IMG/VR virus record: IMGVR_UViG_3300047585_000046
Span: 1-39,659 of that record
DNA from: a virus
Length of the DNA stretch: 39,659 nucleotides
Strand: one strand, 5' to 3'
Position numbers and translations under genes: made by a program. Shown piece after piece: positions 1-39,659 of this stretch (its first letter is position 1; every line of letters starts with the position of its first letter). The notes beneath the pieces were generated by a model, which worked only from the letters and a program-made list of their open reading frames with translations, had not been told where the DNA came from and made no database searches.

Positions 1-54
1 CATACCACAGAAGCGCAAATAGGGCGCTGCAAAATAAATTAAGGCAAGAAACAC

Positions 55-238
55 ATGCAAAATGCATTAAAAACAGTTTTATTAGATCGTATCGGTATGG
101 CAATCAGGGACATGAACGACGATGACATCGTTGCTGTACAGCTTCTACGGCAAACTAGGGGATGTACATCCAATAGGCACAATAGGAACAGTGGCAGAGC
201 TAAAAGAAGAGCATAAGGGCTTTGACTACCCCGTTTAG
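55..238 (+). pseudogene. Possible small phage gene split between two frames
   Basis: Two short overlapping frames lie here. Frame one starts at ATG 55 and ends at 216 (53 codons). It begins like a normal protein (MQNALKTVLLDRIGMAI) but ends in an Arg/Asn-rich tail that looks out of frame. Frame two starts at ATG 122 and ends at 238 (38 codons), with a protein-like end (GTIGTVAELKEEHKGFDYPV). Joining the good halves needs a +1 shift near 120-135. This may be a broken gene, a sequencing error or two overlapping tiny genes. No family is recognised and no strong ribosome binding site is visible. Confidence 0.3.
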
Positions 239-250
239 CCAGGCGCCAGG

Positions 251-364
251 GGCAAAGCCCGCTTGGTCTACGGCCCGCTTGGCAAAGCCCGCTTGGTCTA
301 CGGCCCGCTTGGCAAAGCCCGCTTGGCAAAGCCCGCTTGGCAAAGCCCGCTTGGTCTACGGCCC
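251..364. repeat. GC-rich two-unit tandem repeat
   Basis: Two unit types alternate. Unit A is GGCAAAGCCCGCTT (14 bp) and unit B is GGTCTACGGCCCGCTT (16 bp). The order is A(251-264), B(265-280), A(281-294), B(295-310), A(311-324), A(325-338), A(339-352), partial B(353-364). Each A contains the mini-dyad GGC-AAA-GCC. The array is much richer in GC than its surroundings. A plus-strand frame runs through it, but its translation is only a repeat of the unit, so I do not call a gene. Confidence 0.9.
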
Positions 365-366
365 AT

Positions 367-530
367 TATTATCAGACGCTTACTAAGACAGCCGCAACCA
401 TACATATGCATGTGCACTACTAATAGCGCATACAGATTATCAGTCACTGCGCTTTGTTAAGGCAGTGTTAAGAGAACGTAAGGCGTATGGTATTATCAGA
501 CACCCGCTGCATACATATGTATGTGCGCTA
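367..530. repeat. Diverged direct repeat containing CATACATATG palindromes
   Basis: TATTATCAGAC occurs at 367-377 and again at 491-501. Each copy is followed by a CATACATATG core and ATGTGC (399-415 and 510-526). The second copy holds a perfect 14-bp palindrome, CATACATATGTATG, at 510-523. The duplication lies in a stretch with no convincing gene and could hold protein-binding sites. A stop-to-stop frame at 387-554 crosses both copies and contains repeated H-T-Y-x-C-A-L words, but it lacks a good start. Confidence 0.6.
499..508 (+). repeat. GACACCCGCT dispersed 10-mer, first of 11 exact copies
   Basis: Exact plus-strand copies are at 499-508, 1063-1072, 2457-2466, 10481-10490, 16336-16345, 17700-17709, 28435-28444, 31661-31670 and 34118-34127. 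Exact minus-strand copies are at 27824-27833 and 39152-39161. One-mismatch copies include 21883-21892 (first base A) and 5568-5577 (last base C). Copies fall in intergenic DNA, in coding DNA in more than one reading frame, antisense to genes, and in a terminator stem. The conservation therefore acts on DNA or RNA rather than on protein. Confidence 0.85.
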
Positions 531-554
531 TACGTAGTGCCATACAGTTTGTAA

Positions 555-946
555 GAGGCGAAGCGGTTCAGCCAGTCGACCAGTCGTATTGTTGACCCCC
601 CCCTAGGTTGTGGTTGTCAAGTGCGCTTGAAGTGGAGGGGGACCCACCGTCCAGTCCACCACAAAATTTTAAAAAATCAGCTAAGGTCCCAAAAATTTTC
701 CAAATTTTTAGCAAAGCATTCCTAGCGCTTGGGTTTAGCCGTACCTTAATCAATTAAAGTAAGCAGGCTTTTCCTTTAATAACGGACAAATGTCCAGTTT
801 TCTATAAGCACTGACCGGAGAAACACATAAAATTATCATATACTTAGCCGGTCAACGTCAATAACTAATAGCTTATCGTTTTGCCGTAATTCCATAGGTT
901 ATAGCTTATAAACCCCACCTGGCTAAGTTTAGGTTACGATTAATAG
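555..946. other. Non-coding stretch, no gene recognised
   Basis: This stretch of about 390 bases contains a C-run near 597-603, then AT-rich sequence leading to the start of the PDZ-like gene at 947. A minus-strand frame with a TTG start (568-753) exists but lacks support. No tRNA or clear terminator is visible. Confidence 0.5.
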
Positions 947-1408
947 ATGCAAATAATCATACTTTTCGTCATACTTTTTATCATATCTACACAATCAGGG
1001 ACCGCAGGACCGCTATCAGGTCATGCGGAAGTGAATATCGGTCCGGTAGTGTTGCGTCCGGAGACACCCGCTTTGGCTCCTAAGCCGGAAAAATTGGTAG
1101 CCTTCGTACCCCTGCACGTAAGCGCCATAGGGTTTACAAGGGATGCTAATACTAATATCGTTCTATATATAGATCCAGCCAGTGATTTGTACGGTAAAGT
1201 CTTCCCTGGCGATATTGTGTTAACTATCGGCGGTGAAGATCCTGAAGTATCCTTGGCGCATCTTAATCATTTTGGCGATATTAATACATTGATTGTAGTA
1301 GTTGTACTACGACATGGAACAGAATTAACATTTAATTGCCATAGACATCCACTGGAATCATTCGCACCTAATATAGCTAATGGATTAAGAGCGCAGCTTT
1401 GTCCCTGA
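947..1408 (+). CDS. Secreted PDZ-like protein (paralogue 1)
   Basis: The 153-residue protein starts with a hydrophobic segment of about 17 residues, typical of a Sec signal peptide, with likely cleavage near S-G-T-A-G at residues 17-21. The C-terminal half (about 72-150) reads as a PDZ-like domain: VSAIGF, then a D/E-P-A-S-D turn, a hydrophobic V-F-P-G-D-I-V-L-T-I core, and a strand ending in the hydrophobic V-V-V-V-L-R-H-G. The pattern P-A-S-D-x-x-G-x-x-F-x-G-D-I and the tail P-x-E-x-F are shared with the protein at 28385-28912, so the two are paralogues. No protease domain is attached. It overlaps the convergent methylase gene by 24 bases and carries one GACACCCGCT copy. The target is unknown. 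Confidence 0.75.
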   Translation: MQIIILFVILFIISTQSGTAGPLSGHAEVNIGPVVLRPETPALAPKPEKLVAFVPLHVSAIGFTRDANTNIVLYIDPASDLYGKVFPGDIVLTIGGEDPEVSLAHLNHFGDINTLIVVVVLRHGTELTFNCHRHPLESFAPNIANGLRAQLCP

Positions 1409-1948
1409 CCATTGTTGCGCCATGGCTTCAGCTATACCGGTATAGGTTCTACTGCGTTCTTTCCATCTATCCTTGGACGGACTAAGGTTATGAATGCGTT
1501 GTCGCCGTCCAGATACTATATTTGTTGGTTTTATTACTGGTAAACCTTTCAACCACAGGCATGTAGCTTTAGTTTCGCCATGTCCGAACTGCCAGGGTTG
1601 AATGATTTGGGTTGGCTTTTGCCATTGTGTTGATAAGCAACCTATAGGATTTTCAATAGCAATCATAGGTATAGAACAGTAATATAGTAATTTAACAAAT
1701 TGTATAGCTAAATATTGCTGATGTTTTCTTTCAGACCACCACCTGGCCCCACTAGCAGCTAAATATGTACAGGGCGGGTGAGCAATCATTAATTCCCAGT
1801 CAGAATCTAGTACATCCCTGATGTCACCTTGATAATGATTTCCTGGTAATTCTGACGGTTCTAAATCGCAGGACATAGCATAATGCCCTTGTCGTTCAAA
1901 GGCTGACCGAACAATACCGCTAAATTCACAAGCTATTAAAACTTTCAT
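1385..1948 (-). CDS. DNA cytosine methyltransferase-like protein
   Basis: This 187-residue protein matches the compact phage group annotated as DNA cytosine methylases. The N-terminus MKVLIACEFSGIVRSAF is a SAM-binding first strand and loop (motif I-like). H-P-P-C at 57-60 supplies the catalytic Pro-Cys of motif IV (C60), and I-E-N-P at 98-101 corresponds to the E-N-V/P motif. It is shorter than bacterial Dcm enzymes, and a separate target-recognition domain is not obvious. It would methylate phage DNA, perhaps against host restriction, or act in base modification. No cognate endonuclease lies next to it, so an orphan enzyme is likely. Confidence 0.75.
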   Translation of the reverse strand: MKVLIACEFSGIVRSAFERQGHYAMSCDLEPSELPGNHYQGDIRDVLDSDWELMIAHPPCTYLAASGARWWSERKHQQYLAIQFVKLLYYCSIPMIAIENPIGCLSTQWQKPTQIIQPWQFGHGETKATCLWLKGLPVIKPTNIVSGRRQRIHNLSPSKDRWKERSRTYTGIAEAMAQQWSGTKLRS

Positions 1949-2061
1949 ACCGTTATCTTATACGACGATTAAAAACTTGTAAACTCCGCCCATCGCACTT
2001 TAGCGCTATACTAACAACGTAACGTTACCGGTCGGCAGACCGCTTTAAGAGGATTCCTATT

Positions 2062-2430
2062 ATGAAAAAAGCAAGTTTAGTTGCTGCGCTAGCAGTAGCG
2101 CTATTAACAGTAGCACCAGCACATGCATCAGTATTAAAACCGTTGCGTTCAGCCGTTAGCGCTGTCGCCAAAGTAGCACAACGAAGCGAAGATGCTGGTA
2201 AGAAAGCTGAAAAGAAGGCTGAAGACAAAGTAGTCGGTGAGAGTAAGTCGGCTGTTAAGGCCGTTAAACACAATCTAAAAGACGCAACCGATGCTGTTAA
2301 GTCGGTCTTGGGTAAAGCTAAAGATGCCGCAGGCAAAGCATTAGGCAAAGTAGAAGGTGTTGCTAAGCATGTATCAACTTTAGGCACTGCTGCATTGACA
2401 CTGCTGGCATTGAAGGGATTGTTAATTTAG
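2062..2430 (+). CDS. Secreted Lys/Ala-rich amphipathic helix protein
   Basis: The 122-residue product has a clear signal peptide (about 22 residues, cleavage after A-P-A-H-A). The mature part is a long Lys/Ala/Val/Asp-rich helical region (about 28-100) with repeated A-x-K-A-x-x-K patterns, and it ends in a hydrophobic segment (about 105-122). An AGAGGATT ribosome binding site precedes ATG 2062, with a TATACT box at 2006-2011. A strong terminator follows directly, so it is a single-gene unit. The composition resembles apolipoprotein-like or histone-H1-like proteins, but no family can be assigned. A role at the host inner membrane or periplasm is an inference from the signal and the C-terminal hydrophobic helix. 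Confidence 0.7.
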   Translation: MKKASLVAALAVALLTVAPAHASVLKPLRSAVSAVAKVAQRSEDAGKKAEKKAEDKVVGESKSAVKAVKHNLKDATDAVKSVLGKAKDAAGKALGKVEGVAKHVSTLGTAALTLLALKGLLI

Positions 2431-2456
2431 TGTTTTTCTAAATTAATTTGACTAAT

Positions 2457-2492
2457 GACACCCGCTACTGTTAATCTGTAGTGGGTGTTTTC
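2457..2492 (+). terminator. Rho-independent terminator built from a GACACCCGCT copy
   Basis: CACCCGCTAC (2459-2468) pairs with GTAGTGGGTG (2478-2487). This gives a 10-bp stem with one G-U pair and a 9-base loop, followed by TTTTC. It ends the 2062-2430 unit. Confidence 0.85.
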
Positions 2493-2509
2493 TTCAAAGG
2501 AGTTTAATA

Positions 2510-2992
2510 ATGTATCGTATTACAAAACAAGAATTAGATCATATCCAGAATTTACCGGATACTACTGGCAAGTATATGGATGACGATGGCAATCGCTGTG
2601 CATTAGGTAAATTGTCTTTATTGACTCCGATAGATAATGTGCGTCCTCAGGCTTCACTATCATCTCCTTTTTTACCGGTGATAGAAGTACCTATATTTCA
2701 GGCGGCTAATAAAGTAAGAATGAGATCAAAAATGAGGCATAATCAAATCTTAATGCGGTTATTCGGAGACCCTGCGACTATTAATTCTATCTGGAAGATG
2801 AATGATATGGGTGTTATACCTTTCAGTTTGAAGAGGATAATCGGACAAAAAGCAAGACATGATATTGCGTTTACCCTGGCTATTAATCACATGGAGCGAT
2901 TAGGCAAAATAGAAATCATTAAAGATACGCCGGAGCTAAGGGTACCGATGGTTGTAAAAACAACAAAGGCGGAGGAATTTCATTATGCATAG
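2510..2992 (+). CDS. Unknown protein, C-x-x-G family member A
   Basis: This 160-residue soluble protein has no recognised function. It starts MYRITKQELDHIQNLP and has the motif N-R-C-A-L-G-K-L near residue 30. The N-terminal layout (R-I-T-[KR]-Q-E-L-D-x-I, then C-A-x-G-K) is repeated in the next gene, so they arose by duplication. A GGAG-type ribosome binding site sits 7 bases before ATG. It is first in a run of overlapping genes (2510-4436). The C-A-L-G motif resembles the C-x-L-G-V-L signature of a widespread small phage protein family, of which 15661-15990 is a clearer member. Confidence 0.7.
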   Translation: MYRITKQELDHIQNLPDTTGKYMDDDGNRCALGKLSLLTPIDNVRPQASLSSPFLPVIEVPIFQAANKVRMRSKMRHNQILMRLFGDPATINSIWKMNDMGVIPFSLKRIIGQKARHDIAFTLAINHMERLGKIEIIKDTPELRVPMVVKTTKAEEFHYA

Positions 2993-3425
2993 AATTACAA
3001 GACAAGAATTGGATCAGATTAAAGCTATTCCCGGTTGCGTTGGTTGGTTTAATAATGGTGAAGGAGCGTTTTGTGCGCAAGGTAAAGTTCCTATGTTGAT
3101 GAATCGCACTGATGTATTACCGCCAGCAAAGGATATACCCGAATACATGGTATTAAATTTCGATCGTTTTAGACATTTCTTAGGACAACACTTAACTGGC
3201 GAACAAAAACATCAAATCGCCGTGGTTAATAACGGACGGAATTATTTAGGAATATCACCCGATTTTGACACAGCCTTTGACATGATGGTTACTTATCTTA
3301 AAGACAACGGTCATTTAGAAGTCATTGAACCTACGCCTGAATTAAACGTCCTGCCAAGTCCAGTAACATTCATAACTGTTGAAAAAGCACAATACAAGAG
3401 GTTAACAATAGAAGAAGTATGCTAA
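2985..3425 (+). CDS. Unknown protein, C-x-x-G family member B
   Basis: The 146-residue protein begins MHRITRQELDQIKAIPG and has F-C-A-Q-G-K at about 29-34, aligning with member A. The C-terminal third (M-V-T-Y-L-K-D-N-G-H-L-E-V-I-E-x-T-P-E-L) also parallels A (I-N-H-M-E-R-L-G-K-I-E-I-I-K-D-T-P-E-L), so the duplication covers the full length. It overlaps the previous gene by 8 bases, with GGAGG inside that gene, which suggests translational coupling. Function unknown. Confidence 0.7.
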   Translation: MHRITRQELDQIKAIPGCVGWFNNGEGAFCAQGKVPMLMNRTDVLPPAKDIPEYMVLNFDRFRHFLGQHLTGEQKHQIAVVNNGRNYLGISPDFDTAFDMMVTYLKDNGHLEVIEPTPELNVLPSPVTFITVEKAQYKRLTIEEVC

Positions 3426-3907
3426 ATTTTAATCTTAAGAAGTTTTTGTCACTGCCGCTAAATGATGGCACTACTTACGAATCTTATGGCGGCTGCGGTT
3501 GTATTAAGGGCAATTTTACCCGCAGTACTGTATTCAATAGTAGTTTCTTTGCTTATTCACTATGTGGTGCACCAGCTTTCCCGCAGGTGTCTACCCTCTC
3601 CAATTTATCAAGAGACTTAATTAGCCAAGCGAAAGCTTTCGGTTATCAACCAAAAACCCAAAGAACATTAGGTACCTTGCATGATACAGATGATCGGTTG
3701 TCTAAAACATTAGACATAGGTGAATACATCTTACTTAGAGGTTATCCGCAGAAGGCCAAGCTTTATGTTGCTCATATGATTGAAAAATACAATCTATGCA
3801 ATATAGTAGCTGCACCTGAAGGGTCAAAGACCGCCGGTGCGGTAGACACACCAGATCGCCCACCAGCACCAGTGCCGCAACCGGAACCAGAGCTGGAGCC
3901 AGCGTAA
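3419..3907 (+). CDS. Unknown protein, C-x-x-G family member C with proline-rich tail
   Basis: This 162-residue protein overlaps the previous gene by 7 bases. The N-terminus (L-K-K-F-L-S-L-P, then G-G-C-G-C-I-K-G-N-F) follows the same layout as members A and B. The middle is helical. The C-terminal 25 residues are a Pro/Glu-rich extension (P-D-R-P-P-A-P-V-P-Q-P-E-P-E-L-E-P-A) absent from the relatives, probably a flexible linker. Function unknown; the gene position and shared motif suggest a related role. Confidence 0.6.
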   Translation: MLNFNLKKFLSLPLNDGTTYESYGGCGCIKGNFTRSTVFNSSFFAYSLCGAPAFPQVSTLSNLSRDLISQAKAFGYQPKTQRTLGTLHDTDDRLSKTLDIGEYILLRGYPQKAKLYVAHMIEKYNLCNIVAAPEGSKTAGAVDTPDRPPAPVPQPEPELEPA

Positions 3908-4018
3908 ATGTTGACTGTCTTGCTACTGATTATTATTCTGCCGATTGCTATTGGATTGTTCATTCAGACTATGGTGCATCGGCATATTGATAAATCAGTT
4001 AATTTAGACCAATGGTGA
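3908..4018 (+). CDS. Tiny membrane protein
   Basis: A 36-residue frame starts at the base after the previous stop. It encodes one hydrophobic helix (M-L-T-V-L-L-L-I-I-I-L-P-I-A-I-G-L-F-I) followed by a short polar tail with H-R-H. The GTG of the next tiny gene overlaps its stop. The back-to-back spacing supports expression. A lysis or superinfection-exclusion role is possible but unproven. Confidence 0.45.
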   Translation: MLTVLLLIIILPIAIGLFIQTMVHRHIDKSVNLDQW

Positions 4019-4113
4019 TATTAGAAATTGCAACATTTATAGTGGACTGGATTTTACTTGTATTTTTTATAGGGGTACAATTTCTTATTTTGGCTTTGAT
4101 TTTTAGGCGGTGA
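4015..4113 (+). CDS. Tiny membrane protein with GTG start
   Basis: A 32-residue frame from GTG 4015 encodes one very hydrophobic helix bounded by E-I-A and R-R. It overlaps the stop of the previous frame and the GTG start of the next (4110) by 4 bases on each side. Such a double overlap is unlikely if it were not translated. Function unknown; two consecutive membrane micro-proteins recall holin/antiholin or exclusion proteins. Confidence 0.4.
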   Translation: MILEIATFIVDWILLVFFIGVQFLILALIFRR

Positions 4114-4436
4114 TTCATACGGGCGAAGTTATTAAACTATTTAAGAACCACCCTGATAAGGAACCGCCATCCCTAGCTGGTGAATGCAAGTGTTTAGCAT
4201 GTAATCATCAGTGGGCCGGAGTATCACCTATCGGACAAGCCATGGGTTTACAATGCCCGAAATGTAAATGTAACCGGGGTGAATATGTTCATCCGCTGTG
4301 TATTAATGCAGAAGATATCTGCTGGACTTGCAATTGCGGTAATCAAACTTTCATGGTGGCACAATACTATATTTTCTGTATGAGGTGCGGCGATAGTGAA
4401 CCCTGGCCACCGGATAATTCATATAGAAGTGCTTAG
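4110..4436 (+). CDS. Zinc-ribbon phage protein
   Basis: The 108-residue product starts at GTG 4110, overlapping the previous stop. Four Cys pairs are visible: C-K-C-L-A-C with H-Q-W (about 26-34), C-P-K-C-K-C (about 49-54), C-W-T-C-N-C (about 71-76) and C-M-R-C (about 89-92). The first two pairs with the W-A-G-V-x-P-x-G spacer match the small phage zinc-ribbon proteins often seen near replication or tail genes. The second half repeats the zinc-ribbon layout. DNA or RNA binding is likely; the precise role is unknown. Confidence 0.65.
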   Translation: MIHTGEVIKLFKNHPDKEPPSLAGECKCLACNHQWAGVSPIGQAMGLQCPKCKCNRGEYVHPLCINAEDICWTCNCGNQTFMVAQYYIFCMRCGDSEPWPPDNSYRSA

Positions 4437-4443
4437 ATTTAAT

Positions 4444-4472
4444 TTGACTAATATAGATTAATAGATTATAGT
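4444..4472 (+). promoter_or_regulatory. Sigma70-type promoter, possibly giving a leaderless mRNA
   Basis: TTGACT (4444-4449), a 17-base spacer and TATAGT (4467-4472). Transcription would start near 4479-4480, exactly at the in-frame ATG 4480. Confidence 0.6.
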
Positions 4473-4479
4473 AATGTTT

Positions 4480-4680
4480 ATGAAACATGGATATATCATT
4501 ACTAATGTAACAAATGAAGTTATCTTAACAGTAGCTGAAAGCGCCGGGGTTGCATTACGGGTAGCTCATGCCTTGGAAGTTGAATTAGACAGTCCAGTTA
4601 ATATTCATTCCGTTTCGGAATTCAATAAGCGCTTTATGCTTTTAACGACTGGTAAAACGCCCGTTTTAAGTGAAAGTTGA
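4480..4680 (+). CDS. Small unknown protein, probably leaderless
   Basis: ATG 4480 gives 66 residues; the upstream ATG 4474 would add two. I prefer 4480 because the promoter at 4444-4472 places the transcript start at or next to it, and neither ATG has a Shine-Dalgarno. The sequence (M-K-H-G-Y-I-I-T-N-V-T-N-E-V-I-L-T-V) suggests a small alpha/beta fold. No family is recognised. Its 3' end overlaps the convergent minus-strand frame at 4605-4799. Confidence 0.55.
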   Translation: MKHGYIITNVTNEVILTVAESAGVALRVAHALEVELDSPVNIHSVSEFNKRFMLLTTGKTPVLSES

Positions 4681-4799
4681 GAATCACGTTTCAATGCTTG
4701 TCGATCAGCATTGCGCAATTTGCGCTCTAACTTACCTTTCCAGCCTTTGCGGCCTTGGTTTTTGATTGGTCTGTAACTATTACTTATTTGCTGAGCCAT
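4605..4799 (-). CDS. Small basic protein, tentative
   Basis: A 64-residue frame, Lys/Arg-rich through the middle (G-R-K-G-W-K-G-K-L-E-R-K-L-R-N-A-D-R-Q). The start at 4799 overlaps by 16 bases the stop of a minus-strand membrane micro-gene at 4784-4888, so the pair could be co-transcribed. No good ribosome binding site is visible, and it overlaps the 3' end of a plus-strand gene. Nucleic-acid binding is only suggested by the charge. Confidence 0.35.
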   Translation of the reverse strand: MAQQISNSYRPIKNQGRKGWKGKLERKLRNADRQALKRDSQLSLKTGVLPVVKSIKRLLNSETE

Positions 4800-4888
4800 A
4801 TAAACATAAAGATTGCATACAATTGTACGCCTAGCATAACAGTTAGAGTGATACCTAATTCAATCCATTCGGCTTTAGTCATTTGCAT
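4784..4888 (-). CDS. Tiny membrane protein, tentative
   Basis: A 34-residue frame with start ATG 4888: polar N-terminus (M-Q-M-T-K-A-E-W-I-E-L-G) and then one hydrophobic helix to the end. It sits upstream of and overlaps the basic frame at 4605-4799. No clear ribosome binding site. Confidence 0.3.
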   Translation of the reverse strand: MQMTKAEWIELGITLTVMLGVQLYAIFMFIWLSK

Positions 4889-5018
4889 AGGTTACTTTAT
4901 CATGTTTAATTATATATTTTTCGAAAAATATACAACATAGTATATATTGAAACGAATTTAATTATGTTTTTCAAATACATTGTTTTATACTAACATTGAT
5001 GTAATGTAAAGGATGTAT

Positions 5019-5153
5019 ATGAATTGGCATTTTACAAGCGGGCTTCTTACGGGACTATTAGCTATTGGAATCTTCTTAATAGGCGTTACTGTTGGTATTG
5101 GTTTTGAATATCATGCTCTTATTACCCCGCAAACGATTGAAATTACTCCCTGA
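5019..5153 (+). CDS. Small membrane protein
   Basis: This 44-residue protein has one central transmembrane helix (about residues 8-28, rich in Gly, Leu and Ile). AAAGG at 5008-5012 lies 6 bases before ATG 5019, which favours this start over ATG 5013. A TATACT box at 4986-4991 could serve as a promoter. The stop at 5151-5153 directly abuts the next start. A holin-like or spanin-like role is possible but not shown. Confidence 0.5.
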   Translation: MNWHFTSGLLTGLLAIGIFLIGVTVGIGFEYHALITPQTIEITP

Positions 5154-5345
5154 ATGACAATACTTAATCCAAAACCGACTGACTGGTCAAAAGAAGAAAT
5201 TATAGATACGTTAACTAAGATTGCTAAAGAACGACATCATTTGAGCTATAAGCAATTTCTAAAAGCTATTTGTCGCACACAGACATGGTGTGGCTGTAAA
5301 GACTACCGGGAACTTCTTGAGATAGCGGGAATTAAGCTAAAATGA
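5154..5345 (+). CDS. Small unknown helical protein
   Basis: The 63-residue protein starts immediately after the previous stop. It is helical, with W-S-K-E-E-I-I-D-T-L and Y-K-Q-F-L-K-A-I-C, and a pair of cysteines in T-W-C-G-C. It may be a compact helix-turn-helix-like domain, but no family is recognised. Confidence 0.5.
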   Translation: MTILNPKPTDWSKEEIIDTLTKIAKERHHLSYKQFLKAICRTQTWCGCKDYRELLEIAGIKLK

Positions 5346-5373
5346 ATTAACAGAGCTTTCCGGGGATCCCACA

Positions 5374-5733
5374 GTGGCAACAGGCGTTCAAAACTTTATT
5401 ATCAATGCCAATGCGGATTTTAGCCAACAATTATTCTGGCTTGATCAAAACGGAAATCCAATCAATTTAACTGGTTACAGCGCAAAAATGGAAATTGCCA
5501 ACTTTGCAGGACCGGGCAGAACGGTTTATTACACTATGACTTCTCCTAGTGGTGGAATTACCATCCCGACACCCGCCACAGGTGAGATTGACTTATTTAT
5601 ACCGGCATCCGTGACCGAAACTTTCACTTTTGCTAATGCAGTTTACGATTTATTGCTTATTTCTGGAACTGGAGCAGTCACCCGCTTTTTAGAAGGCCCG
5701 ATTACCTTATCTCTTGGCGTAACAACGCCTTAA
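5374..5733 (+). CDS. Tail-appendage N-terminal domain protein
   Basis: The 119-residue product begins at GTG 5374 behind CCGGGGA. The start F-I-I-N-A-N-A-D-F-S-Q-Q-L-F-W-L and the core N-P-I-N-L-T-G-Y-S-A-K-M-E-I match a common small phage domain found at the base of tail fibres or baseplate appendages (the F-T-W-x-D-x-x-G-x-P-x-D-L-T-G-Y pattern). The rest is beta-rich. It heads a run of five fibre genes (5374-8986), so a role in attaching fibres to the baseplate is the best reading. Confidence 0.65.
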   Translation: MATGVQNFIINANADFSQQLFWLDQNGNPINLTGYSAKMEIANFAGPGRTVYYTMTSPSGGITIPTPATGEIDLFIPASVTETFTFANAVYDLLLISGTGAVTRFLEGPITLSLGVTTP

Positions 5734-5745
5734 TATAGGTGTTTT

Positions 5746-6237
5746 ATGCCTGATGAAACTACCTTTATTAAAGTAATCCAAGAGCCATCTCTGATTGAAG
5801 TTATCAATCAGCCGAATTTTATTACTGTTCCCGGCATTGCAGAGATTATTACCATAGGGACGCAAGGCCCTCCGGGTCCACCTGGAACTGGAGCTTTTTT
5901 TCAGGTTATCGCCGGAGAGGATATAACCGCTTTCACGGTAGTTGTTATCGTAAATGGCTTGTTATACCAAGCCGACCCGACAAACGCCGCCTATGGCCCT
6001 CTGGTAGCCGGTATTGCGACAATCGGTGGCATTGCAGGGCAAAGTATCAATGTTGTTCAAGAAGGCGAAATAGACGGTATGACTGGATTAGTTACCGACG
6101 CTAGGTATTATGCAGGAACAAACGGCGCTTTATCAACAAGCCCTACTGTTATGAGCTTCGCTTGGCGGCGCAGTATGGGTGTTGCTAAGTCCACAACCCA
6201 GTTTATTATCCTCCCAGCTCCTAGCATTTTAAGTTAG
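5746..6237 (+). CDS. Tail-fibre protein with short collagen-like segment
   Basis: This 163-residue protein has an N-terminal strand repeat (I-K-V-I-Q-E-P, I-E-V-I-N-Q-P, I-T-V-P), then a short Gly-x-y collagen-like run (G-P-P-G-P-P-G-T-G) at about 42-50. The beta-rich C-terminal domain contains V-N-G-L-L-Y-Q-A-D-P, a motif frequent in phage fibres and capsid decorations. The collagen-like triplets suggest a trimeric fibre. It lies 12 bases after the previous gene in the fibre operon. Confidence 0.6.
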   Translation: MPDETTFIKVIQEPSLIEVINQPNFITVPGIAEIITIGTQGPPGPPGTGAFFQVIAGEDITAFTVVVIVNGLLYQADPTNAAYGPLVAGIATIGGIAGQSINVVQEGEIDGMTGLVTDARYYAGTNGALSTSPTVMSFAWRRSMGVAKSTTQFIILPAPSILS

Positions 6238-6272
6238 AATTAACTTATTAACAGTTCTTTATTGGATTTAAC

Positions 6273-6659
6273 ATGCCAGAAACAATTTCAACCGATCCAG
6301 ACGCAAGCGTAGTTGATAGTCTTGTAATAAACCTTCCATCCGAATTTGCCATCGCTGGCGATAATGTTGGCGACGTTGTTCTAGACGTTACTTTAGTGCC
6401 CCAAACAGAACATACGGTTTTAGCTGGACCGACTTCAGGTAGCCCGGCAGTTCCAACTTTTAGAGCATTAGAAGTATCCGACATGACCGCTCTTGGTTTA
6501 GGAACGGCTGCTGTAGAAAATTTAGAAGCCGATATTATTGATAATGGTTCCGGCAGTTTAACGATGTCTTCTTTCTCTGATGTTGCTGGTACTTATACAG
6601 TAATTAGTTCAATCACTATTAATGCGGAAGGCAGAGTTACTGCTATTTCTGGTACATAA
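6273..6659 (+). CDS. Tail-fibre associated structural protein
   Basis: The 128-residue beta-rich protein has no charged core and ends in a typical fibre strand pattern (S-I-T-I-N-A-E-G-R-V-T-A-I-S). The segment G-L-G-T-A-A-V-E-N resembles the A-L-G-T-A-A-x-x-D linker found before fibre shafts. ATG 6273 follows GGATTTAAC. Likely a shaft or chaperone-like part of the same appendage; not individually recognised. Confidence 0.5.
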   Translation: MPETISTDPDASVVDSLVINLPSEFAIAGDNVGDVVLDVTLVPQTEHTVLAGPTSGSPAVPTFRALEVSDMTALGLGTAAVENLEADIIDNGSGSLTMSSFSDVAGTYTVISSITINAEGRVTAISGT

Positions 6660-6676
6660 ACCAAGGATCTTAATTA

Positions 6677-7765
6677 ATGGCAGTTAGCACTAAATTTGTT
6701 GGCATTAATACTAATGGCGATTTTAATGAATACGAAGGTATTCAAACATCATCTGGCGCTGCTGCTGGCGATATAGTCGCTTTAAATAGCTCTGCGCAAA
6801 TTGATGCCTCTTTATTGCCTGCTATTTCAGCTACTTATACCCAAAGAACGGATACAGCTTCTTTTAGTGCTCTTTACAATCACTTAGAACAAGTTGATTT
6901 AAATACTGCTGCTGCCAACGTTACCGCAACATTACCTGATGCAACTACTTATAGTGGACAAGGCTTGTTAATCCAAGTTATTACAGCTAGCGCTACCCAT
7001 CATGTCGCATTCGCAACTGTATCATCACAAACAATTAACGGTGCAGCTGCAAGTTCATTAGCTCAACTAGTTAATGTAGACCAAACTTATTTCTTCATAT
7101 CTGATGGTTCAAATTGGTGGACTATCTCCCCGGTAACAAATTTAACCAATAACGTTACTGGAACACTAGCTCCCGCTAGCGGTGGTACTGGTGCAACATC
7201 AGTTCCAACCAATGGCGAAGTGCTAATCGGTAACACGGGCACTGGCGTTTATGATGCCGCAACTATTGGATCATCCGATAGTACAATCACATGGACAACT
7301 GGTGCTGGCAGTTTAACTGCGCAAGTTGATCAAGGTAATTTAACTTTAAGTTCCATTGGTGGTTCACTTAATTTAGCTACACAAGTATCGGGCATCCTGC
7401 CAGTTCTTAATGGGCCAGGTGCATATACTGCTACTGCTGGTTCAACTAATATTACTGCTGGTGCAATGATTTATTTGGATTCATCTAATCACATTCAATT
7501 AGCCGATGCTAATACCGCATTACCTGCGACTGGTTTTGCACCCAGTGCTATTACGGCATCTACTTCTGGCACTGTCGTAATGGGTAATGGCCCTAATGCT
7601 GGTTTAACTGGCTTAACAGCTGGTGATAATTACTTCTTAGGACACAACGGGGCTGTAACTACTACTCCACCAACTACATCAGGCTATTGTTTGCAAAAAG
7701 TTGGTTCAGCTCCAACGACTTCGCTATTAAATGTTTTGTTAGGTCCAGTCATAATTCGGGGTTAA
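6677..7765 (+). CDS. Tail-fibre protein
   Basis: This 362-residue Ser/Thr/Ala/Gly-rich beta protein has the features of phage fibres. S-A-Q-I-D-A-S-L-L-P-A near residue 38 is a common fibre linker. A-S-G-G-T-G-A-T-S at about 168-176 is the classic fibre repeat. The C-terminal domain (about 240-362, G-D-N-Y-F-L-G and S-G-Y-C-L-Q-K-V-G) is a frequent fibre terminal module. AGGATCTTAATTA precedes ATG. Host recognition is expected for its tip. Confidence 0.7.
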   Translation: MAVSTKFVGINTNGDFNEYEGIQTSSGAAAGDIVALNSSAQIDASLLPAISATYTQRTDTASFSALYNHLEQVDLNTAAANVTATLPDATTYSGQGLLIQVITASATHHVAFATVSSQTINGAAASSLAQLVNVDQTYFFISDGSNWWTISPVTNLTNNVTGTLAPASGGTGATSVPTNGEVLIGNTGTGVYDAATIGSSDSTITWTTGAGSLTAQVDQGNLTLSSIGGSLNLATQVSGILPVLNGPGAYTATAGSTNITAGAMIYLDSSNHIQLADANTALPATGFAPSAITASTSGTVVMGNGPNAGLTGLTAGDNYFLGHNGAVTTTPPTTSGYCLQKVGSAPTTSLLNVLLGPVIIRG

Positions 7766-7771
7766 TAGCCC

Positions 7772-8986
7772 ATGACTAACCAAAAGCCGCTGAAATTAGA
7801 CAGCACTGGCGATCCATCTGAATTCGTTAGTGGTGATGTTGTAACGCCTTCTTTTTTGCCGAATCCATCTTCATCTACTTTGGGTGGCATTGAAAGTTTA
7901 GCGGCTGTAACAAGCAATTGGATTAATACCATTTCAACTTCTGGTGTACCAAGTGCAACCCAGCCAGCATTTAGTGACATTTCAGGAACTGCTGCAACCA
8001 CCCAAGGCGGTACTGGAACTGGTTCTAGTCAAAATGCTTTAGTGCAATTTGGTGGACCAAATTCACCAACAGCATTAGCTGCTGCACCGGCATTTAATTC
8101 TTATGATTCTGCCGCAATATTTGGTGGAGCATCCGGCTTAAGATCATTACCAACTACCGGTACAATCACTGGAGAATATTGGCACAATGGAAACTGGACA
8201 CAGACAGGTGCAATAACTTCCAATGGTGCCAGAATCCATTTAACCGGCACAATGACTATCAATGCTGCTTGGACAGTTGCTACAGAAATAAGCGGTGGTA
8301 GGGCATCGTTGGGCGGATCTAGCGTTGCGACAGCTCCTGGCGGGAATGGTGGTGGATTAGGTGCCGGTATGGGCGGTAATAGCAGTACTTCCGGCGCACT
8401 TGGGGGTTCTGGCGCGGGACATGGTGGTCTTGGTGGAGTAGGCGGTGTCGGCATAACTAATGCGTCTGTAGGCAATGGCGGCTGCACTTATCCGCTAACT
8501 TCATTATTAACCGGATCTAGCGGGGGAGCTGGCGCTAGCGGACTTTCTACCATAGGGGGAGCAGGCGGTGCCGGAGGCGGAAGTCTTTATTTAGAAGTTA
8601 CTGGAGCTATTAGCTGTACTACTTCTTGTGCAATGACAGCTACCGGAGGCGCTGGGACTGCCGGCGCTTCTGGAGTTGGCTGCGGCGGCGGCGGATCCGG
8701 AGGCGGTATTCAAATGCGTAGTTTCGGCACCATAACAATTGCCTTAGGCGCAAGTATCACTGCCGCTGGAGGTAACGGGCCTAACGCTGTTGGATCGACA
8801 GGTGCTGCCGGTGGTGGTGGTGGCGGCGGCATTATTGATTTATCAGGTTCAACGGTTACAAATAATGGCACTGTTAGTGCATCAGCTGGCACTGGCGGTA
8901 CGGGCGGTGCAGTGGCTGCTGCAAATGGCGGAGCCGGAATAGTAAATTTAAATTCCTTCGTTCAGAATGTCCGCAGTTCTAATTAA
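7772..8986 (+). CDS. Glycine-rich tail-fibre tip / adhesin
   Basis: The 404-residue protein has an N-terminal fibre-like segment (P-S-S-S-T-L-G-G-I-E, T-Q-G-G-T-G-T-G-S at about 72-80). The region from about 175 to 390 is dense in Gly: blocks such as G-G-N-G-G-G-L-G-A-G-M-G-G, G-A-G-G-A-G-G-G-S and a run of Gly near 345-350, separated by short variable loops. This is the composition of the polyglycine-II sandwich found in gp38-type adhesins of S16-like phages, where the loops contact the receptor. The adhesin fold is an inference from composition and position at the end of the fibre operon. Confidence 0.6.
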   Translation: MTNQKPLKLDSTGDPSEFVSGDVVTPSFLPNPSSSTLGGIESLAAVTSNWINTISTSGVPSATQPAFSDISGTAATTQGGTGTGSSQNALVQFGGPNSPTALAAAPAFNSYDSAAIFGGASGLRSLPTTGTITGEYWHNGNWTQTGAITSNGARIHLTGTMTINAAWTVATEISGGRASLGGSSVATAPGGNGGGLGAGMGGNSSTSGALGGSGAGHGGLGGVGGVGITNASVGNGGCTYPLTSLLTGSSGGAGASGLSTIGGAGGAGGGSLYLEVTGAISCTTSCAMTATGGAGTAGASGVGCGGGGSGGGIQMRSFGTITIALGASITAAGGNGPNAVGSTGAAGGGGGGGIIDLSGSTVTNNGTVSASAGTGGTGGAVAAANGGAGIVNLNSFVQNVRSSN

Positions 8987-9222
8987 TTATTAGGTGCTAG
9001 TTCAGTAGTGGCTGGTGCTAAAATACTATCAGGATCTATTGAATCTAGTTCAATAACTTTTAAAGCATCCCGTATGGCAGGTGGATTAGTTTGTATGAAT
9101 TCATCCATCTTTTGTTTATCAGGAGATACGACATACATAACATCAGGATTAACGGTTAAGTCTGGCTGTCCTGTTGAAGTATTGATGGCTGTGATTGCTA
9201 AGATTGCTACGAATATATGCAT
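8983..9222 (-). CDS. Small exported protein
   Basis: This 79-residue protein has a short hydrophobic N-terminus (M-H-I-F-V-A-I-L-A-I-T-A-I) that may be a signal peptide or anchor, and then a polar, acidic domain. The ATG shares one base with the stop of the upstream gene, and GGAG lies about 10 bases before it. It is last in the minus-strand operon 10525-8983 and converges on the adhesin gene with a 4-base overlap. Function unknown. Confidence 0.5.
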   Translation of the reverse strand: MHIFVAILAITAINTSTGQPDLTVNPDVMYVVSPDKQKMDEFIQTNPPAIRDALKVIELDSIDPDSILAPATTELAPNN

Positions 9223-9476
9223 TAGATAATATCTCCGTTTTCCATTTGTTTTTCATTTTCCAAAACTGAAACTTGTCTGCGATAAAATTCGACTTTCGCA
9301 CATTCTAGAACGCCTATTAATCCATTGGCTGTTTTGTAGTTACGATCACTGTCAAATATCGCCCAAATGATACTAGACAAAACGTAATTTAAATCTCCAA
9401 CAGATTCTACTTTTGTTAAGATATCAGCTATAGCTGATTCAAACTGCGGTCTTCTATCTTCTTTAATATACGGCAT
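9222..9476 (-). CDS. Small phage protein, DUF6899-like
   Basis: The start at 9476 (M-P-Y-I-K-E-D-R-R) is chosen because GGAGG lies 5 bases upstream. A longer frame from 9515 lacks this support. The 84 residues match a widespread small phage family: P-Y-I-K-x-x-x-R, G-D-L-N-Y-V-L-S at about 32-39 and N-G-L-I-G-V-L-E-C-A-K-x-E-F-Y-R-R at about 53-69. The family has no known function. Family assignment is from memory of its consensus. Confidence 0.65.
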   Translation of the reverse strand: MPYIKEDRRPQFESAIADILTKVESVGDLNYVLSSIIWAIFDSDRNYKTANGLIGVLECAKVEFYRRQVSVLENEKQMENGDII

Positions 9477-9521
9477 TTTTACCTCCGGTAAAAACGGGAA
9501 TCGCTTGCGACTCATCCCGTC

Positions 9522-9773
9522 CTAATTTAAATTCGGATTCTTAGGTGGCACTGGATCTGGTCTTCTGTTTGCGGAAGATTGATTAGGATCTGTATGCATC
9601 TTTACCAATCCGTCTACTATATCCGCCATAGCTGAACTACCTTTAGCCATATGCATTATTCCTTCCATTAATAGCAATATAGTATTCGCAAGACGAATCA
9701 CCTTGCCCAATGCAGTAATAGATAGATAGATTGCTATGACACTTAGTGTTATAGCAATGACTGATAAGTTCAT
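9522..9773 (-). CDS. Small membrane protein
   Basis: ATG 9773 overlaps the stop of the upstream gene by ATGA, which favours it over an upstream start at 9851. The 83 residues comprise one or two hydrophobic stretches (about 2-25 and 28-40) and a Pro/Asn-rich polar tail (P-V-P-P-K-N-P-N). It lies in the operon between the DUF4406-like enzyme and the DUF6899-like gene. A holin-type function is possible but the topology is not diagnostic. Confidence 0.5.
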   Translation of the reverse strand: MNLSVIAITLSVIAIYLSITALGKVIRLANTILLLMEGIMHMAKGSSAMADIVDGLVKMHTDPNQSSANRRPDPVPPKNPNLN

Positions 9774-10525
9774 ATTGCGGTACCACCTTTTAATATTGAT
9801 TCTTCTTCTAAATCCTCTTCGGTCATTTGCAGACATTCGGCATATCCGCAAATATCAACAAGATTATCCCGCTTATGTTTATTCTGTTCCCGACTAATTT
9901 TAACCAGTAACATAAACATCATTGCGTCTTGTGGTGTTATAACTTGTCCATCCCGCATTTTGTGTTTAATGAGAGCGGTCATCATACCACTAGTGCGTCT
10001 GTAGTCCTGTAAAGGTCTTCCATAATCCTTGCGTCTATCTGTGCGTACTATGCGGAACGCTTCTTCTGATGGCGATTCTTCTTCTGTAGTGACACGTACT
10101 ACAGCTCTTGGGTATATGGATTGACCTACGGGCCGGTCAACTTCATCAGGATTATATAAATGTATTTGCTTTTCCAAACGCCTTGCTACGGCAACTTCTA
10201 ATTGTGCACCTTTGCTGTGCTCCCAGCCTTCTAGCATTACTAGCATGTCTGATTCAACAACATGTTTTATATCTAAGTGCATATAGTAGACCCAGCCCTT
10301 ATCATGACTGCCATTGTCATTTTCAGCGGGATTCAATACTTTATAACCAATGGCTCTCAATCGTCTAGCAGCTTCATTGAAGGCTTCTGCATTGTGATTA
10401 GGAATGCCTGACATAGGTCCACTTACATAGACGGAATGTCTTTTATGAATCGTAAAGTTGGTCCTAGGCGTAACTTTAGCGACACCCGCTTTTTTAGCGG
10501 CGACTTTAGAAATCTTCTTGCGCAT
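9770..10525 (-). CDS. DUF4406 (deoxyribosyltransferase-like) fused to a C-terminal phage domain
   Basis: The 251-residue protein has two parts. Residues about 30-125 are DUF4406, a nucleoside 2-deoxyribosyltransferase-like Rossmannoid fold: V-Y-V-S-G-P-M-S-G-I-P at 32-42, N-P-A-E-N, and a helix ending in G-A-Q-L-E-V-A-V-A. Residues about 155-245 (D-Y-G-R-P, D-A-M-M-F-M-L-L-V-K-I-S-R, D-N-L-V-D-I-C-G-Y) match a phage domain similar to DUF6378. A Lys-rich leader precedes the fold. GGGAGG and a good promoter at 10551-10579 precede it. A nucleotide-salvage or nucleotide-hydrolysis role is likely; the substrate is unknown. Confidence 0.75.
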   Translation of the reverse strand: MRKKISKVAAKKAGVAKVTPRTNFTIHKRHSVYVSGPMSGIPNHNAEAFNEAARRLRAIGYKVLNPAENDNGSHDKGWVYYMHLDIKHVVESDMLVMLEGWEHSKGAQLEVAVARRLEKQIHLYNPDEVDRPVGQSIYPRAVVRVTTEEESPSEEAFRIVRTDRRKDYGRPLQDYRRTSGMMTALIKHKMRDGQVITPQDAMMFMLLVKISREQNKHKRDNLVDICGYAECLQMTEEDLEEESILKGGTAI

Positions 10526-10550
10526 ATAATCCTCCCATGTATATGACGCA

Positions 10551-10579
10551 ATATTAGCGGATGCTCATTGTATTGTCAA
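10551..10579 (-). promoter_or_regulatory. Sigma70 promoter for the 10525-8983 operon
   Basis: On the minus strand, TTGACA (10579-10574) is followed by a 17-base spacer and TAATAT (10556-10551), upstream of GGGAGG and ATG 10525. It overlaps head-to-head with the plus-strand promoter at 10568-10596. Confidence 0.7.
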
Positions 10580-10596
10580 ATGAATTCATATATAAT
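10568..10596 (+). promoter_or_regulatory. Sigma70 promoter driving a plus-strand RNA with no ORF
   Basis: TTGTAT (10568-10573), a 17-base spacer and a perfect TATAAT (10591-10596). Transcription would start near 10603 and run into a structured region with no plus-strand gene. Confidence 0.65.
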
Positions 10597-10602
10597 AAAC
10601 AA

Positions 10603-10853
10603 ACGTCACTCAACTGCATCAGTTCAGTGAACAGGTAGGATCTAGCTAAAAGAAGCTTGATGGAATCAGTGAAGCCGAAAGCGAAGGTGACACTGGGTTT
10701 TAACAGAAAGAGTCGCAAGACTGAATTTGTAGGAAGCTAACCATCCAATACTTGACCCCCGGGTAAGGTGCTAACACTTAGGGCAGGCAGGCACTTCAGA
10801 CGACAGACCTACCGAATTACTACCAAATATTGGGTCGCAGTCCTATTAGGACA
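10603..10853 (+). ncRNA. Candidate structured non-coding RNA
   Basis: No gene occupies this stretch. Plus-strand pairings found by eye: GTTC/GAAC hairpin at 10622-10632; a closing stem in which 10634-10639 plus 10641-10643 pair with 10805-10813 (9 bp, one bulged A); CAGTG (10667-10671) with CACTG (10691-10695); a hairpin with AGTC-GCAA-GACT at 10711-10722, extended by ACAGA/TTTGT (10703-10707, 10726-10730) across a 3x3 internal loop; CTT-ACC/GGT-AAG at 10751-10767. A GCAA tetraloop and G-U pairs fit the plus strand only. GTCCT/AGGAC near 10840-10852 may end it, though no U-run follows. It does not match tmRNA, RNase P or 6S RNA as I know them. Confidence 0.6.
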
Positions 10854-11055
10854 AGATATTCAATCCATGTTCAATTCTATAATCATCCAATTGTGCTTCT
10901 AAATGATGTTTAAAAACATATTTCTGGATTAAAGTTGAATCTGGCAACCAGCCGATATTCAATAGATGCTTTAAATGTGATGCGGGCGTGATGTCATGCT
11001 TCTGTTGCTGAAGGTTTGCGTCATCAACTGAATCTTTAGTATCTTTAGTAGGCAT
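10846..11055 (-). CDS. Small unknown protein
   Basis: The 69-residue polar protein is last in the minus-strand operon that starts at 13019. It overlaps the previous gene by 11 bases. It has an acidic/Gln-rich N-terminus and a helical C-terminus (H-L-K-H-L-L-N-I-G-W-L-P-D). Its stop codon lies in the GTCCTAATAGGAC dyad that also borders the candidate ncRNA. No family recognised. Confidence 0.5.
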   Translation of the reverse strand: MPTKDTKDSVDDANLQQQKHDITPASHLKHLLNIGWLPDSTLIQKYVFKHHLEAQLDDYRIEHGLNILS

Positions 11056-11434
11056 TAGATTCCTTCTTTGCAGCCATTAATGCTTCCAGGGGTGTATCTG
11101 CCGCTTTGTAATGAATCTGTCTTGGATAGTCATAAACTACCCATTCGCGCGGGGTTGATTCAGTATCATCTTCATCACTCCAGTTATTTGACAAGCAACA
11201 TTCGGGGCGCATACCCTCAACAGCGCGACCTAGGGCGATTAGGCGCTTAGCTTCGTCTAACTGTATATCTTCGCCATCGATATATAGACAGCCATGCTCC
11301 AGTTCATCCCGCAACCGGCGCACTTCTGCGATTAAGTGCAGTGTTACTGTAGCCATCTCATCAATTGGCTGAGAGCCATGATAAATTGAGCAAGCTGCTG
11401 TCCATCGTTTCAATTCCTCTTCACTTATTGTCAT
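11045..11434 (-). CDS. Unknown phage protein
   Basis: This 129-residue protein has a helical N-terminus (E-E-E-L-K-R-W-T-A-A-C, E-V-R-R-L-R-D-E-L-E), similar to many phage Ead/Ea22-like accessory proteins, and a second half with W-V-V-Y-D-Y-P-R-Q-I-H-Y-K-A and T-P-L-E-A-L-M-A-A. That tail resembles the A-x-T-x-x-E-A-L domain of small phage proteins. It abuts the upstream gene. Function unknown. Confidence 0.55.
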   Translation of the reverse strand: MTISEEELKRWTAACSIYHGSQPIDEMATVTLHLIAEVRRLRDELEHGCLYIDGEDIQLDEAKRLIALGRAVEGMRPECCLSNNWSDEDDTESTPREWVVYDYPRQIHYKAADTPLEALMAAKKESNAY

Positions 11435-11658
11435 TAATGCTTACTCCTATCTATAGGATTAATTACATCAAACATATGACGCAAGCGTTGACCAATAATC
11501 GCATCATTCACCATCTGCTTCCAATCGCCAGCTTTTATGTCAACAATCACGTCCTGGTTAGGGTCTACAATATCCACTTTCATGCGCTCACGCAGAATTT
11601 GCAGGCGCTGCAACAGTGATGGTTCATGATCTAGATACTGGGCTTTAAGTGATTTCAT
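11434..11658 (-). CDS. Small unknown helical protein
   Basis: The 74-residue protein is helical with a basic start (M-K-S-L-K-A-Q-Y-L-D-H-E-P-S-L-L-Q-R-L-Q-I). It overlaps the upstream gene by 14 bases and the next by one. It belongs to the endolysin operon. No family recognised. Confidence 0.5.
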   Translation of the reverse strand: MKSLKAQYLDHEPSLLQRLQILRERMKVDIVDPNQDVIVDIKAGDWKQMVNDAIIGQRLRHMFDVINPIDRSKH

Positions 11659-11827
11659 ACCGTTTCTTACCTTTACGTTTGGCTTTTTTAAATGCCCTTA
11701 GAATTTGTTTATGGAATTTATTTATATATTCATTCCATCTATCCCTTTCCACCGGCGAAGCATAGAACCAACTATAAATTGCATTGGTATAATGTGCCAA
11801 TAATTCTTCTAATTTATTTGTATTCAT
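11645..11827 (-). CDS. Small basic protein next to endolysin
   Basis: The 60-residue protein has an aromatic helical N-terminus (Y-T-N-A-I-Y-S-W-F-Y) and a very basic C-terminus (K-K-A-K-R-K-G-K-K-R). It overlaps the end of the endolysin gene by 14 bases. No full-length transmembrane helix is present, so a holin call is not supported. Function unknown. Confidence 0.5.
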   Translation of the reverse strand: MNTNKLEELLAHYTNAIYSWFYASPVERDRWNEYINKFHKQILRAFKKAKRKGKKRYEIT

Positions 11828-12281
11828 TGTCTAACATTAACCATACATAAGACAGGAATTTACCGAAACCATTAGTACCACCATTGACCAACATTCTTAC
11901 TTTAAGCCAATTGCCCCTATCAGCATGAGTATTGATGCAATGATCTTTAAAATACGCCCCAGCAATTTGGATACTATTTTGTGCATTAGTTGCCGCTATG
12001 GGATTACCGCTTAGGTTCACGCCAATAATAGTGCCATACTTTTCATAATTTGGCAACCCAGTCAACTGAATTAATCCCTTGCCACCAAACGGATCATTAG
12101 GATTAGCATTTGCAGCAGGATTGAACATAGATTCAACAGCTATGGTGGCAGCTAATGCAACCCTGGTATTAGGGGTATTCATCCCCTGATTTTGTAATTC
12201 ACCAATCAATGGTTGCCAGGTATTAGTGATAGTCTGGAGGTCGACATCTATGATTGATGATATATCTTGGGCACTAAGCAT
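11814..12281 (-). CDS. Endolysin, GH19 chitinase/lysozyme-like
   Basis: ATG 12281 is chosen because AAGGA lies about 9 bases upstream and it overlaps the upstream stop by 8 bases. A longer frame from 12362 starts inside the neighbour. The 155 residues match GH19-type phage lysins: T-R-V-A-L-A-A-T-I-A-V-E with candidate catalytic Glu50, F-G-G-K-G-L-I-Q-L-T-G at 65-75, N-Y-E-K-Y-G, and V-N-G-G-T-N-G near 136. It would cut the peptidoglycan glycan strand at lysis. It has no signal peptide, so a separate holin is expected. A related muramidase family is the alternative. Confidence 0.75.
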   Translation of the reverse strand: MLSAQDISSIIDVDLQTITNTWQPLIGELQNQGMNTPNTRVALAATIAVESMFNPAANANPNDPFGGKGLIQLTGLPNYEKYGTIIGVNLSGNPIAATNAQNSIQIAGAYFKDHCINTHADRGNWLKVRMLVNGGTNGFGKFLSYVWLMLDNEYK

Positions 12282-12687
12282 TGTTTGATTCCTTTCCTGC
12301 TTGCTTAATATATTGCTCTGGCGTATAGCAGTCCTGACATTTTCTAGCATATTCATATACACCTAAATCATGACAAGCCAAATCCAGCGCCTTGCGCAAG
12401 ACTTTGTTTTCTTGGTCTGCGTGATCTAAATCAAGCTTGCACTTGCCAAATTTATCCGTCACCCACATAATTTGCTTTTGATGCACAGCTTTCAACAGCC
12501 CTTCCATCTGAAGCAACAACTCTTTATCTTCAATTCCAGAAGCTAACGCAGCCTTCAACTCCGCCACGGTGTCAAGGAGATTTTCAACATCCATAACGGC
12601 AGCAAGATAATCAGCGTGATCCCAGTCAGCACACAATTCTTTCTTGAAGCGTTCCCTAATCTCAACTAATTCTTGTTCAGTCAACAT
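12274..12687 (-). CDS. Unknown coiled-coil phage protein
   Basis: This 137-residue protein is mostly helical, with heptad-like stretches (E-Q-E-L-V-E-I-R-E-R-F-K, V-E-N-L-L-D-T-V-A-E-L-K-A-A-L). The C-terminal segment contains four Cys/His residues (C-H-D, C-Q-D-C), which could bind metal. It directly abuts the upstream gene (shared base at 12687) and overlaps the endolysin start. Function unknown. Confidence 0.55.
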   Translation of the reverse strand: MLTEQELVEIRERFKKELCADWDHADYLAAVMDVENLLDTVAELKAALASGIEDKELLLQMEGLLKAVHQKQIMWVTDKFGKCKLDLDHADQENKVLRKALDLACHDLGVYEYARKCQDCYTPEQYIKQAGKESNNA

Positions 12688-13019
12688 TAATAATCAACCT
12701 CATGAATATTTAAAACTATAGGACGCCCATGTCTAACTAATACATTATTACAAGCATCAACAATATTAGATAAATAAAAGGTTGCAACTTTTAATTGATC
12801 TCTTAAACCTATTCTTTCTTCGCCTGGCATAATTATTGGACTAGCCGCTAAGTCAGCAATATAATCGGCAAAATCAGCTTCATCTTCATTTAAGTTTTTA
12901 CGTGGTCGCCCGCCCAGTTTTCCATTAGCTAAAGCAGCAGTTGTTTTAGCTTCGCTTTTAGCTTTGCCGCCCTTACGTCCCAGTTCAGCAGCAATTTCTG
13001 ATAATTGTTTTTTATTCAC
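12687..13019 (-). CDS. Small K-G-G / AT-hook-like DNA-binding protein
   Basis: The 110-residue protein has an N-terminal region with A-E-L-G-R-K-G-G-K-A-K-S (about 11-22) and L-G-G-R-P-R-K (about 35-41). The G-R-P-R-K core is an AT-hook-like minor-groove motif, and K-G-G repeats are common in small phage and prophage proteins. The acidic middle and hydrophobic C-terminus may mediate dimerisation. GGAGG precedes ATG 13019. It is first in the endolysin operon, behind the promoter at 13043-13071, so a regulatory role is plausible. Confidence 0.55.
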   Translation of the reverse strand: MNKKQLSEIAAELGRKGGKAKSEAKTTAALANGKLGGRPRKNLNEDEADFADYIADLAASPIIMPGEERIGLRDQLKVATFYLSNIVDACNNVLVRHGRPIVLNIHEVDY

Positions 13020-13042
13020 AGTGCATCCTCCGGTAGAAGAAT

Positions 13043-13071
13043 ACTATAACCGAAGCGGTCAGGTAAGGCAA
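13043..13071 (-). promoter_or_regulatory. Sigma70 promoter for the endolysin operon
   Basis: Minus strand: TTGCCT (13071-13066), 17-base spacer, TATAGT (13048-13043), then GGAGG and ATG 13019. Confidence 0.6.
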
Positions 13072-13090
13072 ATTAAATTTGTAGTAAGTG

Positions 13091-13147
13091 AACAATTGTG
13101 GCACTAATTGTTCTGTATCATCCATTCGGCCCGGAGGTCAGTGCCAC
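13091..13147. other. Nested inverted repeats downstream of the tRNA
   Basis: AACAATT (13091-13097) and AATTGTT (13106-13112) form a 7-bp dyad around the 8-mer GTGGCACT (13098-13105), and that 8-mer itself pairs perfectly with AGTGCCAC at 13140-13147. The two foldings are mutually compatible in DNA but compete in RNA. A further CGCA/TGCG hairpin lies around 13159-13174. The location, between the tRNA 3' end and the endolysin promoter, fits an operator or a processed tRNA trailer. Confidence 0.5.
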
Positions 13148-13188
13148 TAGCATAATGTCGCAGGCTGGATGCGGCTCTACTTTGTAAT

Positions 13189-13262
13189 TGGGAGCGGGGT
13201 CTGGAATCGAACCAGATCTTTAAGGTTATGAGCCTTACGTGCTACCGGTGCACTACCCTGCC
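13189..13262 (-). tRNA. tRNA with CAT anticodon (Met or Ile2), CCA encoded
   Basis: On the minus strand the cloverleaf is complete: acceptor GGCAGGG against CCCCGCT (one A-C mismatch, one G-U pair), D stem GTGC/GCAC, anticodon stem TAAGG/CCTTA with loop CTCATAA, T stem TCTGG/CCAGA with loop TTCGATT, discriminator C and encoded CCA. The anticodon stem lacks the three G-C pairs of initiator tRNA, so elongator Met or lysidine-modified Ile2 is more likely. Confidence 0.9.
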
Positions 13263-13272
13263 GTATTTATTT

Positions 13273-13301
13273 ATTATATGTCACCCGGCAGAATTGCGCA
13301 A
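13273..13301 (-). promoter_or_regulatory. Dedicated promoter of the tRNA
   Basis: Minus strand: TTGCGC (13301-13296), 17-base spacer, TATAAT (13278-13273). Transcription would begin about four bases before the mature tRNA end. The -35 region lies inside an inverted repeat (13285-13292 with 13328-13335) that follows the protease gene. Confidence 0.65.
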
Positions 13302-13341
13302 CTTGAGGTAGCCTAATGGGGCATCTCTCTGCCGGATTTAA

Positions 13342-14712
13342 TTATTCTACATCTTTCTTAGGTGTAATCAACCACTTAAGAAATTTCTTAGCTGGATGTT
13401 CATTCGTTACTGCTGCAACCGTTGCGCCCTGTAGTACAGCTAATAATTTAGCCCCGTCTATGGACCCCAACCCTGTGCAAGCATCCATACCGACACCTGC
13501 CTTATAAGCGCCATTGTTGCCTTGTGTTATATCATTACAAACTTCAGGATGATTATATAAAACAGTATGTAGATCGCCTATAGATTTACCCAATTGGTGC
13601 GTTAATACAGCGGTCATCGCTGCATACAACGGCGCAACAGCTGATGTGCCACCAATAGCCATATTATCTCCGTCTACATTTACTATATATCCAGTGTCTG
13701 GAGCTGCATCACCAGCAATATCAGGAACGATTCTGCGATTACCGGCAGCGGCTGTTGCGGTAGTGCAAGCAGCGGGAAGTGATTGATAATCCGGTCTGTT
13801 ATATAAAGCAGAATAACCACCGCCGGTGGCACCGTCTGATTGCCAAGTGACTTCAGATGCAATGGTATTGTCGGTATTCAATATTAATTTTGTTCCACCA
13901 CAAGCAATTGCATAAGGCGAAGCTGCTGGATAATCAACATGAGGTTTGCCGTCATTCACTCCGTCACTGGAACCGTTATCGCCAGCGGCTACGAAAACAT
14001 TCATACCCTGTGCTTGCGCTTGCTGAATAAGTGCATCCATGACCGAACGCACAGGAGCTGTCCAGTAATCTTCAGGACTTCCCCAGCTGATACTAACAGC
14101 ACATGGTTTCAGTGGATGATTAATCGCTAATTGCAAAGCATCGCAAAAGCCCTGGTCAGTATTCGGAGCAAATACAACTAATATTTGTACGCCCTGGGCG
14201 ACACCTGCTACAACGCAGACATCTAAATCTACTTCTCCATCAGCGCCATCTGGTCCGTCTGAAAATTCACCAGCGTTATCCGATAGTCCTATGGTGATTG
14301 TTGGTTTATCTAAGCCCATTTGCGTACAGTAAGCATTGACATATTCAGGATTAATTGAACCACCTAATTCAACTAATGCAACACATTCACCGCTTAAAGG
14401 CTCCAAAACCTGTGGAAAATTATAAGCTTTAGCGACCTGCATTGGAGTCAATGATTGCGCCTGTGCTTTTACTTGCCCCTTAACCCGTCTGTATCTATTA
14501 CGTCCGGCATCATGATCGATAATTGCTAAAATTTCATCCTTATTAGGTAATGCACTTTTAGCTATCTTACTTCCAACTTCAAACGTTAAACTGGTAACTT
14601 TGGTAGCGGCATGAACTATTTTTCCGCCTAATTCTATAATGCGTTTCACTATGTGAAGATTTGATGCCAGAACCGCTTTTCTAGGAGTTAAATAGACTGT
14701 ATAGCGTTTCAT
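13342..14712 (-). CDS. Sedolisin / kumamolisin-type serine protease (S53)
   Basis: This 456-residue protein is a clear S53 peptidase. The catalytic Glu/Asp pair is E160 and D164 in G-E-V-D-L-D. The oxyanion Asp is D245 in V-A-A-G-D-N-G-S. The nucleophile is S357 in G-G-T-S-A-V-A-P. The calcium-site pattern D394-I-T, then G406-x-G408-x-D410 and C-T-G-L-G-S, is also present. The N-terminal 100 residues form a pro-region much shorter than the usual S53 pro-domain of about 180 residues. No signal peptide is seen. Sedolisins normally work at acid pH and are secreted; a phage-encoded copy is very unusual. It overlaps the upstream gene by 4 bases. Confidence 0.9.
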   Translation of the reverse strand: MKRYTVYLTPRKAVLASNLHIVKRIIELGGKIVHAATKVTSLTFEVGSKIAKSALPNKDEILAIIDHDAGRNRYRRVKGQVKAQAQSLTPMQVAKAYNFPQVLEPLSGECVALVELGGSINPEYVNAYCTQMGLDKPTITIGLSDNAGEFSDGPDGADGEVDLDVCVVAGVAQGVQILVVFAPNTDQGFCDALQLAINHPLKPCAVSISWGSPEDYWTAPVRSVMDALIQQAQAQGMNVFVAAGDNGSSDGVNDGKPHVDYPAASPYAIACGGTKLILNTDNTIASEVTWQSDGATGGGYSALYNRPDYQSLPAACTTATAAAGNRRIVPDIAGDAAPDTGYIVNVDGDNMAIGGTSAVAPLYAAMTAVLTHQLGKSIGDLHTVLYNHPEVCNDITQGNNGAYKAGVGMDACTGLGSIDGAKLLAVLQGATVAAVTNEHPAKKFLKWLITPKKDVE

Positions 14713-15020
14713 ATTACCTGCACCGTATAATCTTTAGAAATAAATTCTAATATATCAACAATAACACGTGACGCAACTCCTGAATTATTCTTACCGGCTT
14801 CTGGAAACCGCTGTAATATTAAACACAATCTTAACCATTCTTTTTTAAGCAAAGGACTATTGGTATGCAAATATGCAGACCAGTCATCTATTTCCGGGCG
14901 ATAAATCCATTCTATTTCCGAATGGTCCGACCAAGCACAGCTCATAACCAGCGCAGCGACTGCACAATTACCAGGAATTGTGGCTAAACGCTTCGCTTCA
15001 TTGGCATTTACGACAATCAT
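14709..15020 (-). CDS. Unknown protein coupled to the sedolisin gene
   Basis: This 103-residue soluble alpha-helical protein (N-E-A-K-R-L-A-T-I-P-G-N-C-A-V-A-A-L, then R-P-E-I-D-D-W-S-A-Y-L-H and K-K-E-W-L-R-L-C-L-I-L-Q-R-F) has no recognised family. Its stop overlaps the start of the sedolisin gene by 4 bases, so the two are probably translationally coupled. An inhibitor or partner of the protease is one possibility suggested only by position. Confidence 0.5.
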   Translation of the reverse strand: MIVVNANEAKRLATIPGNCAVAALVMSCAWSDHSEIEWIYRPEIDDWSAYLHTNSPLLKKEWLRLCLILQRFPEAGKNNSGVASRVIVDILEFISKDYTVQVI

Positions 15021-15055
15021 AATGAACTATATAATAGACAGGTTTTACTGAATAA

Positions 15056-15535
15056 TCAATGCTTTAAATATACAGATTGCACTTTGCCGCCGGTATAAAT
15101 GTCCATTGTTTCAGTAAGAGCAATTGCTTCTGTAGCAGTCTTGCCACACATCATTGCTGATAAGGCGAAATCTTGACCAGAACCAATCGAAATAGGGGAC
15201 ATCACTTCTATGGGATTTGAATCGGATAAATACATAAATGCTTTACCGTCTTCGTAAACTACTAAAGCTTCTATACTGTCTGAGGATATATTCAACGGAC
15301 GACTTTGATCGGTATCGAACCATTTTAAAAATAAATTAATCTGGGTTACTTCTCCTGCACAGGCTACCCAAGCCTTATGCGGATAAGAAAAATGAATTTT
15401 CGGTCCGCTATCCAATTTGCGATTACCTTGGGTTCTTTGACTATCAGCGGCTAGAATGTGCCCGTCATAAGCGATTGTTGTTGCTTGCACAGGAGCCATT
15501 AGCAACAAGCAAAAAAGCAAAGTAAGAAGTTTCAT
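15056..15535 (-). CDS. Exported proteasome-like Ntn-hydrolase
   Basis: The 159-residue protein begins with a signal peptide (K2, hydrophobic core 3-13, A-P-V-Q-A at 14-18), immediately followed by T19-T-I-A-Y-D-G. That is the N-terminal strand of proteasome beta/HslV-type hydrolases, in which Thr1 is the nucleophile. Other family features: A-A-D-S with D31, K46 in P-K-I (equivalents of proteasome D17 and K33), C-A-G at 59-61, G-S-G at 118-120, D145 and T-G-G at 148-150. Cleavage after A18 would expose T19 as the catalytic residue. The mature chain (141 residues) is shorter than HslV. The second copy at 19689-20285 lacks a signal. Substrate unknown. Confidence 0.8.
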   Translation of the reverse strand: MKLLTLLFCLLLMAPVQATTIAYDGHILAADSQRTQGNRKLDSGPKIHFSYPHKAWVACAGEVTQINLFLKWFDTDQSRPLNISSDSIEALVVYEDGKAFMYLSDSNPIEVMSPISIGSGQDFALSAMMCGKTATEAIALTETMDIYTGGKVQSVYLKH

Positions 15536-15660
15536 AGGGGATATTACCAGGAAGGATATAAAGCATAATAGCTTAATTTTAATTAGGCTGTGTCTAAATC
15601 CTGTTTCCGTCTGGAAAAATTGGCTATAGTTAATTCAGTTGCTAGTCCTGAGAGGCGCAT

Positions 15661-15990
15661 ATGATTTCCGAACAAGATAAAACAATGTGGATAGACGCTC
15701 TTAGAAGTGGTCATTTTGAACAAATTAAAGAAACCTATACTAATATGGCTGGCGGCTACTGCGCAGTCGGTGTTTTAGGTGCCGTTGTTGCCGAAAGAGA
15801 CGGATTAGAATTTTTCGAAGCATTAGAAGACTACACCATGGAATATGGCAGGCGTCGAATATCGTATAAGACACTGAACGAAATCTTTAAATTGAACGAC
15901 GCAGATTTCGAATTCGCAGTTATCGCTGATTTTATCGAACTGAATGTCCCAGTATTCGCTGAACAGAAAGTCCCCGCTTTAGTAGCTTAA
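15661..15990 (+). CDS. Small phage protein of the C-x-x-G-V-L family
   Basis: This 109-residue protein matches a widespread phage family: W-I-D-A-L-R-S-G-H-F-E-Q near the start (10-21), G-Y-C-A-V-G-V-L at about 33-40, and a helical end (L-N-E-I-F-K-L-N-D-x-x-F-E-F-A-V-I-A-D-F-I-E). The family has no known function. GAGAGG precedes ATG 15661, and a TATAGT box lies at 15625-15630. It overlaps the convergent primase gene by 59 bases, a long antiparallel overlap. Confidence 0.65.
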   Translation: MISEQDKTMWIDALRSGHFEQIKETYTNMAGGYCAVGVLGAVVAERDGLEFFEALEDYTMEYGRRRISYKTLNEIFKLNDADFEFAVIADFIELNVPVFAEQKVPALVA

Positions 15991-16852
15991 AAGCGCTAAT
16001 GATTTGTTTAAATGTATGATTGCCGTTATTCCAATGGCAGTACAGAACATTTTCTTGTGGATTGATATATAGATTGGCAGCCGTCTTGTCGTGACCTTCA
16101 CTGTCGCACATAGGGCACCTGGTCATAATTTCACCGCTGGGTAATTCTTTTAACGGCCAGTCTTCAGGGACTAAATCTAATAACGATCCCTGCGGAGATA
16201 CGGTTTTCCGTCTTGGCTTAGATTTACTATCAATGATTGGCAAAGCAGTGCTTTTTAAGTATTGCAAAATGTTCGTAGTTTGGGATAATGGCTGTTGTAA
16301 TACCCACTGCACCTGGTCCCTGTAATCATAAGAAAGACACCCGCTAAAAAGACTAGTCGCCCTAGCGACGCCTGGCTTACGATTGTGTCCCAGTGGCAAT
16401 CGTATTCCATTGCCTACCCCTCCGGGCTTCACTGTGGCTTGTTTTGGAAAGAATTCTATATCTGGAATCGCATTGAAAATCTTACTATGTTGTCCGAAGG
16501 TAAAAGCCTCTTGACTGCTAAGTGGTTCTGATAAGAAGATCCAAATGTGTCCCGCCCTGTTTGCTCTAGCCCCCTCTTTTAGGGGGTTTAAGTGAAGGCT
16601 TTGCAACCACATTTCTATACGATTTAATCTCCAGGGATCGTCATTATCATCATCCCAGGCTAAGTATTTGCATGTACCTTCCCGGCTAATTGCTGGTAAA
16701 CACAGGGTTACTTCACCACTAAAATGTTTACGTAATATATCACCGGTAATTGGTTCTTCTACTAAAAGGTAAGCGCCCGTGTCCCGCTGACGATAATAGC
16801 AATCATTGCGATTGCTGAACATTTCCAGATATTGCTGTGCTAACGATTTCAA
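15932..16852 (-). CDS. Archaeo-eukaryotic-type primase with zinc-binding C-terminus
   Basis: The 306-residue protein uses TTG 16852, 9 bases after AGGAG. Residues about 20-160 match the AEP primase domain of the type seen in TOTE conflict systems: metal-binding acidic cluster A-W-D-D-D at 65-69, H102 in G-H-I-W-I-F, E-F-F-P-K-Q and the R151 motif G-I-R-L-P-L-G. Residues about 244-282 form a CHC2-like zinc site (C246-x-x-C249, C272, H273/H279). It would make RNA or DNA primers for phage replication. No helicase domain is attached, so a separate helicase outside the window is likely. The start overlaps the upstream gene by 50 bases. Confidence 0.75.
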   Translation of the reverse strand: MKSLAQQYLEMFSNRNDCYYRQRDTGAYLLVEEPITGDILRKHFSGEVTLCLPAISREGTCKYLAWDDDNDDPWRLNRIEMWLQSLHLNPLKEGARANRAGHIWIFLSEPLSSQEAFTFGQHSKIFNAIPDIEFFPKQATVKPGGVGNGIRLPLGHNRKPGVARATSLFSGCLSYDYRDQVQWVLQQPLSQTTNILQYLKSTALPIIDSKSKPRRKTVSPQGSLLDLVPEDWPLKELPSGEIMTRCPMCDSEGHDKTAANLYINPQENVLYCHWNNGNHTFKQIISAFKLLKRGLSVQRILGHSVR

Positions 16853-17264
16853 TGAAGTCTACTCCTATTAACAGCAATTTGCGTTTAAACTTAGTATCCG
16901 GTAAATATGCCCGTTTGGCAATATCTTCAAATGATAATTCATATTTACTGCATAACTGTCCTAAATGATTAATACAGCCGTAAACATATCCGGCAATCTG
17001 GGCATCGGTGATAGGTTCTATGACGACCTTGGCTGGAACTTCTATGTTGGTATGTTCAGCCAAGGCTACAGCCGCCATCAGTTTAGCAAAGGCATTTAAA
17101 CCGATAGTCCTGTTCATATTAATTTCGGTTTTGTTTTTTGGCAACTTGACTTTCTTATACAGGGCAAGTAAGACCCAGGCAATCCTGCTGGCCAAATTGC
17201 GCCCGGCATTAAGATCATTAATGTCTGTTGGGATTAAGCTAACTAATTGTTCAACAGCTTGCAT
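16803..17264 (-). CDS. Unknown protein upstream of primase
   Basis: This 153-residue helical protein (L-N-A-G-R-N-L-A-S-R-I-A-W-V-L-L-A-L-Y-K-K, later I-A-G-Y-V-Y-G-C-I-N-H-L-G-Q-L-C) has no recognised family. Its last 16 codons overlap the primase start, and the AGGAG of the primase lies within it, so expression is coupled. A replication accessory role is inferred from context only. Confidence 0.55.
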   Translation of the reverse strand: MQAVEQLVSLIPTDINDLNAGRNLASRIAWVLLALYKKVKLPKNKTEINMNRTIGLNAFAKLMAAVALAEHTNIEVPAKVVIEPITDAQIAGYVYGCINHLGQLCSKYELSFEDIAKRAYLPDTKFKRKLLLIGVDFIEIVSTAISGNVQQSQ

Positions 17265-17277
17265 TTTGTACGTCTAG

Positions 17278-17427
17278 TCAATGTCTTATAAAGTAATAAA
17301 TGATTGCAGCCCATACTAACATAGGGATTACTGCTATGACAAGTATTGTTTTCAATAGTTCTTGCCGTTCCCTGCGTTTAGTTTGATGTTGATTTAATAC
17401 TTGACGGAATTCTTCTTCTAACTTCAT
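17278..17427 (-). CDS. Small membrane protein
   Basis: A 49-residue frame from ATG 17427, with GGAGA 5 bases upstream. A charged, helical N-terminus (M-K-L-E-E-E-F-R-Q-V-L-N-Q-H-Q) leads into one C-terminal transmembrane helix (about 27-46) and ends R-H. It is first in the minus-strand run leading to the primase. Tail-anchored topology is likely; function unknown. Confidence 0.55.
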   Translation of the reverse strand: MKLEEEFRQVLNQHQTKRRERQELLKTILVIAVIPMLVWAAIIYYFIRH

Positions 17428-17523
17428 AGCTCTCCTGGATAAAATTAATGTTAATTGTCTCTTTGTAAAGCCAGTGTTAAACTTATGTAAGTTTTTAGAT
17501 CGGCGTTATTCTTTTAATTGTAA

Positions 17524-18015
17524 ATGCTAAGTAACCATATTTTTTTAAGCCATCAGGCAGCTACGCTGTATCTGGGTGTAACTTCCAAAGAAGTACGCAA
17601 ACTCTTTCCGTCCTCACGTCCTATAGCCTTATCGGCTTTAGCTAAGGTTCAGATAGACTGGGGTGGTTCGGCAGATGACCAAACTATATTATGCTTGAAG
17701 ACACCCGCTAAAGGCTATGGACATGCTTTGGAGCAAGCAACTTTTCCAATTCAGATCCGTCCGGAATTGTTAACTGTTGCTAATGACTACTTAACAAATG
17801 CACCGTTCCTGTTATCGGTTTTTGACATTCTTGGATATTTGAATGATCACCAATTACATAAGCAGATGTCTGTTAGTAAAGTTGCTGAATGTTTATCGAA
17901 TCAGGGGTTCTTCGAATTTCATGTGGTTGTTAAGGCTGATCCGAATTACAAGCCTTTGTTAGCGCAGCTTAATAATCCGTCAGTAGCTTTAAAGGAAGGT
18001 CCGTATCGTGCTTGA
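17524..18015 (+). CDS. Unknown protein
   Basis: This 163-residue protein starts with a helix-turn-helix-like stretch (S-H-Q-A-A-T-L-Y-L-G-V-T-S-K-E-V-R-K-L-F) that resembles an excisionase/MerR-type DNA-binding start. The rest (P-I-Q-I-R-P-E-L-L, Y-L-T-N-A-P-F-L-L-S-V-F-D-I-L-G-Y-L) is mixed alpha/beta. No Shine-Dalgarno is visible. It overlaps the next gene by 8 bases and carries one GACACCCGCT copy. The DNA-binding reading is tentative. Confidence 0.5.
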   Translation: MLSNHIFLSHQAATLYLGVTSKEVRKLFPSSRPIALSALAKVQIDWGGSADDQTILCLKTPAKGYGHALEQATFPIQIRPELLTVANDYLTNAPFLLSVFDILGYLNDHQLHKQMSVSKVAECLSNQGFFEFHVVVKADPNYKPLLAQLNNPSVALKEGPYRA

Positions 18016-18352
18016 TAAACCACTACCGTATCAAACATTAACCGTAGACGATAAAATCATTCAAACCATTACACCGGCAAAAGCAGGTCAATTCTTTACT
18101 GCCAGATTAGTTCCACCGGGGTATTGGCGCTTGACTAACAAGGATGCGGTCGTCTATAGTATCATGATTCTAAACTGCGGTGCCTGGGGCTTTTTAGGAA
18201 TTTATGATGGAACCAGGCGTTTAATCTGGGCACAGCCATCAGCATTCACTGGTAGCTTTGTAATAGAAGGCTTTTGTAAAGACGGTATCATTGTGGACAA
18301 TGGATATGGACAGCATATGGGTACTAACATAACGGTGAATTGGAGAGAATGA
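18008..18352 (+). CDS. Unknown beta-rich protein ending in GTNITVNWRE
   Basis: The 114-residue product starts at GTG 18008 behind AAGG, within the previous gene. It is beta-rich (I-I-Q-T-I-T-P-A-K-A-G-Q-F-F-T-A-R-L-V-P-P-G-Y-W, I-M-I-L-N-C-G-A-W-G-F). Its last 10 residues, GTNITVNWRE, recur exactly at the end of the next protein, from a 24-bp direct repeat. No family recognised; a small virion or envelope-binding protein is possible. Confidence 0.5.
   Translation: MLDKPLPYQTLTVDDKIIQTITPAKAGQFFTARLVPPGYWRLTNKDAVVYSIMILNCGAWGFLGIYDGTRRLIWAQPSAFTGSFVIEGFCKDGIIVDNGYGQHMGTNITVNWRE
18320..18343 (+). repeat. 24-bp direct repeat, copy 1
   Basis: Identical to 18511-18534. It encodes most of the shared C-terminal decapeptide GTNITVNWRE, in the same frame relative to the stop. 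Confidence 0.95.
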
Positions 18353-18357
18353 TTTGA

Positions 18358-18543
18358 ATGTATAGCATACTTCAAAGGCAGGCAGATTTAGAACGGGAGC
18401 AATCAGCGCAGTGGAATTGGTTAGCAGCTCATGACGCATTCTTGCGTTCCCAGCAGCGCTTTGATGATTATATACGGAATAAATCTTCAATCGATATTTC
18501 TGTACCAACCGGTACTAACATAACGGTGAATTGGCGTGAATAA
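18358..18543 (+). CDS. Small unknown protein sharing the GTNITVNWRE tail
   Basis: The 61-residue protein has a helical, Gln/Arg-rich N-terminus (L-E-R-E-Q-S-A-Q-W-N-W-L-A-A-H-D) unrelated to the previous protein, then V-P-T-G-T-N-I-T-V-N-W-R-E. The common tail suggests a shared sorting, docking or assembly tag. GGAGAATGATTTGA precedes the ATG. Function unknown. Confidence 0.45.
   Translation: MYSILQRQADLEREQSAQWNWLAAHDAFLRSQQRFDDYIRNKSSIDISVPTGTNITVNWRE
18511..18534 (+). repeat. 24-bp direct repeat, copy 2
   Basis: Exact copy of 18320-18343, 191 bases downstream, at the 3' end of the next small gene. Confidence 0.95.
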
Positions 18544-18745
18544 AACTAAAGTATTATTGCCAGATTTAGTATGGTATTTTACTTGGAATCCTATCCGAAA
18601 GCGGTGTGACAGCATATGTACGAATTGCCGGGATAAACAAAGATCGAAAAGTTTAGATGGTGCTATTTGGACTGTACATCACAAAAATCGTCAATGTGAT
18701 TTATGCGGCATCACAAGCGCAGGTCGAATAGACTATGGATTTTAA
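18536..18745 (+). CDS. Small zinc-ribbon protein
   Basis: The 69-residue product starts at GTG 18536, overlapping the previous stop. Cysteine pairs C-T-N-C (about 28-31) and C-D-L-C (about 54-57), with H-H-K between, form a likely zinc ribbon or a minimal HNH-like treble clef. The Arg/Lys-rich surroundings suggest nucleic-acid binding. No family assigned. Confidence 0.5.
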   Translation: MNKTKVLLPDLVWYFTWNPIRKRCDSICTNCRDKQRSKSLDGAIWTVHHKNRQCDLCGITSAGRIDYGF

Positions 18746-18748
18746 TAA

Positions 18749-19210
18749 ATGGATAACTACCAATCACGCCGAAACTTTTCAGACAGATTCTTGCCAGAAG
18801 TAAAGAAGTTAGTAGGCTTAGCTTTCATCAGGGAAGCCAGTCTATCGGAAGATAAGTTGTGGGCTACGGATTTAGTCGTACCTAATTTGCGTATATCTGT
18901 ACGCATTCGGCGTTCAAAATGGCTAGAACGTTACGGCAATGAATTCACCCTGCGGGCATCAGCACCAGGCGGCTTACCGTCTGAATACGCAAAGTTAGCG
19001 CAGCATCATCCGGGCGATGCTGAACATCTTATATATTGCTTTGTGGATAATGAAGATAAAATCATCCGGGCCTGGTTGATTGATTTAACGAAGTGGTACT
19101 ACGCCATCATTAATAACCGGGTAACACCAATGCGATTTAAAAACAAGGATGCCGAAGAAGTAGTATCGTTTCCATGCTTAGGTGAGTACAGTAAACTTTT
19201 GGTCGGCTAA
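18749..19210 (+). CDS. Unknown phage protein, possible nuclease-like fold
   Basis: This 153-residue protein has helices at the N-terminus and an alternating strand region (A-T-D-L-V-V-P-N-L-R-I-S-V-R-I-R-R) followed by A-E-H-L-I-Y-C-F-V-D-N-E-D-K-I-I-R-A-W-L-I-D-L. The D-x(n)-[IV]-x-[IV]-R layout recalls PD-(D/E)XK folds, but the usual E-x-K is not clear, so catalysis cannot be claimed. Its last 33 bases overlap the convergent dNMP kinase gene. Confidence 0.45.
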   Translation: MDNYQSRRNFSDRFLPEVKKLVGLAFIREASLSEDKLWATDLVVPNLRISVRIRRSKWLERYGNEFTLRASAPGGLPSEYAKLAQHHPGDAEHLIYCFVDNEDKIIRAWLIDLTKWYYAIINNRVTPMRFKNKDAEEVVSFPCLGEYSKLLVG

Positions 19211-19765
19211 TTTACGATGATGCATGTTGATAGCTTTCGTTAATTGATTTTTTAAATCATCTAAAGTTTTATTATTGTAAATTGTATGACCGCCAATATG
19301 CGTAATGGTTTCAGCGCTAATGGTGGCAACTTCTAATTCAGATGCATGATTGTCTATTTCGAAATCCTTAACCATGCCACGGGCAATACGCAATCGTTCA
19401 TCAGCAAAGATTTGCATGATACATGCTTTGTGTGCAATTAGCGTTTTTAATTCATTGAAATATCTTAAATCATCAATAATCAAATTACTTTCAGGATGTC
19501 CATCGAAATAATTCATGACAAAATTGACCCACACATCAGGGTTTTCTTTCCTGGCTGCTTCGCCATGGTCTTGCATTAAAGAACGATATTTTTCCTTAGC
19601 AACGTTATCATACAAATCTTTCAACGGTATGTCATACAGCTCACTTAAACGGTGCTTCAAAGCATCGGCGAAACCTAGTCGAATAAAATCAGGATTTAGT
19701 TCTTTTATTAAGTTGGCGCTTGTTGTTTTGCCGCTTTTTCGTTTTCCGCTTAAGGCTATTATCAT
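19178..19765 (-). CDS. Deoxynucleoside monophosphate kinase
   Basis: This 195-residue P-loop kinase begins M-I-I-A-L-S-G-K-R-K-S-G-K-T-T. The Walker A is G7-x4-G12-K13-T14. Further features are F-A-D-A-L-K (33-38), a substrate-binding stretch R-S-L-M-Q-D-H-G-E (61-69) and I-D-D-L-R-Y (97-102). These match T4 gp1-type dNMP kinases, which phosphorylate dNMPs to dNDPs for phage DNA synthesis. The first 77 bases overlap the 3' end of the Ntn-hydrolase gene in another frame. Confidence 0.85.
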   Translation of the reverse strand: MIIALSGKRKSGKTTSANLIKELNPDFIRLGFADALKHRLSELYDIPLKDLYDNVAKEKYRSLMQDHGEAARKENPDVWVNFVMNYFDGHPESNLIIDDLRYFNELKTLIAHKACIMQIFADERLRIARGMVKDFEIDNHASELEVATISAETITHIGGHTIYNNKTLDDLKNQLTKAINMHHRKLADQKFTVLT

Positions 19766-20285
19766 CTTTGTATGTCCCCGTCCAGAAGAAGATTTTTTCA
19801 GGATCTACATTTGCTAATTGTTCTTGTGTGATTGAATATACAGGTAAACCGGTGTGTCTGCAAGCACCAGATTGTGCCGTTCTTTCTATAGCATCATGAG
19901 CATTTAGTTTTAGTTCTTTCATTAACGCTTTGCTATAGGTAGAGCCAGTCAAAGTCCCCCAGGTTTCCGGTGACCAATCCAGTAACATTCCTTTGCCTTT
20001 GCTATCCCTGAAAAATTGAAACAGTCCATGTTGGTTAAATAATAGTAACTGTGTCCCTCCGGCTAATCTGGGATATTTTTTAGGAGAACAGCCATCAATA
20101 ATCCATTGTTCAAAAGCTTGAATTTCATCTACTTGACCGGCACCGGACAGAGCCATACCTTTAATAATTTTAATCTTTGAACTATTACCGCTTGCTACAT
20201 AGCAATCTCCTATATCCTTAGTGGTAATTAAGGTGTCCGCCGCTAAAACCTTGCCATCATACGCTAAAGTTGTAATAACAATCAC
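19689..20285 (-). CDS. Proteasome-like Ntn-hydrolase without signal peptide
   Basis: The 198-residue protein starts at GTG 20285, in a GTGA overlap with the stop of an upstream remnant. M-I-V-I-T-T-L-A-Y-D-G-K-V-L-A-A-D-T aligns with the exported copy at 15056-15535 from T5/T6. D17 and K37 would be the D17/K33 equivalents. A-L-S-G-A-G-Q-V-D, G-S-T-Y-S-K-A-L-M and T-G-L-P-V are family features. The nucleophile would be T5 after removal of four residues, or the chain may start differently. The last 26 codons encode a Lys/Arg-rich tail (K-R-K-T-K-K-R-Q-N-N-K-R) overlapping dNMP kinase. It probably acts in the cytoplasm or virion. Confidence 0.7.
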   Translation of the reverse strand: MIVITTLAYDGKVLAADTLITTKDIGDCYVASGNSSKIKIIKGMALSGAGQVDEIQAFEQWIIDGCSPKKYPRLAGGTQLLLFNQHGLFQFFRDSKGKGMLLDWSPETWGTLTGSTYSKALMKELKLNAHDAIERTAQSGACRHTGLPVYSITQEQLANVDPEKIFFWTGTYKDDNSLKRKTKKRQNNKRQLNKRTKS

Positions 20286-20380
20286 GCTCCTTTTATATTA
20301 CGTCTATATATTCTAGCTTTCATAGCACCACATTGTCTACAAATCCTATGACCTTTTGGGGTTAAATATAAATTATTACC
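20282..20380 (-). pseudogene. Remnant of a zinc-finger / HNH-type gene
   Basis: A 32-codon open stretch with no start codon reads G-N-N-L-Y-L-T-P-K-G-H-R-I-C-R-Q-C-G-A-M and ends R-R-N-I-K-G-A. The N-x-Y-x-x-P-x-G-x-R-x-C-R-x-C pattern is the zinc-binding part of many phage HNH proteins. A TAA precedes it, and the frame beyond reads N-H-D-C, the expected preceding motif, so a stop may interrupt the old gene. Its stop overlaps GTG 20285. Confidence 0.4.
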
Positions 20381-20402
20381 TTAGCAATCATGGTTGTCAT
20401 AT

Positions 20403-20624
20403 ATGAAAGAGCTCCTTGTTGCACCTACTACCGGCGTATTAATGACCAAAAACTTCAATGAAGGGGATTTAGTACGTCCTGGCGATGTCGTAGCCACAAT
20501 TGAATCGATGAAAATGATGTTTGACATCACTAGTAGCTCAACCGGCTATATTCACTATTATCTATCCGAACAGTCCTTTATAGCAAGCGAAGATTTAATA
20601 GCTGGGATTAAAATTATTGAATAA
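20403..20624 (+). CDS. Stand-alone biotinyl/lipoyl carrier domain protein
   Basis: The 73-residue protein (ATG 20403; TTG 20394 would add three residues) is a complete biotinyl/lipoyl domain: first half E-L-L-V-A-P-T-T-G-V-L-M and G-D-L-V-R-P-G-D-V-V-A-T-I, the modified-lysine hairpin E-S-M-K-M-M with K37, and the second half I-T-S-S-S-T-G-Y-I and I-A-G-I-K-I-I. Methionines on both sides of Lys indicate biotin rather than lipoate, as in acyl-CoA carboxylase carrier subunits. No carboxylase or ligase gene is present nearby. It sits just before the head assembly genes. A virion decoration or interference with host biotin metabolism are possibilities. No clear ribosome binding site. Confidence 0.75.
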   Translation: MKELLVAPTTGVLMTKNFNEGDLVRPGDVVATIESMKMMFDITSSSTGYIHYYLSEQSFIASEDLIAGIKIIE

Positions 20625-20627
20625 CGT

Positions 20628-20633
20628 TATAAT
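20628..20633 (+). promoter_or_regulatory. TATAAT box upstream of the head module
   Basis: A perfect -10 hexamer 32 bases before ATG 20666, without a recognisable -35 element at the right spacing. It may need a phage activator. Confidence 0.35.
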
Positions 20634-20665
20634 TTAGGTACAGTTTAACTTTGCAGGGATTCAAT

Positions 20666-21064
20666 ATGACAGATGCCGTAGCCGGACCGAATGATGGAAC
20701 AATTATTTATACTAACTGCGAAGTACCGGCAGGTGAAAATACTGCGGTTCTGAATGCCTTATTCCTATTAATTAATAACGCCAGTACAACCGATGCAGGG
20801 CATTGGGTGCAGTTTTATCCATTTAAAGGTGGCACTTTAGAAACTGACGGCAGTAATACACCCACTTTTTCTTTACAATTATACGGATCTAATGCCAACA
20901 ATCAACCAGCCGATAGTTACGATGGTTATGCTATTGGTTCAGCGGTAACTGCTTTAGGGATAACAGCCGTAACATTGGCTCCCCGTTGGATTAAAGCCAA
21001 GCTTAACAGTATCTCAGGTTCTGATGCAACTGTCACCGCTATACTGAATGCATTCGCCCCGTAA
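20666..21064 (+). CDS. Probable virion protein at the start of the head module
   Basis: ATG 20666 with AGGGATTCAAT in front gives 132 residues; a TTG 15 bases earlier is less likely. The protein is beta-rich, with W-V-Q-F-Y-P-F-K-G-G-T, F-S-L-Q-L-Y-G-S-N-A and A-P-R-W-I-K-A-K-L-N-S-I-S-G. The pattern of a strand-rich small domain before the scaffold fits a capsid decoration or head-fibre protein, but no family is recognised. Confidence 0.5.
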   Translation: MTDAVAGPNDGTIIYTNCEVPAGENTAVLNALFLLINNASTTDAGHWVQFYPFKGGTLETDGSNTPTFSLQLYGSNANNQPADSYDGYAIGSAVTALGITAVTLAPRWIKAKLNSISGSDATVTAILNAFAP

Positions 21065-21076
21065 CTGGGTTAGCTA

Positions 21077-21820
21077 ATGTTGAAAGAATTAATCGGTAAG
21101 TTTATAAATCAAACCGGGAGAGAAGATATGGATGTACCTACTACTACACCACCAGTGACACCTGAAGTACCTCCGGCTGCGCCACAGGCACCATTAGCAC
21201 CTAAAGCCCCGGCTAATATGGCCGACACCTTGGAAGCCCTGCCAGCTAATATTAAGGATTTTGTTGAAAGAGCTGTTGCTGACAAACAAAATGCTCTAGC
21301 ACAAGCTAAAAAGATGCAAGAAGAATCAGATGCCGCCAAAAAGGTTTTAGGCGAATTAGTTGCCGAAAAAGAAGCTGCTGAAAAGAAAAGCCTAGAAGAA
21401 CAAGGCAACTTTAAAGCCCTATATGAACAATCAGAACTTAAACGGTCGCAATTAGAACAAGCCGTTCAGGAACGTATATTAAAAGAAACCGTAGCTAAGG
21501 AATTAGCTAAACAGGGTGGACTTAGTGATTACTTAGCCGAAGCAGTATTAATTCATCACAAGGATTCAATTCTGTATAAGGATGGGCAAGTGCTAGGTGC
21601 CGCTGAAGCAGTAGCCGCCCTAAAACTAGCGCAGCCACAGCTGTTTAAGCCAGAAGCCGTAGCGCCAGGTGCGCCTAATCCAAGCCTGACAGGCACCGGC
21701 GTTCCAATTAATCCGCCAACAGCTTTGAACCCATCGGCATTTAATGCTGTAGGGGCCACTATGAAAGATGTTGATGCTAACTTTAATCAGTTCTTAGCCC
21801 AAATCAGGGAACGTAAGTAA
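21077..21820 (+). CDS. Capsid scaffolding protein
   Basis: This 247-residue protein shows the typical scaffold layout: a Pro/Ala-rich disordered N-terminus (about 20-48), a long charged coiled coil (about 60-155, with A-x-x-K-K-M-Q-E-E and L-V-A-E-K-E-A-A-E-K-K), and a polar C-terminal tail with a helix (V-D-A-N-F-N-Q-F-L-A-Q-I) that may dock on the capsid protein. Position immediately before the major capsid gene is the classical one. It would guide procapsid assembly and then leave. No protease domain is fused to it. Confidence 0.75.
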   Translation: MLKELIGKFINQTGREDMDVPTTTPPVTPEVPPAAPQAPLAPKAPANMADTLEALPANIKDFVERAVADKQNALAQAKKMQEESDAAKKVLGELVAEKEAAEKKSLEEQGNFKALYEQSELKRSQLEQAVQERILKETVAKELAKQGGLSDYLAEAVLIHHKDSILYKDGQVLGAAEAVAALKLAQPQLFKPEAVAPGAPNPSLTGTGVPINPPTALNPSAFNAVGATMKDVDANFNQFLAQIRERK

Positions 21821-21912
21821 ACTATTAAATTTCCGCAATAAAAGTTAACAATTGCCTAGCTTGGGTGACGGTTACGTATCTTAACACCCGCTAAAAATTA
21901 ATGTTAAACTAA

Positions 21913-21966
21913 CCTTAGATTAAGTTTTACGTCAACGGACGTAGCGAAGGGTATCCCAATCTAAGG
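21913..21966 (+). promoter_or_regulatory. Structured leader that pairs the capsid Shine-Dalgarno
   Basis: CCTTAGATT (21913-21921) pairs perfectly over 9 bp with AATCTAAGG (21958-21966), which contains most of the AAGGA used by ATG 21975. Inside it, TACGTC (21928-21933) and GACGTA (21938-21943) form a 6-bp hairpin with loop AACG. A weaker GGG/CCC hairpin lies at 21949-21957. No U-run follows, so it is not a terminator. Confidence 0.7.
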
Positions 21967-21974
21967 AATTTAAT

Positions 21975-23363
21975 ATGGCTTTTGCAAATTTTCCAGCTCA
22001 ACTTGTCCCCCTAATTCAACAAAACTTCTTAGCAAGGTTTCTGGAAGAAGGGTTAGATTCTGAAGCTGCTTATAGACGTCATGCGATCCTGGAACAAATC
22101 CCCGCAAGGCTTGGTCAAACTTTAACAATGTCCAAAACTGGACGTAAATCTCCAGTTACCGCTGTCACTAATCCAGCCAATGTAACAGTTGGTTTAGATA
22201 ACGGACTTACACCATCATTAGCATCGGTTGAACAATATACGTACAACGTTGTTGAACTAGCTGCTGCTTCCGATGTAGATATCATGGGAGAACTTGCCGG
22301 TATCGCTGACCAACTGAAAACAGCTGCCCGTAACAATGGTGTGCAAGCTGCACAATCGTTGGAACGGTTAGCAAAAAGTGTTTTGTTTGCTGCATATAAT
22401 GGTGGAAATTCTTTCGTTAGAACCGATCTTGGTGAGTCGTCTTCAACTACATGTCATGTAGATGATGTACGTGGCTTCACACAAGTTATGGTTAACGGAC
22501 AATTCCAACCCGTTTCTATGTCTAATCCTCTTATCGTTAATGAAATTTCTGTTGACGGTGGAGTGACACAGACCCTAACAGTAACTGGCGTTTCTGTTGA
22601 TGCAGTAACACAAAGTCTTTATCCATCTGATGAACCAGGTGTATCTACTTCCGCCGGTCAAAGTGGTGTTCTGACATTTGAGTCCGCAACTGATCCAGTC
22701 GCTGGTGATGCTCTTATTGCTGCTAACGCACCATTAGTGCTTCGTCCAGCCGGTAAAACTGCAACCACGGCATTGCAATCTGGCGACAATATGACATTGA
22801 ATCTGCTCTTATCAGCAGTTCAACAACTCAGAGCTAACGCAGTTCCAGTATTTCCAGATGGTACTTATCATCTAGTCCTGGACAACATGTCCTTGCTTCA
22901 ACTGTTCTCAGATCAACAATTCATAATTGCAACAGCTGCACAATTCAAAGCTGAACAATATATGACTGGTCAAATCTTCGTTGTATACGGATGTACCGTA
23001 ATACCTACAACTGAAGCTTATGTCCAAACAACTAGCGCAGCTCAAATTGCTGGTGGCGTTAGCGTCACAGTTCGCAGACCAATCCTTATGGGCGCTGAAT
23101 CGCTCCTACAAGGCAACTTTGAAGGTCTGGAATTCTGGTTGAACCGGGACGGGTTTGAACCAATCGGTAACGTTATGCTTGTTGATGGAATTGCACAAAT
23201 CTTACGCCCACCTCTTGACAGACTCCAAAGAATGGCATCTCTTGCCTGGACATGGATCGGCGCATTTGCTGTACCGACAGATATGACAGCCACACCGGCA
23301 GTTATACCTACAGCATCAAATGCTGTGTACAAGCGTTGTGTAGTAATGGAAACCGCTGGTTAA
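21975..23363 (+). CDS. Major capsid protein (HK97 fold)
   Basis: The 462-residue protein has the N-terminus and domain pattern of HK97-fold capsid proteins of the N4-gp56-like group: an N-arm (F-P-A-Q-L-V-P-L-I-Q-Q-N-F-L-A-R), a strand with S-V-E-Q-Y-T-Y-N-V-V-E-L, a spine helix region near residues 110-135, an inserted beta domain (about 180-265), and the A-domain with R-R-P-I-L-M-G-A-E-S. It follows the scaffold and a structured leader. Its codon use is uniform and its ribosome site is strong once unpaired, fitting high expression. No cleavage site or maturation protease was identified in the window. Confidence 0.85.
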   Translation: MAFANFPAQLVPLIQQNFLARFLEEGLDSEAAYRRHAILEQIPARLGQTLTMSKTGRKSPVTAVTNPANVTVGLDNGLTPSLASVEQYTYNVVELAAASDVDIMGELAGIADQLKTAARNNGVQAAQSLERLAKSVLFAAYNGGNSFVRTDLGESSSTTCHVDDVRGFTQVMVNGQFQPVSMSNPLIVNEISVDGGVTQTLTVTGVSVDAVTQSLYPSDEPGVSTSAGQSGVLTFESATDPVAGDALIAANAPLVLRPAGKTATTALQSGDNMTLNLLLSAVQQLRANAVPVFPDGTYHLVLDNMSLLQLFSDQQFIIATAAQFKAEQYMTGQIFVVYGCTVIPTTEAYVQTTSAAQIAGGVSVTVRRPILMGAESLLQGNFEGLEFWLNRDGFEPIGNVMLVDGIAQILRPPLDRLQRMASLAWTWIGAFAVPTDMTATPAVIPTASNAVYKRCVVMETAG

Positions 23364-23379
23364 TCTGGAGATATAAATC

Positions 23380-23652
23380 ATGATGGAAGATATGGACAAG
23401 AAAGCTGGAAATAAGGGATCTAACACTGTTAGCAACCGAAAGGCTTTCACACAAAATATCACCGAAGAAAGTGTCGAAATGAAACGCCTTCGGGAATGCA
23501 ATCCCAGTATGAATGTACCTGGACAAGGCAATGTAACTAGAGCGGCTGGTGCAGTGAAAGAAGGTTCTTTCCGTAAACATGCCGATGCTATGGATGCAAT
23601 AACTGGTGCCGCTGAAGATGCTCCAAGAAGTGCTTCTGACGGCAATAACTAA
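23380..23652 (+). CDS. Small hydrophilic protein in the head module
   Basis: The 90-residue protein is polar and probably disordered (N-K-G-S-N-T-V-S-N-R-K, E-D-A-P-R-S-A-S-D-G-N-N). GGAGAT lies before the ATG. It is sandwiched between capsid and further head genes, 17 bases after the capsid stop. A small virion or head-completion role is inferred from position. Confidence 0.5.
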   Translation: MMEDMDKKAGNKGSNTVSNRKAFTQNITEESVEMKRLRECNPSMNVPGQGNVTRAAGAVKEGSFRKHADAMDAITGAAEDAPRSASDGNN

Positions 23653-23664
23653 TAGGAGAATGCT

Positions 23665-23988
23665 ATGGCGAAACGTAGCAAATCAATTCCTATCAGTCTA
23701 GACAGTACACCAACTAGCCCGTTAGCCATGCAACGGCGCGGGGGATTAGTAGATAGCTATAGTGCTGAATTAGAAAATCAACCGCTTAAAAAGCGGGGGA
23801 TTACCAATTTCGGACCCAGAACATCTACAGAAGCGATAGCATATAGTAATGCACCTTCGCTGAAAGACGTATTAACAATAGCTTGGGATCGTCCAGATTT
23901 TAATATGTTAAAGATGCGTCCAAGATACGATGGTCAGCAACACCGAATTCCAGAAGGGAATGGCGTACCAATTAGGAAGAAGAAATAA
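23665..23988 (+). CDS. Small basic protein in the head module
   Basis: This 107-residue protein has a basic start (M-A-K-R-S-K-S) and a basic end (I-R-K-K-K), with a folded centre (E-A-I-A-Y-S-N-A-P-S-L-K-D-V-L-T-I-A-W-D-R-P-D-F-N-M-L). AGGAGA precedes ATG 23665, and its stop overlaps the next ATG by one base. Contact with DNA or the neck is plausible. No family recognised. Confidence 0.5.
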   Translation: MAKRSKSIPISLDSTPTSPLAMQRRGGLVDSYSAELENQPLKKRGITNFGPRTSTEAIAYSNAPSLKDVLTIAWDRPDFNMLKMRPRYDGQQHRIPEGNGVPIRKKK

Positions 23989-24596
23989 TGTCTGAAACTA
24001 ACACATTCTATCAATCAGGGGCATTTACCAGTCTACCTAATACGTATGATCAACAAACCATCAATGGTGTGATGTCCGTAATGTCACCCGCTCAGGTAGT
24101 TGCTCAAAACCCCAGGGTAGCAGGAACGGTAACATTAACAGTGGGCGGTTCTCCTACATCTACTGATGTTTGTACTGTTGTGGTTTCTAATCCAGTTTTG
24201 CCAGGCGGGTCGGTTACAGTGACTGCCGAAACACAATCTGGCGACAATTATTTAGCCAACGTAGCCCAAAGAATTTGTAATGCTATCACTAGCAATTCCA
24301 CACTTCAACAATTTGATATTTTCGCTACAAGCGTAGATAAAGTTGCAACTTTTAATCAATTGGGTCCAGTCAGTTCATTCACCACAGTAACTGCGTCTTA
24401 TAATGAAGGTGCTTCTGAAACTATTACGGTTGCCAATAGCGGTGTCGTAACTGGCGGAAGTGGTGTTGCAGTGCCAATGCAAAATGGCGAATGTCAATTA
24501 GGTCCGACAACTGTCAGACTGCGCTATGGCGTCCCGCTCTTGTTAGGTCAAGCACAATTAGCAATAGTCGTCAATTCAGGTACACCTGTTAAATAG
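23988..24596 (+). CDS. Beta-rich head or decoration protein
   Basis: The 202-residue protein is Ser/Thr/Val/Gly-rich with repeated strands (G-T-V-T-L-T-V-G-G-S, V-T-V-T-A-E-T-Q-S-G, T-V-T-A-S-Y-N-E-G-A-S-E-T-I-T-V), typical of Ig-like or capsid-surface domains. It is the last plus-strand gene before the minus-strand zinc/HNH pair, with which it overlaps by 8 bases. A capsid decoration role is an inference. Confidence 0.5.
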   Translation: MSETNTFYQSGAFTSLPNTYDQQTINGVMSVMSPAQVVAQNPRVAGTVTLTVGGSPTSTDVCTVVVSNPVLPGGSVTVTAETQSGDNYLANVAQRICNAITSNSTLQQFDIFATSVDKVATFNQLGPVSSFTTVTASYNEGASETITVANSGVVTGGSGVAVPMQNGECQLGPTTVRLRYGVPLLLGQAQLAIVVNSGTPVK

Positions 24597-25170
24597 ACTT
24601 CTGTTTCCAGCATAAATTCTTTAAATCAAAAATTAGTTCCGGTGCTTTTGCTGCTGATAATTGGCGCGTCAAGCTGCAATCAGGGTAAGTTTTAATCCCT
24701 AGCAGGTTGGCTAATTCACAACGCCCGGCAGAAGTTTTGATGAAGTTATAGTCTGCTTCTACTTTATTAGAAATCACTCCTTGTCGCTTATAGCGATATC
24801 TGGATACGGCAATCCAGTTGATAATGTAGCAATTAAGACACATTTTCATACCAGGGCATTTCTTTCCACAGCTGCGACATGCATTAGGTTTACTGCGCTT
24901 CTCAGCTAGCCATTGACGATTAGTTTGTTTAGCTAATTCAGGGTTACGTTCACGCCATTGCTTGTTGCAATTATATTTAACCTCCTGATAGCGGCTATTA
25001 AAGCAGATGCTGCAATAGTTGGAATAATACGTGACCCGCTCTTTTGTGACAGGCGAAGTGTAATAACTGATTCTGCGCTTGGTTTTCCAGGTAATCAATT
25101 CACCGCAAGTTTTGCAGTTGACAGGATTAGCCTTAAAAGCTTGTGTTGTATATGTAAGGGTTGTAATCAT
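24589..25170 (-). CDS. Multi-zinc-finger protein, homing-endonuclease-associated
   Basis: This 193-residue basic protein has several Cys pairs: C-K-T-C (about 19-22), C-S-I-C (about 53-56), C-R-S-C-G-K-K-C (about 97-104) and C-L-N-C-Y (about 111-115). The pattern is of free-standing phage zinc-finger/endonuclease accessory proteins. No H-N-H catalytic triad is obvious in it. Its start overlaps the stop of the HNH gene upstream by 4 bases, so they are co-expressed. The pair is on the strand opposite to the surrounding virion genes. Confidence 0.55.
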   Translation of the reverse strand: MITTLTYTTQAFKANPVNCKTCGELITWKTKRRISYYTSPVTKERVTYYSNYCSICFNSRYQEVKYNCNKQWRERNPELAKQTNRQWLAEKRSKPNACRSCGKKCPGMKMCLNCYIINWIAVSRYRYKRQGVISNKVEADYNFIKTSAGRCELANLLGIKTYPDCSLTRQLSAAKAPELIFDLKNLCWKQKSI

Positions 25171-25610
25171 GGTATATAAGTTATCTTGTAATGCCGATTG
25201 AATTCTGCATCAGTCCTATTGCCCTTAGCTTTATTGTAAGTATCGGAGACTAACTGTAAATTAGCGAAATCATATGCTAATTCTGGATATTGTGCAATAG
25301 GTGCTATATGGTCCAAATTGGAATTAATACCTATGAATAACGGTTCAGAAGTAAAGCAGCAATACGGATTCTTTAGATAGCGTTTGTATAATTTTTCAGC
25401 TAAATGACTTCTTTCTTTCGTCCCTAATGTCACGGGTAGATTTTTGTTATAAACCCGTTTATATCCACTAGAAATACTTTGCACCGCATGGAGAATTATA
25501 TGATATTCACATCGACAACGACCATGTACTACCGGTTGTGCACAATCACAACATTGATTTTGCGCTAATCTCTTCTGTCGTCGGATGCGTTGATATTCCA
25601 GCATAGCCAT
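25167..25610 (-). CDS. HNH endonuclease
   Basis: The 147-residue protein has an HNH core: L-D-H-I-A-P-I at 99-105 (first His H101), F-A-N-L-Q-L-V with N117, and Y-N-K-A-K-G-N-R-T with N126. Zinc ligands are likely C84/C85 and C20-C23, C32, C34. It would make a metal-dependent DNA cut. Its placement as a minus-strand insert inside the virion gene run suggests a free-standing homing endonuclease. Confidence 0.75.
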   Translation of the reverse strand: MAMLEYQRIRRQKRLAQNQCCDCAQPVVHGRCRCEYHIILHAVQSISSGYKRVYNKNLPVTLGTKERSHLAEKLYKRYLKNPYCCFTSEPLFIGINSNLDHIAPIAQYPELAYDFANLQLVSDTYNKAKGNRTDAEFNRHYKITYIP

Positions 25611-25676
25611 TTATTGTAGTGCCTGATTAAGCTTTAGAATAGTGATATATCATTAATTCTTAGGACTTTTAATCTA

Positions 25677-26510
25677 ATGCCGTTAACTATTGAAGAACAG
25701 ACAGACGTATTGCGCCATCTTAATTACCCGCTATCTGGCTTAATGTCCGTTAGTCCCGCCGGTGGCAGTTTAGCGCCAGCGAATAATGCTTATCGGTACT
25801 TTCAGTCATACGGGCAACTCCAATACCGGATGTCACAACTTGCGCCGAACGAAGAATCCCGTATTACTGGCAAACCTTTTGGAGCCGTTGGCTTCAATAA
25901 CAATAATGCTTTGGTGGTTCCAGGTAGCGTTATCACAATAACCCTCACAAGCACCGCTCTGGGGGGTGCGTTGCCCTTAGTTTATACAGTCCAGGACGAT
26001 GACACCCTATTGTCAGTTTGTGGCGGCCTAGCCCAGGTAGCAGCCTTAAACACAACTTTTACCGGAGCAGGCTTCTATGCCATCAATGACTTTGGTAATG
26101 GTCCTTATAGTGAACAAGTAGTTCCATTTCCTATTGTTAGCTTCATTGGACCCACTACTACAACCAGCTTTACAATTGCTGTTTCACTATCTGAATTTGG
26201 GCAGCCTATCCCACAAATTGTAGCTAATGGCGCTTTGCTAGCTCCTGTCTTATATTTAGATACGACCATCCCCGCTGAAAAGATTTATGGCTTCCTGCCG
26301 ATTCTGGACTTCTTAGAAAGTGCCCAGGTGTCCAGTGTACAAAATCTGTCAGTGCATAAAGCAAGGGAATTCACCCGTAATCCTAAAGAATTGCGGGAGA
26401 AACAAATGCTGTATAAGTATTGGCAATATAAACTAGCGCAGTTTATGGGCGTCAGCCTTGATTTGAACAATCACGGCGCCAGGGGCAGAAGCGGCATGAT
26501 GAGTGTGTAA
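25677..26510 (+). CDS. Probable head-tail connector protein
   Basis: The 277-residue protein begins P-L-T-I-E-E-Q-T-D-V-L-R-H-L-N-Y-P, a start seen in phage neck/connector proteins, then has a beta-rich insert (about 85-195) and a helical C-terminus (about 215-265, H-K-A-R-E-F-T-R-N-P-K-E-L-R-E-K-Q-M-L). It lies between head and tail genes and overlaps the next gene by one base. The connector call is from position and layout, not from a firm family match. A weak inverted repeat upstream (AGAAT near 25635 with ATTCT near 25658) borders its AGGA. Confidence 0.5.
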   Translation: MPLTIEEQTDVLRHLNYPLSGLMSVSPAGGSLAPANNAYRYFQSYGQLQYRMSQLAPNEESRITGKPFGAVGFNNNNALVVPGSVITITLTSTALGGALPLVYTVQDDDTLLSVCGGLAQVAALNTTFTGAGFYAINDFGNGPYSEQVVPFPIVSFIGPTTTTSFTIAVSLSEFGQPIPQIVANGALLAPVLYLDTTIPAEKIYGFLPILDFLESAQVSSVQNLSVHKAREFTRNPKELREKQMLYKYWQYKLAQFMGVSLDLNNHGARGRSGMMSV

Positions 26511-27304
26511 TGACAAATTACGTAAATTTGACGAAGATTTTAAATCGGGCCTGCGGGATCGGAGCTGCACATATTGGCGTTCCAGGTTGGATCTACCGCA
26601 TTACCAGCTCATCTAATGGTGATTTCATACAAGATGCCAATAAGCAATTTCAAATCTGGGCAGATCGGGCAAAAATGAAGCGCTTTGACCCTGCGTTTGA
26701 AAGCGATATCAGGATGGAAACGTATTGGTTTGAACTTTTAATCAATGCTAATCCATTACAAGTAGGTGATGTTTGGGTTATTAATGATCCATATTTAAAC
26801 GTTGGTGATGTGACCGTTCCTTTTGAAACTACGCAATTTATTGCATTCGCTATGGCCGCAATGCCCCCGCTGAAACATGCTATATCAGCCCGTCTTGACA
26901 CTAATGCACAATTCTACAGACCATCATTGCAACCAATTTCTACGCCGATTGGACCAAATACATTACCTTATTTTGATAGCACATTACCTAATGAACTACC
27001 ACTATTATGCATTAACGGGAATTTCCAATTAGGCACCGTAGTTGATACCGCTAGTAAAATACCGGTTGGTACTATGCCTATGAATAACAGTGGCGCTATC
27101 TATACAGCGCCAACAGCTAATATGCCTATACAGGAACGTAGACGGATTTATATACCATCATTGCCTGGGTGGACTTTTAAAGCCGGAGACAAAATTGTCA
27201 CTGAACAAGGCAGTAGATATGTGATTCTATCAAACTATAGTCAAGACATAGGGACTATCGGAAACCAGTTCCTCATTGAAAAAATCACATCGGGGCCGAT
27301 ATAA
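26510..27304 (+). CDS. Neck or head-completion protein
   Basis: This 264-residue protein has no firm family. It contains A-H-I-G-V-P-G-W-I-Y-R-I near the start and an ordered alpha/beta core (V-G-D-V-W-V-I-N-D-P-Y, then Q-E-R-R-R-I-Y-I-P-S-L-P-G-W and V-T-E-Q-G-S-R-Y-V-I-L-S-N-Y). The last part looks like a small beta-barrel of the kind used by head-closure proteins (dual-strand I-V-T-E-Q-G plus Y-V-I). Translation is coupled through TAATG at the start and a 1-base gap at the end. Confidence 0.5.
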   Translation: MTNYVNLTKILNRACGIGAAHIGVPGWIYRITSSSNGDFIQDANKQFQIWADRAKMKRFDPAFESDIRMETYWFELLINANPLQVGDVWVINDPYLNVGDVTVPFETTQFIAFAMAAMPPLKHAISARLDTNAQFYRPSLQPISTPIGPNTLPYFDSTLPNELPLLCINGNFQLGTVVDTASKIPVGTMPMNNSGAIYTAPTANMPIQERRRIYIPSLPGWTFKAGDKIVTEQGSRYVILSNYSQDIGTIGNQFLIEKITSGPI

Positions 27305-27305
27305 T

Positions 27306-28163
27306 ATGGCTACCGTAGAAATGGCCTGGAGTGGACTTCTTAATAGCATTCAAACTGCTATTAATAATGCTGGATTGGTTCCAATACTATCTGCTGATTG
27401 GCCAAATATCAATATCTTACAAGCCGTTGTTAGCGGGTCTTCCGGCCCTGTAATATCCTTGTTCGATCGGGGCGGGATTAAAAATGTCACTAAAGCTATC
27501 GGCATGGAAGTCGCTACGTTAACAACTAAAGGAACACCCGGAGCAATATTAACTCCAGCGACTGGAACTTTATTAACAACAACGCCCTATATTTTAACAG
27601 GATCAGGAACGCCTTTTGCTAACGATACTTTTTATATCAATTTTCCATCCACAGTAGGACTAACTAACCTATTTGCTGAATATATAGCACTGCAAGGGGA
27701 TACGCTAGCAACGTGTTTGACGAACTTTGCAGCCGCTATAAATTTAATTGATGGCTTAGCTGCCACTGTTAGCGGAAATACAATACATATAGTTAATTCA
27801 TTAACGAATCAATTCCCTGTCCAAGCGGGTGTCGTTAATATAGGCTCCACAACTAAAGAAGTCTACCGGCAAATCAGGGAAATACAAATTACGTTATGGA
27901 CAAACAATGTAGTAGATAGACAGAACTACGGTGCAGTTTTAGAGCAATTATTCGTACAGCTGGAATATGACTATGGTATTAAATTGTCCGATCAGTCTTT
28001 GGCTAGGGTCATGATCATGGATGATACTGTTCGTAAAGATTCGCAACTGCAAGATATCTTTCGCCGGGATTTCATCATTACTATAGATTACCCAGTTCTA
28101 TTGACGCACCAAGTCTGGGAAGTGGTTACAACTCCACTGCACTATACACCACAGAATCCTTAG
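27306..28163 (+). CDS. Tail terminator / tail completion-like protein
   Basis: ATG 27306, right after the previous stop, gives 285 residues. A longer frame from 27276 would overlap the neighbour and is not preferred. The N-terminal part (W-S-G-L-L-N-S-I-Q-T-A-I) and the C-terminal part (I-R-E-I-Q-I-T-L-W-T, L-E-Q-L-F-V-Q-L-E-Y, F-I-I-T-I-D-Y-P-V) match the layout of tail terminator proteins, with a beta domain of about 100 residues inserted between them (about 85-180). It would cap the tail tube and sheath. The call is moderate. Confidence 0.5.
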   Translation: MATVEMAWSGLLNSIQTAINNAGLVPILSADWPNINILQAVVSGSSGPVISLFDRGGIKNVTKAIGMEVATLTTKGTPGAILTPATGTLLTTTPYILTGSGTPFANDTFYINFPSTVGLTNLFAEYIALQGDTLATCLTNFAAAINLIDGLAATVSGNTIHIVNSLTNQFPVQAGVVNIGSTTKEVYRQIREIQITLWTNNVVDRQNYGAVLEQLFVQLEYDYGIKLSDQSLARVMIMDDTVRKDSQLQDIFRRDFIITIDYPVLLTHQVWEVVTTPLHYTPQNP

Positions 28164-28205
28164 AATTAACTTGACTATTAACATTCGCTCATTTAGGCTT
28201 TACGT

Positions 28206-28388
28206 ATGAGCAATGAAGAATTATTAATGGAATTTGAAGCTTTGCGCACCCGTCTAAATAACGGCGGCAAAGGGCGCACTTTAGCGGAAGCAGCTAATTC
28301 AATTCAGCTACTTTATTATTGGGCGTACCAAAAACTGGTTCGGGCTGGTCTGAAGCCACAAATTAAAAAGAAGTACAGGTTAATATGA
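28206..28388 (+). CDS. Small unknown protein upstream of PDZ paralogue 2
   Basis: The 60-residue helical, basic protein (E-E-L-L-M-E-F-E-A-L-R-T-R-L-N-N-G-G-K-G-R-T-L) ends in an ATGA overlap with the PDZ-like gene, so the two are coupled. No family recognised. Confidence 0.5.
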   Translation: MSNEELLMEFEALRTRLNNGGKGRTLAEAANSIQLLYYWAYQKLVRAGLKPQIKKKYRLI

Positions 28389-28912
28389 AAACTTACATAA
28401 TACCTTTAATTATTTTAAGTTTCATGTCGGTAACGACACCCGCTACAGCATATACCTTACAGGGCGAAACATCCATCCAGGAGCTGTTCCCTGATGCACA
28501 GCAAAGCGGAATTGACATCAATCAGACGGAAACGACGGCAGAAATACCGCTTCAGGCGGAACGGGGTTGGCAATCTATGCCAATACCGGCATATCAGTTA
28601 CAAACCCGACAATCACCTGGTATATTGGGTTTTTGGGTAAGTCCCATGCAACCGCATTATGTTACGCAGGTAGAACCAGCTTCCGATGCTTTTGGTTATA
28701 TTTTTGTCGGAGATATCATTCTATCTATGGACAACATAGATGCACATCGCTATTGGCAAGCCGGACAAAATATTGGGGCACCGGGGACAACTACAGTTGT
28801 CACCTACCGGCATAATGGTTTAATCAGTACCATTACTGTCAGGCGAAAGCCTATTGAAGACTTTCCAGAACAAATGCGTTCGCAGTTAAATTGGCCAGCG
28901 TTGAATAGGTAA
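28385..28912 (+). CDS. Secreted PDZ-like protein (paralogue 2)
   Basis: The 175-residue protein has a Sec signal peptide (about 22 residues, P-A-T-A-Y), a polar linker rich in Gln/Thr/Glu, and a C-terminal PDZ-like domain (about 85-168): I-L-G-F-W-V, V-E-P-A-S-D-A-F-G-Y-I-F-V-G-D-I-I-L-S-M-D, V-V-T-Y-R-H-N-G and R-R-K-P-I-E-D-F-P-E-Q. These blocks align with 947-1408. It sits between neck and sheath genes, an unexpected place for an exported protein. It carries a GACACCCGCT copy at the signal peptide. No protease domain is fused. Confidence 0.75.
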   Translation: MKTYIIPLIILSFMSVTTPATAYTLQGETSIQELFPDAQQSGIDINQTETTAEIPLQAERGWQSMPIPAYQLQTRQSPGILGFWVSPMQPHYVTQVEPASDAFGYIFVGDIILSMDNIDAHRYWQAGQNIGAPGTTTVVTYRHNGLISTITVRRKPIEDFPEQMRSQLNWPALNR

Positions 28913-28945
28913 TCGCCTACAGCACATTAAATTTTAGGTTAAAAT

Positions 28946-28977
28946 AAGCTTATCCTTAGTTCTTCAAGGTTAAGCTT
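28946..28977 (+). promoter_or_regulatory. Hairpin containing the tail-sheath Shine-Dalgarno
   Basis: AAGCTTA (28946-28952) pairs with TAAGCTT (28971-28977), and CCTT (28954-28957) with AAGG (28966-28969), around one T-T mismatch and an 8-base loop. The AAGG is the only purine-rich ribosome site before ATG 28981. Confidence 0.65.
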
Positions 28978-28980
28978 TTA

Positions 28981-30564
28981 ATGACCATAGTAATAAACGA
29001 CGCTTTATTTAATCCTAGTGCCTTAACAACCCCTGATGTCTATGAAGTCGTAATTCCGCCTCAGGCATATGTGCCCGGCGCCCCAGCCAGTGTTTCTGGT
29101 TTGGTTGGAACCGCTTCCTGGGGTCCATTAAATCTAACCCAGCTTATAGGCAATACTAATGATTTAAACCAAGCCTTTGGTACAATCAGCGCTGCTGCGC
29201 TAACTGATATCCATGACCTGGCTACTGATGTAGTTATGGCTTTAAATCAAGGCAGTCAAGCTGGATTGACTTTGCAATGCATACGGGTTTCCGATGGAAC
29301 TGATGAACAAGCGACTTTAATTTTAGTTGATACCAATGAATCACCTGCCACCGGTGGGACATTAACTGCTTTATATAGCGGGGTTCTAGGTAATCAAATT
29401 CAAATCACTATTTCGGCTGGCGCTGCCGATACTTTGGTAAATGTTATTTTAGCTGGGTGGGGCGGAAAACCTTCTGAATATTATCCGGCACTCCCGAATA
29501 CTAGTGCATTCTGGGCTGCGTTAGCAAGTGCCCTGGCTAATGGAACAGGTCCTACACAAGGACCATCACAACTTTGCAGATTAACAGTTGCTTCCAGTAC
29601 TCATGCTCCTGCACTGATTACAGGATCATCTTTAACTGGCGGTACTGATGGACGTACCGTTACAACTGCCGATTTAGTCGGCGATTCTGCCGCTGATCCA
29701 CCGACTGGCATGTATGCATTGCTTAGCGCTATTCCTACGGTTCAACAATTATGGATAGTTGGTTTAAGTGATACTACCGCATTTCCTGCATTGGTCAATA
29801 TTGGCGAACAAAATGGTATTTTAACCATGGCAACAGTACCAGTTAACACCAGTGTTGCTGATGCAATTACTGCTAAAAATACAGTTGGTGCCAATAGTTT
29901 TGAATTCGCTTTGGTACTTGACTGGTGCATTATCTTTGATCCGATTAACAATGTTCAAAGAACTATTACACCCATGGGCGTGGCTGGTGGTTTGATATCC
30001 GCATTGTCACCAGAACAATCACCATTGAATCAAGAAGTGTATGGAATTCTTGGCACACCAAGAATTAATCAAGCCACTGGTGTTGGACCTTACAGTTCAG
30101 CAACTATTGGTTTAGCTAACACTAACGGTATTATTCTTTTAACTAATCCCATTCCATTAGGTGCAGTATTTGGTTTTCGAACCGGTGTCAATACGTCACC
30201 GGAAGCCGTAACGACACCAATTGAATATAGTCGTATGACTAATTTCATTCTACAAAGCGTTGCTGGAACGTTAGGTCAGTTCATAGGACAATTGCAATCG
30301 CAAAGTCCTACGGATAAATTGCGGGCTAATGTCAAAGCAGTTCTGGATAACTTCTTTAATGAATTGGAAAACAATGATCAATTGGATGCTCACAATACAA
30401 CTTGTGATTTATCCAATAATACTCCAACAACTATCGCACAACATATCTTACGGGTTGATGTTCAAGCCCGCTATTTAGCTAGTGTCTGGTATCTCATCTT
30501 CACACTACAAGGCGGAACAACTGTACAAATTAGTGCAGCTGTCATCACGCCAGGACAACCATAG
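28981..30564 (+). CDS. Tail sheath protein
   Basis: The 527-residue protein has the hallmarks of contractile sheath proteins: the N-terminal P-A-S-V-S-G-L-V-G-T-A-S-W-G-P-L (about 36-51), a T-N-D-L-N-Q-A-F-G turn, a central domain with S-L-T-G-G-T-D-G (about 219-226) and the C-terminal conserved core (about 410-515). It forms the contractile outer tail and is followed directly by the tube gene. Length is in the normal range. Confidence 0.9.
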   Translation: MTIVINDALFNPSALTTPDVYEVVIPPQAYVPGAPASVSGLVGTASWGPLNLTQLIGNTNDLNQAFGTISAAALTDIHDLATDVVMALNQGSQAGLTLQCIRVSDGTDEQATLILVDTNESPATGGTLTALYSGVLGNQIQITISAGAADTLVNVILAGWGGKPSEYYPALPNTSAFWAALASALANGTGPTQGPSQLCRLTVASSTHAPALITGSSLTGGTDGRTVTTADLVGDSAADPPTGMYALLSAIPTVQQLWIVGLSDTTAFPALVNIGEQNGILTMATVPVNTSVADAITAKNTVGANSFEFALVLDWCIIFDPINNVQRTITPMGVAGGLISALSPEQSPLNQEVYGILGTPRINQATGVGPYSSATIGLANTNGIILLTNPIPLGAVFGFRTGVNTSPEAVTTPIEYSRMTNFILQSVAGTLGQFIGQLQSQSPTDKLRANVKAVLDNFFNELENNDQLDAHNTTCDLSNNTPTTIAQHILRVDVQARYLASVWYLIFTLQGGTTVQISAAVITPGQP

Positions 30565-30574
30565 GAATTAATCA

Positions 30575-31093
30575 ATGCCAGTAGGAAATGCAATAGCTAA
30601 TATCACAGGTTTTTCAGTCGGTCAAGATTTACGCACCGTACTGATTCAACCTAATAATGGACAAGCAGCTTTTGATATCAGTCAATTAGGACGTTTGCTG
30701 GATTTTAATGCAGTCCCTGTTATTCATGAACTACAAGAAACGCCGGTTGATTACGGTGGTATTCGTTTAGTCCGCAATATTTATCAAGGCTGGGATATCG
30801 AAGCTACATTAGGTCGTTATCAAGGTAATCTGACATTTTTAATGGCAGCAGTTATGGGTAACTTCAATTTAAATGGCTATGAAACCTATTTCACTATTCA
30901 GGCACAGGTATTCAATACAGCGCAAGGTTTGCCACTTGTCGATACTTACACATTCACAAACTGTGTAATGTCGCAAGCAAATACCGGTAATTTTGCCGAA
31001 TTGAACAGGGTAGAACAGAAGCTTCGCTTCCAAGGCCAGCAACTTCTTGTTAATGGCGTTGCGCCAACTAATATTAACGCTCTACCGTATTAA
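30575..31093 (+). CDS. Tail tube protein
   Basis: This 172-residue protein follows the sheath gene, the classic order. It has a tube-like beta architecture (V-G-Q-D-L-R-T-V-L-I, I-H-E-L-Q-E-T-P-V-D-Y-G-G-I-R, G-W-D-I-E-A-T-L-G-R-Y). T-F-T-N-C-V-M-S and F-A-E-L-N-R-V-E-Q-K-L-R-F-Q-G-Q-Q-L match the last strand region of small contractile-tail tube proteins. AGGAATTAATCA precedes ATG. Confidence 0.8.
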   Translation: MPVGNAIANITGFSVGQDLRTVLIQPNNGQAAFDISQLGRLLDFNAVPVIHELQETPVDYGGIRLVRNIYQGWDIEATLGRYQGNLTFLMAAVMGNFNLNGYETYFTIQAQVFNTAQGLPLVDTYTFTNCVMSQANTGNFAELNRVEQKLRFQGQQLLVNGVAPTNINALPY

Positions 31094-31107
31094 TTTAGAA
31101 TAGGGTT

Positions 31108-31536
31108 ATGCATACCCTGACTGATTTACTTAACACTTTACGGGCTGAAAAAGCTATGGTGCCAGTTTATAATCTGGCCTTAAAACAAGCTATTGGTCAA
31201 GCGGTTGTCATGACACTTAGATTAATGATTGCTACTTCCAGTGGTCCATGGGCACCGCTGATGCAAAGCACTATAGATTATAAGACTTATCATCAACAAG
31301 GTTTCGAAGGTAATGCCGCTAGTCCGTACTATGCCACTGGTGATTTCTACAGGGATGTAGGCTTTACCGTAGAAGGCCCAGTCATTAGTATAGGAACTAA
31401 CCTGCCTTATATAGAATTCGTTGAAATGGGAAGCGCCCATCAAGCTCCTAGACCGATTTTTAGACCTGCTTTCATGGCAGCTGCTCCCGGCATAGATGCT
31501 TTAGTGAAACAATTATACTTGCGCTCCTTAAAATAG
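31108..31536 (+). CDS. HK97 gp10-like neck / tail completion protein
   Basis: The 142-residue protein ends with Y-I-E-F-V-E-M-G-S-A-H-Q-A-P-R-P-I-F-R-P-A, close to the G-x-x-x-Q-x-P-R-P-F-x-x-P-A signature of HK97 gp10-like proteins, which act at the head-tail joint. The rest is helix plus a W-A-P-L loop. It is placed after the tube gene rather than before the sheath, which is less usual. Confidence 0.65.
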   Translation: MHTLTDLLNTLRAEKAMVPVYNLALKQAIGQAVVMTLRLMIATSSGPWAPLMQSTIDYKTYHQQGFEGNAASPYYATGDFYRDVGFTVEGPVISIGTNLPYIEFVEMGSAHQAPRPIFRPAFMAAAPGIDALVKQLYLRSLK

Positions 31537-31598
31537 CTTAATATCCTTAGCTGGTGATGTAAGTTAAACTGAAGGCACAATGAATAAGAGGTTTTACG

Positions 31599-32033
31599 AT
31601 GCCTAAAGTTAGTCATAGGTCTGGTCCGATTACTACGGCTGAAGTGGCTGGGGTATCAGAGACACCCGCTCCGGTAGTGGCAGATAAGCCTAAAAATAAA
31701 TTCGGTCGGGAGAATGTTGCTTTTGAATTACCAGACGGGCGTGTAGTCACAATAGGACTACCGCCAATTCCGATCCAGATGATTTTGCCAGCTATGTTTA
31801 GCTCCAGTGAAGACCAATCAGGGGTCAGTGCAGCCTTCGTTGAAATTCTAAGTCGGGCTATGTTACATGTCCGGGAAATTGATAATAAAAATGTTGCTCC
31901 GCCAGTGGACTATAAGGGCGTTACTGCCCTGTGTATGCAATTAGGGCAAGACGGGATTGATGCAGTTTTGCTTATGGTCGCAGAACATTTTCCATCTATC
32001 AGCCGGGAGCAGCTGAAAGTCATAAAAAAATAG
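31599..32033 (+). CDS. Tail assembly chaperone, short form
   Basis: This 144-residue protein sits directly before the tape measure gene, where tail assembly chaperones lie. A polar, Pro-rich start leads to E-L-P-D-G-R-V-V-T-I-G-L-P (about 43-55) and a helical domain. It ends V-I-K-K at a slippery A_AAA_AAA run next to the stop. Like lambda gpG, it would bind the tape measure protein during tail assembly. AAGAGG precedes ATG 31599. Confidence 0.7.
   Translation: MPKVSHRSGPITTAEVAGVSETPAPVVADKPKNKFGRENVAFELPDGRVVTIGLPPIPIQMILPAMFSSSEDQSGVSAAFVEILSRAMLHVREIDNKNVAPPVDYKGVTALCMQLGQDGIDAVLLMVAEHFPSISREQLKVIKK
32024..32030 (+). promoter_or_regulatory. Slippery A_AAA_AAA for -1 frameshifting
   Basis: In the zero frame the codons are ATA-AAA-AAA-TAG, so the seven A bases are phased X_XXY_YYZ with the stop immediately after. 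This is an ideal -1 slip site. Confidence 0.75.
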
Positions 32034-32047
32034 TGTCTAATCCGCTT

Positions 32048-32200
32048 ATGAACGAAGTAGCTTTTTTGGTCCAGAATGGCTTTTCGTTAAATGAAGCTTG
32101 TTCAATGTCGCCACTGATGCGTACATCGTTCGTTTATATCGTACAGAAGCAGTCTGGTGGGCAAATAGACTTTGAAACTGGCGATGTTCATTTTAAATAA
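32048..32200 (+). CDS. Tail assembly chaperone extension, reached by -1 frameshift
   Basis: The -1 frame stays open from the slip site to TAA 32198-32200, adding 56 residues (I-V-S-N-P-L-M-N-E-V-A-F-L-V) to give a 200-residue long form. The segment has its own ATG at 32048 (50 residues), but no ribosome binding site, so a fusion is favoured. The helical content and the M-S-P-L-M-R-T-S-F motif resemble the T-domain of gpGT-type chaperones. A long form made at low frequency would help load the tape measure. Confidence 0.65.
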   Translation: MNEVAFLVQNGFSLNEACSMSPLMRTSFVYIVQKQSGGQIDFETGDVHFK

Positions 32201-32223
32201 GTCTGTCACCGTATAATTGAAGA

Positions 32224-34452
32224 ATGTTCGAAACAGGCATTAATCTTATAATGACGGAAAACGTCTCAGCTAAGCTGGGCGTCATTCTTCCACTTTTAGA
32301 AAGAGCCAATGGTTTATTCCTGCGGTTAGATCAGGTCGCCGGTAAAGCTGCACCCGGCTTATCTGCTACTGGTAAAGCATTAGGTTTAATATCCCGCAAT
32401 TTAAGTAAAGTTAATACTGCCGGTGCCGGTGGTGTACCAACTACAATTAGCAATCTATCCCAGATGGCTAATAAATCTGCCTTGGCCGCCGAAAAAATTA
32501 CCTTCATGAGTAAAGCAGTCGGTGCTTTAAATATGGGACTACATGTCTTTAGTCGATTAGGACTAGCCATGTGGGGCTTAAGTATGTTAAAAGAAGGCGC
32601 TATGACAATTGCAAATCCTGCAATTGAAATGGCCCAGATGAGACAACAAATGGCTATGACAGGACTGTGGTCACAATCGCAAATCGGTCAGGCCGAATTA
32701 CTATCCAAGCAAATGGTTTCATCTGTTCCCGGAACAGATGCTGCCGCCAATATGGAAGCCATTAAAGAAACCAGTAGCGTTTTTGCTGATCCAGGTAGAG
32801 CATTGAAGATGGCTCCTGTCTTTGCTAAGGCGCAACAAATTATGGCAGCCATGTCTGCACAACCTGGCATGGAAGGAATGAAAGGACATGAAAAGAACTT
32901 TGCTATGTCTATCGCAAGAATGGCCGAACAAAGTGGTGCTATTTCAGATCCGAAAAAATTAGAAGAATTATTAACCGGTGTAGTAGCTACCAGTGTGAGA
33001 ACATTGGGCACCGTAGGACCACAAGCTTTGCTGCAACAATTCACCAGAGAAGGTGCTGCGAAATACATGTTAGATATTGGTAGCAACTTATTCATGTTAG
33101 GACATAAAACCCAAGAAATGGCGGGCGGTGGTAGTGGTGGCGCTAGGGGTATGGCCGGTACACAAACAGCGCAATTCTTTAATATGGCTATCGGTGGTAC
33201 CGCAAGTAAACAAACATTGGCTAATTTGGCAGCTATAGGATTAATGCCTGCACCACAAGGTGTCAAAAATTGGCCACCTAAGCCTGGTGAACCCTGGTCA
33301 GGTATGCCGGTGAAAATGGGTATGATTCGGGATAAGCAATTATTAGAAGATAACATGCTAGCTTGGGCCACTAAACAACGTAAAGAAATCTTTGATGTAA
33401 AGTTCCCTGGTTTTGAAGGAATGCCTGCTCAAAAACAAGGCGATATTTTATTTTCTACTTTCGCCGGGATGCAAAAGAATGCTAAGCAATTCTTAATCGA
33501 ACTATTAATGACACCAACAGCTTTAAATATGGCTAGACAAGTCGGTGCACAAGGTAAACAACCGGGCGTTGATCAATTAAGCGGTATGGCTGGATCGGCT
33601 CCTGCCCAGCGTATGGATGAAATTATTGGAAAATGGAAACGGTTAATGCTAACTATAGGTGAAAACCCAGCATTGCTTAGTTTAGTTTCGGCTGGATGGG
33701 ATACATTAAATAGCTTTCTGGATACAGCATGGATGCGTATGGAAGATATTAATAAATCCATGGAAGGCTTTGGAAAAAATAAAGATGTATCTACTATTAT
33801 GAAATCGGTCGGACACAGTATGTCATTACTGACACCGGTGGCACAGGGATTAGCTACAGCTTTATCTGGTTTATTTTCTGTGATATCAGTAATTACTAAA
33901 GACTATTTACATTTGATGGCATTAGCTAGTCCAGTTTTTGGAGCTATAGCGCAAGCTTATATATCTGCGAACCCACCATTAGCGGCAGTTGTTGCAGCTG
34001 GACAACTAGCGCAAGGTAAACAAAAATCCGTACCAACTACATTGGGTACAGACTCATCTGGATTTAATTGGATGACAGGAACACAAGGCGGCCAGCCGAT
34101 TAAACCTATCGGCATGAGACACCCGCTTTTGGATATACCATTTGATTGGTCTAAATTGCAAATGCCCAGTAAACAAGATTTACCAGCTCCCGCTATGGCA
34201 CCTGGTGGATGTATGTCGCAAGGTAAGAACTTATCATCCTTGCCGCAATCTATATTTAATTTCACAATCAATAATCATCCGTTATCCGGTGTTGATGCTA
34301 ATCAACAGGCCCGCAAGATTGCAGAAATGGTTAAACCGCACATTGATAAAATCGCCATGTTACAAACTAGGGGATTCACTGATTCAACATTAAGCGCTGG
34401 TGGAAATATGACATCTCCTAATTTTGCATTTGGCGACGGCAGGTATTCATAA
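32224..34452 (+). CDS. Tail tape measure protein
   Basis: The 742-residue protein is the longest in the window, with Ala/Gly/Met-rich helical segments (A-A-N-M-E-A-I-K-E, A-Q-Q-I-M-A-A-M-S-A-Q-P), a hydrophobic region (about 545-600, V-A-Q-G-L-A-T-A-L-S-G-L-F-S-V-I) suited to membrane insertion, and a C-terminal tail. It follows the frameshifting chaperones. ATG 32251 is a possible alternative start. Its length sets tail length, roughly 110 nm by the usual 1.5 Angstrom per residue rule, an inference. One GACACCCGCT copy lies at 34118. Confidence 0.8.
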   Translation: MFETGINLIMTENVSAKLGVILPLLERANGLFLRLDQVAGKAAPGLSATGKALGLISRNLSKVNTAGAGGVPTTISNLSQMANKSALAAEKITFMSKAVGALNMGLHVFSRLGLAMWGLSMLKEGAMTIANPAIEMAQMRQQMAMTGLWSQSQIGQAELLSKQMVSSVPGTDAAANMEAIKETSSVFADPGRALKMAPVFAKAQQIMAAMSAQPGMEGMKGHEKNFAMSIARMAEQSGAISDPKKLEELLTGVVATSVRTLGTVGPQALLQQFTREGAAKYMLDIGSNLFMLGHKTQEMAGGGSGGARGMAGTQTAQFFNMAIGGTASKQTLANLAAIGLMPAPQGVKNWPPKPGEPWSGMPVKMGMIRDKQLLEDNMLAWATKQRKEIFDVKFPGFEGMPAQKQGDILFSTFAGMQKNAKQFLIELLMTPTALNMARQVGAQGKQPGVDQLSGMAGSAPAQRMDEIIGKWKRLMLTIGENPALLSLVSAGWDTLNSFLDTAWMRMEDINKSMEGFGKNKDVSTIMKSVGHSMSLLTPVAQGLATALSGLFSVISVITKDYLHLMALASPVFGAIAQAYISANPPLAAVVAAGQLAQGKQKSVPTTLGTDSSGFNWMTGTQGGQPIKPIGMRHPLLDIPFDWSKLQMPSKQDLPAPAMAPGGCMSQGKNLSSLPQSIFNFTINNHPLSGVDANQQARKIAEMVKPHIDKIAMLQTRGFTDSTLSAGGNMTSPNFAFGDGRYS

Positions 34453-35360
34453 TGCCGACAACAAGACAAACATTAACTATTGGCGGAGTAGATTTAGTTG
34501 GCTTTGAGGTACCTAATGATATTCCACAATTGTTCGGCGTACAAAAGATGGCTGTCCATGACTTTCCCGGTGGACAACGCACAATTCAGAACTTAGGTGC
34601 CTTTCCGCATCCATTTATAGAATGGACTGGTAATCTATTTAATGGCAATCTAGGCGCTAATACTGCCGATACATCACAAGCAATGTTTAGAGCTGAAACA
34701 TTAAATAACCTACGCTTAGCTGCACAACCAGTGGCTTTAACCTGGGGTGCATTTAATATGCAGGTGGTGGTGGCGGAATTTGAAGTTACGGCCAAGATGG
34801 CACAATGGTTAATTTATCGTATTAAACTTGTTCCGTTTTTAGATAATACTCCTGCCGATCCGGCAGCACAAAATCCGAATGCGCAAGCTAATTTAAAGGA
34901 TGCGCAAAATCAATTCGCTAATGCTACAGATGCATCAACGTCTGGATATACTTTTTCGTCAGCTATAGTATCGCAATCTATCGCTATACAGTCAGCGATT
35001 AATGCAGCTATGATAACTGCTAATCAAAGCCTAGCTAATGTACCGCAAACTACAATTACTGCTATTCAAGAACAGATAGGAATCTTACAATTAACTTTAG
35101 ATGGGCTAATGGGTAATTCCGATTTTAGTGCAGTAGCAGCTGCTGTCAATCTATTCGGCGCAGCGGGAATTCTATCCGAAGCATTAGGTGCTGATATTGC
35201 TGGACCAATAACCATCACACTTATAGACCCTGACTTAAATCAAATAGCCGCACAATATTACAATGATGTCAGCCAGGCCGGTGCTATAGCTTTAGCTAAT
35301 AATTTACAAGATTTTTATTTAGTCGGTAGTTACACATTAACGTTGCCTAATTTGGTGTAG
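34452..35360 (+). CDS. Baseplate hub / DNA-circulation-like protein
   Basis: This 302-residue protein starts in a TAATG overlap with the tape measure stop. Its first part (L-T-I-G-G-V-D-L-V-G-F-E-V-P-N-D-I-P, Q-K-M-A-V-H-D-F-P-G-G, W-T-G-N-L-F) resembles the N-domain of Mu gpN / DNA-circulation proteins that link tube and baseplate. The second half is helical, Ala/Gln-rich, then beta (G-P-I-T-I-T-L-I-D-P-D) and ends Y-L-V-G-S-Y-T-L-T-L-P-N. No LysM domain is clear. Confidence 0.6.
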   Translation: MPTTRQTLTIGGVDLVGFEVPNDIPQLFGVQKMAVHDFPGGQRTIQNLGAFPHPFIEWTGNLFNGNLGANTADTSQAMFRAETLNNLRLAAQPVALTWGAFNMQVVVAEFEVTAKMAQWLIYRIKLVPFLDNTPADPAAQNPNAQANLKDAQNQFANATDASTSGYTFSSAIVSQSIAIQSAINAAMITANQSLANVPQTTITAIQEQIGILQLTLDGLMGNSDFSAVAAAVNLFGAAGILSEALGADIAGPITITLIDPDLNQIAAQYYNDVSQAGAIALANNLQDFYLVGSYTLTLPNLV

Positions 35361-35362
35361 TC

Positions 35363-36523
35363 ATGCCGGTAGTAACTGCATTAGGAACACAGGTTTTATT
35401 ATCCGGCGGAACTTTATCTGGTCCGATCATTGTTCCGTCCATATCCTGGAACTGTAATTACAGCGCTTACGGCAGTATCAATCAATTTCACGTACGCACA
35501 TCTATTAAGGCTTTGAAGGATATGAATTACAATATCTTCCAACAATTTGACCAGAATCCATTAACATATCAAATTCAAATTTTTGTCACTATGAATAATG
35601 TATCCACTTTGATATTCAATGGACTTGTGGATGCTGTTGATGCGTCCTGGCATGATGATACTGTGGAAATTACCGGCAGAGATTTAGGTGCAATCTTGCG
35701 GGATACCACAGCTACTTTAGATCAGGATCAATACTTAAATCAATTTATTGGACAAATAGTAACGCAGATAGCAAGCAATAATGGCTTTGGTACTAGTAAA
35801 ATTGACCCGTCAAAACAATACGCAGGTGTCAGATATACTCCAGCAGGTGGCACTGAATGGGCGTTTACAGACAGGGCAAGGCCTATCTGGAGTGTGCTAC
35901 ATTTACTAGCTAAGGAAACTGGCTATCTATTATTCGTTGACCAGCAGAAGAATTTAGTCTTTGGTAATCCTGGCGAATTTTCAACCAACCCGCAATGGCA
36001 GTATTATTGGCGACCAGGACAAAAACGTCCTAATACAAATGTATTACCAATACTGCAATTAGAAGCTACGCAGCAATCTAGACGATGTAAAGATTTCAAA
36101 GTACAAGTCTACAGTTATGATCGCTCTAGTAAATTAAGAACATCTGCTGTGTCAATTGATGGTGATGGCACTGGACAGAATTACAATATGAACATCCCTG
36201 GTATGTCAACGCCGCAAGTATGTCAACAAACCGCTGATGCGATTAAAGCCGAAATAGAACGCAAGAAAAATACTTTTAAATTTACCGTAGATGGTAATCC
36301 GCAAATACAAATCGGTGATTTAATATCTGTACAGGAATATGAACCTGGTGATTTATTAGGGTTATCTAACCAGCAATGTTTTGTATCTGGATTAAGCCAT
36401 AGCTACCAAATGGCTAGCCATGAATCAGCAACTGCCGAAGGTTTCTTGACCCACATTACCGCCGCTTTAAATATTCAAAGCAAAGGTGGCACCGGTGATG
36501 TCGGTGGTAGTGAAGGCGATTAA
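35363..36523 (+). CDS. Baseplate hub protein (gpD / Mu gpP-like)
   Basis: The 386-residue protein matches hub proteins: an N-terminal beta domain, V-D-A-V-D-A-S-W-H-D-D-T-V-E-I-T-G-R-D-L (about 87-106), a second domain with R-P-I-W-S-V-L-H-L-L-A-K-E-T-G-Y-L (about 175-191), and a C-terminal barrel (about 300-365, I-Q-I-G-D-L-I-S-V-Q, H-S-Y-Q-M-A-S-H). It forms the trimeric hub at the tube base, where the spike attaches. The stop overlaps that of the convergent small gene. Confidence 0.75.
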   Translation: MPVVTALGTQVLLSGGTLSGPIIVPSISWNCNYSAYGSINQFHVRTSIKALKDMNYNIFQQFDQNPLTYQIQIFVTMNNVSTLIFNGLVDAVDASWHDDTVEITGRDLGAILRDTTATLDQDQYLNQFIGQIVTQIASNNGFGTSKIDPSKQYAGVRYTPAGGTEWAFTDRARPIWSVLHLLAKETGYLLFVDQQKNLVFGNPGEFSTNPQWQYYWRPGQKRPNTNVLPILQLEATQQSRRCKDFKVQVYSYDRSSKLRTSAVSIDGDGTGQNYNMNIPGMSTPQVCQQTADAIKAEIERKKNTFKFTVDGNPQIQIGDLISVQEYEPGDLLGLSNQQCFVSGLSHSYQMASHESATAEGFLTHITAALNIQSKGGTGDVGGSEGD

Positions 36524-36783
36524 TAAGCATACGCTTGCATAGAAGTAACTTTATCTAATATTCTGAAATCAGTTTGATATGCTTCACCATAAGCATGATT
36601 ATCTTTAAAAAATTGTATGCGATATGGCTGCCGATGTTTTGCGATATGTGTTTGTGCCCAGTGATGCACACCTTTCACCGTTTTTAGATGATTGATCATA
36701 GTGACATCTTTAACGCCTTGTAAACTATATACACCATTACAGGGAGGGGTATTAGTGGGCGAAAGACTAATAATTGCTTTCAT
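36520..36783 (-). CDS. Small unknown minus-strand protein
   Basis: The 87-residue basic protein (H-W-A-Q-T-H-I-A-K-H-R-Q-P-Y-R-I-Q-F-F-K-D-N-H-A-Y) has no family I recognise. AGAGGATATT precedes ATG 36783. Palindromic sites lie directly upstream (36801-36843). With the spike gene it forms a minus-strand island within the tail module. A regulatory role is conceivable from the palindromes and charge. Confidence 0.55.
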   Translation of the reverse strand: MKAIISLSPTNTPPCNGVYSLQGVKDVTMINHLKTVKGVHHWAQTHIAKHRQPYRIQFFKDNHAYGEAYQTDFRILDKVTSMQAYAY

Positions 36784-36800
36784 ATGAATATCCTCTTTAT

Positions 36801-36843
36801 TTCTTAAGAATGTTTAATATTAAACAGCATGACTGATATGCTG
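36801..36843. promoter_or_regulatory. Cluster of palindromes, candidate operator
   Basis: Adjacent perfect palindromes: TTCTTAAGAA (36801-36810) and TGTTTAATATTAAACA (36811-36826). They are followed by CAGCAT (36825-36830) with ATGCTG (36838-36843). They lie in the leader of the 36520-36783 gene and downstream of the spike gene. Confidence 0.6.
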
Positions 36844-36889
36844 CGTAATGTCAATCGTTTAATTAAGAATGTCTACTTTAATACTGCAA

Positions 36890-38824
36890 TTAGCCGCTAT
36901 CTCCGCCGCCGCCGCCGCCAGGGGTGCAGGTACATGCACCACCGCCGGTGGCAAAAACATTAGAGGATGCCCCGCCAGACGTTAATACAGGATATAAAGT
37001 ACCTTCACCATTGGCAAGATTAACTAATGGAGAAGTCACATTAACTTGTGGAGCAACTACATTAACTAAAACCCCGGCACTAATCAGAATCTGACCATCG
37101 CTGGATATGGTGACAAGAGCGGCAACTGAACCGGTTGCATTTACAGTAGCTTCAGGTGATCCTAGACTTTGAGCGCTTATATCAATTGTGGCGCTCACTA
37201 AATCGGCCGTGGTGATATTTGTGATAGCGCCACCTTTACTACCAGTGGTTAAAATCTCTGATGTTGCTTGTCCACCGTTGCCTATAGTCTGAGTATTGAA
37301 GGTCGTAGTAGCAGAAATCTGATCTCCTTCCAGTCCCGTACTAATAGTGTCCATTTTGGCCGCTGCGGTAACTGTTGTTACACCATCGGCTGATGGCTCT
37401 AAATCTTCAGCGGTAGTTGATAATTCTAAAGAAGAAGTAATTTGAGGAACATCTAACCCGGTAGATGCGGTATCAATTTGCTGGGCTGCTGAAACACTGC
37501 CTTTGCCGTGTTCGCATAAGCTGTTGGCATTCCAGGCGTTGCCAGTATTAACGATGTCTGTATAAATACCAGTAGCAGCAGTATCTATTGATTCACTAGC
37601 CGAAGCTAATGGCACATGATTGGATGGTTTTCCGACACCTAATGATTGCGTAGAGATACCGGTAGAGGCTGTAGACGGTGCCGTAGGTTCAGAATCAAAT
37701 TGAATAATAACTGTACTATCGGTATCGCAACTAGTCGTACTAGTAGCTGGATCCCCATTAGATTGATTTTCAATAGTGATGTTGGAAACAGCTGGTGTAA
37801 GAAAATCTTCTGATGCTGGATTAACACTACTATTCGTAACATTAATATCAGATTCTTCTGGTTGCTGGGTTGGCAGATTAGCTTGCGCAGTGCTATTGAC
37901 ATTCACTGATGATGTATTGCTAGTTTTACCATTCTCAGCTGTTGATTCAATAGTGACAGTTGACGTATTGTCAACATCTCCATCTGGAGCGGCATATCTG
38001 GTGTCATAAGTTGCAGTCGAACTAAAACTAGCTTCAGCGGTATTAGATGTTTGTCCAGTGGTTGCTAAAGCAGCTAAATCTAAGTCGCTAGTTAAAACCT
38101 TACCTTTAGGCATATTATCACTAGGATCGACTGCATTAGCAGTTGACGCAATGTCAACATCGGCACCTAAATTATCTGACTGCCCGCTTTGTTGTTTATA
38201 TTCCGGTTCAGCGATTGCTTCAATATGAACAGTACGATCAATGGCATTTGGATTAGGTTCTGTATAAGGACCGATAATTTGTTGTCCTTGCCCGTCTTGT
38301 TCTGTCGTAGTTAAAGCTGGAGACGGATTAGCAGATATTTGAATAGACCCGTCATTTTTAAAGGCCATATTATTACCGCAGGCATGACGAATGATAGCTT
38401 CACCTTTTTGAATGAAACCTTGGGTTAAAGTACCGCTATCGTCATATACGCTATAGCCTTGTCCAGGTGCATTGTCGATTTGATTAAAAGTCCAAAAACC
38501 ATTGATGTATAAAGTTCCTTCCCGACTTTCAACAAGCATCACTACCTGTTCGCCCCGGCCGGGTTCATCAATACTTGCGCCACCCCATGGGGCTATTTGA
38601 ATACCAAAACCATTTCCGGACCATATAGTACCCATCTGAATCCAACCGGATTCCATATAAGCTGTGCCGTCAGACGTGAAGTGCGGGATAACTACTTTGC
38701 AGCGATGAGTATTGCCATCGTATTGGGAAATATGACCAGTTAAAAAGAAGCTAAGGTTACTAACCTGCCCCTGGGCCATCTGTAGGTGTAGATGCAGGTT
38801 CTCCAGCGCTAAATCATTTCGCAA
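36890..38824 (-). CDS. Baseplate spike protein (gpV-like) with repetitive shaft
   Basis: The 644-residue protein starts at TTG 38824. Residues about 25-125 are the gpV/gp45-like OB domain (L-T-G-H-I-S-Q-Y-D-G-N-T-H-R-C-K-V-V-I-P-H-F, P-G-R-G-E-Q-V-V-M-L). The long centre (about 190-530) is Ser/Thr/Asn-rich with imperfect repeats such as I-D-T-A-x-T-G and S-N-T-x-x-V-x-x-x-S-T-A, fitting a beta-helix shaft. The end is A-C-T-C-T-P followed by six Gly, with two cysteines where other spikes bind iron through His. It is on the strand opposite to all other tail genes. Confidence 0.75.
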   Translation of the reverse strand: MRNDLALENLHLHLQMAQGQVSNLSFFLTGHISQYDGNTHRCKVVIPHFTSDGTAYMESGWIQMGTIWSGNGFGIQIAPWGGASIDEPGRGEQVVMLVESREGTLYINGFWTFNQIDNAPGQGYSVYDDSGTLTQGFIQKGEAIIRHACGNNMAFKNDGSIQISANPSPALTTTEQDGQGQQIIGPYTEPNPNAIDRTVHIEAIAEPEYKQQSGQSDNLGADVDIASTANAVDPSDNMPKGKVLTSDLDLAALATTGQTSNTAEASFSSTATYDTRYAAPDGDVDNTSTVTIESTAENGKTSNTSSVNVNSTAQANLPTQQPEESDINVTNSSVNPASEDFLTPAVSNITIENQSNGDPATSTTSCDTDSTVIIQFDSEPTAPSTASTGISTQSLGVGKPSNHVPLASASESIDTAATGIYTDIVNTGNAWNANSLCEHGKGSVSAAQQIDTASTGLDVPQITSSLELSTTAEDLEPSADGVTTVTAAAKMDTISTGLEGDQISATTTFNTQTIGNGGQATSEILTTGSKGGAITNITTADLVSATIDISAQSLGSPEATVNATGSVAALVTISSDGQILISAGVLVNVVAPQVNVTSPLVNLANGEGTLYPVLTSGGASSNVFATGGGACTCTPGGGGGGDSG

Positions 38825-38860
38825 TGTAAATACCCCGTAAACCCCTTACTGCTTACAGTT

Positions 38861-38866
38861 TATAAT
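38861..38866 (+). promoter_or_regulatory. TATAAT box upstream of the gp25-like gene
   Basis: A perfect -10 hexamer 28 bases before ATG 38895, without a clear -35. It restarts plus-strand transcription after the inverted spike gene. AGGGATTTAAT follows as ribosome site. Confidence 0.4.
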
Positions 38867-38894
38867 GAGAACAGCTTACAGGGATTTAATATAG

Positions 38895-39299
38895 ATGGCA
38901 ACGCTCTTTTTGGAAAATGGTTCAGACTTTGTTTTAAACAGCGCAGGTGGGCTTTTGCTGGCTGAAGGCTGGGACGAAATTAGGCAAAGGATCGAACGGC
39001 GCATCTTTACAAACCCCCAAAGTTTTCAAACGTCAGGCGCTCCCGTCCAACCACAATATATCTTTGATACGACCTATGGCTTAGGGGCCGGAACAGTTAT
39101 CGGCGACAACTGGACCGATCAGGCTATTAATGCCTTTACGGATAAAATTATAGCGGGTGTCATCCAAGACCAGGGTGTAAATGGTTCAGTTATGCCTACG
39201 GTTCAAAGTACCGTTCTACCAAACCATACAGTGGAGTTTCAAATACAAGTAACATTGATTAACGGACTACAAAACACTATCACCCTTACGGTTCCATAA
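38895..39299 (+). CDS. Baseplate wedge protein, gp25-like
   Basis: The 134-residue protein fits the gp25/W-type wedge family: a short beta hairpin start (L-F-L-E-N-G-S-D-F-V-L-N-S-A-G-G-L-L-L), then E-I-R-Q-R-I-E-R-R-I-F-T-N-P, which is the conserved R-x-x-x-R-x-L-L-T-x-P helix, Y-G-L-G-A-G-T-V-I-G-D and a C-terminal strand pair. It helps link sheath and baseplate. The next gene begins one base after its stop. Confidence 0.75.
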   Translation: MATLFLENGSDFVLNSAGGLLLAEGWDEIRQRIERRIFTNPQSFQTSGAPVQPQYIFDTTYGLGAGTVIGDNWTDQAINAFTDKIIAGVIQDQGVNGSVMPTVQSTVLPNHTVEFQIQVTLINGLQNTITLTVP

Positions 39300-39659
39300 A
39301 TGCCACTTCAAACCCAATCTTTAGCACAATTCGTAACGAATTTCATTAATCAATTCGCTACGGAAACTGGATTACAACCAGTGTTAACATCTGGTGATCC
39401 GGTTCTAGCCTTAGCCCAATCTGAAGCAGCCCAAGCAATGTTCCTACAATTTCAGGCAGCTTTTACGGTAGCTTTTGCCAGATCCACTACTGCTACTGGT
39501 CCAGACTTAGATAGTTATTATGCCCAGTTTGTTTTTCCAAGAACAGGTTCTGCTTACGCTAGCGGTGATGTCACCTTAGCCGTTGGTTCACCAGCTATTA
39601 ATCAATTAGTTATACCTATCGACACAATCATTCAAACAGTCGGCGGAGCTATTCAATAT
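39300..39659 (+). CDS. Baseplate J-like wedge protein, cut by window end
   Basis: The first 120 residues of a baseplate J-like protein are visible, starting at ATG 39300. The N-terminal helical region contains the conserved T-G-P-D-L-D-S-Y-Y-A-Q-F, followed by A-S-G-D-V-T-L-A-V-G-S and V-I-P-I-D-T-I-I-Q-T, the start of the family's beta domain. It forms the wedge arms of the baseplate. The rest lies outside the window. Confidence 0.8.
   Translation, partial: MPLQTQSLAQFVTNFINQFATETGLQPVLTSGDPVLALAQSEAAQAMFLQFQAAFTVAFARSTTATGPDLDSYYAQFVFPRTGSAYASGDVTLAVGSPAINQLVIPIDTIIQTVGGAIQY

Follow-up and report, generated by a model that had tools for sequence, protein, structure and literature searches.

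A phage proteasome homologue with a predicted signal peptide ending at its catalytic threonine

INTRODUCTION

How does a proteasome-like hydrolase obtain its N-terminal catalytic threonine when the reading frame places a hydrophobic leader directly in front of it? Ntn catalysis requires a free alpha-amino group, and in HslV and the proteasome Thr1 is exposed by autolysis or by removal of Met. The question is raised by a gene in a 39.7 kb virus record, which carries tail sheath, head and tail genes and is taken here over its whole length of 39,659 nucleotides (the window). The initial annotation proposed that export itself would free the threonine. The usual view of proteasome-like enzymes is that they are cytoplasmic machines, and a Sec-exported one would put the family in the cell envelope.

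RESULTS

The precursor gene and its parts

The gene lies on the minus strand, which the initial annotation had left unstated; the plus-strand reading of 15056-15535 is full of stops. Translation of 15535..15056 opens with MKLLTLLFCLLLMAPVQA, followed directly by TTIAYDGHILAADSQ, and thus gives V16-Q17-A18 and then T19-T20-I-A-Y-D-G, as had been claimed. The features referred to below are:

15056..15535, minus: precursor ORF of the putatively exported PPH-type proteasome homologue, 159 aa, ATG start at 15535
15482..15535, minus: predicted Sec signal peptide, residues 1-18, MKLLTLLFCLLLMAPVQA
15059..15481, minus: predicted mature chain T19-H159, 141 aa, proteasome-beta/HslV fold
15479..15481, minus: T19, presumed nucleophile (Thr1 after cleavage), preceded by the non-start codon GCA (Ala)
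15443..15445, minus: D31 (mature D13), equivalent of proteasome Asp17, invariant in 54 sequences
15398..15400, minus: K46 (mature K28), equivalent of proteasome Lys33, invariant in 54 sequences
15176..15184, minus: G118-S119-G120, GSG motif of the proteasome Ser129 region (profile alignment)
15101..15103, minus: D145 (mature D127), equivalent of Asp166, invariant
15086..15094, minus: T148-G149-G150, TGG motif, corresponding to SGG of proteasome beta (profile alignment)

The mature chain is a PPH-type proteasome homologue

From residue 19 to residue 158 the protein matches phrog_1040, 'peptidase HslV family' (E=4e-32), an assignment which on this sequence match lies far beyond chance. The phrog_1040 family in turn matches the PPH (group I proteasome-like) proteins of Fuchs, Alva and Lupas 2021 (PMC8665760). 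The Pfam Proteasome model gave a weak match, under the family cut-off, and the HslV equivalog model TIGR03692 scored 12 bits, below its cut-off of 157.75. Relatives were found by tblastn in 598 records of isolated phages, all at less than 60% identity and the best at ∼35%. A single-protein scan of viral_contigs returned no close relatives, and phiKX1, the nearest isolated phage, is without a detectable family member.

We aligned 54 mature chains, comprising T19-H159 of the window and 53 relatives. D31, K46, G118, G120 and D145 (mature D13, K28, G100, G102 and D127) are invariant in this alignment, and conservation of T19 (mature T1) reaches 90% or more. The profile of the family hits proteasome beta subunits with E=2.8e-11 and HslV with E=7e-8, and its alignment to proteasome beta pairs the conserved residues with Asp17, Lys33, the GSG of Ser129 and Asp166 (proteasome numbering), and TGG with SGG. 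The N-terminal hairpin has four residues fewer than that of the proteasome (T1 to D of 12, versus 16), which leaves the HMM alignment ambiguous by one residue at the first Thr.

An AlphaFold2 model of the mature chain, built on the 54-sequence alignment, has a mean pLDDT of 95 and a pTM of 0.89. Its best Foldseek match in the PDB is HslV (1g3i_G, E=3.7e-9, TMq 0.81, probability 1.00), and further top matches are proteasome beta subunits and BPH. Thus the HslV-like fold expected by the initial annotation was recovered, and D31, K46, G-S-G and T-G-G are where it had placed them.

The model has one helix (45-57) between the strand blocks, not two. The window chain therefore shows the length of ∼140 residues (141 aa) and the missing helix H2 that characterise PPH proteins, and T19, D31 and K46 supply the equivalents of Thr1/Ser1, Asp17 and Lys33. 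It departs from the description in one respect, the lack of a propeptide, since an 18-residue leader and a GCA codon stand before the window Thr. We nevertheless retain the protein as a PPH variant, because PMC8665760 reports that family members lack propeptides but does not define the family by this.

Four divergent leaders end at the same junction

Signal peptides were called by explicit rules (hydrophobic core, -3/-1 residues) combined with comparative evidence. By rule, the window leader has the basic n-region, hydrophobic core and small -3/-1 residues of a Sec/SPase I substrate: one Lys, a core with a best 10-residue mean KD of 3.1, Pro at -4 and V-Q-A at -3 to -1. Comparable leaders precede the threonine in three other phage sequences, namely MHKFLAPLAALILSTAPALA, followed by TTIAFDG, in a 146.7 kb contig (L161), MVSHLKGFLLLFSFISIGNFLLPAYC in sister phage G005 (locus L126), and MHYKSLLLAVSMTLSSYMPAWS in sister phage G004 (locus L127). 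The junctions and the codons immediately before the threonine are as follows:

window: VQA-TT, GCA
L161: ALA-TT, GCC
G005: AYC-TT, TGC
G004: AWS-TT, AGT

All four leaders combine a basic residue with a hydrophobic core and have Pro at -4; their residues at -1 (A, A, C and S, in the order above) and at -3 (V, A, A and A) are small. Their sequences are mostly dissimilar, and it is the position of the junction that is conserved; Cys, which G005 has at -1, is found less often at signal-peptidase sites. The proposal of a signal peptide ending at the threonine thus gained three divergent leaders beyond that of the window. Considered together, the leaders and their junctions strongly support Sec export, with signal peptidase predicted to expose Thr1.

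Some details of these genes vary. No clear Shine-Dalgarno sequence precedes the ATG of the window ORF or that of L127, the first codon of L126 is ambiguous (TTG/GTG/TTG), and in L161 the TGG motif lacks GG.

Three other accounts of the leader region were considered and rejected. A lipoprotein signal does not fit, there being no lipobox (the Cys of L126 is at -1 and is preceded by P-A-Y); a Tat signal does not fit, as twin Arg is absent; and an internal start at the -1 codon does not fit, as GCA, GCC, AGT and TGC are non-start codons.

Most relatives begin at the threonine

The codon before the threonine was surveyed in 58 non-redundant relatives, consisting of 57 IMG/VR viral contigs, the two sisters included, and one bacterial MAG. 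It was ATG in 44, GTG in six, TTG in four, and ATT, ATC, TGC and AGT in one each, so that a start codon (ATG, GTG or TTG) directly precedes the catalytic Thr in 54 of the 58. The TGC and AGT codons belong to the sister phages, G005 (L122) and G004 (L121) respectively, which were located via the tail sheath gene. Those bacterial-genome copies that were readable also have ATG before the Thr. Only four family members were found with a non-start codon at this position, the window and three phage contigs, and all four have a leader.

As a null test, we asked how often open sequence upstream of the Thr resembles a leader. At least 15 open codons precede the Thr in 28 of the 58 relatives, and only the two sisters among these pass the core and -3/-1 test, which argues against chance read-through as the origin of the leader. 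The predicted junction was also used as a query: the pattern A-x-small-TTIA[YFW]DG, run against 2.9 million viral contigs, returned three loci, these being G004, L161 and one unrelated protein. L161 was thus found through the predicted junction rather than through overall similarity, and is a family member by its match to phrog_1040 (E=1.5e-27). Two scans with ATTIA[YW] patterns gave 22 loci and no family members. When isolated phages were searched with the leader and N-terminus, none of the matches listed reached across the leader core.

Phylogeny, paralogues and gene neighbours

The tree unites the window with its two sisters (support 99/82). With L161 added, the four predicted exported forms group together with weak support (UFBoot about 85-86, SH-aLRT 8), and a single origin of the four is likely on this phylogeny.

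At least three of the four leader-bearing phages also encode a second, leaderless family member: the window, G005 (L125) and L161 (3768-4289). One family member was found in G004; the records may be fragments. It is possible, though somewhat less likely than not, that the PPH family has split in some phages, with one paralogue cytoplasmic and the other exported; the latter would be the first enzyme of the proteasome family known to be activated by signal peptidase and to act outside the cytoplasm. The paralogue and the two neighbours of the exported gene in the window are:

19689..20285, minus: second PPH paralogue, leaderless, V/M-I-V-I-TTLAYDG, phrog_1040 E=3e-12
15932..16852, minus: AEP-TOTE-type primase, upstream neighbour, PF22548 E=1.2e-17
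13342..14712, minus: kumamolisin-like (sedolisin S53) peptidase, phmmer against kumamolisin 1t1e E=5e-87

AUU or AUC stands directly before the Thr in the window paralogue (20274-20285, minus), L125, L035 and L130, with a Shine-Dalgarno-like stretch 7-10 nt upstream, and in L125 an in-frame upstream stop leaves no ATG, GTG or TTG. These codons look like rare start codons, and translation of the window paralogue may start at the AUU.

The order primase, exported PPH and kumamolisin-like peptidase is kept in the window and both sisters. The peptidase has no obvious signal peptide, and a sedolisin was not detected in the L161 record, so this neighbour is not universal. In the sisters, an opposite-strand gene adjoining the exported PPH (L128:6509-7369, minus; L129:6479-7285, minus) encodes a protein with a G-G-x-H-H-A stretch that may resemble histone-deacetylase-like amidohydrolases. 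In L161, the product of 6569-7213 (minus), whose gene lies a few genes upstream of its PPH pair, carries the signal-peptide-like leader MKSLLPLALACALSLQPAMA and may resemble PLD-like nucleases.

Elsewhere in the window, two proteins have signal-peptide-like N-termini (28385-28912 and 947-1408, both plus); the former has a weak PDZ match, and distant similarity to it occurs in all five related phage records. A short Lys/Ala-rich protein (2062-2430, plus) has MKKASLVAALAVALLTVAPAHA, a textbook signal peptide. At its left end, positions 39-329, the record contains short tandem repeats that read PSGLCQAGRR on the minus strand.

DISCUSSION

A proposed route of activation

The mature chain is modelled with a proteasome-type fold, its active-site residues are conserved, and a cleavage motif lies at the Thr, at a junction kept in four divergent phage sequences. 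The best explanation, and one that we hold with considerable confidence, is an exported PPH whose Thr1 is exposed by signal peptidase and which acts as a threonine amidohydrolase outside the cytoplasm. On this proposal, a phage PPH-type proteasome homologue would have gained a Sec signal peptide ahead of its catalytic Thr. The host Sec system would translocate the precursor and signal peptidase I would cleave after A18, turning Thr19 into a free N-terminal Thr1. Together with D31 and K46, Thr1 would then form a threonine amidohydrolase, probably a peptidase. The precursor would be inactive in the cytoplasm, as its Thr is internal and has no free alpha-amino group. The contrast drawn by the initial annotation, silent in the cytoplasm and active in the periplasm, would follow from Ntn chemistry, provided that the host has a periplasm. 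By capsid and sheath, the closest isolated phages are Komagataeibacter phages (31-38% identity), which is weak evidence for a Gram-negative host.

What the exported protein does is the point at which an alternative carries most weight. It may be exported and yet not be a peptidase, acting instead as a specific ligase or as a binding protein, and we consider this unlikely, though by no means negligible. We found no published activity for a PPH, and the monomeric ligase connectase belongs to the proteasome-like family (PMC8665760). Conservation of all the active-site residues speaks against a role in binding alone, but is compatible with a peptidase and a ligase alike. Of these activities we favour a peptidase whose target would be an envelope protein or peptide.

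A second alternative is that translation begins past the start of the leader, at M13 for instance. The enzyme would then be cytoplasmic and carry a short propeptide, which autolysis or some other peptidase would trim, as happens in certain proteasome beta subunits. Two of the leaders do contain an internal Met from which such a short cytoplasmic form could start (window M13, MAPVQA-TT; L127 M18, MPAWS-TT), and no good Shine-Dalgarno sequence stands before the upstream ATG codons. However, neither M13 nor M18 is preceded by a Shine-Dalgarno sequence, L126 has no Met past the hydrophobic core and L161 none beyond the leader Met, and all four upstream sequences are charged-hydrophobic leaders with a terminal cleavage motif. 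The residue at -1 is A, A, C or S and never Gly, which is typical of proteasome autolysis. The wider family, moreover, is without propeptides, both in PMC8665760 and in our codon survey. A downstream start is therefore very improbable.

The prospect is just as slim that the leader is an uncleaved signal anchor tethering the protein to the inner membrane with T19 non-catalytic: its core is strong and its cleavage is a prediction, but each of the four leaders has Pro(-4)-x-x-small immediately ahead of the conserved Thr, the mature active-site residues are all retained, and the domain would follow the membrane segment without a linker.

If the PPH family has split into two such paralogues, the exported enzyme could, for example, act on envelope proteins and thereby exclude competing phages or prepare lysis. 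Export with exposure of Thr1 by signal peptidase would be a natural, non-autolytic way to an N-terminal Thr. By narrowing the substrate to the envelope, the exported form would also provide a handle on the role of the widespread, uncharacterised PPH proteins.

Comparison with known systems

In common with PPH/phrog_1040 proteins, the window protein is the product of a single phage gene, with a mature chain of 141 aa against ∼140, T1-D-K with GSG and TGG, and one helix pair reduced. PMC8665760 describes propeptides in proteasome beta subunits and HslV and in no other proteasome-like homologue, and the words signal peptide and periplasm are absent from its main text. Unlike the PPH proteins described there, the window protein has an 18-residue leader ending at Thr1. 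It shares its fold (TMq 0.81 to HslV) and catalytic residues with HslV, proteasome beta and BPH, but whereas these are cytoplasmic it is predicted to be exported, and its N-terminal hairpin is shorter. The genes examined included no recognised HslU-like unfoldase partner.

The precedent for an Ntn nucleophile exposed by signal peptidase was checked on 20 PF02275 genes from Pseudomonadota genomes. A signal-peptide-like leader directly precedes the catalytic Cys in 14 of the 20, a start codon stands there in five, and one leader ends in Pro. Choloylglycine hydrolase and penicillin V acylase (PF02275) thus resemble the window protein in having the start Met before the nucleophile swapped for a signal peptide. 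They differ in that the nucleophile is Cys, the domain has ∼300 residues, and the genes are bacterial and belong to another Ntn family, whereas the window gene is that of a phage. That the same exchange is seen in two Ntn families makes the export reading more plausible and its novelty narrower. The initial annotation knew of no such activation route; as far as we have found, in a thin literature, activation by signal-peptide removal is new for the proteasome-like branch only, and not for Ntn hydrolases in general.
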